Shown piece after piece: positions 1-49,287 of a DNA stretch of 49,287 bases. This DNA is from Candidatus Cloacimonadota bacterium (GTDB taxonomy: Bacteria > Cloacimonadota > Cloacimonadia > Cloacimonadales > Cloacimonadaceae). Where the stretch lies: NCBI GenBank assembly GCA_020532085.1, contig JAJBAV010000021.1:1-49287 (forward strand). Direction: 5' to 3'. Every line of letters starts with the position of its first letter. Position 1 is the stretch's first letter. The translations under genes were made by a program, and so were the position numbers. The notes below the pieces were generated by a model. It was not told the origin of the DNA, ran no database searches, and worked only from the letters and a program-made list of their open reading frames with translations.

Positions 1-5
1 TAGAG

Positions 6-35
6 TGACAAAATATGAGCCTATCTATTTTGTCA
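6..35. repeat. 10-bp perfect inverted repeat upstream of first gene
   Basis: The arms TGACAAAATA (6-15) and TATTTTGTCA (26-35) are perfect inverted repeats with a 10-nt loop. The element lies about 75 bp before the start of the secreted protein gene at 110. It could be an operator or the end of a hairpin belonging to sequence left of the window. No T-run follows immediately, so a terminator is not indicated. Confidence 0.4.
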
Positions 36-109
36 AGAATTATTTGCAGATTTCAAAAACTACTTTTTGATCCTAAATGCTCTTACTTTTTCACCAGACC
101 CTGAGGATT

Positions 110-1255
110 ATGTGCAAAGGTCTTATAAGACTTTTTTTGGTGATCCTGCTTTTAGGAATGGCAGCTACTGCCACAGGACAGATCGATGAGGATTTTGAAG
201 TCACTCCCTTCGATTTCTGGGTTCCCAGCGCTGGCAACAATTCTCCAACACCATCACTGAGCAACAGTTATAACAACACCCTTGGCTACACTCCAGGAAC
301 GTCTGTTTATATGCTAAGAAACACTACTGAAAGAGAAGCCTCCTCTGGCTATCTGACCAGCCAGTATATGGAAGTGATCCCCACCACTGTGAGTATGTGG
401 GTTTACAACGACTCGACAGTTTCAGGATGGGGTAGCACCTATGTGCACGTGGAATCCAGCCCTGACGGGGTCACCTGGACAAATGCCGGTTCTTTTCACA
501 ATGGCAACATCAACGCGTGGGAAAATGCTGTGATAAACTTAGATCCTGATGCGAACACTCATTTCATCAGGATCTATGTAGTAAGCAACAAAACCGGCAT
601 GTGGTATATAGACGATATCAGCATCACCGGTGGTGAATTGCCTCTTCCCGTGGAACTATCCGGTTTCATGGCTCAGCTTTCCGTGGACAATTTTGTCAAC
701 CTCACCTGGATCACCCAGTCCGAGACCGGAGTGCTGGGGTTTTACATCCTTCGAAACAACTCTTTGGAGCTCGGATCTGCCACCACGATCAGCGAGCTGA
801 TCCCCGCCACGAACACCTCCCAGCAGCAAAGCTACATTTATAACGACCGGGAGATCTTTGAGGAAGGAACCTACTATTACTGGTTGCAGAACTCCGATCT
901 GGACGGAGCTGTCCAGTATCACGGCCCCGTGTCGATACTCTACACACCGGCCGGCAGTTCCACCCCCGAAATACCTTTGGTGACTAAATTCAAACCCGTT
1001 TACCCCAATCCCTTCAATCCCAAGCTCACGCTACCCTTCAGTTTGGCGGAAAGCGGCAATGTGAGCATCGCTATCTTTAACTCCCGCGGCCAGTTGGTGC
1101 GCAGCATCGAGCTCGGCACCAAAACCCCGGGACACCACAACGCCGAATGGGACGGGCGTGACAACTCCGGCGCCACTTGCAGCACCGGTGTATACAGCGT
1201 TCGCATGAACATAGGAACCAGCAGCCACCACCAAAAAGCGGTGCTGCTCAAATAA
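110..1255 (+). CDS. Secreted protein with C-terminal Ig-like sorting domain
   Basis: This is a predicted secreted or surface protein of unknown function. The start at 110 gives an N-terminus MCKGLIRLFLVILLLGMAA, a normal signal peptide ending near ATATGQ; an upstream ATG at 77 would add 11 residues without a ribosome site. The first 170 mature residues look like a beta-rich sandwich (VHVESSPDGVTWTNAG, then WYIDDISITGG). Next comes a fibronectin-like module beginning LPVELSGF and containing LTWITQSE, shared with the protein at 8722-9651. The last 85 residues hold YPNPFNP, IAIFNSRGQLV and STGVYSVRM, the layout of the FlgD-like/type IX sorting domain. It stands alone, followed by a strong terminator. 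The sorting-domain call is solid; the substrate or binding role is unknown. Confidence 0.85.
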   Translation: MCKGLIRLFLVILLLGMAATATGQIDEDFEVTPFDFWVPSAGNNSPTPSLSNSYNNTLGYTPGTSVYMLRNTTEREASSGYLTSQYMEVIPTTVSMWVYNDSTVSGWGSTYVHVESSPDGVTWTNAGSFHNGNINAWENAVINLDPDANTHFIRIYVVSNKTGMWYIDDISITGGELPLPVELSGFMAQLSVDNFVNLTWITQSETGVLGFYILRNNSLELGSATTISELIPATNTSQQQSYIYNDREIFEEGTYYYWLQNSDLDGAVQYHGPVSILYTPAGSSTPEIPLVTKFKPVYPNPFNPKLTLPFSLAESGNVSIAIFNSRGQLVRSIELGTKTPGHHNAEWDGRDNSGATCSTGVYSVRMNIGTSSHHQKAVLLK

Positions 1256-1275
1256 GGCCCTCCTGATCAATCCTG

Positions 1276-1305
1276 AACCCCGGATGCCAAGATCCGGGGT
1301 TTTTT
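1276..1305 (+). terminator. Intrinsic terminator of the secreted protein gene
   Basis: CCCCGGAT (1278-1285) pairs with ATCCGGGG (1292-1299) across a 6-nt loop and is followed by six T. It lies 20 bp after the stop codon at 1255. Confidence 0.9.
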
Positions 1306-1447
1306 GTGCCGCTGGTTCAAAGTCAAGAGTTGTTCTGAAGACGTTCTCAGTCTCATAGGTTTCGTCCCCGGTGAAGTTTGGACTGAGGTTTCCGCGGGAA
1401 TATCCACGCGCTAATGGCTGTCTCCAACCGCCCCGATTTCCTCTTTC

Positions 1448-1536
1448 GCTCCCAATATCAATACGGTATCAATACGGAATCAATACGGATTTCATCCGTA
1501 ATGATTCCGTATTGATACCGTATTGATATTGGGAGC
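1448..1536. repeat. Long palindromic repeat, copy 1
   Basis: The arms 1448-1490 and 1494-1536 (43 nt each) are inverted repeats separated by TTC, with a single mismatch (A at 1501, where T is expected). Each arm consists of three near-identical 11-bp units (T/A)ATCAATACGG capped by GCTCCCAA. The same element recurs at 28098-28188 and 36582-36670. As RNA it would form a hairpin of about 43 bp from either strand. Confidence 0.95.
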
Positions 1537-1667
1537 CATGTCGGGTTTCAGAAAAGAAAATTCCCATTCACGTTGGAGGTCAGATAGGAGAAAACCTGGC
1601 TCTCCTGCAAACTGAGTAGGTGGAGGGATCGGCTGGATACAGACTTTCCACCACCCTATCCCGCTCC

Positions 1668-1757
1668 GTCATTCCGGGCGGTGAAGCTGGAGTCGAGCGA
1701 GTAACGAGAATCAACTCCAGCAGAGCCAGACCCGGAATCCAGACGGTCCGGGTAATG
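1668..1757. repeat. Degenerate dispersed repeat (CATTCCGG/CCGGAATCCAG type)
   Basis: The sequence begins GTCATTCCGGG and ends CCCGGAATCCAGACGGTCCG followed by GGTAAT. The reverse complement of 8498-8550 has the same ends (GTCATTCCGGG ... CCCGGAATCCAGGTGGTCCG then GGCAAT) with a different, shorter middle. This looks like a diverged family of intergenic repeats. Confidence 0.6.
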
Positions 1758-2148
1758 CCCTCCTGGAATGGCTATTCCCGCAAGGGGCTGGATTCGAATC
1801 ACCCCACCGGCCAACAGGTTGTGCGGCGAGGACCCCGACTGATCTCCGGCGCTGAAGCACCTGCGTCCGGAATGACGTGGGTTTGGGTCCGGTGAATGAG
1901 GGTTCTGCTGTAGTCGATGCTCCTTCGTCGCTCGACCCCAGTGTGGCTTTTCCGGAATGACGAATAGATACTTGTTGGGTTAAGGTGCTTCGGTCATATT
2001 GTCACTCAACCCACTCGGTTCGAAAGAGAGCTGAAAAACTGAGGGATGAATGGATGTGACGATCATCAAGATCGAGTGGGCCGCAAAACTGTGATTCGCA
2101 TTTTAACCGCATCTCCCGGAGTGCCTTAAGGATATCCTCAAAAAAGTG

Positions 2149-2189
2149 TTGACAGGAAAGGCGGCGCGACAGAATTGAACATATGTTCA
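2149..2189 (+). promoter_or_regulatory. Putative promoter and palindromic operator of the DUF134 cluster
   Basis: TTGACA (2149-2154) is a perfect -35-like hexamer; the -10 is unclear (AGAATT at 2171-2176 is a poor match). Directly over or after the -10 position lies the perfect 14-bp palindrome TGAACATATGTTCA (2176-2189), 16 bp before the ATG at 2206. Its symmetry and position suit a dimeric repressor site. Autoregulation by the helix-turn-helix protein encoded next is an inference. Confidence 0.55.
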
Positions 2190-2205
2190 TTAAAGTGAGA
2201 AGATA

Positions 2206-2670
2206 ATGGGAAGAAGCCGAATTCGCAGACGAGTTTTGGCCACACCGGCAGTCAAGGGTTTCAGGCCCTTCGGCAGGATCGGCGGGCCAAGGCCAAAGAT
2301 CATCATGCTGCTGGATGAATATGAGGCGATCAGATTGCTGGATCACGAGAATTTCACGCAGGAAGAAGCCGCTGCCGCCATGGATATTTCCAGGCCCACG
2401 CTCACCCGCATCTACAACCGGGCGAGGCGTAAATTCGCCACAGCTTTGGTGGAGGGAGGCATTTTACTGATCGAAGGCGGCGATATCAGGCTGAAACAAC
2501 ACGAATGGCTGTGTGAAGACTGCGGCGCTTTCACCGAAACCGCCACTGCGCACGTTTTTCATTGTCCGGTCTGCGCATCACCTCACCTCATATCTCTCGA
2601 CGATTGTTACCAAAATCAATGCCCAAAGTGCAAAAAATGCTACCAAGGAGGTAGAAATGCCCGGATTTGA
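2206..2670 (+). CDS. DUF134 (UPF0251) family helix-turn-helix protein with C-terminal zinc-type cysteines
   Basis: Predicted DNA-binding protein, 154 residues. Residues 1-100 match the DUF134 pattern: an RRR-rich start, FRPFG, LLDEYEAIRLLD, and a sigma-factor-like helix-turn-helix FTQEEAAAAMDISRPTLTRI. The C-terminal 50 residues carry CEDC, CPVC and a final CPKCKKC, which could bind zinc or an iron-sulfur cluster. DUF134 genes commonly sit beside NifX-like and MinD/Mrp ATPase genes in anaerobes, as here. Being first in the cluster and preceded by a palindrome, it is the likely local regulator. The 3' end overlaps the next gene by 14 bp. Confidence 0.85.
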   Translation: MGRSRIRRRVLATPAVKGFRPFGRIGGPRPKIIMLLDEYEAIRLLDHENFTQEEAAAAMDISRPTLTRIYNRARRKFATALVEGGILLIEGGDIRLKQHEWLCEDCGAFTETATAHVFHCPVCASPHLISLDDCYQNQCPKCKKCYQGGRNARI

Positions 2671-2881
2671 CGGAACAGGACCCAGGGGCACAGGCCGGCC
2701 CGGGCGCGGATTGGGACGCCAAAACAGATACGGCAAGGGACACGCTGGCGAAAGCCTCCCCCCGGAACAAGGCTACGTGTATGAATACACCCTGGAAGAG
2801 CTTAAAGAACGCAAGCAGGCTTTGGAAGAAGAGATCCGCTGGATCGAGGACAAGATCGGCGAACTGGAAAAAGAAAACTGA
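2657..2881 (+). CDS. Small DUF5320-type protein with Gly/Arg-rich start and coiled coil
   Basis: A 74-residue protein starting MPGFDGTGPRGTGRPGRGLG, the characteristic beginning of the small DUF5320-like proteins found next to DUF134 and NifX-type genes. The second half (YTLEELKERKQALEEEI...IGELEKEN) is a charged amphipathic helix likely to form a coiled coil. The start is fixed by a strong AAGGAGGT at 2645-2652 just before ATG 2657; it overlaps the upstream gene by 14 bp, suggesting translational coupling. There are no cysteines, so it is not itself a metal carrier. Its function is unknown; a protein-protein adaptor is a guess. Confidence 0.8.
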   Translation: MPGFDGTGPRGTGRPGRGLGRQNRYGKGHAGESLPPEQGYVYEYTLEELKERKQALEEEIRWIEDKIGELEKEN

Positions 2882-2948
2882 TCGCGCCAGCCAATCTGCC
2901 AAATGGATAATTTAGCACAAGCATAGATCAAACAGAGGAAGTACAAGC

Positions 2949-4313
2949 ATGAAAACTTATGACGTCATCATCATTGGAGGCGGCCCATCCGCCATCATCA
3001 CTGGAGTCACCGGACGCAAGCAGAATCCGGACAAGAGCTTTCTGATGCTCAAGGAAGAGGAAAAAGGCTTGGTCCCCTGCGGGATACCCTACGTTTTCCA
3101 CGACTTGGGCGACGTGGACAAAAACATGATGGGTCCGGCCCCCTTTGTGGCGGCGGGCGGAGAAGTTATGGTGGATTCCGTGATCCGGGTGGACCTGGAA
3201 AAAAAGCAGCTGCAAACAAAGTCCGGAGCGGAGTTTTGCTACAACAAGCTGGTGTTTGCCACCGGGTCCAAACCCGTGGTGCCGAAATTCATCCCCGGAT
3301 ACGACTTGCAGGGGATCGAATACATCCATAAATCTTACAACTACATCAAATCCCTGAAAGAAAAGACCGATGCCGCAACAAACATCGTCATCATCGGCGC
3401 CGGTTTCATCGGGGTGGAAATGGCGGAGCAGCTGGCCAAGTTCAAAGACAAAAACGTGCACCTGGTGGAAATGCTGCCGCATGTTCTCTGCGCGGCCTTT
3501 TCCGAGAAGCTTAGCGTCATCGCGGACACCGCTATCCAGGAACAAGGCGTGAAACTGCACACCTCCACCAAGGTAACCGAGATCGTGGGGCACGAGGGAA
3601 AGGCAACCGGAGTTAAACTATCCGACGGACAGGTACTTGCGGCTGACCTGGTGATCATGTCCATCGGTTATAAACCCAATACCGATCTGGCCAAAGAAAC
3701 CGGCTTGGAACTGAACTGCAACCAAGCCATCGTGGTGGACAATTACATGCGCAGCCCGGTCAAAGACGTCTTCGCCGTGGGCGATTGCTCCCAAAACATC
3801 GGTTTCATCACCGGCCGGGTGGACAACATCATGCTGGCTTCCACCGCCACTGCCGAAGCGCGGATTTTGGGTTATAACCTCTTTGAGATCAACCTGATAC
3901 GCACCTTCTCCGGTACGCTCTCCGTTTTTTCCACCGAGATCGGCGGGAAAGTTCTGGCCTCAGCCGGAGCCATACAACAAACCGCTGAGGCAGCCGGGAT
4001 CAGCTACATCGTTGGCGAGTTCGAAGATGTGGACCGCCATCCGGAAGGCCTCCCCGGCGCCTCCAAACTCTGGGTGAGCCTGGTGGTTTCACCGGATACC
4101 GGCCTGATCATCGGGGGTGAAGTTTGCGGTGGCAAATCCGCTGGCGAACTTATCAACGTGATCGGCCTGGCCGTCCAGAAAGGCGTAACCGCTTATGAAC
4201 TGGTTTCATACCAGATCGGCACCCATCCCCTGCTGACCACCGCGCCCACCAAATATGTGCTGATCAAAGCCGCGGAAGTGGCCATCGGCAAAATGAAGAC
4301 CCGCAAAAACTGA
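2949..4313 (+). CDS. CoA-disulfide-reductase/NADH-oxidase-like flavoprotein
   Basis: FAD- and NAD(P)H-dependent pyridine nucleotide-disulfide oxidoreductase, 454 residues, usual length for the CoA-disulfide reductase/Nox/Npsr group. Visible are the FAD motif IIIGGGPSA at residues 7-15, a single redox cysteine at residue 44 in VPCGIPY (one-Cys type), the second Rossmann motif IIGAGFIGVEMAE, and the FAD motif DVFAVGDCS. The C-terminal third is the dimerisation domain. Likely reaction: reduction of a disulfide, persulfide or oxygen with NAD(P)H; the substrate cannot be read from sequence. It lies between the regulator and the iron-sulfur ATPases, suggesting a redox role in that system. SD-like AGAGGAAG precedes ATG 2949. 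Confidence 0.85.
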   Translation: MKTYDVIIIGGGPSAIITGVTGRKQNPDKSFLMLKEEEKGLVPCGIPYVFHDLGDVDKNMMGPAPFVAAGGEVMVDSVIRVDLEKKQLQTKSGAEFCYNKLVFATGSKPVVPKFIPGYDLQGIEYIHKSYNYIKSLKEKTDAATNIVIIGAGFIGVEMAEQLAKFKDKNVHLVEMLPHVLCAAFSEKLSVIADTAIQEQGVKLHTSTKVTEIVGHEGKATGVKLSDGQVLAADLVIMSIGYKPNTDLAKETGLELNCNQAIVVDNYMRSPVKDVFAVGDCSQNIGFITGRVDNIMLASTATAEARILGYNLFEINLIRTFSGTLSVFSTEIGGKVLASAGAIQQTAEAAGISYIVGEFEDVDRHPEGLPGASKLWVSLVVSPDTGLIIGGEVCGGKSAGELINVIGLAVQKGVTAYELVSYQIGTHPLLTTAPTKYVLIKAAEVAIGKMKTRKN

Positions 4314-4327
4314 CAAGGAAGAAAGAA

Positions 4328-4660
4328 GTGAAAATAGCCATACCGCTCACCAACGGAGCCCTGAGCTCACATTTCGGACATTGCGAGAAATTCGCCATCT
4401 ACACCGTTGACAACAAGCAGATCCTGAAAGAAGAAACCGTGGATCCGCCCGCGCACGAACCGGGATCGCATCCGGCCTTTTTGCATGGACTTGGCTGCAC
4501 TGTGGTGATAGCCGGGGGCATGGGCTACAAAGCCCAGGAACTGATGTGCCAAAACGGCATCAGCGTGGTGGTGGGAGTTCCGAACCTGCCGCTGCCGGAA
4601 CTGGTGAATCAATATCTGCAGGGGAAACTGGAATCCGGGCAAAACCGTTGCGACCACTGA
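4328..4660 (+). CDS. NifX/NifB-type dinitrogenase Fe-Mo cofactor-like small protein (first copy)
   Basis: A 110-residue protein of the NifB/NifX/NafY cofactor-binding fold (ribonuclease-H-like). It begins MKIAIPLTNGALSSHFGHCE, with the SSHFGHC signature, followed by EPGSHPAFLHGLGCTVVIAG and the GMG turn typical of the family. Such proteins bind or carry Fe-S or Fe-Mo clusters in nitrogenase systems, but homologs are widespread in non-fixers and no nif gene is present here. The start is GTG at 4328, preceded by AAGGAAGAAAG. The stop overlaps the next ATG (TGATG at 4658-4662). Confidence 0.85.
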   Translation: MKIAIPLTNGALSSHFGHCEKFAIYTVDNKQILKEETVDPPAHEPGSHPAFLHGLGCTVVIAGGMGYKAQELMCQNGISVVVGVPNLPLPELVNQYLQGKLESGQNRCDH

Positions 4661-5523
4661 TGAAGATCGCCATTGCCAGCGGCAAAGGCGGGACCGGAAA
4701 AACCACTTTGGCGGTGAATCTGGCCCTGCGGGCCGCTGAAACGCGGAACGTGGTGCTGGCCGACCTGGATGTGGAGGAGCCGAACAGCGCCATCTTCATC
4801 CGGGGAGACAAAACAACCGAACAACGGTTTTTCCGCGCCGTTCCCAACTGGGAAAAAGAGGCCTGCACGCTGTGCGGCAAGTGCGCGGAAGTTTGCCAGT
4901 TCAACGCTGTGGTCAAACTGGGGGAAACCATTCTGGTGCTGCCTCAGCTTTGCCATTCCTGCTTTGCCTGCAGTGAGCTCTGTCCCGTGAACGCGCTCCC
5001 CATGAGGAATACACCGCTGGGCTGGCTGCGCGGATATCAGCAGGGCAGGCTGGTGTTTCTGGAAAGCAAGCTCGACGTGGGCGAGGAAATGGCCGCGCCC
5101 CTGATCAAACAGACCATCTCCTACATGGACGAAAAGCTTTCCAGGCCGGAGTTTCAGTTTCGCGACTGCCCTCCCGGCACGGCGTGCCCGGTGATCGCCG
5201 CCACCAGTGACGCGGACCTGGTGCTTCTGGTTACAGAGCCCACCCCTTTTGGCCTGTATGACCTTGAACTGGCGGTGGAAACCATGCGCCAACTGGACAA
5301 AAGCATGGCGGTGGTGATCAACCGCTGGGGGATCGGCGACGGGAAAGTACTGCGCTTTTGCGAAAAGGAACAGCTTCCGGTCTGGGCGATCTTCCCCAAT
5401 CAGCGTAAAATAGCGGAGCTTTATTCCCGGGGAGAACTTATCTACCCCGAAGTGCAGGAATTCCGGGAAGGATTGGACGCCATTCTGGCCAGGCTGAACG
5501 AACTGAAGGAGGCGTCCGAATGA
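4660..5523 (+). CDS. MinD-superfamily P-loop ATPase with inserted ferredoxin domain (first copy)
   Basis: A 287-residue ATPase of the MinD/Mrp/NifH class. The deviant Walker A SGKGGTGKTT lies at residues 7-16 and the switch region FRDCPPGTACPV follows the insertion. Between them two 2x[4Fe-4S] ferredoxin motifs are inserted: C69-C72-C75-C79 and C98-C101-C104-C108. The start at 4660 overlaps the stop of the upstream NifX-like gene; an upstream in-frame ATG at 4546 lies inside that gene and is rejected. Likely role: ATP-driven electron or cluster transfer to a partner, as in NifH-like reductases; this is inferred from architecture only. Immediately followed by a related gene with a 4-bp ATGA overlap. 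Confidence 0.9.
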   Translation: MKIAIASGKGGTGKTTLAVNLALRAAETRNVVLADLDVEEPNSAIFIRGDKTTEQRFFRAVPNWEKEACTLCGKCAEVCQFNAVVKLGETILVLPQLCHSCFACSELCPVNALPMRNTPLGWLRGYQQGRLVFLESKLDVGEEMAAPLIKQTISYMDEKLSRPEFQFRDCPPGTACPVIAATSDADLVLLVTEPTPFGLYDLELAVETMRQLDKSMAVVINRWGIGDGKVLRFCEKEQLPVWAIFPNQRKIAELYSRGELIYPEVQEFREGLDAILARLNELKEASE

Positions 5524-6392
5524 AGGAAATAGTGATCATTTCCGGCAAGGGCGGCACGGGCAAAACCTCTGTCGCGGCGGCTTTGGCCACGATCGCATCC
5601 CAGACGGTGATGGCGGATTGTGACGTTGACGCCGCCGATCTGCACCTGATCCTCAAACCGGACACACGGCAAAGCGAAGCATTTTTCAGCGGGGTCAAAG
5701 CTGTGATAGATCCGGACAAGTGCAGCGCCTGCGGCCTCTGCGAAGCCATTTGCCGTTTTGGCGCCATCAGCCATCAGGGCATGCATTACGCGGTTGACCG
5801 GCTGGCCTGCGAAGGCTGCGGCTACTGCCATCATATTTGCCCCGTGGACGCGATCAGTCTGCCGGAACAGCAGGTCGGCCACAGCTACATATCCCACACC
5901 AAGCTGGGCAGCCAGCTGGTTCACGCCAAACTGGAGGCCGGGGCCGACAACTCTGGCAAGCTGGTGGCCAAGGTGAAGAAAGACGCCAAAGAGCTTGCCC
6001 TTAAAACAGGCATGGATTATGTTTGGGTGGACGGTTCGCCCGGCATCGGCTGTCCTGTGATCTCTTCATTATCTGGAGCGGACTTTGTGCTTCTGGTAAC
6101 GGAACCGACCCTGTCCGGACTGGGAGACATGCAACGCGTGCATCAGCTTGTCGAGCAGTTCAAGATCCCGGCGGGATGCCTGATCAACAAGGCGGACATC
6201 AATCCTGAGGTCACCGACCGGATCAAGGATTTCATCCAGGAGAAAGGCATCCTGTTGGTGGATGAGATTCCCTACGATGAGGATTTTCCCCATGCCATCA
6301 CACTCGGCCAGAGTTTGGTGGAATTCAACCCGGCCAAGTGGAGACCAAGATTTGACCGCATTTGGCAGATAGTATGCAAGGAGTTAACATGA
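5520..6392 (+). CDS. MinD-superfamily P-loop ATPase with inserted ferredoxin domain (second copy)
   Basis: A 290-residue paralog of the preceding ATPase. Walker A SGKGGTGKTS is at residues 8-17. Ferredoxin motifs are C68-C71-C74-C78 and C97-C100-C103-C107. After them comes the family signature HAKLEAGADNSGKLVAKV, which is less clear in the first copy. The two copies differ enough to be an old duplication and may form a heterodimer, as in other paired MinD-ferredoxin genes. Start and stop both form ATGA overlaps (5520-5523 and 6389-6392), so translation is coupled along the operon. Confidence 0.9.
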   Translation: MKEIVIISGKGGTGKTSVAAALATIASQTVMADCDVDAADLHLILKPDTRQSEAFFSGVKAVIDPDKCSACGLCEAICRFGAISHQGMHYAVDRLACEGCGYCHHICPVDAISLPEQQVGHSYISHTKLGSQLVHAKLEAGADNSGKLVAKVKKDAKELALKTGMDYVWVDGSPGIGCPVISSLSGADFVLLVTEPTLSGLGDMQRVHQLVEQFKIPAGCLINKADINPEVTDRIKDFIQEKGILLVDEIPYDEDFPHAITLGQSLVEFNPAKWRPRFDRIWQIVCKELT

Positions 6393-6730
6393 AAATAGCT
6401 TTCACCAGCACAGGCACAGACTGGGATGCCATGATCGATCCCAGATTTGGGCGCACGGACTATATCTTCATATACGATGAAGATACCCAGGAAACCACAC
6501 ACATCGACAACCGGCAGATCGTGAATGTCGCGCACGGGGCCGGACCGCAGACCGCGCAAAGGATCTATGAGCACAAACCTCAGGTGCTGATCACGGGAAA
6601 CGGTCCCGGGGGCAATGCCGCCTCCATCCTGAGCCAAATGGACCTGAAGATCTTCACAGGAGCGGGCGGAATGACCGTGCGCCAAGCCTATCAAGCCTAT
6701 CAGGACGGGAAACTGCCACAGGGAACCTGA
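6389..6730 (+). CDS. NifX/NifB-type small protein (second copy)
   Basis: A 113-residue NifX-fold protein: MKIAFTSTGTDWDAMIDPRF, then FGRTDYIFIYD, AHGAGPQTAQ and a Gly-rich turn TGNGPGGNAASIL. It differs from the first NifX-like protein in having no cysteine or histidine in the first motif (PRFGR in place of SHFGHC), so the two probably bind different ligands or partners. ATG 6389 overlaps the stop of the second MinD ATPase; the upstream in-frame ATG at 6362 lies inside that gene. An 86-bp gap follows before the Mrp gene. Confidence 0.85.
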   Translation: MKIAFTSTGTDWDAMIDPRFGRTDYIFIYDEDTQETTHIDNRQIVNVAHGAGPQTAQRIYEHKPQVLITGNGPGGNAASILSQMDLKIFTGAGGMTVRQAYQAYQDGKLPQGT

Positions 6731-6816
6731 GATCCTGAAACAAAGGCAAGGCACCTACAAACATCGCTCGGGCCGGCATGCATATAGCGAAGAAAACATA
6801 TAAGGATAATTGAACA

Positions 6817-7623
6817 ATGGAAACGAACAAGAACGCAGAGACCGAAGTGGATCTGAGCGGCATCAAACACAGAATAATGGTGATGAGCGGCAAAGGCGGG
6901 GTGGGAAAATCCACCATCGCCGTGAATCTGGCCTACGGCCTGGCTTTGGCTGGCAAAAAAGTTGGGCTGCTGGATGCCGACCTGCACGGGCCTTCAGTGG
7001 CCAAAATGACCGGCAGCGAGGGTGCCAGGGCATCCGGGAACGCGGAAGGAAAGATCCTGCCGGTGCGGCTGCATGACAATTTCCTCGCTCTCTCCATCGC
7101 CTATCTGATCGAAAACGCCGATTCCGCCCTCATCTGGAGAGGCCCCCTGAAAATGAGCGCTTTGAAGGACATGATCCAAAACACCGAATGGGGCGAACTG
7201 GATTATCTGATCATCGACTGTCCTCCCGGCACCGGAGACGAGCCGCTATCAGTGGTTCAGCTGCTGGGACGGGTGGACGGCGCTGTGGTGGTGAGTTCCG
7301 CCCAGGACGTTGCCCTTCTGGACGTGCGCAAGAATCTGGATTTTGCCAAAAAACTGGGCGTGCCGGTGCTGGGCCTGATCGAGAATATGTCCTGGATCGC
7401 CTGCCCCCACTGCGGCGAAAAAGTGGAGCTGTTCGGTGGTGAAGGGATCGCCAAAGCACTGATGGATTATGATGTGGACCTGCTGGCCAAACTTCCTTTC
7501 GACAGCAATATTACCTCCAGTTGCGATGGCGGACGGCCTTTCATTTACGAATTTGGCAAAACCCCTTCCGCGCAGATCCTGCAGGACTTCGTCCAGGGCG
7601 TGATCACCAAAACAGAAGGTTGA
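6817..7623 (+). CDS. Mrp/NBP35-family Fe-S cluster carrier ATPase
   Basis: A 268-residue P-loop ATPase of the Mrp/ApbC/NBP35 family, which binds and transfers [4Fe-4S] clusters to apoproteins in the cytoplasm. Motifs: Walker A SGKGGVGKST (residues 24-33), LLDADLHGPS (51-60), DCPPGTGDEP (134-143) and the cluster-binding CPHC (C196, C199) after ENMSWIA. The N-terminal MIP18-like domain of longer Mrp proteins is absent. As last gene of the cluster it supports a role in iron-sulfur or metal-cofactor assembly. ATG 6817 follows AAGGATAATTGAACA. A general housekeeping Mrp function is the alternative. Confidence 0.93.
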   Translation: METNKNAETEVDLSGIKHRIMVMSGKGGVGKSTIAVNLAYGLALAGKKVGLLDADLHGPSVAKMTGSEGARASGNAEGKILPVRLHDNFLALSIAYLIENADSALIWRGPLKMSALKDMIQNTEWGELDYLIIDCPPGTGDEPLSVVQLLGRVDGAVVVSSAQDVALLDVRKNLDFAKKLGVPVLGLIENMSWIACPHCGEKVELFGGEGIAKALMDYDVDLLAKLPFDSNITSSCDGGRPFIYEFGKTPSAQILQDFVQGVITKTEG

Positions 7624-7703
7624 CAGTAAATATATCTTGCCCGTACGGATTTTCCGGGTATCATATCGATTGAGTATAACATCACAATCATAAGGAGTAA
7701 GTT

Positions 7704-8369
7704 ATGGAAAACGAAAAACAAGGCATTCCCCTCTTGGGAGACAAGTTTCCCCAGATGAAGGTTCTCACTACCCGCGGCATGATGACCCTTCCGGACGACA
7801 TGAAGGGAAAATGGTTCGTGCTGTTCAGCCACCCGGCTGATTTCACTCCCGTCTGCACCACCGAGTTTGTGGCCTTTCAGCAGCGCTACGAGAAATTCAA
7901 AGCCCTCAACTGCGAGCTGATCGGCATGAGCGTGGACCAGGTGTTTGCGCACATCAAATGGGAAGAGTGGATCAAGGAAAAGATCGGCGTGGAGATCCAG
8001 TTCCCCATCATCGCCGACACCGGCTCTGTGGCCAACAAGCTGGGCCTCATCCATCCCGGTAAGGACACCAACACCGTGCGCGCAGTCTTCATCATCGACG
8101 CTGAAGGCACCATCCGCATCATGCTCTACTATCCCCAGGAGCTCGGACGCAACATGGACGAGATCCTCAGGGCAGTTGAAGCCATGCAGGTTTCCGACAA
8201 GAACAAAGTGGCCATGCCGGCCAACTGGCCCAAAGGCGAACTGTTCGGTGACCACGTGATCATCCCGCCGCCCAAAGACGTGGAGAGTGCCCAGAAAAGA
8301 ATGGAAGGGGCCAAAACCGGCGAATACGAATGCCTGGATTGGTGGCTCTGCCACAAGAAGCTGAGCTAG
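7704..8369 (+). CDS. Peroxiredoxin, Prx6/archaeal type with C-terminal CxxxxxC
   Basis: A 221-residue thiol peroxidase reducing H2O2 and organic peroxides. The peroxidatic Cys51 lies in [13 protein letters not shown]. The extended C-terminal domain is that of the Prx6 class, and the tail has two more cysteines, C210 and C216, in ECLDWWLC. The same C-terminal pair occurs in archaeal thioredoxin peroxidases such as that of Aeropyrum pernix, where one acts as resolving cysteine. So this is probably a thioredoxin-dependent, not 1-Cys, enzyme. A strong SD AAGGAG precedes ATG 7704. Its 80-bp upstream gap and own terminator suggest separate or read-through expression after the Fe-S cluster genes, which it may protect from oxygen. 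Confidence 0.93.
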
Positions 8370-8390
8370 CTTCCCTCCCCGCAATCATTC

Positions 8391-8427
8391 ATCCCGTCCC
8401 GCTTCGCTGTGGGACGGGATTTTTCTT
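8391..8427 (+). terminator. Intrinsic terminator of the peroxiredoxin gene
   Basis: ATCCCGTCCC (8391-8400) pairs perfectly with GGGACGGGAT (8411-8420) and is followed by TTTTCTT. It begins 22 bp after the stop codon. Confidence 0.93.
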
Positions 8428-8497
8428 GCCTGCGAAAATCTCCGCATCCCAACGCTATCGATCTGCAGAAGCGGGACCGAAACAACACCCTCTGAAT

Positions 8498-8550
8498 GAA
8501 TTGCCCGGACCACCTGGATTCCGGGCCCGACTGCGTCGTCCCGGAATGAC
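8498..8550. repeat. Degenerate dispersed repeat, second copy (reverse orientation)
   Basis: Reverse complement reads GTCATTCCGGG, a short variable middle, then CCCGGAATCCAGGTGGTCCG and GGCAAT, matching the ends of the element at 1668-1757. Confidence 0.55.
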
Positions 8551-8666
8551 AATCCGAGGCCGGTCAGTAGAAAGCTCTGTGTCCAGCCGATCCCCCCCCT
8601 CTAACTCCGTTTGGTAGAGAGCCAAAATTATTCTACATAACTGCCTTGAGTCAATGATACTTAACC

Positions 8667-8695
8667 ACAAAAAAAGTCCCGGCTTGCACCGGGAC
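8667..8695 (-). terminator. Intrinsic terminator of the minus-strand sorting-domain gene
   Basis: On the minus strand GTCCCGG (8695-8689) pairs with CCGGGAC (8682-8676) and is followed by a run of T (A-run 8669-8675 on the plus strand). It lies 27 bp beyond the stop codon of the gene at 8722-9651. Confidence 0.92.
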
Positions 8696-8721
8696 CAATT
8701 GATTCGTATCGAAATACGGAG

Positions 8722-9651
8722 TTATTTGATGATGACCATCTTCTTGGTGGCGTTGGCGGAAGGGGTGCTGAGCTTGTAGAGGTAGATACCGCTGCTGCAG
8801 GCATTGCCGTTGCTGTCAGTGCCGTTCCAGGTGATGGTGTGGGAACCCGGGGTAACGTTGTAAGCCTTCACGACTTTGCCTTGAAGGTTGTAAATAGTCA
8901 CGGTGCCAGTTTCGCCATCTTTGACTTCAACGTTGATGTTGGTGCTGGTGTTGGCCCGGAAGGGGTTCGGGTAGGCGTTCTTGAGGGTGGTGACTTCCGG
9001 ATAGACGGGAGGTACTTCACCCTGGACGTTGATGCTTACAGGGCCATAGAACATACTGTTGTTGGCTTCCACGCTTTCCAGCCAGTAGAAGTAGGTGCTG
9101 CCGATCTCAACTTCGGTGTCTTCGACGGTGTAACTTTGCTGAGTAGTCGTGTTAGTGGCAGGAATTAGAATTGGAGTAATGAGAAGGGCACCATCGTGAC
9201 TAGTGTTTTCGCTGCGGTATACGCGATAACCCATCATGTTGCTTTCAGACTGGCTGATCCAGTTGATCTGAACTTCGTTGAAGGCAGTCAGAGTGGCGGT
9301 AAAACTGCTCAATTCTACAGGCAATGGCACATCGAAAAGATTCCAATTAAGCACAATGGAGTAATTGTTGTTCGGCGTGAACCAATTCGCCTGTACACTG
9401 AAAGACGTGGGGATAGCCCAGAAATAGCCAGCAGGAGGAGCTTCGATCGTCCACAATCCGATCAGTTGAGTTACATCGGTATTTGTAACCGGCACGGGGT
9501 TATCTCCGTTGGTTACAGCAATTGGATTCCCGTTGCGGTATACTTGAAATACCTGCGGTATGTCATTCGTCCTGACGGAAACCTTGTAGTCAATGGCGAA
9601 CGCCCCACATGCCAACGCTGCAATTACTGCTAATAATACAAATTTTTTCAT
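8722..9651 (-). CDS. Secreted protein with fibronectin-like module and C-terminal sorting domain
   Basis: A 309-residue exported protein of unknown function. The start at 9651 gives the signal peptide MKKFVLLAVIAALACGAFA and follows a clear AAGGAG; an in-frame ATG 60 bp upstream lacks a signal-like start. The N-terminal 100 residues look beta-rich (VQANWFTPNNNYSIVLNW). The middle starts LPVELSSF and includes INWISQSESN, MGYRVYRSEN and LIPATNT, closely matching the middle of the protein at 110-1255. The end carries LKNAYPNPF, VTIYNLQGKVVKAYNV and SSGIYLYKL, a type IX-type C-terminal sorting domain. It is monocistronic, with its own promoter and terminator. Confidence 0.87.
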   Translation of the reverse strand: MKKFVLLAVIAALACGAFAIDYKVSVRTNDIPQVFQVYRNGNPIAVTNGDNPVPVTNTDVTQLIGLWTIEAPPAGYFWAIPTSFSVQANWFTPNNNYSIVLNWNLFDVPLPVELSSFTATLTAFNEVQINWISQSESNMMGYRVYRSENTSHDGALLITPILIPATNTTTQQSYTVEDTEVEIGSTYFYWLESVEANNSMFYGPVSINVQGEVPPVYPEVTTLKNAYPNPFRANTSTNINVEVKDGETGTVTIYNLQGKVVKAYNVTPGSHTITWNGTDSNGNACSSGIYLYKLSTPSANATKKMVIIK

Positions 9652-9809
9652 ACCTTTTCTCCTTATCAGGTTGCCTAAGATCATGCCAGGCGATCGTGCA
9701 ACCCGTATCATTCCGCCTGACTGAAAACACGCTAGGTACAGCGCATGTCCTCGTTACACACAATATATAATGCAGCCCGAACTGATCGGGACTGTTACCA
9801 TCTGGGAGC

Positions 9810-9838
9810 AATCTAATCACAGTACATATTCGTGTCAA
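9810..9838 (-). promoter_or_regulatory. Sigma-70-like promoter of the minus-strand secreted protein
   Basis: On the minus strand TTGACA (9838-9833), a 17-nt spacer, then TAGATT (9815-9810). The -35 is perfect and the -10 matches 4 of 6. It implies a 5' leader of about 150 nt before ATG at 9651. Confidence 0.65.
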
Positions 9839-10018
9839 GATTTTTTTTGGCCGTTCGCAATGTTGCCTGTGGATATTTTTCCATTATGCTGCTGAACCCT
9901 TTCCGGTATTTGTTGGAAAACACCAATCCAGCAACGAATTGCGACATAGTCAGGCTGAGAAAAAGACATCAGGCGGAAACAGGCATAATTGGGCGATACG
10001 CGGAAGGTAAAAAAGCAG

Positions 10019-10046
10019 TTGACATATCTGCCCCCGCCAAAATCCT
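10019..10046 (+). promoter_or_regulatory. Putative promoter of rpmE
   Basis: TTGACA at 10019-10024, then AATCCT 16 nt downstream (10041-10046). The -10 is a weak match to consensus, but the same TTGACA-N16-AATCCT arrangement stands before mreB. Confidence 0.45.
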
Positions 10047-10085
10047 GACCCAAAATTCAATGTCAGTTTCTAAGGAGCCAGATAA

Positions 10086-10295
10086 ATGAAACAGGGAATA
10101 CACCCCAAATATGAAGAGGTAACGGTGCGCTGCGCCTGCGGAAACGAGTTCAAGACCCGTTCCACCAAGGGCAACATGCAGGTGGATATCTGCAACGTCT
10201 GCCATCCTTTCTACACCGGCAAACAAAAGATCATCGACACCGCCGGCCGCGTGGAAAAATTCAACAAGAAATATAACGTCAAAACAGACAAGTAG
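10086..10295 (+). CDS. rpmE: 50S ribosomal protein L31, zinc-binding form
   Basis: A 69-residue ribosomal large-subunit protein starting [20 protein letters not shown], standard L31. Cysteines at 16, 18, 36 and 39 (CAC, CNVC) form the zinc-binding (C+) type, with the conserved [15 protein letters not shown] precedes the start at 10086. A terminator hairpin follows, but the gene order rpmE-DUF1385-prfA is a conserved bacterial arrangement. Confidence 0.97.
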
Positions 10296-10312
10296 CGCAG
10301 CTTTCAAAACGT

Positions 10313-10353
10313 GCCATTTCACCGCAGCCCCGGGCTTGGGAAATGGCTTTTTT
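10313..10353 (+). terminator. Intrinsic terminator after rpmE
   Basis: GCCATTTC (10313-10320) pairs with GAAATGGC (10340-10347), with an inner AGCCC/GGGCT stem, followed by six T. It lies between rpmE and the next gene and would limit read-through. Confidence 0.85.
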
Positions 10354-10391
10354 GTATCCTCGCAGCATTAACCGCATTATTGGATAGGAAC

Positions 10392-11366
10392 ATGGAACCC
10401 AAAAAAGAGATCAGCGTTGGCGGCCAAGCCGTGATAGAAGGCGTGATGATGCGCGGGCCGGACTCCCTGGCCACCGCCCTCCGCAGAAAAGACGGCTCGA
10501 TCGAGCTATATAAACAGCCCTTTGCCAGCAAAGCCAAAAAAGGGACTTTCCTGGGCCTGCCCCTCGTGCGGGGCTTTGTGTCCCTGATCGAGATGCTGGT
10601 GATCGGCATGAAGACCATCACGCTTTCCGCGAACCGCGCGGAACTGGACGTCAAAGCCGAGGAAGCGGCCCAAGGCAAGCAACAGAAAGAGAAATCCAAG
10701 GTCGCTGTCCAAACCGAAAACCTGATCAGCTACGTGATCGCGTTCGGGTTGGCCTTTGTGCTTTTCGCTTGGCTACCCTACCGGATCGCTGACTGGATCG
10801 GGCTGGCCAAGCAGAATTTCTATTTCAACCTCTTCGCGGGCAGCATCCGCATTGTGTTTTTTGTGCTCTACATCTGGCTGATAAGCCGGATGAAGGACAT
10901 CCACAGATTGTTCCAATACCACGGCGCGGAGCACAAGAACGTGAACGCCTACGAAAAAGAGACCGGCCTTGATATTGCCGCTATACAGACCAATACAACC
11001 ATCCATCCCCGCTGCGGCACCAGCTTCATGTTCTTTGTGCTGCTGGTCTCGATCCTCATCTTTTCCGTCACGGACACGCTGGTGTCGTTATTCATCCTCA
11101 AAGGTCAGGTCCCCATGGCCCTGCGCCTGGGTTATCACCTGCTCCTGATACCGCTCGTTTCGGGGGTAAGCTACGAGATCCTGAAGTTCAGCGGCAAAAA
11201 CCTGAAGCACCCCGTTGTGAAGCTGCTCACAGTTCCCGGCATGGCCCTGCAGCGCATCACCACTCAACCCCCGGACGACCAGATGGTGGAAACGGCTCTG
11301 GTGGCGATGAAAGCTGCCCTGGACATGGACCTGGATGGGCACAACGTGAAGGTGATGCCCAACTGA
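10392..11366 (+). CDS. DUF1385 family membrane protein
   Basis: A 324-residue integral membrane protein of the DUF1385 family, function unknown. It starts [20 protein letters not shown] at 10392, the family's conserved N-terminus (an in-frame ATG at 10311 lies in the terminator and is rejected). Four hydrophobic segments follow, around [35 protein letters not shown] and [12 protein letters not shown]. Between them are conserved QYHGAEHK and HPRCGTSF, whose His/Glu/Cys residues suggest a metal site. The stop is 1 bp before prfA, so the two are co-translated. Neighbours are translation genes, as in many other bacteria. Confidence 0.9.
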
Positions 11367-11367
11367 T

Positions 11368-12435
11368 ATGTTGCCCCGCGAAAAACTGGAGGGTTTGAAA
11401 CAGGAACTGGCGGAGCTGCAGAACACGCTGTCTGACAGCTCTGCGCTTGCCGATCCCCGCCGCTACAGGGAATTGATGCGCCGCAACAAGGAGCTCTCCG
11501 CCATCTGCGGCGAATGGGATCGCTATCTGCATCTGGAAGCCCAGGTCCACGGCGTGGAACACCTGCTTAGAACCGAGACGGACCCTGAAATGGCCGACAT
11601 GGCGCGTCAGGAACTGGAGGAACTGGTAATCCGGATTGAGGGAAGCGAAATCAAACTCCGCGACCTGCTGATCCCCAGCGACCCCAACGACAGCAAAAAC
11701 GCCATCGTCGAGATCCGCGCTGGCACAGGCGGCGAGGAAGCAGCGCTGTTCGTGGCCGATCTATACAGGATGTACAGCTATTATGCGGAGCAGAAAGGCT
11801 GGAAACAGCAATTGCTGGACCTCAACGAGACCGGCCTGGGGGGTTACAAAGAGATCATTTTCATGCTCAGTGGTGAAGAAGCCTATGGCCTGATGCGCTT
11901 TGAAAGCGGCGTCCACCGCGTTCAGCGCATTCCGGTAACCGAATCCGGAGGCCGCATCCACACTTCCGCCGTGAGCGTGGCCGTGCTGCCCGAGGCAGAG
12001 GACATCGATATCGAGATCGCCGAAAACGACCTTCGGGTGGATGTGTACCGCAGTTCCGGGCATGGAGGCCAAAGCGTTAACACCACAGATTCCGCGGTAC
12101 GCATAACCCACCTGCCCAGCGGGATCGTGGTCACCTGCCAGGACGAGAAATCCCAGCTCAAGAACAAAGTGAAAGCCATGAAAGTTCTGCGCTCCCGGCT
12201 GCTCGATGCCGAGATCAGCAGGCAGGAACAGGAAATTGCCCGCTCGCGCAAGGCCCAGGTCAGCACTGGAGACCGTTCCGCCAAGATCCGCACCTACAAT
12301 TTTCCCCAATCCCGGGTTACCGACCACAGAATAAACTTGACAAGCTACAATCTGGATTCTTTTTTGGCCGGCAACATAGATGAGTTCATCCAGGCTCTGC
12401 GGATCGCCTGGCGCAACGAAAAGGTAAATGGATAG
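11368..12435 (+). CDS. prfA: Peptide chain release factor 1
   Basis: A 355-residue release factor that recognises UAA/UAG and triggers peptidyl-tRNA hydrolysis. The GGQ motif is at residues 233-235 ([15 protein letters not shown]). The codon-recognition tripeptide is P189-V-T191 in [14 protein letters not shown], the RF1-type PxT motif and not the RF2 SPF. It is full length without the programmed frameshift known from RF2. No prmC methylase gene follows, which is the more usual neighbour; instead the CNNM/CBS gene overlaps its 3' end by 8 bp. Confidence 0.97.
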
Positions 12436-13702
12436 ATTGTCAATTCCCGAAATACTGCTCTGGAGCTTGGTTTTTTTGGTACTCCTGGGTTTGTCGTTCC
12501 TGTTTTCCGGGTTTGAGAACGGGATCATCTCGATCAACCTGCTGGAACTGGAAGGCAAGGCCAGAAAGGACAAAACCTCCGCCAGGCTGCTGGCCAGCCT
12601 GCGCCAGCCAGACAAACTTCTGGGCACCACCCTGTTGGGAAACAACGTTGTCAACATTCTCATGGCCACCCTTTCCACCTATGTGGCCAGCAGATACATC
12701 ACCGGCTTCGACGCGCGCTATACTGCCCTGGTGATCGGGGCAGTGGTGCTTGTTTTCGGTGAAGTCGTCCCTAAATCCATCTTCCGGGATCACGCCGACA
12801 CCATTGTGCCAGTCATCTACCCTTTCATGCGCTTTGTTTACTTTCTTTTCAAACCGCTGGTCCTGGGAGTTTCCTGGCTGAATTCGGTTTTGCGCAAATG
12901 GCTCAAGATCACCGAAGGCAACGACTTCAACTATCTCACCAAAGATGATCTTTCCTATTTGCTGTCACTCACAGAGGCCGACGAAGCTGATGAACCGCAG
13001 ATGGACATGATAGAGGACGCGCTGGATTTCACGGAACAGATGGCGCGCAACGTGATGGTCCCGCGCACAGACCTGGTGGCCATCCCCGAAACCGCGACCG
13101 TGGCCGAGGCCATCGAGATCGCCCGGGAAGAGGGATTCACCCGCTATCCGGTTTTCGGCAAGGACCTTGACGACATCAAGGGCATCCTCATCATCTATGA
13201 TGTGCTCAAACGTGAATACACTCCGGACACCCTGGTCAGCAAACTGCTGCACAAACCCTTTTTCACCCCGGAAAACACTGATCTGGATGTGCTGCTGCGG
13301 GAGATGCAGAAACACCGCCGCAGCATCGCCATCGTGGTGGACGCCTATGGCGGCACTTCCGGGATCGTGACCATGGAAGACATTCTGGAAGAGATCTTTG
13401 GCGACATAGCGGACGAATATGACGAAGCTGAGGAGATCCCGGAAGTGGAACAGGTTTCCCCCAACACCTGGCTGGTGCAGGCGGACACAGAGATCGACCA
13501 CCTGGCCGACGAACATGGCATCAACCTCCCCGAGGGCGACTACGAAACCGTGGCCGGGCTGATCCTGGACAAGCTGGCCCGCATCCCCCACCAGGGCCAG
13601 ATAGTGATTGTGGGGGATTACCGCATTCAGGTGCTGCAGGCTACGGACAAAAAGATTATCAAGGTCAAGATACATAAAACCAGTACAAGAGGTGAATCAT
13701 GA
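12428..13702 (+). CDS. CNNM/CBS domain protein (HlyC/CorC family)
   Basis: A 424-residue membrane protein of the hemolysin C/CorC/YfjD class, linked to Mg2+/Co2+ efflux or homeostasis. Residues 1-165 form the CNNM transmembrane domain ([20 protein letters not shown], then [14 protein letters not shown] and the VFGEVVPKS signature). Two CBS domains follow ([19 protein letters not shown] and [20 protein letters not shown], with [17 protein letters not shown]). The last 80 residues are the CorC/HlyC C-terminal domain with [18 protein letters not shown]. It overlaps prfA by 8 bp and shares an ATGA with ftcD downstream. Confidence 0.92.
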
Positions 13703-15363
13703 AACTGATGGAATGCGTCCCCAATTTCAGCGAAGGCCGGGACAAAGCCGTTCTGGAAGCCATCGCGGCTGCCATCCGCTCTGTGAAGAACGCTGTTTTG
13801 CTAGACGTGGACCCCGGCGCGGACACCAACCGCACCGTCTTCACCTTGGCCGGAGAGCCTGAAGCGGTTGTGGAAGCAGCTTTTCAGGCCATCAAAAAAG
13901 CCGCTGAGCTGATCGACATGAGCAAGCACCACGGCGAGCATCCCCGCATGGGCGCCACGGACGTCTGTCCCTTCATTCCGATCTCGGATATGACCATGGA
14001 GGAATGCGCCGAATACGCCCGCAAACTGGGCAAACGGGTTGGAGACGAGCTCGGCATTCCCGTCTATCTATATGAAAACGCCGCCTCCAAAGAAGAATGG
14101 CGCAACCTGGCAAACGTGCGCTCCGGTGAATACGAGGCCCTGCCGCAAAAAGCCCAGGATCCAGCCTGGAAGCCGGATTTCGGCCCCCACACCTTCAATC
14201 CCCGTTCCGGCGCCACCGCCATCAGCGCCCGTGAATTCCTGATCGCCTACAACATTAATCTGAACACCCGCGATAAAAAGAAAGCCCACGATCTGGCCCT
14301 CACCATCCGCGAAAGCGGCAAACCCGCCCGGGACGCCGCCGGAAAGCTGGTAAAGGATGCCAACGGCAACAAGGTCATCATCCCCGGTCTCTTCAGCCAC
14401 TGCAAGGCTGTGGGCTGGTATATAGACAGCTACAACCGCGCCCAGATCAGCATCAACCTCACCAATTACAAGGTTACGCCCCCTCATCTGGTGCTGGAAA
14501 AAGTGCGCGAACTCGCCGCGGAGAATGGCATCCAGATCACCGGCAGCGAGCTGGTGGGGCTCATCCCCAAAGCCGCTCTGCTGGAGGCCGGAAAGTTTTA
14601 CCTACGCCGGATGGATGAGAGCACCGGCATTCCGGAAAGGATGATCATGGAAACCGCCATCCAATCGATGGGTTTGGCGGAACTGGGACCTTTCGATCTG
14701 GACAAGAAAGTGATAGAATACGCCATAGCCCGCGCCGACAGCCTATGCTCCCTAAGCCTGGAAGCCTTTGCCGATCTGCTTTCCACAGATTCCCCCGCCC
14801 CCGGCGGCGGCAGCGTGGCCGCGCTTTGCCTTGCCTTGTCCGGAGCGCTTTCCGCAATGGTGGCCAACCTCACGGTGGACAAAAAAGGCTACGATGAGGT
14901 TCAGGAAATCGTGCGCGAACTGGCTCCCCGCGGCCAGGAGATCAAGCTTCAGGCCCTGCAGTGCATTGATTCCGACACAGATGCCTTCAACGCCATGATG
15001 GCAGCCACGCGCCTCCCCAAAAAGACGGAGCAGGAGATAACCGCGCGCAATGCCGAGGTGGAAAAAACCACCCAACAGGCGATCCTGGTGCCCTTCCGAA
15101 CTCTTGAACTGGCCTGGGAAGCCATGCAACTTTCCGACAAAATTGCCGATGCCGGGAACGCCAACGCCCTCTCCGATGCCGGTGTGGCGGCCCTCACCGC
15201 GCTCAGCGCAGCCAAAGCGGCGGATTACAACATCCTGATCAACCTGTCCGGCAGCTCTGACGAGGCCTTCAAGGCCGACATCAAAACCCGCGCCGGGGAA
15301 CTGGTGAACAAATGCCAGCAACTGGCCGAAAGCATCGAAACCAAGGTCAGGGACCGGATCTGA
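13699..15363 (+). CDS. ftcD: Bifunctional glutamate formimidoyltransferase / formimidoyltetrahydrofolate cyclodeaminase
   Basis: A 554-residue fusion that transfers the formimino group of N-formimino-glutamate to tetrahydrofolate and then cyclodeaminates it to 5,10-methenyl-THF plus ammonia, in histidine degradation. The transferase part (1-about 330) starts MECVPNFSEGRD and has DPGADTNRTVFTLAG and MSKHHGEHPRMGATDVCPFI. The cyclodeaminase part (about 345-554) begins LSLEAFADLLSTDSPAPGGG and is all-helical. The two-domain form is the same as in mammals; many bacteria carry separate genes. Other hut genes are not in the window. The ATGA overlap with the CBS protein gene is an operon sign. Confidence 0.95.
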   Translation: MKLMECVPNFSEGRDKAVLEAIAAAIRSVKNAVLLDVDPGADTNRTVFTLAGEPEAVVEAAFQAIKKAAELIDMSKHHGEHPRMGATDVCPFIPISDMTMEECAEYARKLGKRVGDELGIPVYLYENAASKEEWRNLANVRSGEYEALPQKAQDPAWKPDFGPHTFNPRSGATAISAREFLIAYNINLNTRDKKKAHDLALTIRESGKPARDAAGKLVKDANGNKVIIPGLFSHCKAVGWYIDSYNRAQISINLTNYKVTPPHLVLEKVRELAAENGIQITGSELVGLIPKAALLEAGKFYLRRMDESTGIPERMIMETAIQSMGLAELGPFDLDKKVIEYAIARADSLCSLSLEAFADLLSTDSPAPGGGSVAALCLALSGALSAMVANLTVDKKGYDEVQEIVRELAPRGQEIKLQALQCIDSDTDAFNAMMAATRLPKKTEQEITARNAEVEKTTQQAILVPFRTLELAWEAMQLSDKIADAGNANALSDAGVAALTALSAAKAADYNILINLSGSSDEAFKADIKTRAGELVNKCQQLAESIETKVRDRI

Positions 15364-15427
15364 CCTCCGCTGAGCCCGGACCGGCAGCCAGAGCTGACCT
15401 CACCAAGGGACATTGGCCCAAAGCGTG

Positions 15428-15811
15428 ATGTTGACTACCTTGGTTGCTCTCTTCGCCATCCTGGTGGCCTTGAACGTCCTGGACGGCGTTTCCACCTGGC
15501 AGGTGCTGAAACCCAACCACTATCACCGTGAGCGCAATCCCCTGGCCCGCTGGATGTTCATGAAACTCGGCCTCACCCGGGGCGTCCTTTTAGCTGAAGT
15601 GCTGTGGATCGGGTTCATCAGCGCCGTCTTTTTCCTCACCTTCACGCATCCCGTCGGGAGCGTGGTCCTGCTGGTCCTGCTCTGTGTGGGGGTGCTGATC
15701 TTCCTGCGCGTCGTGAGTGGTAATTTCCGCACCTGGCGCCGCATCCGGCAGCGGGAAGAGCTGCTGGCGGGAAAACAGCAAAAGGAAGATGTGGATGTTG
15801 GCCATGCTTGA
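15428..15811 (+). CDS. Small membrane protein, DUF5658-like, tandem paralog A
   Basis: A 127-residue protein with three to four hydrophobic segments (LVALFAILVALNVL, GVLLAEVLWIGFISAVFFL, SVVLLVLLCVGVLIFLRVV) and a basic C-terminus. The stretch LNVLDGVSTWQVLKPNHYH, then RERNPLARWMF, is nearly repeated in the next gene, so they are tandem duplicates. The pattern (LNxLDxxST near the start, ERNPxARW) resembles DUF5658 membrane proteins, a tentative match. The start is uncertain: ATG 15428, GTG 15425 or TTG 15413 are in frame, and the AAGGGA at 15405-15410 suits none perfectly. Function unknown. Confidence 0.7.
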   Translation: MLTTLVALFAILVALNVLDGVSTWQVLKPNHYHRERNPLARWMFMKLGLTRGVLLAEVLWIGFISAVFFLTFTHPVGSVVLLVLLCVGVLIFLRVVSGNFRTWRRIRQREELLAGKQQKEDVDVGHA

Positions 15812-16175
15812 GGGTATTTTGGGTCAGATCGCGTTTTTGGCGGGACAGTTCGGGATCTTTGTGATCCTCAACATTCTCGACGGCCATTCCACCTGGAAGG
15901 TGATCCAGCCAAACCATTTTCACCGGGAGCGCAATCCCGTGGCCCGCTGGTTTTTCCGCAAGCTGGGCCTACCCCGGGGGATCGTGATCTTCAAAGCTGT
16001 GCTGCTCTTCATCCTGGGTGGCGCCTTCGCCATTTACGCCAAAAAGGAGACCAAGGTGATGAACATCACGCTGGGCGTGGCGAATCTGGTCTTTTTGGCC
16101 GTAGTGATCCACAACTACAAGGTTTATAAAAGGGTGAAAGCCCACCGCGAAATCCGCAGGGAGCTGTTATCATGA
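15795..16175 (+). CDS. Small membrane protein, DUF5658-like, tandem paralog B
   Basis: A 126-residue membrane protein paralogous to the preceding one: LNILDGHSTWKVIQPNHFH and RERNPVARWFF correspond position by position. Predicted helices are IAFLAGQFGIFVILNIL, IVIFKAVLLFILGGAFAIY and ITLGVANLVFLAVVI, with a Lys/Arg-rich tail. Its start overlaps the 3' end of paralog A by 17 bp; ATG 15795 is favoured because AGGAAG stands 6 nt upstream (ATG 15789 and 15804 are alternatives). The stop forms an ATGA with the following secreted protein gene. The conserved loop Asp and His/Glu/Arg residues may form a functional site. Function unknown. Confidence 0.75.
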   Translation: MLAMLEGILGQIAFLAGQFGIFVILNILDGHSTWKVIQPNHFHRERNPVARWFFRKLGLPRGIVIFKAVLLFILGGAFAIYAKKETKVMNITLGVANLVFLAVVIHNYKVYKRVKAHREIRRELLS

Positions 16176-17686
16176 AACGTTTTCCACTATTGCTGATCCT
16201 CTTCGTTCTGGCCGTGCCGCTGGCCGCCCAAGTGAATGGAAACCTCCAATACATCGGAGACAAAGCCATTTTGCATGTGTGGGGCGACCACTACCAGCGC
16301 GGCCACGCCCAGGGCTATTTGCTCGCCCAACCCACTCTCGAAGTCTTCAACGATTTCTTCTACATGATGTTCGTGTTTTCCGATCCCGCCCGCTATGCCT
16401 ATCTCTGGAACTATTACCAGGAGCATTTCGACACCGATCCGCGCCTGTCCCAGGAAGCCCAGGGCCTGATCGCCGGGATCGCTGCTTCCGGCGCGAGCCT
16501 TTACCACAGCGGCCTGCAGCGCGAGATTACCCACGACGATGTGCTTTTGGCCAATGCTTTTTTGGATTTGCAGCAGTTGCGCAACGATCTCGGCGACGCG
16601 GATGTGGATTTCGGCTGCGCCTCGCTTTCCAGCTGGGGGATATCCACCCAGCAGGATTCCCTGCTGGCCGGATCATCCGTGATCACGCGCTGGCTGGACT
16701 GGACCCTCTATGACTGCCTGATCGACAATCCCCTCCTGGTGGTGCACCACCCCAGTGAGCCGGATGAGCAAAAATGGCTCACTTTCACCTTCCCAGGCTG
16801 GCTGGGGGCGGCTTCCGCCATCTCCGAAACCGGCATCTGGGCTTCCCTGAACGTGGGCAGCGACCACTCTGTGGTGAACCAGAGCGGGCTCGACCCCATC
16901 TTTTTCGACATCCGCAGGGGCTTGGAAAGGACCGATTTTAATGGCGACGGATCATCCAACATAATGGACGTCTGCGCCGCCATCCAGGCAGGAAACAACC
17001 TCACTGGAACCATCATCCACAGCCTCAGCGAAAACGCCGGGCAGACACTAGCGGTGGTGATTGAAAACAACAACAACGGCACCGCGCTGCGTTATCACGA
17101 CGATCCGAACAGCAACTTGGCAGGGCAGAACCTCGTGGCCACCAACCACTTCCGCCTTCTCACTTTCCCCTCCTGCTGCACCCGCTACGCCAACATCACC
17201 GACTCCCTGAACGTGAGCCACCACATCACCGCCAAGCGGCAGTGGTCTTTGATGTCCGGCGCCGCGGGACAGGATACCAATCTCACCGCGCTGCAGTACA
17301 CCCCCTCCACCGGAAGCATTTTATGGGCCGGGGCCATGGTCTCTCTTCCCGCCTATCAAAATGCCGCCATCCACCTTTCCGCGTCGGATCTGTTTAGCTT
17401 TTCCACCCCTGTGGCCGACGCGAACCTACCCTCAGCCCCGTTCACTTTTTCCTGCGCCCCCAATCCTCTGGCAACGGCCCAAGCCTTGAAATTGAGGGGC
17501 TCTCAGCCCCTGGTGTCTTTCACCATCTACAACCTTCGTGGCCAGAAGCTCTGGGAACAGAGCTTTTCCGGGAACAGGACCGAAACTGAGATATCACTGC
17601 CCACTCTGCCGTCCGGATTGTATCTGGCCAGGGCCCAAAGCGCGGCGGGAGCTAGCGCTCAGCGAAAACTGCTGATCTGGCCCTAA
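16172..17686 (+). CDS. Secreted Ntn-hydrolase-like protein (peptidase C45-type) with sorting domain
   Basis: A 504-residue exported protein. The signal peptide is MKRFPLLLILFVLAVPLAAQ. The body resembles the C45/acyl-CoA:6-aminopenicillanate acyltransferase group: WGDHYQRGHAQGYLL near the start, then Cys149 in DVDFGCASLSSWG as candidate nucleophile, then GSSVITRWLDW and a TFPGWLGAASAISETGIW core. In this group the nucleophile becomes N-terminal by autocleavage; cleavage before Cys149 is an inference. A Ca2+-loop-like DFNGDGSSNIMDV, resembling half a dockerin repeat, lies around residue 253. The end has CAPNPL, FTIYNLRGQKLWEQ and PSGLYLARA, a C-terminal sorting domain. It overlaps paralog B by ATGA. 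The substrate is unknown. Confidence 0.75.
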   Translation: MKRFPLLLILFVLAVPLAAQVNGNLQYIGDKAILHVWGDHYQRGHAQGYLLAQPTLEVFNDFFYMMFVFSDPARYAYLWNYYQEHFDTDPRLSQEAQGLIAGIAASGASLYHSGLQREITHDDVLLANAFLDLQQLRNDLGDADVDFGCASLSSWGISTQQDSLLAGSSVITRWLDWTLYDCLIDNPLLVVHHPSEPDEQKWLTFTFPGWLGAASAISETGIWASLNVGSDHSVVNQSGLDPIFFDIRRGLERTDFNGDGSSNIMDVCAAIQAGNNLTGTIIHSLSENAGQTLAVVIENNNNGTALRYHDDPNSNLAGQNLVATNHFRLLTFPSCCTRYANITDSLNVSHHITAKRQWSLMSGAAGQDTNLTALQYTPSTGSILWAGAMVSLPAYQNAAIHLSASDLFSFSTPVADANLPSAPFTFSCAPNPLATAQALKLRGSQPLVSFTIYNLRGQKLWEQSFSGNRTETEISLPTLPSGLYLARAQSAAGASAQRKLLIWP

Positions 17687-17706
17687 ACCTCAGCTTACTC
17701 ACTTCC

Positions 17707-17763
17707 CGCACACCTCCGCCACACTTCCCGCCCGCCCGGCGGGTGGTGAGGCGGAGGTGTGCG
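17707..17763. repeat. GC-rich hairpin downstream of the Ntn-hydrolase gene
   Basis: CGCACACCTCCGCC (17707-17720) pairs perfectly with GGCGGAGGTGTGCG (17750-17763); an inner stem CCCGC/GCGGG lies at 17731-17743. No T-run follows on either strand, so this is a REP-like or RNA-stabilising hairpin more than a classical terminator. Confidence 0.75.
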
Positions 17764-17890
17764 TGAGGTGAATGGGCTGGGGCTCGGGGCGGATCCTGGA
17801 TGAAAATATCATAAGAACAAGGGGAAGCGGGCCTGGCGCGGGACCCAACAAAGTACAGTAAACAGCCGGAAACCGGAGTATATAGGATGA

Positions 17891-17973
17891 GCAAAATGTG
17901 CTTGAACCTCTTTTCTATTGACAAAAACCCGGCTGGCAGATTTTGTTACGTGATGGCAAAATATGCTTGCCAG
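17891..17973 (+). promoter_or_regulatory. Upstream region of the sugar epimerase operon with repeats and TTGACA
   Basis: A near-direct repeat GCAAAATGTGCTTG (17891-17904) and GCAAAATATGCTTG (17956-17969) brackets a TTGACA at 17918-17923. The second repeat is the right half of a hairpin: CTGGCA (17933-17938) pairs with TGCCAG (17968-17973), and ATTTTG (17940-17945) with CAAAAT (17957-17962). The region ends about 30 bp before ATG 18005. A regulator site or leader hairpin is plausible; the -10 is not clear. Confidence 0.45.
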
Positions 17974-18004
17974 ATAGGATAAAGACTTCAATTTTGGAGA
18001 AGTT

Positions 18005-18964
18005 ATGAAGATTCTGATCACCGGCGGAGCCGGTTTCATCGGCTCACATTTGGCGGAAAGACTGCTGGAAGACGGACATCAGGTCAGCGTGATCGACAAC
18101 CTTTCCACCGGCCGCCTGGAAAACATCGAATCAATCAAGGAAAACGGAAATTTCCACTATACGATCGGCAGCGTCCTGAACCGCGAACTGATGGAAAAAC
18201 TGATGGCCGGGATCGACCAGGTTTACCATCTGGCCGCGGCCGTGGGCGTGAAATACATCATCGAAAACCCGCTGCTCTCGCTGAAGACGAACATCGTGGG
18301 CACCGACAACGTTTTGGAGCTGGCGAACAAGCACAAGGCCAAGGTGTTGATCACCTCCACCTCCGAGATCTACGGCAAAAGCGAAAAAGTGCCTTTCTCC
18401 GAGGATGATGACCGCTTGCTCGGCTCCACCCGCATAAGCCGCTGGGGCTACAGCGACAGCAAGGCGATCGACGAATTCATGGCTCTGGCCTATTTCCGTG
18501 AAAAACGGCTGCCAGTGGTGATCGTGCGCTGTTTCAACACCGTGGGCCCGCGCCAGACGGGCCAGTATGGCATGGTGCTGCCCAAATTCATCAAAGCCGC
18601 CCTCTTGGACCAACCCCTGGTGGTTTACGGCTCGGGCAAGCAAACCCGCTGTTTTGCGGATGTTTCGGACGTGGTGGAGGCTTTCATCAAATTGATGCAC
18701 ACGCCGGAATGCCAGGGCGAGATCTTCAACGTGGGCACCACGGAATCCATCTCCATCGAGGACCTGGCCAAAAAGGTCAAATCCATGTGCGGCAGCAAAT
18801 CCCGCATCGATTACATGAGCTACGAAGACGCCTTTGAAGAGGGGTTTGAAGACATGATGAACCGCATGCCCGATCTGAGCAAGATCAAGCAGTTCATCGG
18901 TTTTGAGCCCAAGTTTGACCTGGATGCCATCATCCAGCGGATGATCGACTATTATGAAAACTAG
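18005..18964 (+). CDS. NAD-dependent sugar epimerase/dehydratase
   Basis: A 319-residue extended short-chain dehydrogenase acting on nucleotide sugars. The NAD-binding motif GGAGFIGSH is at residues 7-15. The catalytic set is S/T in ITSTSEIYGKSE and Y-x3-K in WGYSDSKAIDEF. NTVGPRQTGQYGMVLP and GSGKQTRCFADVSDVVEA are conserved in UDP-glucose 4-epimerase and UDP-glucuronate decarboxylase relatives; the exact substrate cannot be told from these motifs. GGAGAAG precedes the ATG. It heads an operon with a Wza-like exporter and a DegT aminotransferase, so it probably makes a sugar precursor for surface polysaccharide. Confidence 0.9.
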   Translation: MKILITGGAGFIGSHLAERLLEDGHQVSVIDNLSTGRLENIESIKENGNFHYTIGSVLNRELMEKLMAGIDQVYHLAAAVGVKYIIENPLLSLKTNIVGTDNVLELANKHKAKVLITSTSEIYGKSEKVPFSEDDDRLLGSTRISRWGYSDSKAIDEFMALAYFREKRLPVVIVRCFNTVGPRQTGQYGMVLPKFIKAALLDQPLVVYGSGKQTRCFADVSDVVEAFIKLMHTPECQGEIFNVGTTESISIEDLAKKVKSMCGSKSRIDYMSYEDAFEEGFEDMMNRMPDLSKIKQFIGFEPKFDLDAIIQRMIDYYEN

Positions 18965-20291
18965 GCTGCTGCTTGCCGGGTTGCTGCTTCTGGCCTGCGT
19001 TCTGGGCGCGCAGACCATTCCGCAGTTGAGCGGACAGATGCTGATCTCGGTGAACGTGACCGGCTTTGTGGCCAATCCCGGCACCTATCAGCTTACTCCC
19101 CTGGCCCGGATCTCCGACGCCGTCAAGGTTGCGGGAGATAGAACCCCCACAGTTTCCACTCTGACAGCCCTCACCCCCCAGCAGACCAGAGAGGCCGAAC
19201 GCGACTCGCTCTACCGGAATTTTCAGGGCCTGCGCAGCGTGAAACTCACCCGGGGCAAGGATACCCGCACCTACGATCTGCTGCGCTTCATGCGCACGGG
19301 CGACCAGGACCAAAACCCGCTGCTCAAAGACGGCGATCTGCTCTGGATCCCGGCGCTGGAAACCTCTGTGACCATCTCCGGGGAGGTTTACATTCCCGGC
19401 GAGTACCAGTTTGTGGAAGGAGACAAACTCGCGGACATCCTGGAACTGGCTCAGGGCTTCACTTTGGCCGCGGACCGCAACCTGGTGAACATCTACCGCT
19501 ACCGGGAAAACTCCCCCGAGTTCGAGGTGCTGCAAGTTGACCTGCGGGAACAACGGGCCCAGGACATAGCTTTGAAGCCCTACGACCGCGTTAGCGTGTC
19601 CTCAAACACAGAGCACCGCCGCGCCTGGAAGATCGTGGTGGAGGGCGACGTGAAGGCGCCGGGCGAATATTACATCGGCGAAAACACCACTCTCTACGAC
19701 GTTCTCAACCTCTGCGGAGGCCCCACCTCGCGAGGTAATCTCCGCAGCGCCATCTATGCCAACCGGGCCGGCGCAGAGGAACCCGATCTGGAATTTGAAC
19801 GCCTGATGAAGCTTGACGTGGCCAACATGACCTCATTTGAATACCGCTACATGCTGAACCGCATCCGCCAGTACCCTGGGCGCTACAGCGTTGATGTGGC
19901 GCGAGTTTGGGCAAGCAAAGGCGCCGAGGCCAATCCCGTCCTGCGGGACGGCGATTATCTCTACGTGCCTCAGCACATGGACATGGTGGAGGTCAGCGGC
20001 CAGGTGGTCAATCCCGGCCTGGTTCCCTGGGTGGAAGGCAAAAACTACGAATATTACATCGACCTGGCCGGCGGCTACACCAACAACAAGCGCTGGAACG
20101 GCACCCGGATCATCAGCGCGGCCAGCGGCAACTGGGTGAAGCCCAATAAAAAGCTGACCCTCGATCCCGGAGACACCATATACGTTTCTGAAAAGGACAC
20201 TTACGATACCTGGACCCGCTTCAAGGACATCATGCTGATCGCCACGCAGGTGATCACGATCTTCCTGGGCGTGCGCACCCTCACGAATTAA
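18954..20291 (+). CDS. SLBB-domain polysaccharide export protein (Wza-like)
   Basis: A 445-residue exported protein with signal peptide MKTRLLLAGLLLLACVLGAQ and several soluble-ligand-binding beta-grasp (SLBB) repeats: VNVTGFVANPGTYQLTPLAR, VTISGEVYIPGEYQFVEGDK, IVVEGDVKAPGEYYIGENTT and VEVSGQVVNPGLVPWVEGKN. A hydrophobic segment IMLIATQVITIFLGVRTL ends the protein. This fits outer-membrane or periplasmic proteins of capsule/exopolysaccharide export. It lacks an evident lipobox cysteine, unlike classical Wza, and has a C-terminal membrane helix. It overlaps the epimerase gene by 11 bp. Confidence 0.88.
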   Translation: MKTRLLLAGLLLLACVLGAQTIPQLSGQMLISVNVTGFVANPGTYQLTPLARISDAVKVAGDRTPTVSTLTALTPQQTREAERDSLYRNFQGLRSVKLTRGKDTRTYDLLRFMRTGDQDQNPLLKDGDLLWIPALETSVTISGEVYIPGEYQFVEGDKLADILELAQGFTLAADRNLVNIYRYRENSPEFEVLQVDLREQRAQDIALKPYDRVSVSSNTEHRRAWKIVVEGDVKAPGEYYIGENTTLYDVLNLCGGPTSRGNLRSAIYANRAGAEEPDLEFERLMKLDVANMTSFEYRYMLNRIRQYPGRYSVDVARVWASKGAEANPVLRDGDYLYVPQHMDMVEVSGQVVNPGLVPWVEGKNYEYYIDLAGGYTNNKRWNGTRIISAASGNWVKPNKKLTLDPGDTIYVSEKDTYDTWTRFKDIMLIATQVITIFLGVRTLTN

Positions 20292-20302
20292 GGAGCTGAA
20301 GT

Positions 20303-21418
20303 TTGAAAGTACCAATGCTGGACCTCCAAGCGCAATATGAACCTTTGCTGCCCGACATTCGGGCCGCCATGGACACGGTGCTGAAGGAAAACAACTACAT
20401 CATGGGCCATCAGGTGAAAGAACTGGAAGAGAAGATGGCCTCTTACCTGGGGGCAAGATACGCCGTGGGCTGCGCTTCCGGAACCGACGCCCTGGTTTTG
20501 GCCGTGCAAGCGCTGGGGATAGGCCCCGGCGACGAGGTCATCACCACCCCCTTCACTTTTTTCGCCACCGCTTCCTCGATCTGGCGCAATGGCGCCAAGC
20601 CCCGCTTCGCGGATATCGACCCCCGCACCTTCAACCTCGATCCGGACCAGATCGAAGCGGCCATCACGCCCCGCACCAAAGCCATCATGCCAGTGCATCT
20701 TTTCGGCCAGTGCTGCGACATGGAGCGGATCATGAAAATCGCCCGCAAACACGGCCTGAAGGTGATCGAGGACAACGCCCAGGGCATTGGCTGCACCTGG
20801 AGCGGCAAGATGAGCTGCACTTTCGGGGACATCGGTACGCTGTCCTTCTTCCCCAGCAAAAACCTCGGCGCGATGGGCGACGGCGGCATGTGCGTCACCG
20901 ACGATGCCGATCTGGCCGCGAAACTGCGCCAACTGCGGGTCCACGGCGAAAACCCCAAATACTATCACCAGTGGGTGGGCCTGAACAGCAGGCTGGACAC
21001 GCTTCAGGCCGCCATCCTGAACGTGAAGCTGGACCACCTGGCCGGCTGGAGCGAGGCGAGGCGCGCCAATGCCGCTTACTACAATGAAAAACTGGCCGGC
21101 ATCCCTCAGGTGAAAATTCCCTACATCGCAGAGAAAGCCGTGACCATCTACAACCAATACACCCTGATCTGCGCAGAGCGCGACGCCCTGCTGGAACACC
21201 TCAAAGACCGTGACATCGGCTGCGCCGTCTATTATCCCAAACCGCTGCATCTGCAGGAATGTTTCGCCGAACTCGGCTACAAAGAAGGTGACCTGCCCGT
21301 GGCCGAGCAAACCGCCCGCCAGGTGCTTTCGATTCCCATCTATCCGGAACTCACAGAAGCGCAGAAGCTCTACGTCTTCGATGCCATCAGGGATTTTTAC
21401 CGGGGAATGGACCAATGA
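20303..21418 (+). CDS. DegT/DnrJ/EryC1/StrS-family PLP aminotransferase
   Basis: A 371-residue sugar aminotransferase making amino-sugar nucleotides from keto-sugars, using PLP. The PLP lysine is K186 in SFFPSKNLGAMGDGG; upstream are CASGTDALVLAVQALGI, TPFTFFATASSI and VIEDNAQGIG. The start is TTG at 20303 preceded 7 nt upstream by AGGAG (20291-20295), giving MKVPMLDLQAQYEP, the family's usual beginning. With the epimerase and export protein it supports synthesis and export of a glycan carrying amino sugars. It shares an ATGA with etfB. Confidence 0.93.
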   Translation: MKVPMLDLQAQYEPLLPDIRAAMDTVLKENNYIMGHQVKELEEKMASYLGARYAVGCASGTDALVLAVQALGIGPGDEVITTPFTFFATASSIWRNGAKPRFADIDPRTFNLDPDQIEAAITPRTKAIMPVHLFGQCCDMERIMKIARKHGLKVIEDNAQGIGCTWSGKMSCTFGDIGTLSFFPSKNLGAMGDGGMCVTDDADLAAKLRQLRVHGENPKYYHQWVGLNSRLDTLQAAILNVKLDHLAGWSEARRANAAYYNEKLAGIPQVKIPYIAEKAVTIYNQYTLICAERDALLEHLKDRDIGCAVYYPKPLHLQECFAELGYKEGDLPVAEQTARQVLSIPIYPELTEAQKLYVFDAIRDFYRGMDQ

Positions 21419-22203
21419 AGATCATCGTTTGCGTTAAACAAGTGCCCAATACCACCGAGATCAGGATCGATCCCGTCACCAACACCCTCATCCGGGAAGG
21501 CGTGGAAAGCATTCTCAATCCTTTCGACACCTACGCGATCGAAGAGGCCGTGCGCCTCAAAGAGCAGTTCGGAGGCAGCATCATAGCCCTCTGCATGGGT
21601 CCTCCCCAAGCCGAGGAAACTTTGCGGGAAGCCGTTTCCCTGGGCGTGGACGAGATCATTTTGCTTTCCGACCGGCGTTTCGCCGGTGCTGATACCTGGG
21701 CCACCAGTCTCACTCTGGCCGCCGCCATCACCAAGATCGGCGGGTACGACCTCATCTTCACGGGCCAGCAGGCCATCGATGGCGATACCGCGCAGGTGGG
21801 GCCAGGCATCGCGGCCCATCTGGACATCCGCCAGGCCTGTTTTGTACGTAAGATCGAAGAGCTCACCTCCTGCCACGTGATCCTCCAGCGTTTGATGGAA
21901 GACGGCCATGACCGGCTGAAGCTGAAACTTCCTGCCGTGATCACGGTGGTGAAAGAGATCAACACGCCCCGTCTGCCCTCGCTGCGCGGCAAACGCAATG
22001 CCCGGGCGGCCGAGCTTAAGGTCTGGAACGCAGATGACCTCGGCCTCGATGAGAAAGAGATCGGCCTCAACGGCTCTCCCACCCAGGTGGTGAAGATCTT
22101 CACCCCCAGGCATGACAAACAGACCGAAAAAATCAGCGTGACCCCCGACGAAGCCGCCGACCTCATCGTGCAGCGTCTGGACCGCATCACCCGGGGAGGA
22201 TGA
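21415..22203 (+). CDS. etfB: Electron transfer flavoprotein beta subunit
   Basis: A 262-residue EtfB, which binds AMP or FAD and passes electrons between dehydrogenases and quinones or ferredoxin together with EtfA. It begins MKIIVCVKQVPNTTEIRID and includes LNPFDTYAIEEAVRLKE and DLIFTGQQAIDGDTAQVGPG, the family signature. No etfA gene is adjacent, which is unusual, since the two are normally side by side. The gene sits by ATGA overlaps between a DegT aminotransferase and lgt, unrelated by function. Full length, so no reason to suspect decay. Confidence 0.93.
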   Translation: MKIIVCVKQVPNTTEIRIDPVTNTLIREGVESILNPFDTYAIEEAVRLKEQFGGSIIALCMGPPQAEETLREAVSLGVDEIILLSDRRFAGADTWATSLTLAAAITKIGGYDLIFTGQQAIDGDTAQVGPGIAAHLDIRQACFVRKIEELTSCHVILQRLMEDGHDRLKLKLPAVITVVKEINTPRLPSLRGKRNARAAELKVWNADDLGLDEKEIGLNGSPTQVVKIFTPRHDKQTEKISVTPDEAADLIVQRLDRITRGG

Positions 22204-23030
22204 CCTTGCTGCAATATCCAAACATCGATCCCACCCTGGTCAGCTTTCCCCTCTTCGGACGGGAACTGGCCATCCGCTGGTATGGCTTTCTTTACGTGCT
22301 AAGCTTCATCCTGGGCTACATCCTCTATCGCCACATGCTGAAGGTCCGCAACGTCAAGATCACCCGGGACCAGTATGAAGGCATCATCTTCTCCGCCATG
22401 CTGGGAGTGATCTTGGGCGGTCGGCTGGGCTATGTGCTGTTTTACAACCTGCCTTGGTATCTGCAGCATCCGCAGGAGATCTTCTTCGTTTGGGAAGGGG
22501 GGATGAGTTTTCACGGCGGCGCTCTGGGCGTGATCATCGCCTGCCTCATCTATCTGAAGCGCCAGAAGCTTGATTTCTTCAAACTTGCCGATCCCGCCAT
22601 GCCCCTGGTGGCCATTGGTTTGGGACTGGGGCGCTTGGGCAATTTCATCAACGCCGAGCTTTGGGGCAAGGTGACCACCCTGCCCTGGGGAATGGTCTTT
22701 CCCGGCGCCGACGCCGGCTCCCTGCCCCGCCATCCCACCCAGCTCTACGAGCTGTTTCTGGAAGGGATCGTGCTGTTCACGGTCTGCTATCTCCTGCTGA
22801 GGAAAAGCCGGCGGGAAGGGATCGTGTTCTGGGCCTTCATCGGCCTTTACGGGATCTTTCGCTTTCTGGTGGAATTCGTGCGGGTGCCGGACCAGCTTGA
22901 CGTTTACGACAAATACGGCTTTTTCCTGGGTTTCATGACCATCGGGCAGATCCTCAGTTTCCTGATGGTGGTGGCCGCCGCCATCGGTATTTGGAAGCTG
23001 TATCAGCAGAAGCCGGAGGCCAAAAAATGA
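22200..23030 (+). CDS. lgt: Prolipoprotein diacylglyceryl transferase
   Basis: A 276-residue inner-membrane enzyme that attaches diacylglycerol from phosphatidylglycerol to the lipobox cysteine of prolipoproteins. Motifs: IRWYGFLYVLSF, GGRLGYVLFYN, MSFHGGALG (with the catalytic-region His), GLGRLGNFINAELWG, and RHPTQLYELFLEG. Seven membrane segments are expected and visible. ATG 22200 forms an ATGA with etfB, and its own stop forms an ATGA with a lipoprotein gene, a substrate for this enzyme. Confidence 0.97.
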   Translation: MTLLQYPNIDPTLVSFPLFGRELAIRWYGFLYVLSFILGYILYRHMLKVRNVKITRDQYEGIIFSAMLGVILGGRLGYVLFYNLPWYLQHPQEIFFVWEGGMSFHGGALGVIIACLIYLKRQKLDFFKLADPAMPLVAIGLGLGRLGNFINAELWGKVTTLPWGMVFPGADAGSLPRHPTQLYELFLEGIVLFTVCYLLLRKSRREGIVFWAFIGLYGIFRFLVEFVRVPDQLDVYDKYGFFLGFMTIGQILSFLMVVAAAIGIWKLYQQKPEAKK

Positions 23031-23716
23031 ACCGCGCCCTGCTCCTTTTGCTGCTCCTCACCGCCCTGCTGCTGGGTTCCTGCGCCACCATGAAACCCGT
23101 GGACAAGCTTACCCTGCTGCGCGCCGAACTGGCCCGCTGGAAGAATTTCAGCGCCGACGGAATCATCCGCGTAACCTATGCCGGCCTCACCCTGCACAAG
23201 ATGTTCGTGCTGGCCAAAACAGTCGATTCCGCCCGACTCGACGTGGTTGACGGCGGCGCGTTCGGGATCTCTCCCGCGCCTTTGATCTCAGTCTTTCTGG
23301 CGGATTATCTGGCCGTGGAGTCCTCTTACCTCAAGTTGCCCGATTTTTCCAAATCCCAGCTGGACCCCTCGCCCTATCTGGCTTTGCTGGCCGATCCCGA
23401 GGCCCTGCTGGCAAAATACGGGGAAGAGATCGCGGCCAACGCGGCCGTGGACGTGGGTGACCTGCGGGTTACCTTCACCCCTCAAATGCAACTGGCCAAG
23501 GTTGAAGATGTTACTTCCGGAGTGGCCCTTTCCGTTACCTACGGTTCCAAGGGCAATCCCGACGAAGTGCTGATCAGGATCGACAACAGCAAGGGAGTGG
23601 AACTTTTGGTGGACAACATCAGCTACGGCGGCGCGGAAACCGTTCCCCTGCCGCGTCCGGATCAAGCAACGAAAGAAGGTTCTGAATCTCTTTCCGGGAG
23701 CTCTGAACAGCCATGA
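23027..23716 (+). CDS. Lipoprotein of unknown function
   Basis: A 229-residue lipoprotein. The start at 23027 gives MNRALLLLLLLTALLLGSC, with lipobox LGSC and a mature N-terminus CATMKPVDK. The mature part (ARWKNFSADGIIRVTYAGLT, LDVVDGGAFGISPAPLI, a final beta-rich region) has the look of LolB/DUF4292-like lipoproteins that hold a half beta-barrel for lipids; this is only a fold guess. It is translationally coupled to lgt upstream and purB downstream by ATGA overlaps. Confidence 0.75.
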   Translation: MNRALLLLLLLTALLLGSCATMKPVDKLTLLRAELARWKNFSADGIIRVTYAGLTLHKMFVLAKTVDSARLDVVDGGAFGISPAPLISVFLADYLAVESSYLKLPDFSKSQLDPSPYLALLADPEALLAKYGEEIAANAAVDVGDLRVTFTPQMQLAKVEDVTSGVALSVTYGSKGNPDEVLIRIDNSKGVELLVDNISYGGAETVPLPRPDQATKEGSESLSGSSEQP

Positions 23717-25008
23717 TCAGCCGCTACTGCCTGCCGGAAATGGAGCGCGTCTGGACCCAGCAAAACCGCTACGAATGCTGGCTGGAGGTGGAACTCGCCG
23801 CAGCCCGGGCCATGTTTGAGCTGGGTATCATCCCGGAAACCGACTGGCAGGCGATCTCGGAAAAAGCCGATTTTTCCTGTGAGCGCATCGACGAGATCGA
23901 AGCCGTCACCCGGCACGACGTGATCGCCTTTCTCACCAACGTGGCGGAATATGTGGGCGAACCCGCCCGCTGGATCCATTTTGGCCTCACCTCTTCCGAC
24001 ACCCTGGACACCGCCACCGCCCTGCAACTAAAGCAATCCGGCGAACTGATCCTCACCGAGCTGCACCGCCTGGCTGAAACCCTCAAGCTAAAAGCCCGCG
24101 AACACCGCCGCACCCTCTGCATGGGCCGCTCTCACGGCATTCACGCCGAGCCCACCTGTTTCGGCCTCAAATTCGCCCTCTGGCACGATGAAACCAAGCG
24201 CAACATCGACAGGCTGCAGAGCGCCATCGAGACTGTGGCCGTCGGCCAGTTCAGCGGCGCGGTGGGCAATTTCGCCCACCTTGATCCCAAGATCGAGGAA
24301 CTGGCTTGCAAGCATCTGGACCTGCGGCCCGCCAACGTCTCCACCCAAGTGCTGCAGCGCGACCGCCACGCCTTTTTCCTGAGTGAGCTGGCCCTCATCG
24401 GCAGCCTCGTGGAAAAGATCGCCCTGGAGATCCGCCACCTTCAGCGCACCGAGGTTCAGGAAGCGGAGGAAAGCTTTGCCGCAGGCCAGAAAGGCTCTTC
24501 CGCCATGCCGCACAAACGCAATCCCATCCTCAGCGAACAGCTTTGCGGCCTGGCCCGGCTGCTGCGCTCCAATGCCCATGCCGCGCTGGAAAACAACGCC
24601 CTCTGGCACGAACGCGACATCTCCCACTCCTCGGTGGAACGCGTGATCCTGCCCGATTCCTGCATCCTCGCGCACTACATGCTGGCCAAATGTTGCCGGC
24701 TGATCTCCAACCTCGCCGTCCACCCCCAAAACATGAAGGCCAATCTGGAACTCACCAACGGCCTCGTTTTTTCCCAGGCCGTGCTGCTCCATCTGGTGAA
24801 ACAGGGCCTACCCCGCGAGGAAGCTTACGCCCTGGTGCAGGATGCCGCCATGCAGTGCTGGGAAAGCGGCAAACCACTGCTCGACCATATTCTGGCGGAC
24901 AGCCGGATCACCGCGCTGCTTCCCGCCTCCGAGATCAAGGACATCTTTTCATACGACCGGTATCTGCGCCACGTGGATACCATATTCAAACGCTGCGGGA
25001 TCATCTGA
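23713..25008 (+). CDS. purB: Adenylosuccinate lyase
   Basis: A 431-residue enzyme of purine synthesis: it releases fumarate from SAICAR and from adenylosuccinate. The superfamily signature GSSAMPHKRNPILSEQL with the catalytic loop serine is intact; TRHDVIAFLTNVAEYVG, HFGLTSSDTLDTATALQLKQ and the active-site His of GRSHGIHAEPTCFG are also present. Homotetrameric, cytoplasmic. Start ATG 23713 overlaps the lipoprotein stop. No other pur gene is in the window. Confidence 0.97.
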   Translation: MISRYCLPEMERVWTQQNRYECWLEVELAAARAMFELGIIPETDWQAISEKADFSCERIDEIEAVTRHDVIAFLTNVAEYVGEPARWIHFGLTSSDTLDTATALQLKQSGELILTELHRLAETLKLKAREHRRTLCMGRSHGIHAEPTCFGLKFALWHDETKRNIDRLQSAIETVAVGQFSGAVGNFAHLDPKIEELACKHLDLRPANVSTQVLQRDRHAFFLSELALIGSLVEKIALEIRHLQRTEVQEAEESFAAGQKGSSAMPHKRNPILSEQLCGLARLLRSNAHAALENNALWHERDISHSSVERVILPDSCILAHYMLAKCCRLISNLAVHPQNMKANLELTNGLVFSQAVLLHLVKQGLPREEAYALVQDAAMQCWESGKPLLDHILADSRITALLPASEIKDIFSYDRYLRHVDTIFKRCGII

Positions 25009-25038
25009 GACCGCCCCCAACCCAAAAAGGAGAACAAG

Positions 25039-25479
25039 ATGAACAAGCTGATATTCGCCGTCACCCTGCTGGCCATGCTGCTGCCTCTGGCCCTGGTGGC
25101 CGAGATCCACAAGATCGAAGGCCTTTGGTACGACCAGGACAAGGACGCCAAGATACAGATCTATAAAACCTCGTCCGGACACTATGACGGCAAGATCGTC
25201 TGGCAGAGAGTGCCCAATGAAAACGGCAAGCCAAAACTGGACAAGAAAAACCCGGACAAGAGCCTCCGCTCCCGCCCGCTGATGAACCTGGTGATCGTTA
25301 AACACCTTAAATCGCAGGGCAACAACAAGTACGACGGCGGCACCATCTACGACCCCGAGTCCGGAAACACCTATTCCAGCAAAGCGGAACTCACAGGCCC
25401 CAACACCATGAAACTGCGTGGCTTCATCGGCGTATCCCTGCTGGGCAGAACGCAAACCTGGACCCGCGCCACACCCTGA
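25039..25479 (+). CDS. Secreted DUF2147 protein
   Basis: A 146-residue exported protein. The signal peptide MNKLIFAVTLLAMLLPLALV is followed by IEGLWYDQDKDAKIQIYKTS, the DUF2147 hallmark (GxW...kdg.i.i), then GKIVWQRVP, YDGGTIYDPESGNTYSS and MKLRGFIGVSLLGRTQTWTR. The family forms a small beta-barrel; its function is unknown. AAAGGAG precedes the ATG. A perfect hairpin without a T-run follows 11 bp after the stop. Confidence 0.88.
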   Translation: MNKLIFAVTLLAMLLPLALVAEIHKIEGLWYDQDKDAKIQIYKTSSGHYDGKIVWQRVPNENGKPKLDKKNPDKSLRSRPLMNLVIVKHLKSQGNNKYDGGTIYDPESGNTYSSKAELTGPNTMKLRGFIGVSLLGRTQTWTRATP

Positions 25480-25490
25480 ACCTTATGGTA

Positions 25491-25512
25491 GGAAGGGCCG
25501 CCCGGCCCTTCC
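25491..25512. repeat. Perfect 10-bp hairpin after the DUF2147 gene
   Basis: GGAAGGGCCG (25491-25500) and CGGCCCTTCC (25503-25512) are perfectly complementary with two bases between (the terminal pairs would open to form the loop). No T-run follows, so it may slow transcription or stabilise mRNA ends without acting as a standard terminator. Confidence 0.65.
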
Positions 25513-25560
25513 ATGCCCATCTTGGACCAGCCAGGCCAAAGCCTGGGAACTGAGGAGTTT

Positions 25561-26244
25561 ATGCCCGATACGACCAGCAAATATTTGCTCTCAGACGCGG
25601 ACGCGCTGCGGCGGATCAAGTTCGCCCAATTCCGTGCCCAGGTGCCAGCCTTGCTGCTGGTGGCAGTCGCCATCGCCCTGAAATCCATCTTTCCGAACAC
25701 CGGAAACTGGCTCTACACGGTCGCTCTGGCCCTGGCCATCCTGGGCATCGTGATCTATTTCTTCATCGGCCTCTGTTTCCGCTATCGCCAGCGCATTCCC
25801 CTGCCCCTCGAAAACGCGCTGCTCTCCCCCATCGAAGGCAGGATCGAGCATATCCGGGGCAGCGGCGACGTGACTTTGCTCACCGTGCGGAAAAAACTGC
25901 TCGACAGCGTGGAACTGCGCAGCCCGCATTCCGCCTGCCATCTGGAAGACGGGGAGCTGTGGCTGGACACCGCGGCCGGAAAGATCAGTTTCCGCTTCAA
26001 TTTCAGCCACATCCAGTGGTTCGTGGAGCCGGACCTCAGCGCCGGCAACATCATCGGCATCGTTGGCGGAACCGGTTCCTGCTCCGTGATCTTTCCCGGG
26101 AAACCCGGTTTCAGCGTCCAACCTGGCGATCCCGTGCAGGCAGCCGATCCCCTGATCAGCCAGTTTCCCGGCCTCGGCAACTCTCTGCCGGACCCCGCTT
26201 TGGAAGACGGTTCCGCACCGAACGCAGAAGGAGACAATATATGA
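25561..26244 (+). CDS. Membrane protein resembling phosphatidylserine decarboxylase-like fold
   Basis: A 227-residue protein with two N-terminal membrane helices (VPALLLVAVAIALKSIF and YTVALALAILGIVIYFFIG). The following FRYRQRIPLPLENALLSPIE and GRIEHI recall the 'RxIP...SPADGxV' start of phosphatidylserine decarboxylases, and the end GNIIGIVGGTGSCSVIFP... VQPGDPVQAADPLIS recalls their C-terminal beta-hammerhead. The LGST-type autocleavage serine motif is not conserved (GTGS only), so it is probably not an active decarboxylase. ATG 25561 is chosen because GAGGAG stands just upstream. It ends in an ATGA overlap with a lipoprotein gene. Function unknown. Confidence 0.6.
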   Translation: MPDTTSKYLLSDADALRRIKFAQFRAQVPALLLVAVAIALKSIFPNTGNWLYTVALALAILGIVIYFFIGLCFRYRQRIPLPLENALLSPIEGRIEHIRGSGDVTLLTVRKKLLDSVELRSPHSACHLEDGELWLDTAAGKISFRFNFSHIQWFVEPDLSAGNIIGIVGGTGSCSVIFPGKPGFSVQPGDPVQAADPLISQFPGLGNSLPDPALEDGSAPNAEGDNI

Positions 26245-27104
26245 CCTTGTTCCGTAGGTTTTTACCTCTGCTTGTTGTATTGGCCCTCTTGCTCGGCGCG
26301 CTCGGCTGCGCCCTGCTGGGCAAACCCTCGCTGCAAAGCGACACGGTGGAAGAGGCCATCATCAATGAAGCCTCCGGACTGGCTTCCAGCCTCAAAACCC
26401 CCGGCCTGCTCTACACCCACAACGATTCCGGCGGCAGCGCTTCGGTCTTCGTTTTGAACAAACGCGGCCTCATGCCAGCCCGGATCGAGCTGAAAGGCGT
26501 GAACAACCGCGACTGGGAGGACATCGCCACCGGAGTGGATCCCCGTGACGGCCAGCCCTATGTGTTTGTGGGCGAGATCGGAGACAATAATGCCAAATAC
26601 CCCTCCGTCTTCATCCACCGCTTTGCCGAGCCGGAAATTCTGGACACCCTGATCATCCTTGACCGGATCGACCGCATTGAATTCACCTACGAAGACAGTG
26701 CCCGCGACGCCGAAGCGCTTTTCGCCGATCCCGTCAGCGGCGACCTCTACGTGATCAGCAAACGCGAGGAAAACTGCGGGATCTATCGCCTGGCCTATCC
26801 CCAAAGCTACGACAAACCAAACGTCGCCCGCCGGGTTGGCACCCTGCCCTATTGCTGGGTGACCGCGGCGGATATCTCGCCCACAGGAAACCGCATCCTG
26901 GTGAAAACCTATTCCAACGTCTTTTGCTACAAGCGCGGCAAAAACCAGTCCGTGGCGGAAGCCCTGTCCGGAAAACCCCGGGAGATGCGCTACAAACTGG
27001 AGGAACAGGGCGAAGCCATCACCTTCGACGAACACGGAAAAGGCTACTTCACCCTCAGCGAACGCCTGGGCGAAACGCCTGTCGAACTTTATTACTATAG
27101 ATAA
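26241..27104 (+). CDS. Lipoprotein, probable beta-propeller-like
   Basis: A 287-residue probable lipoprotein: MTLFRRFLPLLVVLALLLGA then LGC as lipobox. The mature part has EASGLASSLKTPGLLYTHND and NRDWEDIATGVDPRDG, then FVGEIGDNNAKYPS, YEDSARDAEALFADP and ISPTGNRILVKTYSN, spaced like blades of a beta-propeller. The DWED/IGDNNA pattern is met in esterase-like or 'integral membrane' propeller proteins of uncertain role. ATG 26241 shares ATGA with the gene before. An earlier in-frame start inside that gene is rejected. Confidence 0.75.
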   Translation: MTLFRRFLPLLVVLALLLGALGCALLGKPSLQSDTVEEAIINEASGLASSLKTPGLLYTHNDSGGSASVFVLNKRGLMPARIELKGVNNRDWEDIATGVDPRDGQPYVFVGEIGDNNAKYPSVFIHRFAEPEILDTLIILDRIDRIEFTYEDSARDAEALFADPVSGDLYVISKREENCGIYRLAYPQSYDKPNVARRVGTLPYCWVTAADISPTGNRILVKTYSNVFCYKRGKNQSVAEALSGKPREMRYKLEEQGEAITFDEHGKGYFTLSERLGETPVELYYYR

Positions 27105-27179
27105 CCCCGCCGTGGTTTAGCCGCGCGAGCTCTGGCCACAGGGGCTTACGCAGGCCTTACCGGTTCGGGCATAAATGTC

Positions 27180-27208
27180 TTGACAGGGATAAACCCTGCG
27201 AAGATGAT
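27180..27208 (+). promoter_or_regulatory. Putative promoter of the FGE-fold protein
   Basis: TTGACA (27180-27185), 17-nt spacer, GATGAT (27203-27208, 4 of 6 to consensus). It lies 37 bp before the ATG at 27245. Confidence 0.55.
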
Positions 27209-27244
27209 GCTTGCGTCAATTATTTTTGCATGGAGAGTGTGATC

Positions 27245-28042
27245 ATGAGAAAAGTGATGGCTATTTTTCTTCTCTTTGCCGCCCTGACGGCGATCTGGGC
27301 CGCCCCGAATTCCGCTTCGGGCATGGCTGTGGAAATGATCCCGGTGGAGGGAGGCAGCTTCATCATGGGCATCGACAGCGAGGACGAATGGTGCATGGAC
27401 AGCCCTTCCCACGAAGTTTTCGTCGCCCCGTTCCATATCTCAGCCCACGAGGTGACCCAAAAGGAATGGCAGGATGTGATGGGTTTCAATCCCTCCCTGC
27501 ATCCCGGCAACTATTTCCCCGTGGAAAACGTCAGCTGGGGTGAGGCCATCGAATACTGCAACCGCCGCAGCCAAATGGAAGGATTGAATCCCGCTTACAG
27601 CTTCAGCTTTGCGGAAAGCCGCATCATCTGCGACTGGCGTTCCAACGGCTACCGGCTGCCCACGGAAGCGGAGTGGGAGTACGCGGCCAAGGGCGGAAAC
27701 AAAGACAAAGACTACCTCTTCTCCGGCAGCAACAACATCAAGATCGTGGCCTGGACCAGGGAAAACGCCTATGGCGAAACTCACGAGGTTGGCACCCGCC
27801 TGCCCAATCAACTGGGCATCTACGACCTCACCGGCAACGTCTGGGAATGGTGTTGGGACGATTATCTCTGGTATCGGGACCAAACCGAATACAATCCCCG
27901 GGACGAGACCCGGCACTTTTCCGGCAACTTTCGCGGAGGCAGTTTCACGAACACCCCGGAGGAATCGCTCAACACTTTCAGGGGCTACGGGCCGGACAAG
28001 AAATTCAACATCGGTTTCCGGGTGGTGCGCAGCTCAATCTAG
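27245..28042 (+). CDS. Exported formylglycine-generating-enzyme-fold (SUMF1) protein without catalytic cysteines
   Basis: A 265-residue exported protein with signal MRKVMAIFLLFAALTAIWA. The FGE-sulfatase/SUMF1 domain is complete: IPVEGGSFIMGI, ISAHEVTQKEWQDVMGF, GYRLPTEAEWEYAAKGG, LTGNVWEWCWDDY, FRGGSF and the final IGFRVVRS. True formylglycine-generating enzymes have redox cysteines near the end (GFRC-type); here the position reads GFRVV, so sulfatase activation is unlikely. Such proteins often act as secreted structural or binding domains. The ATG at 27245 is preferred over 27230 because the signal peptide starts there. Confidence 0.87.
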   Translation: MRKVMAIFLLFAALTAIWAAPNSASGMAVEMIPVEGGSFIMGIDSEDEWCMDSPSHEVFVAPFHISAHEVTQKEWQDVMGFNPSLHPGNYFPVENVSWGEAIEYCNRRSQMEGLNPAYSFSFAESRIICDWRSNGYRLPTEAEWEYAAKGGNKDKDYLFSGSNNIKIVAWTRENAYGETHEVGTRLPNQLGIYDLTGNVWEWCWDDYLWYRDQTEYNPRDETRHFSGNFRGGSFTNTPEESLNTFRGYGPDKKFNIGFRVVRSSI

Positions 28043-28097
28043 CCCCAGGCAGTGACGAACACGATTCACCATGTGCTTCGGGCTGGATATCCTGTCT

Positions 28098-28188
28098 GGC
28101 CCCCAGTATCAATACGGTATCAATACGGAATCAATACGGATTTCATCCGTATTGATTCCGTATTGATACCGTATTGATATTGGGGGCC
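28098..28188. repeat. Long palindromic repeat, copy 2
   Basis: Arms 28098-28141 and 28145-28188 (44 nt each) with TTC between. There is one non-Watson-Crick position (G at 28106 opposite T, a G-U pair in plus-strand RNA). Compared with copies 1 and 3, the T-A pair near the tip of the arm (GCTCCC/GGGAGC) is a C-G pair here (GCCCCC/GGGGGC), a compensatory change that keeps pairing, and the stem is one base pair longer. Confidence 0.95.
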
Positions 28189-28210
28189 GACCGCTGGCAA
28201 AACCGTATTT

Positions 28211-28243
28211 GCCAAAATATGTTCATGGCTGAAACATATTGGC
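28211..28243. repeat. AT-rich imperfect hairpin next to palindrome copy 2
   Basis: GCCA (28211-28214) and ATATGTT (28217-28223) pair with AACATAT (28233-28239) and TGGC (28240-28243); a two-base bulge interrupts the stem. Confidence 0.5.
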
Positions 28244-28356
28244 CAATCCCAAGTGGAAAGGGAATGAGCCGCCACATGATGCCTTTGGTTTACCGCCCAG
28301 TCCTGCCAGTTGCCTGTCTCTCTGAACCTTGACTCTGTGGTTCTGTTATTGGGATA

Positions 28357-28794
28357 TCAGAAATCCAGGATGAAACTCACCGGGCCGTCATTGACCAGCG
28401 AGACCTTCATATCCGCGCCAAAAATGCCGGTCTGAACTGGGATCCCGGTTGCGCGGAGCGTTTTTACAAAAGCATCGTAAAGCTTTTCAGCCATTTCCGG
28501 CGCGGCGGCGGGGGTGAAATCCGGCCTGCGGCCTCTACTGCAATTGGCATAGAGCGTGAATTGCGAAACCGCCAGCAGGGCGCCCTGGGTGTCCTCCACC
28601 GAGAGGTTCAGCTTGCCCTTCGCGTCGCTGAACAGGCGCATTTCCCTGATCTTTTTCACCGCGGCCGGAAGGAGGTTTTCCGTGTCGGCGCGGCCAAAAC
28701 CCACAAAGAGCAGCAAACCCGGGCCGATCTCGCCGCAGACCTTTCCCTCCACCTCAACCCGGGCGGAAAGCACCCTCTGAACCAAAACGCGCAT
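28357..28794 (-). CDS. dtd: D-aminoacyl-tRNA deacylase
   Basis: A 145-residue proofreading enzyme that hydrolyses D-amino acids and glycine mischarged on tRNA. It starts MRVLVQRVLSARVEVEGKVC and carries the SQFTLYAN motif. The second active-site motif is NDGPVSF, where nearly all family members have NxGPVTF; serine for threonine is a mild change. Full length. It is last in the mreB-mrdA-rodA minus-strand operon, joined to the lipoprotein gene by an ATGA overlap. Confidence 0.95.
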   Translation of the reverse strand: MRVLVQRVLSARVEVEGKVCGEIGPGLLLFVGFGRADTENLLPAAVKKIREMRLFSDAKGKLNLSVEDTQGALLAVSQFTLYANCSRGRRPDFTPAAAPEMAEKLYDAFVKTLRATGIPVQTGIFGADMKVSLVNDGPVSFILDF

Positions 28795-29405
28795 CAGTCA
28801 ATACGGAAACGGTGGACTTCCCAGCAGCCCGTGTCATCCAGCCAGACGGAGCCCTCCGTGAAGGGCGGGATCGTTATCTGCAGGCGGCCGAATGCAACTC
28901 CCGGACGCAGGAAGCCGGCGCTGATGGACTCTTTTTCCCACATGTCGGTGGATTTGATCTTGGTTTTGAACTGGCGGTCGATCTTGCCGCTGCTCTTGAA
29001 AGTGATGAAGCGCAGGTTGATCTGCGGACCCACGGCGGTGGAGGATTTGGTCCACAGCCGCGTGTAGTAGCCACCGTAGCGACTCACGCGGAAGGCGTCC
29101 GAGGTGATCACCACCGTGTAGGGCGAGGCGTCCACCCGCAGAGAGGAATTGCCCTGGATGGCTTCCTGTCCGTCGATGAACACCAGATTTTTGGGGGCTT
29201 CGCTTTCCCCCTGCAGATCGACGCCCCAGCCCAGCAGCGCTTCCCGGGGGTCCAGGGAGTAGGCGCTGAAACCCGGATTGGAAATGAGATTGGGCACACC
29301 CTCGGTGTCTTTGTCGAAATAGACCAGGCTGGTGTGCACCAGGCAGGACGACAGCGTCAGGAGCAGGATCAGGTTCAGGATGCAGTACAGAGCGCGTTTT
29401 GTCAT
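28794..29405 (-). CDS. Lipoprotein with carbohydrate-binding-like (CBM4/9-type) jelly roll
   Basis: A 203-residue lipoprotein: MTKRALYCILNLILLLTLSS ends in the lipobox LSSC. The mature part reads like a CBM4/9-type jelly roll: LISNPGFSAYSLDPREALLG, GWGVDLQG, IQGNSSLRVDASPY, YYTRLWTKSS, DMWEKESIS and the terminal GSVWLDDTGCWEV. ATG 29405 overlaps rodA's stop (ATGA), so it is coupled to the cell-shape genes. The longer in-frame reading upstream lies inside rodA and is rejected. A role in recognising peptidoglycan or a surface glycan is an inference. Confidence 0.7.
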   Translation of the reverse strand: MTKRALYCILNLILLLTLSSCLVHTSLVYFDKDTEGVPNLISNPGFSAYSLDPREALLGWGVDLQGESEAPKNLVFIDGQEAIQGNSSLRVDASPYTVVITSDAFRVSRYGGYYTRLWTKSSTAVGPQINLRFITFKSSGKIDRQFKTKIKSTDMWEKESISAGFLRPGVAFGRLQITIPPFTEGSVWLDDTGCWEVHRFRID

Positions 29406-30619
29406 TTCATGAAACCCCTTTCGTTTAGATATTTTAGGATCACGCCCACAGCCAGGGAATTGAAGAGCAGATTGGAGCCGCCATAGCTGATGAAAGGCAG
29501 AGGAATGCCGGTGGCCGGCACGAGGCCGATGTTCATGCCGATATTGATGAAGGTTTGAAACATGAGGAAGGCGAAGATGCCCGCCGAGGCGATCTTGCGC
29601 TCGCGGACCTTGATCTCGCCAATGTCGGTGATGATGCGCCAGAAAAAAAGGATGAAAGCGCCCAGCAGCAGCAGCGCGCCGATGAAGCCAAACTCCTCGC
29701 CGATCACGCTGAAGATGAAATCCGTGTGGTGTTCCGGCAAAAAGTTCATGTTTTTCTGAGTGCCCATCAGCCAGCCTTTGCCGATGATGGAGCCGCTGCC
29801 GATGGCGATCTTGGCCTGGATGATCTGATATCCGGCGCCGAGAGGATCGGCCATGGGATTCAAAAACGAGACGATCCGGCTCTGCTGGTAGTCTTTGAGC
29901 CCATTCCAAAACACGGGCATGATCAGCGCTATGAAGCCGTTGAGGATGGCGGCGATGGTGGTGGTGACCCAGGAAAGCCGGGTCCAGAGCAGCAAAGCCA
30001 CCAGGAGGGCGATCCAGATGATGATCGCCGGCCACCACAGCGAGGAGATCATGCTCACCACCGGGCTGATCAACAGCAGCAGATACACCAGCGGCACCTC
30101 CGCCGCCACCAGCATCGCCAGGAGGCTGAAAAAGAAGACCAGGGTGGTGCCGAAATCCGGCTCGATCAGGATCAGCAGCACCGGCGCCAGCACCAGGCCC
30201 AATCCGTATATGATCTGCTTGATCTCGGTGAGGTTATCCCGCGAGATCGCCCGCGCCACCACCAGGATGGTGAGCAGTTTGGCGCTTTCCGAGGGCTGGT
30301 AATTCAGCCCCAGGAGGCTGAACCAGCGGTGGGAACCGTTCACTGCCGGGGTGAAGAGCACGGCGATGAGGGCCAGGAGGTTGAGCACATAGGCGGGGAT
30401 GATGATCAGGTCCAGGATCGGCATGGGCAGACGGATCAACAGCCAGATCATGAGCAAAGAAATGCCGGCGAAGATCAACTGCTTCCACCAGTGGCTCTGG
30501 GTGGTTGTATATTCGCCGATGGTGGTGGTGGAAGCCGTGAAGATGGCCAGGCAACCGCTGAAGATCAGAAGCAACAACAGACCGGCCAGCACGAAATCGA
30601 ACTTCTTGCGCTTGATCAT
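29402..30619 (-). CDS. rodA: Rod-shape peptidoglycan glycosyltransferase RodA
   Basis: A 405-residue SEDS-family membrane glycosyltransferase that polymerises lipid II during side-wall growth, partnered with PBP2. About ten membrane helices are visible. Conserved features include FSLLGLNYQPSESAKLLTIL, EPDFGTTLVFFFSLLAML, LPEHHTDFIFSVIGEEFGFI and the C-terminal ATGIPLPFISYGGSNLLFN. It is joined to mrdA upstream and the lipoprotein gene downstream by ATGA overlaps. Confidence 0.97.
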   Translation of the reverse strand: MIKRKKFDFVLAGLLLLLIFSGCLAIFTASTTTIGEYTTTQSHWWKQLIFAGISLLMIWLLIRLPMPILDLIIIPAYVLNLLALIAVLFTPAVNGSHRWFSLLGLNYQPSESAKLLTILVVARAISRDNLTEIKQIIYGLGLVLAPVLLILIEPDFGTTLVFFFSLLAMLVAAEVPLVYLLLLISPVVSMISSLWWPAIIIWIALLVALLLWTRLSWVTTTIAAILNGFIALIMPVFWNGLKDYQQSRIVSFLNPMADPLGAGYQIIQAKIAIGSGSIIGKGWLMGTQKNMNFLPEHHTDFIFSVIGEEFGFIGALLLLGAFILFFWRIITDIGEIKVRERKIASAGIFAFLMFQTFINIGMNIGLVPATGIPLPFISYGGSNLLFNSLAVGVILKYLNERGFMK

Positions 30620-32532
30620 CTGCCGCTTTCCTCATCCGGGACTTCCGCTGGCGCTTCCGGAGCCGGCTCGGGCTGGGGTTCCGGAGTTTTCTCCGGCGCC
30701 GCCGCCGGCTCGGGCGGAGCGGTGGTACGTTCCTCCCGGGTGCGGAACTGAGGTGGAATGGGGGCTGGCTGCCGGATCTTTTCCAGGTTGCCGATGTAAT
30801 AGTTGAAGATCTTGTTCGCCACAGGGGCGGCCATCGCGCCGCCGCCGCCGGCGTTTTCCATGAAGACCGTCACCACGATCTCCGGCTTGTCCGTTTCGAT
30901 GAAACCGCAAAACCAGGCGTGGGTCACGCTGCCCATGTAGTTTTGGGCGGAACCTGTCTTGCCATAGCTGGTGGCGCCGGACACGCTGATCGCGCGGGCC
31001 GTGCCGCCGGGGGCGTTGGTAACGGCCCAAAGTCCGTCGCGGATGGTCTGCACCGTGCTGGCGGACCAGGGCAGGGGATGTTTGTTCAGTGGCTGCAGCT
31101 GATCGCGCGTGATGCGGCTGCTGCCCATCGTTTGCAGCAAAAGGTGTGGCTGCATCCACATTCCACCGCGGGCGATGGCGGCATAATGCGTGTTCATCTG
31201 CAAAGGCGTGGTGAGCACTTCACCCTGTCCGATGGCCAGGTTTGCCTTGTAGCCGTTTAGCCCTGATGTGACGCCAAGTTTGTCGCGGTAGTATTGCTTG
31301 TCGGGATAGAAGCCGCTGCGCTCGTTGGGCAGGTCGATCCCGGTTTTTTCCACCACGCCGCAAGCCCTGGCGTGCGCCGCCACGGCGTCGAGGTCCATTT
31401 TGCTGATCAGGTCGTAGAAAAAGACGTCGCAGGAAACCCGGTGGGCGTCAACGATGTTCAAAGAACCGTGCCCGGCCGCGCTCCAGCAGCGGAAAAAGCG
31501 GTTGCCGATCTTGAGTCCCCCTCCGCAGGAGGCCAGCCTGGTGTACCTGTCTATCACGCCGGTTTCGAGGCCTTTGGAGCCGGTGACCGTCTTGAACACC
31601 GAACCCGGGGGGTAGGTGGCATGAATGATCCTGTCCATCAATGGTTTGGAGGGTGTGTTCAATCCCGCCCAGACCTCGGTGCTGATCTTCTGCATGAAGA
31701 TGTTGGGGTCGTAATCCGGCTTGCTCAGATAGGCCAGGATGCCGCCGGTTTTAACATCTGAAACGATCACACAGCCTTTGATCCCGGGCGGGAACACTGA
31801 ATTGGCGTATTCCTGCAGGTCGTTGTCGATGCTCAGGATCAGGCTGAGGCCGTTCTGCGGCGGCACCGAGGTGTTTTCGCTGAACAGCTCCAAGCTCTTG
31901 CCCTGGGCGTCAACCTGCATGATCTCCTTGCCGTCGCGGCCGCGCAGCAGCACCTCGTAATAGCTTTCCAGGCCGGTTTTGCCGATGTAGGCGTTCAGCG
32001 AATAATCTTCCTCGCGGTAGCGGCTGTATTCCTTTTCGTCGATGCGGCCCACGTAGCCGGTGAAATGATTCGGATACATGTAGCTGCGCGTGGTGCCGCT
32101 GCGGAAAGTGAGTTCCGGAAAGTCACCCATTCGTTCGGACAGGGCCAGGATCATCTCGTAGGGCAGGTTGTCCGCCAGCAGGATCTCTTCATAGGTCTTG
32201 AAGCGCTGCTCGAACACCAGCTTGCGCAGTTCCTCCGGCTCGATCCCGAAATGGGCTTTCAGAAACACCGCCAGCCTTTCCGTGTTGCCGATCCTGCCGC
32301 TGGTGAGAAAAAGGTCGTGGGAGGGGATATTGCTAACGATGGGGCGGTATTTGCTGTCGTAGATCTCGCCGCGGGTGGCCACGACGCGCCGGATGCGCAC
32401 AAAGTTGCTCTCCGCGATGCGACCGTAGTATTCGCCTTTCAGCACCTGCAGGCGGAACAGCGCCCCGGTCAGCAGCAGGAAAAGCACTCCCAGGGTTACG
32501 CGGAAAACCAGGCTCTGAACGCTTCTGGTCAT
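30616..32532 (-). CDS. mrdA: Penicillin-binding protein 2 (elongasome transpeptidase)
   Basis: A 638-residue class B PBP cross-linking peptidoglycan for rod elongation. One N-terminal membrane helix (FRVTLGVLFLLLTGALFRLQ) is followed by the dimer domain and the transpeptidase domain with catalytic S311 in YPPGSVFK, the second motif S367-C-D, and K525-T-G in SYGKTGSAQN. The last 50 or so residues are an unusual Pro/Glu/Ala-rich tail (PEKTPEPQPEPAPEAPAEVP), probably disordered and periplasmic. It lies between mreD and rodA with ATGA overlaps on both sides. Confidence 0.96.
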   Translation of the reverse strand: MTRSVQSLVFRVTLGVLFLLLTGALFRLQVLKGEYYGRIAESNFVRIRRVVATRGEIYDSKYRPIVSNIPSHDLFLTSGRIGNTERLAVFLKAHFGIEPEELRKLVFEQRFKTYEEILLADNLPYEMILALSERMGDFPELTFRSGTTRSYMYPNHFTGYVGRIDEKEYSRYREEDYSLNAYIGKTGLESYYEVLLRGRDGKEIMQVDAQGKSLELFSENTSVPPQNGLSLILSIDNDLQEYANSVFPPGIKGCVIVSDVKTGGILAYLSKPDYDPNIFMQKISTEVWAGLNTPSKPLMDRIIHATYPPGSVFKTVTGSKGLETGVIDRYTRLASCGGGLKIGNRFFRCWSAAGHGSLNIVDAHRVSCDVFFYDLISKMDLDAVAAHARACGVVEKTGIDLPNERSGFYPDKQYYRDKLGVTSGLNGYKANLAIGQGEVLTTPLQMNTHYAAIARGGMWMQPHLLLQTMGSSRITRDQLQPLNKHPLPWSASTVQTIRDGLWAVTNAPGGTARAISVSGATSYGKTGSAQNYMGSVTHAWFCGFIETDKPEIVVTVFMENAGGGGAMAAPVANKIFNYYIGNLEKIRQPAPIPPQFRTREERTTAPPEPAAAPEKTPEPQPEPAPEAPAEVPDEESGR

Positions 32533-33020
32533 TCCACCATCACGATCCGCAGCCGGGACACCAGCTGCATTAGCCAGAAAACCACAAAACTAACGGCCAG
32601 ATTGTAGCCCAGGCCGATCAGCGCCAGGATGGCCAACTCGCCGCTGAAGCCGTAAACCACACCCAGCACCAGCCAACTCACCACCTGGAAGATCAAGTTG
32701 GCCAGGATCAGCGACAGCATCCGGGCCAGCACACTTTCGCTTTCAAAAGGTTTGCGGAATTGGTGGAGGGCGAGGGCGATGAGCAGCAGCACCAAAGTGT
32801 GCATGCCAAAGGATTCGGGCTGGGTGGTGTCGTAAAGCAGGCCGATGATGAAGACCACGATCAGGGCAGGCGTGATCTCACGCGTCCAGACCAGATAGAC
32901 CACCCAGGCGATCAGGATGTTCGGGATCACGCCAAAAAGCTCGAAAGCCGGCAGAAGCAGCACCTGCGCGTAAAAGCACAGCAGGCCCATGATGAAAGTC
33001 CAAAGATGCTTCCAGATCAT
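32529..33020 (-). CDS. mreD: Rod shape-determining protein MreD
   Basis: A 163-residue inner-membrane protein with five hydrophobic segments, small and weakly conserved like other MreD proteins: FIMGLLCFYAQVLLLPAFEL, ILIAWVVYLVW, ALIVVFIIGLLYDTTQPES, GMHTLVLLLIALALHQFRKP. Its position between mreC and mrdA settles the identity. It bridges MreC and the PBP2/RodA synthase in the elongasome. Confidence 0.92.
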   Translation of the reverse strand: MIWKHLWTFIMGLLCFYAQVLLLPAFELFGVIPNILIAWVVYLVWTREITPALIVVFIIGLLYDTTQPESFGMHTLVLLLIALALHQFRKPFESESVLARMLSLILANLIFQVVSWLVLGVVYGFSGELAILALIGLGYNLAVSFVVFWLMQLVSRLRIVMVE

Positions 33021-33075
33021 GATCCATCTCCGGGCCGGGTGGGCTTCAGGCTGCGGTGCGCGGCGGTGGCCAGGC

Positions 33076-33828
33076 TCATTTCTTTCCCTGCAGGATGAAA
33101 ACGTGTTCCAGGTTTTCCACTTGGGTGAAAGGTTCCAGTTCCGCGCTGATGAACAGGTAATCCTGGGAATCGCTGATACGGGACACAGTGCCCACCGGAT
33201 AGCCTTTCGGATAGAGCGTGGAGAGGTTTGAGGTCACGATCGTGTCGCCGGCGCTGATCTGCGAACCCAGCTTGATCATGTTCATGTAGGTTTTGCCCGC
33301 CAGATCGGATTGCAGCACGCCCTGAACGCTGGTGGCCTTGTCCATCACGGGGATTTGGAAGCGCGGATTGCTGAAAGGCAGCACCACGCAGTTGGTGGCG
33401 GCCACGGAAATCACCCGGCCCACGATCCCACGCGCCGAGATCACCGGGCTGTTCACCTTCACACCCTGCGCCGAACCCTTGTTCACCACAAGGTTGCGTT
33501 GCTGGAACTGCCCCGCGTAGCCGATCACTTCGCCCACTTCGAATGCTATCGCCCCGGTGTCGAAATTGATCGCCTGCAGGGTCTGGCTTTCCTTGAGGGC
33601 GTTGCGCAGATTCAGGTTTTCCAGCGTGGTGGCGGCCTGCTGTTCGCGCAGGAGGGCGATCTCGCCCTTGAGGGTGGAATTGGTGCGGAAGAGGTTCACC
33701 GAATGCAGAAAGGGATAAAAGACCGTTTTACCCAGCAGGGAGGCGCGTTTCACACGGCCCTCCGTGCTGCCCAGGATCAGCAGGATGGATACCAGCACCA
33801 GGGCCAGGGGCAGAATCATTTTCTTCAC
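33076..33828 (-). CDS. mreC: Rod shape-determining protein MreC
   Basis: A 250-residue bitopic periplasmic protein. The N-terminal helix ILPLALVLVSILLILGS is followed by a coiled coil (LKGEIALLREQQAATTLENL) and the beta-barrel domain with VNKGSAQGVKVNSPVISARG and DTIVTSNLSTLYPKGYPVGT. The start is GTG (33828) with GAGG upstream; ATG 33819 is the alternative. MreC organises PBP2 along the cell axis. An 82-bp gap separates it from mreB. Confidence 0.95.
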   Translation of the reverse strand: MKKMILPLALVLVSILLILGSTEGRVKRASLLGKTVFYPFLHSVNLFRTNSTLKGEIALLREQQAATTLENLNLRNALKESQTLQAINFDTGAIAFEVGEVIGYAGQFQQRNLVVNKGSAQGVKVNSPVISARGIVGRVISVAATNCVVLPFSNPRFQIPVMDKATSVQGVLQSDLAGKTYMNMIKLGSQISAGDTIVTSNLSTLYPKGYPVGTVSRISDSQDYLFISAELEPFTQVENLEHVFILQGKK

Positions 33829-33910
33829 GGGTTTATCCTCGCAGGGTGGCTCAGGCGTCCCCGCCGCGGGAGCGCCAGAGCATGTAAATCTTGGAAATCA
33901 GTCAGCGCGG

Positions 33911-34948
33911 TCAGTCTTCGATGCGTTTGATCAGCACTTCGCGGTAGCGGTCCAGCTCGTCCAGAACCTTGCCGGCGCCTTTCACCACGCATTCCAGGGC
34001 GTCCGGAACCACATAGACGGGCAGGTCCACGGTTTTGGAGATCTTTTCGTCCAGGCCTTTCAGCATGGCGCCGCCGCCGGTGAGGAAGATGCCGCGTTCC
34101 GCGATGTCGGCCGAAAGTTCCGGCGCGGTGCGTTCAAACAGCCTCTTGATGGCATCCACCATGGTGGCCACGGTCTCGGAAAGAGCTTCCCGCACTTCTT
34201 CGGAGCTGATCTTGATGGTCACGGGGAAGCCGGAAACGATATCCCGGCCGCGCACGTCCATCGTAAGTTCCTCTTTCAGCGGATAGGCGCTGCCGATCGT
34301 CATCTTGATCTTTTCCGCGGTCTGCAGGCCCACGTGGAGGTTGTTTTTCTTGCGCAGATAGCTGATGATGTCGTTGTCCATCTTGTCGCCGCCCACACGG
34401 ATGGAATTGTGCACAACGATATGGGAGAGCGAGATCACGGCGATTTCGCTGGTGCCGCCGCCGATGTCCATCACCATGTTGCCAAAGGCCTCTTCGATGG
34501 GCAGATCAGCTCCGATGGCCGCGGCCACGGGTTCGGAAACCAAGTAAACTTCCCGGGCGCCGGCGTGCAGAGCGCTGTCCCGCACGGCCCGTTTTTCCAC
34601 TTCCGTGATCCCCGAAGGCACGCAGACGATCACCCTCGGACGCACCAGCAGGCGCTTTTTCTGCGCCCGCAGGATCAGGTCGCGCAGCATCAGCTCCGTC
34701 ACCTGGAAATCCGCGATCACCCCGTCTTTCATGGGTTTGATCACCCGCACTTCATCCGGGTTCTTGCCCAGCATCACCTTGGCCTGATGGCCGATGGCGA
34801 TGATCTTCTTGCTGTCGTTGGATACAGCCACCACCGAGGGCTCGTCGATAACGATGCCCGCGTTCTTTTTGTAAACCAGGGTGTTGGCTGTGCCCAGATC
34901 GATGGCGATGTCGTTGGCCTTCATGCCGACAAAATCGAATAAAGACAT
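33911..34948 (-). CDS. mreB: Actin-like cell-shape protein MreB
   Basis: A 345-residue cytoplasmic actin homolog that forms membrane-bound filaments guiding side-wall synthesis. ATP-binding segments are evident: phosphate 1 IDLGTANTLVYKKNAGIV, phosphate 2 VMDIGGGTSEIAVISL and adenosine ERGIFLTGGGAMLKGLDEKI. AAAGGAG lies just before ATG 34948. It is the first gene of the operon mreB-mreC-mreD-mrdA-rodA-lipoprotein-dtd. Confidence 0.98.
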   Translation of the reverse strand: MSLFDFVGMKANDIAIDLGTANTLVYKKNAGIVIDEPSVVAVSNDSKKIIAIGHQAKVMLGKNPDEVRVIKPMKDGVIADFQVTELMLRDLILRAQKKRLLVRPRVIVCVPSGITEVEKRAVRDSALHAGAREVYLVSEPVAAAIGADLPIEEAFGNMVMDIGGGTSEIAVISLSHIVVHNSIRVGGDKMDNDIISYLRKKNNLHVGLQTAEKIKMTIGSAYPLKEELTMDVRGRDIVSGFPVTIKISSEEVREALSETVATMVDAIKRLFERTAPELSADIAERGIFLTGGGAMLKGLDEKISKTVDLPVYVVPDALECVVKGAGKVLDELDRYREVLIKRIED

Positions 34949-35020
34949 TCAAACTCCTTTATATCAAGCCTCCAGCGGCGGGAGAGGCTCTTCGAAATAA
35001 TAAATTCCTAGCGTAAGGCA

Positions 35021-35048
35021 AGGATTTTCTCCGGCTACGCTCTGTCAA
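35021..35048 (-). promoter_or_regulatory. Putative promoter of the mre operon
   Basis: On the minus strand TTGACA (35048-35043), 16-nt spacer, AATCCT (35026-35021). The -10 is non-consensus, but the same two hexamers with identical spacing precede rpmE at 10019-10046. It lies about 75 bp before mreB. Confidence 0.45.
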
Positions 35049-35121
35049 GCTAAAAAGCGGTGATCTTTTCCAACCCTGAAACCCGCCGGCCTTCCGCGCC
35101 CACCCGGCCAGAAATTCCCGC

Positions 35122-36465
35122 TCATTCCACCCGCGCCACCCTGCGGAAAACACAGCTCTCCCCCACCCGGACCCTGATCAGGTAAACCCCCGCCGCCAAA
35201 GCCTTTCCGTGGCTTTCCCGGCCGTCCCAGGCGATCTCGCGAACCCCCGCGGCAGGCATCACGCCGGTCAAGGACCGAACTTCTCGGCCCCTCAGGTCAA
35301 AGACCGTCGCCTCAAATTCCTGTCCCGCTGGTCCCGTGATCCGCAGATCGGTGCCGGCCGCGAAAGGATTGGGGAAAACTCCCAGCCGGATCATTTCGCC
35401 GCCGTCGCGCACGCCAGAGGCATACCCCGGCTCTTCCGGAAAAAGGTGGAAATCCTGATGGTGCAAGGGCTGGCGGTCCCGTGACAGCACCACCAGTTCG
35501 TTTTGTTTCAGCTCGACGTCCCCGCCGCCGGGATAGAGGGTGCGCGCGGCGAAGAAACCCTTGAACTCCTTGTAGGAAAGCTTGTAGCCGGAACCGATGG
35601 CGGTGCTGCGAAAGAGATAAAGCCGGTCCCCGTCGCTAAGCACAAAATTATAAACCCCGCTCTGGGGATGTGCCAACTGCTGGCGCAAGCCTGCCAGCCC
35701 TTTCTTCAGCCCCGTTAGCGTTTCTCCTTCGGCCGCGGCGATGTGGGCCAGCAGATAGTGGAAAAGCAACTCCGAATCCACCCACACCAGCGGGTCACCA
35801 AGCCCGAAATACTCACTGGGATGGAGTTTGAACCAGTCCGGGTCCAAAGCCCTGATCCCCGCGATCATGAAGTTCCGCGCCCCGCCACACCAGCCGTTGT
35901 GCATGAAGCTAAAGGTCCTTCCCGCGCTGGCAAAGGTGAAGGGATGATTGCCAAAAGTGTGCCCGGAGGCAGATCTGGCGTGGCAAAGCACGATCGCCGG
36001 CTGCATCAGGCCGCCCCGCAATTCCGCCAGCGCCGTGTCCAGAACGTCCCAACCTCCTTGCGCGGAGCTGTCCCAGCCGAAATAGGGCCCGGTGTAGTAA
36101 ACCCGGTTGAAATCCGAGCTTTGCCTCACCCGCTTGTACCAGCGCGCGCTCGGGGCCAATTGCGGATCCCCGGCGGAATAGGCCACAACGCCGTAACCGT
36201 CATTGTTGTAGCCGGAGGTGCTGTTGGTCATCACAAAAGCCAGGTAGTCCCAGGGATCGTCGTAATGCCAGTACAGCGTTCCGGGGCCTTCCGCGGCGAA
36301 ATCGTCCAAGGTGCGGCCCTCCCGGCTGATCAGAGCGCTCATCACGCATCCGGAAAGGGTTTGGGGAGATGCCAACGCTCCCAGCAACAGCAAAAACAGG
36401 CAAGCTCCCGCCCAAACCACCGCCCTGCCTCTTTCCTTTCCGCTACTGATCAGGTTTTCCAACAT
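35122..36465 (-). CDS. Secreted class II glutamine-amidotransferase-like protein with sorting domain
   Basis: A 447-residue exported protein. ATG 36465 with GGGAG six bases upstream is preferred to GTG 36495. After a hydrophobic signal (ACLFLLLLGALASPQTLSGC) the domain begins with Cys40, as class II amidotransferases begin with a nucleophile cysteine. Later come IVLCHARSASGHTFGNHPF and FSFMHNGWCGG, matching the family's arginine and asparagine-glycine substrate motifs (HxR...HPF, HNG). The C-terminus has FPNPFAAGTDL, TVFDLRGREVRSL and LAAGVYLIRV, a sorting domain. LSGC is also a perfect lipobox, so the cysteine's fate is ambiguous. The substrate is unknown; related predicted amidohydrolases act on amides or peptides. 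Confidence 0.78.
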   Translation of the reverse strand: MLENLISSGKERGRAVVWAGACLFLLLLGALASPQTLSGCVMSALISREGRTLDDFAAEGPGTLYWHYDDPWDYLAFVMTNSTSGYNNDGYGVVAYSAGDPQLAPSARWYKRVRQSSDFNRVYYTGPYFGWDSSAQGGWDVLDTALAELRGGLMQPAIVLCHARSASGHTFGNHPFTFASAGRTFSFMHNGWCGGARNFMIAGIRALDPDWFKLHPSEYFGLGDPLVWVDSELLFHYLLAHIAAAEGETLTGLKKGLAGLRQQLAHPQSGVYNFVLSDGDRLYLFRSTAIGSGYKLSYKEFKGFFAARTLYPGGGDVELKQNELVVLSRDRQPLHHQDFHLFPEEPGYASGVRDGGEMIRLGVFPNPFAAGTDLRITGPAGQEFEATVFDLRGREVRSLTGVMPAAGVREIAWDGRESHGKALAAGVYLIRVRVGESCVFRRVARVE

Positions 36466-36581
36466 CTCTGTCTCCCGGGCAAATTCTGCCTTCACTCACT
36501 CTGCTGTCAAGTCAAATGATGCTGTCCAGCCCGGGATTTATCGTCTCACTCGATATTTTTTGCTGAACAAATCCCCGCCCG

Positions 36582-36670
36582 GCTCCCAATATCAATACGG
36601 TATCAATACGGAATCAATACGGATTTCATCCGTATTGATTCCGTATTGATACCGTATTGATATTGGGAGC
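36582..36670. repeat. Long palindromic repeat, copy 3
   Basis: Arms 36582-36624 and 36628-36670 (43 nt each) are perfectly complementary with TTC between. The sequence equals copy 1 except that copy 1 has the single mismatch. It lies 66 bp beyond the pgi stop codon and 117 bp upstream of the start of the gene at 35122-36465 (both minus strand). Confidence 0.96.
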
Positions 36671-36698
36671 GAACCGGAAAACAACCGGTTAGATCACA

Positions 36699-36722
36699 GG
36701 AATTGACAAAGGAATTGACAAA
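36699..36722. repeat. Tandem duplication of a 12-bp unit
   Basis: GGAATTGACAAA occurs twice back to back (36699-36710, 36711-36722), just after the pgi stop codon. A short slippage-type duplication; each unit contains TTGACA on the plus strand, but no plus-strand gene follows. Confidence 0.8.
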
Positions 36723-36736
36723 GCCAAGTCAGAAAT

Positions 36737-38092
36737 TCAGCTTTCCTGTTTCCTGTTTTTTTGATACTGTTCGATCTCCGCGCGTTCCTTGTCGAAACCG
36801 GTTTTGCCCATGAGGGCGTAGGTGGCGATCTTGCCGGCTTCCACTCCGGGTTGGTCCAGGGGGTTGATGTGCAGCAGCTTGCCGGTGAAAACTGTCTGGA
36901 TCTCGAACATCATGATGAATTCGCCCAAATGGAATTCGTCGAGGGCGGGAAAGACGATATTGCAGTTGGGGCGGTGGGCCTGGGTGAGGGCGATCTCGGT
37001 GGCGAGGCGTTCGGCGTTAAGGAGTTCAGAGAGTTTTTTGCCGCCGAGGTAGCTGACTTCAGCGCGGTCTGGATGGAGGTTCGGGATGGTGAAGTCGTGG
37101 TTGAAATTCTCAACGCTGAGGAAGGTGAAGACCTTATCGTTCGGGCCTTCGGTGTAAAGCTGCACCTGGGAATGCTGGTCCGTGGTGCCCAGCGCTTTCA
37201 CAGGGGTCTGGCCCACCAGAACTTCGCGGCCCTTCACGTCGTGGCGTTTGCCCAAACTCTCGGCCCAGAGCTGGCGATACCAATCGGCAAGGTCGTAGAG
37301 CGAATTGGAGTAGGGCATCATCACCGAGATGTTTTTGCCCTCGCGCATGTAGAGGAAGTGGAGCAGGCCGTTCAGGTAGGCTGGATTGCTGAAGGTATCA
37401 AGGTTTTCGCAGCGCGAGCGCATGGAAGCGGCGCCGCTGAGGAGTTCGCGGATGTTGATGCCCGCGAAGGCTGAGGAGAGCAGGCCGACGTCGGTGAGCA
37501 CAGAAAAGCGCCCGCCCACGTTGTCTGGCACCACAAAATAGGGATAACCCTCGTTTTTGATCACCTGGCGCAGGAATCCCTTCTCGCGGTCGGTGGTGAT
37601 GATCAGCCGTTTGGTGTAATCCGCGGGATGGCGCCGGCGGATGAGATCGGCCAGGATCATGTATCCGGCCATGGTTTCGGCGGTGGTGCCGCTTTTGGTG
37701 ATCACGTTGAAGAGGGTGGTGTCGAGGTTGATCTGGGCTAGGATCTCGTGGAGGAAAACGGGATCGACGTTGTCGTAAACCAAAACCCGGCGGGGCAGCT
37801 CACGTTCGGTGCGCAGCGCGGAATAGAGGGCCCGGTTGCCGAGGGCGGAGCCGCCGATGCCCAGCACCACCAGAGTGTCGAAGCGGGCATCAAGCCCGGC
37901 CACGAAATCCTCGATGGGGCGAAGGTCATGTTCCGGCAGGTCGTAAAATCCGAGGACATTGGCGTGGCGGTCGGCCTGGATCTCTTCGTGGGCCTGCAGG
38001 CAGGCGTAGTAATAATCCTTGACCTTGGTGGCGGGGATGGCGGTGGGCAAAGCTTCAGAATGCAAAAGGTTGAAATGCTCGAAACGCAGCAT
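36737..38092 (-). CDS. pgi: Glucose-6-phosphate isomerase
   Basis: A 451-residue glycolytic enzyme interconverting glucose-6-phosphate and fructose-6-phosphate, of the shorter bacterial type. Motifs: VVLGIGGSALGNRALYSAL (phosphosugar-binding SIS domain), FNVITKSGTTAETMAGYMIL, GGRFSVLTDVGLLSSAFAG and GTTDQHSQVQLYTEGPNDK. GGAGAG precedes ATG 38092. It is last in the minus-strand operon after ptsI, giving that PTS-related group a sugar-phosphate enzyme. Confidence 0.97.
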   Translation of the reverse strand: MLRFEHFNLLHSEALPTAIPATKVKDYYYACLQAHEEIQADRHANVLGFYDLPEHDLRPIEDFVAGLDARFDTLVVLGIGGSALGNRALYSALRTERELPRRVLVYDNVDPVFLHEILAQINLDTTLFNVITKSGTTAETMAGYMILADLIRRRHPADYTKRLIITTDREKGFLRQVIKNEGYPYFVVPDNVGGRFSVLTDVGLLSSAFAGINIRELLSGAASMRSRCENLDTFSNPAYLNGLLHFLYMREGKNISVMMPYSNSLYDLADWYRQLWAESLGKRHDVKGREVLVGQTPVKALGTTDQHSQVQLYTEGPNDKVFTFLSVENFNHDFTIPNLHPDRAEVSYLGGKKLSELLNAERLATEIALTQAHRPNCNIVFPALDEFHLGEFIMMFEIQTVFTGKLLHINPLDQPGVEAGKIATYALMGKTGFDKERAEIEQYQKNRKQES

Positions 38093-38102
38093 GGCGCTCT
38101 CC

Positions 38103-39824
38103 TTATGGTGTGTAGTAGGGTTTCAGAAGGTCGTGGATGAGGTTTTCGATCTCGCCGAGGCTGTCCAGATCAGCGCCTTGGACCAGTTCGGACAGACGGG
38201 CGTCGCAGCGGCGGATGATGCCTTTGCAGCTCAGCCAAGCTGAAGCGCCCACGCTGAGATCGGTGCAGCCGAGACCGATGAGCAGCGGCAGATACTGGGG
38301 TTGGGAGGCCATTTCGCCGCAGACGGAGACAGGTTTCTGGTGTTTTTGGCCGGCGGCCAGGGTGAGGCGCAGCAGTTTCAGCACGGCGGGATGATGGGTT
38401 TGATACCAGGGGGCGAGGGCGTCGTTGTTGCGGTCCGCCGCCAGGGTGTACTGCACGAGGTCGTTGGTGCCGATGCTGAGGAAATCGCAGTTTTGGGCCA
38501 GTTCATCAGCGCAGAGGGCGGCAGAGGGTACCTCGATCATCACCCCGAGAGGGATCTGGGCGTCGAACGCGACTCCTGCTTCGCTCAATTCGGCCTTGCA
38601 GGACTGCAGGATGAGGCGGGCGCGGAAAAAATCGCTCAGGCCGCTCACCATCGGAAACATCAGTTTGATGCGGCCAAAAGCGCTGGCACGAAGCACGGCA
38701 CGCAACTGGACGCGGAAAACATCCTCGTGAGCCAGGGAAAAGCGGATGCCGCGGATGCCCAGATAGGGATTTTCCTCGTGGGAAGAGGGAATCAGGTGGG
38801 AAAGCTTGTCGCCGCCAAGGTCGAAAGTGCGGATGGTAACGCTGTGCGGCGCGATCATTTGCGCCACCTGGCGGTAGGTCTCGAACTGCAAATCCTCGGA
38901 GGGCAGTTCGTCCTTGCCCAGATAGAGAAACTCGGTGCGGTAGAGGCCGATGCCGTCGGCAGGCAGGTCGGGCCGCGCGTCCGGCTCTGGAAGCAGGTCC
39001 AGGTTGAGGCGCAGTTTGATCTGGCGGCCATCCAGGGTTTGGGTGGGCAGGCTGGCTTCACGTTGGGCCTGGTCACCCCGCCGACGGAGTTTTTCCACCA
39101 GATCCTCATAAAGCTTTAGGGTGGCGGGATCCGGGGCGATGATCACCTTGCCTTCGAGGCCGTCGACGATGATGGCATCACCGTCCTTCACGGAGCCGTA
39201 AAGACCGGCCAAACCCGCCACGGCGGTGATCTTCAGCGAACGGGTGAGGATGGAGGCGTGGGAAGTGTAGCTGCCGTGTTCAGAGCAGTAGGCTGGCACA
39301 TCGTGCCGGCCGAACGAGCTGACCAGGGAAGGGCCGGCCTCCTCCAAAACCGCTATCTGGTCTGGCTCCCAGCCCTCCAGACTGGCGGCTCGGGAACCGG
39401 TGAGTTCGCCCAAAAGACGGTCCCGCACGTCGCGGAAATCGGCGGCGCGCTGGGCGAAAAAGGGGTCGTCAAGTCCGGCAAAATGGTCCAGCACATTCTC
39501 AAACTCTCGCTGCACGGAAGCCGCGGCGGAGGCCAGACGGGAGGAAACCTGCTCTTTGATGGCCGGGATCAGTTCCGGATCGCGGAGGATGAGCAGATGC
39601 GAGCTGAGGATCTCGCGGTCCTCCGCGGCGCCAGTGAATTCATTAAGCTGCTGCGCCAGTTCAGTTTCCACCGTAGCGAGCGCGCTTTGCAGCGCGGCCA
39701 GTTCGGCTTGCACCTCCCCGCGCTTGATCCGCAGCCGGGAAATGACCCAGTTTTGAGCTGCGATCAGGCGCGCCCGGCCAAGGGCAAGCCCGGGCTGGAT
39801 CACGGTCCCGTTGATGGCGCGCAT
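38103..39824 (-). CDS. ptsI: PTS enzyme I (phosphoenolpyruvate-protein phosphotransferase)
   Basis: A 573-residue enzyme that autophosphorylates from PEP and passes the phosphate to HPr. The phosphorylated histidine is H189 in SYTSHASILTRS (GGRTSHTAIIAR in the well-known enzymes, so the two glycines are replaced). The C-terminal PEP-binding domain has LYRTEFLYLG, TIRTFDLGGDK, NPYLGIRGIRF, GTNDLVQYTLAADR and the catalytic Cys in PVSVCGEMAS. ptsH stands directly upstream; no enzyme II genes are present in the window. Confidence 0.96.
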   Translation of the reverse strand: MRAINGTVIQPGLALGRARLIAAQNWVISRLRIKRGEVQAELAALQSALATVETELAQQLNEFTGAAEDREILSSHLLILRDPELIPAIKEQVSSRLASAAASVQREFENVLDHFAGLDDPFFAQRAADFRDVRDRLLGELTGSRAASLEGWEPDQIAVLEEAGPSLVSSFGRHDVPAYCSEHGSYTSHASILTRSLKITAVAGLAGLYGSVKDGDAIIVDGLEGKVIIAPDPATLKLYEDLVEKLRRRGDQAQREASLPTQTLDGRQIKLRLNLDLLPEPDARPDLPADGIGLYRTEFLYLGKDELPSEDLQFETYRQVAQMIAPHSVTIRTFDLGGDKLSHLIPSSHEENPYLGIRGIRFSLAHEDVFRVQLRAVLRASAFGRIKLMFPMVSGLSDFFRARLILQSCKAELSEAGVAFDAQIPLGVMIEVPSAALCADELAQNCDFLSIGTNDLVQYTLAADRNNDALAPWYQTHHPAVLKLLRLTLAAGQKHQKPVSVCGEMASQPQYLPLLIGLGCTDLSVGASAWLSCKGIIRRCDARLSELVQGADLDSLGEIENLIHDLLKPYYTP

Positions 39825-39830
39825 ATCTTT

Positions 39831-40097
39831 TCAGGCCTCTCCAAAGCCGCCGTTGATGAGTGCTTCGATCTCTTCCAAAAGGTATTCCTCGTCCACCCCG
39901 TCGGCGATCAGATTGAGCATGGAGCCGCATTCCGCGGCCAGCATCATCACGCCCATGATGCTTTTACCGTTCACCCGCATGCTGTCTTTTTCGATGTAAA
40001 ACTCGCTGCGGTATTTGGTGGCCGCGCGCACGATCAGGGTGGAGGGCCGGGCGTGCAGTCCGAGGGGATTTGTGACCTTAATCCTTGTCTGGCGCAT
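39831..40097 (-). CDS. ptsH: PTS phosphocarrier protein HPr
   Basis: An 88-residue phosphocarrier. Both regulatory sites are visible: His15 in NPLGLHARPST (phosphorylated by enzyme I) and Ser46 in VNGKSIMGVMMLAA (phosphorylated by HPr kinase). The ORF start overlaps the end of hprK by 20 bp, so kinase and target are made together. Ser46 plus HprK indicates that this HPr acts in regulation, as in Firmicutes and in the reduced PTS of several Gram-negatives. Confidence 0.97.
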   Translation of the reverse strand: MRQTRIKVTNPLGLHARPSTLIVRAATKYRSEFYIEKDSMRVNGKSIMGVMMLAAECGSMLNLIADGVDEEYLLEEIEALINGGFGEA

Positions 40098-41055
40098 GGA
40101 GGCTGGAAATGCTTGGTTTCACAAGGGGTTGCTTGCGGATCTCGTCGTGCACCTGGCGGTTGAAATCCTCGGCGGCATCGTAACCCACACCTTTGAGGAT
40201 CATGTTCATGGCCGCCACTTCCACGATCACGGAGACGTTTTTACCCGGAGACACGGGCAGATAGATGATGGGAACCTTCACGCCGAGGTGGTCGGCGAAG
40301 TTGGTGGTGAGGCCCACTCGCTCATAATCCATGTTGTCCGCCCAGGGCATCAGCTCGATCTGGAGGTCGATGTTCTTCTGTTTGCGCACCCTTTCGATGC
40401 CGAACATGCGCTCCACATTGATGAAGCCCACGCCGCGGATCTCCATGAAGTGGCCGAAATCGCGGGCGGACCTTCCCACCAGCTGTTCGTCCAGATAGCG
40501 GATGGTGATCATGTCGTCGCCCACGAGGCTGTGCCCGCGGTGGATAAGGTCCAGAGCGCATTCGCTTTTGCCGATGCCGCTTTTGCCGGAAAGCAGGATG
40601 CCCAGGCCAAAAACGTCGATCAGAGTGGCGTGGACGGTTTTTTCCATGGCAAAGGTGTATTGCAGATGGCGGGTGAGCTGCTGGATGAGCTGGATGGTGG
40701 AAAGGCGGCTGGAAAGGATGGGGATCTGCAGATCGTTGGCCAGATATTCCAGCGCGGGGGGAAAAGTGAGGCCCTTGGTGACGATGATGCAGGGGATGTC
40801 CAGCTTGAAGATGGAGCGGGCGCGCTCGAGCATCATATCTTCTTTCAGGCTTTGCAGATAGCGCACTTCCACCTCACCGAAGACCTGAATACACTCAGCG
40901 GAAAAGACATCCAAATAACCGGCCAAAGCGAGTCCAGGGCGGTTGATGTGGGGCGAGCTGAGTTTTTTGTTCAGGGTTTGGGGCTCGGTGATCAGCGAAA
41001 GGGCGAGGTCCTTCTTCTTGTGGTCAAAAAACTCGCGGATGGTGATGGATTTCAT
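40078..41055 (-). CDS. hprK: HPr kinase/phosphorylase
   Basis: A 325-residue enzyme that phosphorylates and dephosphorylates Ser46 of HPr. From ATG 41055 the protein starts MKSITIREFF, as expected for the family; ATG 41115 would add 20 residues with no family counterpart. Visible are VHATLIDVFGLGILLSG with the catalytic His, Walker A SGKSGIGKSE (residues 156-165), and the HprK signature region ARDFGHFMEIRGVGFINVER. It lies between hpf and ptsH and overlaps ptsH by 20 bp. Confidence 0.96.
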   Translation of the reverse strand: MKSITIREFFDHKKKDLALSLITEPQTLNKKLSSPHINRPGLALAGYLDVFSAECIQVFGEVEVRYLQSLKEDMMLERARSIFKLDIPCIIVTKGLTFPPALEYLANDLQIPILSSRLSTIQLIQQLTRHLQYTFAMEKTVHATLIDVFGLGILLSGKSGIGKSECALDLIHRGHSLVGDDMITIRYLDEQLVGRSARDFGHFMEIRGVGFINVERMFGIERVRKQKNIDLQIELMPWADNMDYERVGLTTNFADHLGVKVPIIYLPVSPGKNVSVIVEVAAMNMILKGVGYDAAEDFNRQVHDEIRKQPLVKPSISSLHAPDKD

Positions 41056-41118
41056 AGGCGGTCCCCAGCCCGATAGGACCACCGGCAGATCGCGCTGCCG
41101 GCGGTCCGGGGCCATTGC

Positions 41119-41655
41119 TTACGGTTCAAAGAGTTTATAATTCTGCTCGTCCCGTTTCACCAGGACGTTCAGCCTGTCTGTTTCCACGTTTTTGAAGATG
41201 AGGAATTCATCTTTCTGGTTGTCTATCTTTTCCATGGCTTCCTCGATGGTGAGGTTTTCAGCCACGGCACGTTTGGTTTTGACGGTTTTGTGGACCCTGT
41301 TCCCGGGGCTCACCAGGAAATCGGTTTCGCGGGAAAACTCTGGGAACTGGTCTTTGAGGGCCCTCTTCTGATGGTCGGTCACACGGTCTTTCAGCTTCTT
41401 GATCTGAGCTTCCATCTTGTCCAGGGCGTTGTCGATGGAAAGATACATGTCCATCTCCTCCGCCTGGCTCTGCAGGCCGAATTTCGAGGCCTGGAGTGAG
41501 ATCTCGCAGATGTTGCGGCTGTTCTCCAGAGACAGGGTGACGTGGACGGTGATGATATGGTCGAAGTATCTTTTGATCTTCAAACACGATGATTCCACGT
41601 AGTCCCTGATCGCCTTCGTGAGTTCGAAATGACGGGCTGTGATCGTGATCTGCAT
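41119..41655 (-). CDS. hpf: Ribosome hibernation-promoting factor, long form
   Basis: A 178-residue protein that binds the 30S subunit and forms inactive 100S ribosome dimers in stationary phase. The N-terminal S30AE domain begins MQITITARHFELTKAIRDYV. The C-terminal domain (IVKTKRAVAENLTIEEAMEK-like region, VKTKRAVAENLTIEEAM, then FRNVETDRLNVLVKRDEQNY-like end) is that of long HPF, which dimerises by itself. GAAGGAGGAATC precedes the ATG. The place between lpdA/rpoN and hprK corresponds to hpf in the classical rpoN operon. Confidence 0.96.
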   Translation of the reverse strand: MQITITARHFELTKAIRDYVESSCLKIKRYFDHIITVHVTLSLENSRNICEISLQASKFGLQSQAEEMDMYLSIDNALDKMEAQIKKLKDRVTDHQKRALKDQFPEFSRETDFLVSPGNRVHKTVKTKRAVAENLTIEEAMEKIDNQKDEFLIFKNVETDRLNVLVKRDEQNYKLFEP

Positions 41656-41670
41656 GTGTGATTCCTCCTT

Positions 41671-43086
41671 CTAAATTTTGTTTATGGCGAGGTTGTGCAA
41701 GTCCTCGAGGGATTCCTTGATGGTTTCGGACAGGGTGGGATGGGCAAAGGTGACCTTTTCCGCGACGTCGGCCTTCGCGCCCAGCGAGAGCAGCAAAGCC
41801 CCCTGGGCGATGAGTTCGGCGGCGTTCAGACCCAGGATGTGCATGCCCACCAGGCTGTCATCATCCTCGCGGGCGATGGTTTTCACCAGGCCGTAAGTGC
41901 CGCTCATGGCCAGGGCTTTGCCGTTGGCGCTGTAAGGAAGTTTTCCCACCTTGACAGCACCGAATTTTTCCCGGGCCTCGGCCTCGGTGTAGCCCACGGA
42001 GGCGAGTTCCGGATGGGTGAAAGTGCAGCGCGGGATGTTCGCGTAATTCAAAGCGGGGGCGGTGCATTCGCGGCCTTCGCTGAGAGCGCGGATGTGGGCG
42101 GCGACGGTCATTCCCTGTTTACTGGCGGTGTGAGCCAGAGGCAGTTTCGCGGTGAGATCGCCGATGGCGTAAACCCCGGGCAGGCTGCTGCGCATGAAAG
42201 TGTCGATGGTGACGGCGCCCCGCTCCGTTTTCGGCGCGCCACTTTGCCAATCCAGATCACAGCGGGGTACACGGCCCACGCTGAGCAAAACTTTATCCAC
42301 AGTCATTTTGGAGCCGTCGGACAGGGTGAGTTCGTTGCCCGTTGCGGTTTGCAGCACATTTTCCACGCCCACTCCGGTGACGATCTTGATCCCGGATTTT
42401 TTGAGGGCCAAAGTGAGGCGTTTTCCTATTTCCTCGTCCTCCAGGGCTAGGATGCGGGGCAGAAATTCGATGATGGTGGTTTGCACACCAAAGCTGTTCA
42501 TGATGGAGGCAAACTCGCAGCCGATGACCCCGCCGCCGACGATGGCCAGACTTTGGGGCAGTGTTTCCAAAGCCAGGATGCCGGTGGAGGACAGCACGTT
42601 CACTTCATCGATCTTCACGCCGGGAAGTTCCTTGGGCACCGAGCCGGTGGCGAGCACCAGATATTCAGCCCTGATGGACGTTCCGGCTTCCGTGTGCACC
42701 TCATAACCCTTGTCCAGGGCAGAAACACTGATCGCCTTTTCCCGGAGTACTGGAATGGCGCGTTTGCGAAACAGGTGCTCCACACCGCTCACCAACTGTT
42801 CCACAACAGCGTTCTTGCGGGCAAAAACCCTGGCGTAATCGAGTTCGGGGTCCACCGGCGGCAAGCCGTACTCCGCCGCGTTCTTTATCTCTGTGAAGAG
42901 CTCGGAGCTTTTCACCAGGGCCTTGGTGGGAATGCAGCCCCAGTTCAGGCAAACGCCGCCGAGGCGCTCCATTTCAAGCACCGCGCAGTCGATGCCGTAT
43001 TGGTTGAGGCGGATCGCGGTTTCATAGCCTCCGGGGCCGCCTCCAATGATCAAAACTTTGTGTTCGGGCAAATTTTCCTCCTTCAT
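41671..43086 (-). CDS. lpdA: Dihydrolipoamide dehydrogenase
   Basis: A 471-residue FAD enzyme oxidising dihydrolipoamide of 2-oxo-acid dehydrogenase or glycine cleavage complexes with NAD+. It has the FAD motif IIGGGPGGYETA, redox cysteines C46 and C51 in GGVCLNWGCIPTKAL, the NAD motif IVGGGVIGCEFASIM, VYAIGDLTAKLPLAHTASKQ and the active-site HPTLSE near the end. It overlaps rpoN by 4 bp (ATGA) and stands between rpoN and hpf, an uncommon insertion into that gene order. Its partner complex is not in the window. Confidence 0.95.
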   Translation of the reverse strand: MKEENLPEHKVLIIGGGPGGYETAIRLNQYGIDCAVLEMERLGGVCLNWGCIPTKALVKSSELFTEIKNAAEYGLPPVDPELDYARVFARKNAVVEQLVSGVEHLFRKRAIPVLREKAISVSALDKGYEVHTEAGTSIRAEYLVLATGSVPKELPGVKIDEVNVLSSTGILALETLPQSLAIVGGGVIGCEFASIMNSFGVQTTIIEFLPRILALEDEEIGKRLTLALKKSGIKIVTGVGVENVLQTATGNELTLSDGSKMTVDKVLLSVGRVPRCDLDWQSGAPKTERGAVTIDTFMRSSLPGVYAIGDLTAKLPLAHTASKQGMTVAAHIRALSEGRECTAPALNYANIPRCTFTHPELASVGYTEAEAREKFGAVKVGKLPYSANGKALAMSGTYGLVKTIAREDDDSLVGMHILGLNAAELIAQGALLLSLGAKADVAEKVTFAHPTLSETIKESLEDLHNLAINKI

Positions 43087-44534
43087 TGCCGGCGCAGGCG
43101 GCTGTTCAGAATCCCCAGCTCAGAACGGTATTTGGCCACGATCCGGCGCGAAATGTTCAGTCCCTCGGCGCGCAGCAGTTCCACAATGTCCTGGTCGGAG
43201 AAGGGATGCTTCTTACTCTCGTTCTCGATCAGGTGGCTGATCTGGGCCTTTACGTGCTGCCGTGAGATGCCCTCATAGTTGTTGTCCATGCCGGCGGTGC
43301 TGCTGAAGAAATCCTTCAGGGCGTAGATGCCGGAGGGGGTTTCGGCAAATTTATGCTTCACCACGCGGGAGATGGTGGATTCGCTAACAGAAAGGTCGCG
43401 GGCGATCACGGCATAGGTGAGGGGATGGATGAGTCCGGTACCCAGCTGGAAGAAATCTGGCTGGAATTTGATGATTGACTGGGCCACGCGCTGGAGGGTG
43501 CGGGTGCGCATGTAGATGCTTTTAATGAGGAATTTGGCGCTGTTGATGCGGTCGCGCACGAATTTGAGGGTGTCGCGGTCGAAATGGCCGCGGTTGATCA
43601 TCTGGCGGTAGCGGGGGCTGATGATGATGTTGGGGGTGATGTGGTCATTGATGATCACTTCGAATTTGCCGTCGATCTGCTTGATGGTGATGTCCGGGTA
43701 AACGTAGGCGGCGTTGGGGGCCAGGATGCGCAGGCCGGGCTTGGGATCGAGCTTGGCCACGATCTCTTTCATGGCCAGGATGTGGTCCTCCCCCACCCCG
43801 AAGTGGGAGGCGATCTTTTGATAGCGGCGGTGGATGAGGTTTTCAAACTGGTCGGTGCAGAGCCCAACCAGGATGCGGTTGTCGCGCTGCTCTTCCGTGA
43901 GCTGGGCCAGCAGGCATTCGCCGATGTTGCGCGCGGTGATGCCTTTGGGACTGAGCTGGAGGATGATCTGGTGCACCTGTTCCGCGCGATTGGGGCTGAT
44001 CCCGAAAGCCCGGGCCACTTTGGCCAGATCGAAATGGGGCGGCAAAAACCCGTAGCTGTCGCAGCTGTCGATCAGCTCGGAAGCGAATTCGACTTCGTTT
44101 TCCGGCAGGGACAGCGGATAGAGTTGCTGTAGAAATTTCTCCCGGGCGTCTTCTTCATAGCGGATGAGAGATTCGCCCTGATCGGCCTCGGCCTCGCTGT
44201 GCCAGCCTTCGTAGCTAAGATGATAGTCGTTCCACTGATCAAGGATCTCCGTGAGTTCCCGGGCCTCGTTCAGGGTTTGGCCAACTTCCTCGCTGCTACG
44301 GGGATCGTCCAGGGATTCCTTGCTCTCCTGCGGTGGAGTTTCCAGATTGTCCTGCTCATCCTCGTCCTTTTCCTCCCTGAGTTCCAGCAGGGGATTCTGC
44401 TCCAGTTCCTGCTTGATGTAGTCCTCCAGCTCCAGGATGGGCAGGGACAGCATCTTCAAGGATTGCAGCATCTTGGGCTTGAGTGCCAGTTCCTGCCTTT
44501 GCTTGAGGGATATGTTCTGGCTAAGGATGCTCAT
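43083..44534 (-). CDS. rpoN: RNA polymerase sigma-54 factor
   Basis: A 483-residue sigma factor recognising -24/-12 promoters, needing an AAA+ activator. Region I is typical (LKQRQELALKPKMLQSLKML, LPILELEDYIKQELEQNPLL), followed by an acidic region II, the core-binding domain, a helix-turn-helix (LSVSESTISRVVKHKFAETP) and the RpoN box as SRRIVAKYRSELGI near the C-terminus. It begins 4 bp inside the lptB end (ATGA). No activator gene is visible in the window. Confidence 0.97.
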   Translation of the reverse strand: MSILSQNISLKQRQELALKPKMLQSLKMLSLPILELEDYIKQELEQNPLLELREEKDEDEQDNLETPPQESKESLDDPRSSEEVGQTLNEARELTEILDQWNDYHLSYEGWHSEAEADQGESLIRYEEDAREKFLQQLYPLSLPENEVEFASELIDSCDSYGFLPPHFDLAKVARAFGISPNRAEQVHQIILQLSPKGITARNIGECLLAQLTEEQRDNRILVGLCTDQFENLIHRRYQKIASHFGVGEDHILAMKEIVAKLDPKPGLRILAPNAAYVYPDITIKQIDGKFEVIINDHITPNIIISPRYRQMINRGHFDRDTLKFVRDRINSAKFLIKSIYMRTRTLQRVAQSIIKFQPDFFQLGTGLIHPLTYAVIARDLSVSESTISRVVKHKFAETPSGIYALKDFFSSTAGMDNNYEGISRQHVKAQISHLIENESKKHPFSDQDIVELLRAEGLNISRRIVAKYRSELGILNSRLRRQ

Positions 44535-45280
44535 GATTGCGGCTCGAACGGATTGGACAGGAAGCGTTCTCCCAGGTATAGTTTCTTGGCTTGCTCATCA
44601 TTTATCAGCTCCAGTGAAGAACCTGACACTATGATCTTTCCTTCGAAGATAATATAAGCTCGGTTGACGATTTTCAAAGTTTCAATTACGTTGTGGTCGG
44701 TGAGCATGACGCCGATGTTCTTTTCCCGCAGTTTGTTGATGATGTCCTGAATGTCTGCCACGGCGATGGGATCCACGCCGGCGAAAGGTTCGTCCATGAA
44801 TATGAAGGTGGGCTTGGTCACCAAAGAGCGGGTGATCTCCAGCTTGCGGCGCTCGCCGCCGGAGAGGGTGTAAGCCTTCTGTTTGGCCAGGGAAGTGAGG
44901 TTTAGTTCCTCGAGCGCGCTTTCCAGGCGCTCTTTGCGTTCCTGGCGGCTGAGCTTCAGGGTTTGGAGGATGGCCATGATGTTGTCGCGCACGGAGAGTT
45001 TGGCGAAAATGGAAGGTGCTTGGGCCAGATACCCCAGACCCAGCCTGGCCCGGCGGTACATCGGCTGGTGGGTGATGTCACGCCCGTCCAGTAGCACCTT
45101 GCCCCTGTTTGGCTTGGCCAAACCGAGGATCATGTAAAAAGTGGTGGTTTTGCCGGCTCCGTTGGGTCCCAGAATGCCCACGACCTCGCCTTGGTTCATT
45201 TCCATGCTCAGATCGTCGACCACTTTGCGTCTGCCGTATATTTTAACCAGGTTTTTGGCCTGAATTTTGTGCGCTTCCAT
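44531..45280 (-). CDS. lptB: LPS export ABC transporter ATP-binding protein LptB
   Basis: A 249-residue ATPase powering LPS extraction by LptFG. Walker A GPNGAGKTT is at residues 38-46, the signature LSGGERRKLEITR and Walker B FIFMDEPFAGVDP follow, with the switch histidine in VMLTDHNV. The ATG at 45280 has no Shine-Dalgarno sequence; a consensus promoter ends just 8 bp upstream, implying an almost leaderless mRNA. rpoN overlaps its end. Confidence 0.97.
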   Translation of the reverse strand: MEAHKIQAKNLVKIYGRRKVVDDLSMEMNQGEVVGILGPNGAGKTTTFYMILGLAKPNRGKVLLDGRDITHQPMYRRARLGLGYLAQAPSIFAKLSVRDNIMAILQTLKLSRQERKERLESALEELNLTSLAKQKAYTLSGGERRKLEITRSLVTKPTFIFMDEPFAGVDPIAVADIQDIINKLREKNIGVMLTDHNVIETLKIVNRAYIIFEGKIIVSGSSLELINDEQAKKLYLGERFLSNPFEPQS

Positions 45281-45288
45281 ATACTGTT

Positions 45289-45316
45289 ATTATACCCCGA
45301 AAGCGGGCTTTGTCAA
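45289..45316 (-). promoter_or_regulatory. Perfect consensus sigma-70 promoter directly before lptB
   Basis: On the minus strand TTGACA (45316-45311), a 16-nt spacer containing CCCGCTTTCGGG, then TATAAT (45294-45289). Both hexamers match consensus exactly. The -35 includes the TGA stop of the upstream LptA-like gene. The expected start site is about 45282, two or so bases before the lptB ATG. Confidence 0.85.
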
Positions 45317-46389
45317 GACTCGTTGTGGAATTTGTAGACGCCTTTGATCCTTTCGCGCATGATCATGAAGTCCAGCTCATTTTCCTCGTTGAACTTAGCT
45401 TCCATAAACTCGCCGTTGGCGGTATTCACAAAAAAGTCGCGCTCCTCTGTCTGCTCCTGGTCAAAGCGGTAACTCACCGTTTTTTCGGCTTCAAAGCGGC
45501 GGATCTGTTTATCCTCAAAATCGATGCGGACATAGTTTGCCGTCACCCAGTTTTTCTTCGGTCCGTCCTCCTTTTCCGCGAAATCCAAGCGGCAGCCTTC
45601 CACCAGCTCGGCCCGCTGGAGTTCCCGCTCCTGGAAAAAGAGGTAAAACTCTTTGGCGGTGGCGCTGGCGCTGGCCGAGCGGAATTGCGGCTCGCCCAGA
45701 AACATGGCCTTTTCCTCCTTGAGCAAATAGACCAGGAAATCGCTGTTGGCCTCGTAATCCTGGCTGAGCGCCAGAACGTTGAAGGTAGCCATCAGCTTGC
45801 GCTCCGCCTCGAAATATTCAAATTTGTCCGCCCGCACACTGAGGGTGTCCTTGCCGGCCACCTCCATGCGGGGTTCTTCGATCATGTAGGCGTAGCGGTT
45901 CTTGCGGTCCCAAAAAGCGTATCCGCAGGTGAGGGATGCGTTTTCCGCCTGGTCGAAAAAACTCACGTTGCTCCAAACGGTCACGGTGTCGTGAAACTTG
46001 CTGTAGATGGCTTTGTCGGAACGGAACCAGCGTGTGACCCTGCCCTTTGTCTTTTGCTCGATCAGCACCTTGCCTCCGGCGTTCAGTTCATCCGGGATGC
46101 GGTAATAGGTGAGGCTGTCCGCGGCCACGCTCAGGGAATCGTTGTTCACCTTCACATTGCCGTCCAAGCGGGCGATCTTCTGCAGATCGAAGATCAGCGC
46201 CCGGTCGCTTTTGAACTCCGTTTTTCCATACCAGAAATGCACCTTGCCCTCCAGCCGCATCACCTGTTCGTCCTGCACCTTGCTCAGATACAGCTTGTCC
46301 GAATGGATCACGCGGATCTTTTCCCGGCCCTGGCCCCAGAGAGGGAGCAAAGCCAGCAGCAGGCTACCAATCCAGATAATCTTCTTCAA
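45313..46389 (-). CDS. LptA/OstA-like LPS transport periplasmic protein
   Basis: A 358-residue periplasmic protein with signal MKKIIWIGSLLLALLPLWGQ. The body is made of repeating beta-strand units of the OstA type: MRLEGKVHFWYGKTEFKSDR, ARLDGNVKVNNDSLSVAADS, TVWSNVSFFDQAENASLTCG. It is nearly twice as long as E. coli LptA, perhaps a longer bridge or a partial LptD-like N-domain. The start codon is TTG at 46389, overlapping lptC by 26 bp. Order lptC-lptA-lptB supports the call. Confidence 0.85.
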   Translation of the reverse strand: MKKIIWIGSLLLALLPLWGQGREKIRVIHSDKLYLSKVQDEQVMRLEGKVHFWYGKTEFKSDRALIFDLQKIARLDGNVKVNNDSLSVAADSLTYYRIPDELNAGGKVLIEQKTKGRVTRWFRSDKAIYSKFHDTVTVWSNVSFFDQAENASLTCGYAFWDRKNRYAYMIEEPRMEVAGKDTLSVRADKFEYFEAERKLMATFNVLALSQDYEANSDFLVYLLKEEKAMFLGEPQFRSASASATAKEFYLFFQERELQRAELVEGCRLDFAEKEDGPKKNWVTANYVRIDFEDKQIRRFEAEKTVSYRFDQEQTEERDFFVNTANGEFMEAKFNEENELDFMIMRERIKGVYKFHNES

Positions 46390-46933
46390 AGAAGCCCTCG
46401 GCGGAGATATTGTCCATTTCGGTGGGATAAATGCTGAGATTGGTGCGCAAATTGGTGCCGCGCAGAATGTTGCCGTCCTGCACCAGGGTCACCTGCCCCG
46501 GAGCAAGCACCTCGTCCATGTTGCGGTCCCAGATCAGGCGGGCGGTGGAAACATTGCCTTCCTTGCCCCTCAGTTTAACGTTGCCGTGAGCGTAGACAAC
46601 GTTGCGGGCGTCATCCACGATGGTGCTGTCGGCCTGCAGGGATGACGATCCGCCCTTCACCCTGTCATAAGCGGTGATATCCACCTGATAAGCGTTCAGG
46701 ATACGGCGTTCGTAATAGCGGTCGATCCTGGCGGCTTTCAGGATATAGGCCACGCCTTCCTTGTCAAACTCCGTGATGGTCACGTTGGTGCTGGTTTCAT
46801 CCGGCAGGCCGCGCTTTAGTGATTCCGTGCGCAGCACCAGGTCGCTTTCCCCGCAGCCAAAGAACAGCGGCAGTGCCAGCAGCATCAGAAATTCAACTGA
46901 TCTGAGCAAGATACTTGAGCAAAGCCTGCTCAT
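46364..46933 (-). CDS. lptC: LPS export protein LptC
   Basis: A 189-residue protein. N-terminal hydrophobic segment VEFLMLLALPLFFGCGESDL; FFGC might be a lipobox-like end, unlike E. coli LptC, which keeps its membrane helix. The mature part carries the LptC pattern: FDKEGVAYILKAARIDRYYE, YQVDITAYDRVKGGSSSLQA, VVYAHGNVKLRGKEGNV. The start overlaps kdsC by 41 bp; a shorter start at 46885 would lose all positive charges of the signal. Role: hands LPS from LptFG to LptA. Confidence 0.87.
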   Translation of the reverse strand: MSRLCSSILLRSVEFLMLLALPLFFGCGESDLVLRTESLKRGLPDETSTNVTITEFDKEGVAYILKAARIDRYYERRILNAYQVDITAYDRVKGGSSSLQADSTIVDDARNVVYAHGNVKLRGKEGNVSTARLIWDRNMDEVLAPGQVTLVQDGNILRGTNLRTNLSIYPTEMDNISAEGFFEEDYLDW

Positions 46934-47450
46934 GGATCCCCTTGCCGGTGAGCACCAGTTCGATGCACTCCCGCACGGCCCCGCGGCCGCCGGGATGTTT
47001 GGTTACCAGGTCGCTCAGCGCTTTCACCCCCTCCATGGCGTCCGCCGGACAGACCGAGACCGCGGCTTTGAACATGATCGGCAGATCGTTCCAGTCGTCG
47101 CCCATGAACAGCACACTATCGAAGCCCAAACCCAGCTCCTGCAGCAGTTCGCCGGCCTTGGCCAGTTTATTCTGGATGCCCTGGAACACGTAGTCGATCT
47201 TCAGGTCGTCGCAGCGGCGCTGGAGCACAGGGGAGTTCCGGCCGGTGATCACAGCCGTTTTGACGTCTGTCTGCCGCAGCAGCATGAAACCCATGCCGTC
47301 ATGGGCGTCGAAGTTCTTGCTTTCGTTGCCGGCGCTGTCGTAAATGATGCGTCCATCGGTGAGCACGCCGTCACAATCGAAGATCAGCAGTTGTATCTTT
47401 TCCCAGCGCAGCAGGGGTTTATGTGGTTTTGCCAGTTTGTTGAAACTCAT
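46893..47450 (-). CDS. kdsC: 3-deoxy-D-manno-octulosonate 8-phosphate phosphatase
   Basis: A 185-residue HAD-family C0-type phosphatase making KDO for lipopolysaccharide. Motif I is FDCDGVLTDGRIIY with the nucleophile and acid/base Asp; motif II lies in TAVITGRNSPVLQRRC and motif IV in VLFMGDDWNDLPIMFKAAVS. The C-terminus KHPGGRGAVRECIELVL is typical of KdsC. It heads the minus-strand group kdsC-lptC-lptA-lptB-rpoN, as in many Gram-negatives. GGAG stands before ATG 47450. Confidence 0.96.
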   Translation of the reverse strand: MSFNKLAKPHKPLLRWEKIQLLIFDCDGVLTDGRIIYDSAGNESKNFDAHDGMGFMLLRQTDVKTAVITGRNSPVLQRRCDDLKIDYVFQGIQNKLAKAGELLQELGLGFDSVLFMGDDWNDLPIMFKAAVSVCPADAMEGVKALSDLVTKHPGGRGAVRECIELVLTGKGIHEQALLKYLAQIS

Positions 47451-47508
47451 CCGGTCTCCATTTATATTTTTTGTGCGTTACTGCCAAGCTGTTCCTGGAA
47501 CGGGAACA

Positions 47509-47554
47509 CCTGTCCCAAAAACCCGGAGCGAGTTCTCAAAGCTTGCCGGACAGG
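47509..47554 (-). terminator. Hairpin after metK, possible terminator
   Basis: On the minus strand CCTGTCC (47554-47548) starts directly after the metK stop codon and pairs with GGACAGG (47515-47509); a GGTTTTT run lies before the second arm. A CCGG/CCGG inner stem followed by five T could itself terminate. The structure is not a textbook terminator. Confidence 0.5.
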
Positions 47555-48727
<1,173 letters not shown>

Positions 48728-48779
48728 TTTATTCTCCTGTAATGTTTATCTATCGTTTCTGCCCTTGATTTGTCCGGAT

Positions 48780-48803
48780 AAAAAAACCGGCCACTAAAGC
48801 CGG
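48780..48803 (-). terminator. Intrinsic terminator within the metK leader
   Basis: On the minus strand CCGGC (48803-48799) pairs with GCCGG (48791-48787), followed by seven T (48786-48780). It lies upstream of metK, not after any minus-strand gene I can support, so it is probably a leader terminator. Confidence 0.75.
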
Positions 48804-48826
48804 ATGGATAATTATCCGCACTTTAG
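48794..48826 (-). promoter_or_regulatory. Possible antiterminator hairpin overlapping the metK leader terminator
   Basis: CTAAAG (48794-48799) pairs with CTTTAG (48821-48826), and CGGAT (48801-48805) with ATCCG (48814-48818). This 11-bp stem shares bases 48794-48803 with the terminator hairpin, so only one of the two can form. No match to a SAM riboswitch consensus was seen. Confidence 0.5.
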
Positions 48827-49206
48827 CACATTGGAAACGGAGCAAAGGGCAAATCACCGCGTGTCTGCAACATCGCCGTCGGCAATGCGACAGACGGGGG
48901 TATTTTCTTGACACCGCCCAAATCAGTCAAGGAAAATATCCGCGCGGATCCCTCAAACTTGCCAATTGCCTTCGCCCCATGCCCCTGTCGGTACGCCTCT
49001 TGCACGCCTCCCGCCATATCCCCGCATTTTAGGCGGGAATCAGGCGGGGGGTTTACTGAAGGCAACTTGGCGACGGTTAGGCTGGAGTCCAGCTGTGATG
49101 CCCTTCCCCGAGTGAAACCCCGTTCTTCTGTCCATCCATTTTGGAAATCATCTCCGCTTACCTCATACCATTTCGCTTGCATAATTCCAAATATAGGTTA
49201 TTGTAT

Positions 49207-49228
49207 CTCCAGTTTCAGTTCACTGGAG
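49207..49228 (+). promoter_or_regulatory. Hairpin covering the ribosome binding site of the last gene
   Basis: CTCCAG (49207-49212) pairs with CTGGAG (49223-49228), which contains most of the GGAGGT ribosome site used by ATG 49235. Such a hairpin would lower translation. Confidence 0.5.
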
Positions 49229-49234
49229 GTACAG

Positions 49235-49287
49235 ATGAGACAGATCCAAGTAAGTGACAAGATGCCGGCAGAAGAGCTCAAGCGCCG
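49235..49287 (+). CDS. 5' end of a gene cut by the window edge; perhaps IS630-type transposase
   Basis: Only 17 complete codons are present: MRQIQVSDKMPAEELKR. GGAGGT six bases upstream supports the start. The phrase 'xxELKRR' after a short beta-like start resembles the N-terminus of IS630-family/helix-turn-helix transposases, but so little sequence makes this a guess. Confidence 0.4.
   Translation, partial: MRQIQVSDKMPAEELKR

Follow-up and report, generated by a model that had tools for sequence, protein, structure and literature searches.

Dispersed palindromic arrays of 11-bp units with genome-specific spelling in Cloacimonadota

Palindromic arrays of the window

The window, i.e., the whole stretch of 49,287 nucleotides analysed here, corresponds to contig C21 in the draft genome (2.81 Mb) of a Cloacimonadota bacterium (G000). 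It harbours three palindromic arrays, none of which is assigned to a strand. Copy 1 (1448..1536, 89 bp) follows a gene whose product has a secretion-tail domain. Copy 2 (28098..28188, 91 bp) is found between two convergent genes, one encoding an FGE-sulfatase-domain protein (plus strand), the other being the D-Tyr-tRNA deacylase gene dtd (28357..28794, minus strand). Copy 3 (36582..36670, 89 bp) is a perfect palindrome located 66 bp downstream of its upstream neighbour, the phosphoglucose isomerase gene pgi (36737..38092, minus strand). The positions and gene contexts that an earlier sequence-only reading had given for the three copies are all confirmed. Genes coding for FlgD-Ig or type IX-like secretion-tail proteins (140-1255 and 35122-36342 in the window) often adjoin copies at many loci, which may be a simple consequence of the abundance of such genes.

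The three copies follow a common plan, where each arm starts with GCYCCCAAT (or nearly so), continues with three 11-bp units of the form n-ATCAATACGG and faces the other arm across the central spacer ATTTCAT. Copy 1 reads GCTCCCAAT-(ATCAATACGG(N))x3-ATTTCAT-(CCGTAWTGAT(N))x3-ATTGGGAGC, with plus-strand units at 1457-1466, 1468-1477 and 1479-1488, and minus-strand units at 1496-1505 (one mismatch), 1507-1516 and 1518-1527; the proposed spacing of one unit per helical turn is borne out. The innermost minus-strand unit (1496-1505, ATCATTACGG) introduces an A.A mismatch, and the same variant occurs in 37 of about 60 genomic copies. Copy 2 contains a G.T wobble in addition to a T-A to C-G change. 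The near-perfect palindromes described earlier are real, and the description had overlooked this mismatch and this wobble.

The decamer ATCAATACGG, allowing for up to one mismatch, is found 21 times in the window (2.0 expected; no shuffled sequence reaches 21). Eighteen of these matches fall inside the three palindromes, as do all exact decamers, none being isolated. Single strands of copies 1, 2 and 3 fold into one long hairpin with energies of -70.8, -80.1 and -74.7 kcal/mol, respectively (z-scores -16 to -20), and an Rfam covariance-model search of the window returned no matches. A fourth array, likewise not assigned to a strand, was recovered by a motif-free detector (described below) at its loose threshold: a diverged, intergenic palindrome of period 11 bp at 17690..17780 (axis at about 17734), which is composed of a different unit family (CACTTCCCGCA / CACCTCCGCCA) and folds with -72.5 kcal/mol (z-score -10). 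Its unit CACTTCCCGCA is similar to the unit family of genome G002.

A genome-wide family with a sharp boundary

A 21-mer spanning two units yields 262 matches in G000 and its reversed control none; the matches listed lie in closely paired arms, and none of those listed brackets a gene as the ends of a full-length, transposase-carrying MITE-type relative would. Recognised by their centre, about 60 near-identical copies, roughly one per 47 kb, are dispersed in the genome, and all of them are located outside called genes; since the genomes considered here are draft metagenome-assembled genomes (MAGs), copy numbers and insertion sequence (IS) junctions are approximate. The initial observation proves real, and its extent exceeds the original description: the anticipated genome-wide family exists, the intergenic location holds throughout, and the objection that the copies might reflect an assembly artefact is answered by their distinct flanks. 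The number of units varies, as one arm comprises four units at locus L055 and two at L081. At L080 an arm has grown to about ten 11-bp units, which run to the end of the contig.

The boundary of the element was analysed in the 47 copies whose flanks are clean. At the Y of GCYCCC the arms show covariation (40 identical, 27.5 expected), and the palindromic correlation between them stops at the GCYCCC edge. Direct repeats of 2-9 bp, at any boundary among the 47 copies, do not exceed expectation, in agreement with the original claim that target duplications are lacking. The target-site duplication that accompanies the terminal inverted repeats of a miniature inverted-repeat transposable element (MITE) is accordingly not seen in these 47 copies, and together with the conserved sites described below the missing duplication weakens a plain MITE reading. 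Outside the edge, the flanks of G000 copies show a weak (A/T)(A/T)CCC preference about 16-20 bp out on both sides and a second weak A/T preference about 30 bp out on each flank, about 11 bp from the first. We read these preferences as a property of the site or context rather than as part of the palindrome.

Gene context, pairing and an RNA reading

Among the 44 copies with both neighbours called, 15 have convergent, 19 tandem and 10 divergent neighbours, compared with 31, 96 and 35, respectively, of 162 background intervals longer than 50 bp at the same loci. Convergent intervals are over-represented among the copies (15/44 versus 31/162), and many copies are situated 4-40 bp behind a stop codon. 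These preferences would suit a structured RNA, which forms a bidirectional 3'-end hairpin or terminator, an mRNA stabiliser or an RNase III substrate for the adjacent genes, and so would the very stable fold of the perfectly or nearly perfectly paired copies (-71 to -83 kcal/mol). Yet, the divergent share of the copies (10/44) equals that of the background (35/162), and an intrinsic-terminator test found divergent positions common and no T-run, i.e., no U-tract, after the arms. Moreover, a hairpin has no need of a sequence period of 11, and an RNA would leave unexplained the phasing of an IS with the units (see below).

The pattern of base pairing bears on the same question. In G000 and G006 the arms are perfectly paired, which is not telling, because identical sites in inverted order must pair. 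For the same reason, the compensatory change in copy 2, originally taken to show that pairing had been kept, does not demonstrate selection for pairing: inverted identical sites are complementary automatically, and hairpin-templated correction gives the same outcome. The genomes G001 (24 copies) and G018 (11 copies) are more informative, as several within-unit positions are non-complementary to their mirror partner and still largely conserved. The mean identity of non-paired versus paired positions, outer edges included, amounts to 0.89 versus 0.97 in G001 and to 0.81 versus 0.95 in G018. Units and phase are thus maintained where pairing is not, which speaks for a site in duplex DNA more than for an RNA hairpin and is compatible with mechanisms based on single-stranded DNA (ssDNA). 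The perfect pairing of most arms would also be explicable by a hairpin-based mechanism, acting on either ssDNA or RNA. Given the divergent copies and the incomplete pairing in G018 and G001, the RNA and terminator functions suggested at the outset are weakened, and we consider them improbable.

Shared sites and concerted evolution among relatives

The unit ending in TACGG occurs in 13 of 50 genomes of one Cloacimonadota family and in none of 75 other genomes of the phylum. A scan of 85 thousand GTDB species produced matches to this unit in Cloacimonadota MAGs only, and scanned viral contigs contained no matches to the element. A first reading of this distribution, that sister species had lost all their copies in a patchy manner, was dropped when some of the genomes in question turned out to hold other unit families.

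Many sites are shared between relatives. Of 20 G010 copies, 9 are located at a gene end that has a copy beside it in the G000 orthologue as well, where a rough calculation predicts about one. The distances to the gene mostly match (e.g., 19/8, 201/201, 18/17, 363/350 and 165/169 bp), and flanking DNA aligns on both sides for the pairs L051/L205 and L072/L131 and on one side for L053/L221. The element at the 3' end of dtd is present in five genomes of the genus, namely the window's genome, G010, G012, G006 and G008. The corresponding region of G002 resembled an 11-bp array by eye and was not called by the detector. Empty-site scars are unreadable between species, where intergenic DNA is too diverged. 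Part of the evidence for site sharing comes from neighbouring genes instead of alignments of the intergenic sequence itself, and favoured intervals may have received insertions independently.

The spelling of the copies follows the host genome rather than the site. G000 copies carry TAT/AAT spacers, and those of G010, G006 and G008 are characterised by GGGATAAATACGG, GTGTCAATACGGACTCA and GGGATCAATACGG, respectively. Within genomes, copies differ at 1.7-3.6 of 71 nt (mean of 1.7 in the G000 family). Between G000 and G010, orthologous pairs differ at 7.4 and all pairs at 7.2 of 71 nt, and therefore, orthology has left no trace in the sequence. Copies at shared sites undergo concerted evolution, such that each species has its own spelling.

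One architecture, several unit sequences

Since the IS end that abuts G000 copies abuts different palindromes in other genomes, a motif-free detector was built, which combines inverted pairing over 40 nt with repetition at a period p of 7 to 16. It was run at two strict settings and a loose one on about 0.7 Mb of DNA, and at every threshold it gave matches at p = 11 only. Positive genomes comprise G000, G001, G002, G004, G009 and G021, as well as G003 with one weak match; 65 kb from four other families and 100 kb of Escherichia coli DNA produced none. The period-11 arrays differ in their unit sequences (CTTAATCAAGC, CATTGCGCGCT, CCGTAACACTT, CATTCCCATAT and CACTTCCCGCT), and unrelated unit families were also recovered from relatives without the TACGG unit. 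The TTAATCAAG unit family accounts for 100 matches in G004, 126 in G020, 46 in G001 and 38 in G008, and for none in G000, G010, G012, G006 and G002. Both this family and the TACGG family are present together in G020 and G008. A core TCAnTnC common to all units was considered and is no more than suggestive: only some families beat shuffled sequences, and the motif was defined post hoc.

Unrelated unit families sometimes occupy one intergenic interval in relatives. Of the 18 G001 TTAATCAAG arrays with both neighbours called, 5 adjoin a gene end that bears a TACGG array in a different species; among array-free intervals of 100 bp or more, this holds for 1 of 46 (Fisher p 0.0055). Both neighbours of G001 arrays L351 and L367 match those of G000 arrays L055 and L038, respectively. 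The common feature across relatives is the architecture, an 11-bp-phased, dyad-symmetric array, which suggests that layout is kept rather than wording. A literature search for this architecture retrieved nothing relevant.

An IS3-family element in phase with the units

The IS beside the arrays encodes two open reading frames matching HTH_Tnp_1 (slightly under the Pfam cut-off) and rve, and this two-frame plan assigns it to the IS3 family. In G000, all seven recognisable left ends of the IS abut a palindrome, with the same IS end each time. Across the family, 26 of 30 sampled left ends abut an 11-bp palindrome, as compared with 9 of 4000 size-matched random windows. Most of these ends lie 47, 58 or 69 nt from the palindrome axis, and a few at other distances between 40 and 59 nt. 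Accordingly, the IS is placed in helical (11-bp) steps relative to the array edge, irrespective of spelling.

The left end TGTNNCGTCCTAAANAAGTTGACAC abuts the palindrome at a fixed offset at the G000 loci L056, L059, L061, L070, L081, L086 and L096, and likewise at L104, at L118 and L170, and at L125, L133 and L165. Two copies, L054 and L071, are bordered at their edge by the end of a second IS (GAGACGCTACC...). Contigs frequently break within the IS3-family element.

REP-like transposition and neutral origins as possible alternatives

The arrays share several features with REPINs, which raises the possibility of a selfish, non-autonomous hairpin with a lineage-own master sequence that is copied as ssDNA by a Y1 transposase (RAYT) or another transposase encoded elsewhere. 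Intergenic, high-copy hairpins of about 90 bp with two inverted arms and without target duplication are typical of such elements, as are low within-genome diversity, lineage-specific sequence and use as an IS target (PMC3116915, PMC1525189), and Y1 transposases are indeed encoded in the genomes studied here. High copy number, intergenic location and homogeneity also hold for the G000 family (about 60 copies, none in genes, 1.7 differences per 71 nt). However, the G000 RAYTs examined closely own different REPs. Two of the seven Y1 genes of G000 lie within 1 kb of copies, and at 27 Y1 loci of nine genomes there is one array per 4.2 kb of non-coding DNA, which is no denser than the genome-wide value of about 4-5 kb. 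The copies thus do not flank a cognate RAYT at L039 or L044, nor does density place them there over the 27 loci. The 11-bp unit, furthermore, is a non-palindromic 11-mer: palindromy exists between the arms only, and the unit forms neither a stem-loop by itself nor a short stem-loop with a foot tetranucleotide, an inverted pair of which constitutes a REPIN. Simple transposition also leaves unexplained how sites are conserved and their spelling is replaced. A REPIN-like origin hence appears unlikely to us, and a resident RAYT as mobiliser is not supported. Given the RAYT-owned REPs and the background density, membership in the REP/REPIN class is not claimed, despite the REPIN-like lifestyle (PMC3116915).

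At L039 (G000 C1:84000-93000) a RAYT gene is bordered on both sides by its own REP family GGTGGCTGAAGCCACCG, and at L044 (G000 C2:75000-83000) another one by CCGGATGAATCCGG.

The arrays might also be functionless relics of an ancestral repeat that expanded once, with hairpin-templated correction keeping the palindromes and ectopic recombination homogenising the copies. The correction of quasi-palindromes is a known mutational process, and the number of units is free to change (four at L055, two at L081, ten at L080), as would result from slippage. Not easily explained in this way are wholly different unit families with an identical period, sites shared between these families and the phased landing of the IS. 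We therefore regard neutral relics as quite improbable.

A proposed phased array refreshed in trans

The most likely mechanism, which we hold with a confidence just short of even, is a putative phased protein-binding array, the copies of which are refreshed in place by a trans-acting factor. Each palindrome would represent a dispersed chromosomal DNA site, in which an 11-bp recognition unit (nATCAATACGG in this genome) is repeated three times in each arm with dyad symmetry. As successive units are one helical turn apart, a multimeric protein would have its subunits aligned along the same face of the double helix, and the row on one arm would meet that on the other at the short central spacer. 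The putative protein might read the units one by one, its occupancy of them being suggested by the phasing; the analysis turned up neither such a protein nor a factor acting in trans. A factor acting in trans would refresh the copies in place, through gene conversion or targeted re-insertion into old copies, and the IS may find its sites through the bound structure or through the palindrome itself. As to a role in the cell, the leading possibilities are that the sites help to organise the chromosome or make gene ends tolerant of insertions.

Out of the four functions originally offered, a multimeric protein-binding site, putative as it is, fits best, because the 11-bp phase survives a complete change of the unit sequence, some genomes conserve units that are not complementary, and the IS inserts in phase with the units.

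Dispersed bacterial palindromes are usually attributed to one system, REPs with their RAYT. Here, position and geometry persist, the sequence is replaced genome-wide, and the geometry is recognised by an IS across genomes whose spellings are unrelated. Two questions become testable, namely by what process bacteria keep dispersed short repeats uniform and how a transposase or host factor can recognise an architecture instead of a sequence. Tentatively, we envisage a class of elements not described before that is defined by geometry and not by sequence: an 11-bp-phased inverted array at conserved sites, the unit "word" of which is rewritten genome-wide, probably through co-evolution with a DNA-binding or copying protein that acts in trans. 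Such a class, if true, would parallel, in bacteria, binding-site systems that evolve fast, e.g., PRDM9 hotspots.

Comparison with known systems

In iteron arrays of the parC type, tandem 11-bp units are read by a multimeric DNA-binding protein, ParR. The tandem 11-bp units are common to both systems, but the arrays described here are dyad-symmetric and dispersed in about 60 copies per genome. The attC sites of integrons form hairpins, conserve architecture over sequence and are homogeneous within a genome, and the arrays resemble them in all three respects. In contrast to attC sites, which are found in a cassette array, they are dispersed between ordinary genes, one per about 47 kb.

The DNA uptake sequences of Neisseriaceae consist of a short motif with species-specific dialects and are often inverted near gene ends (PMC3630211), as are the units here. 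Whereas uptake sequences amount to about two thousand single motifs, the present genomes contain tens of arrays. A DNA-uptake dialect was itself ruled out, since all exact decamers in the 49 kb are confined to the palindromes.

Targeting of REP palindromes has been described for members of the IS3 family (PMC1525189). REP-targeting IS, among them IS1397 and ISKpn1, likewise combine HTH_Tnp_1 and rve and insert specifically at extragenic palindromes. The element described here differs in that it inserts at the outer edge, always with the same IS end and mostly in 11-bp steps from the axis, and does so across genera independently of the palindrome sequence.

REP, BIME and REPIN elements with their RAYT are also dispersed intergenic palindromes, present in tens to hundreds per genome, lineage-specific, homogeneous within genomes, devoid of target duplications and favoured by IS (PMC3116915, PMC2817692, PMC1525189). 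Unlike these, the arrays are built of non-palindromic 11-bp units in phased tandem, and the RAYT genes are flanked by other REPs. Furthermore, spelling is replaced at conserved sites, and one architecture is shared by several unit families.
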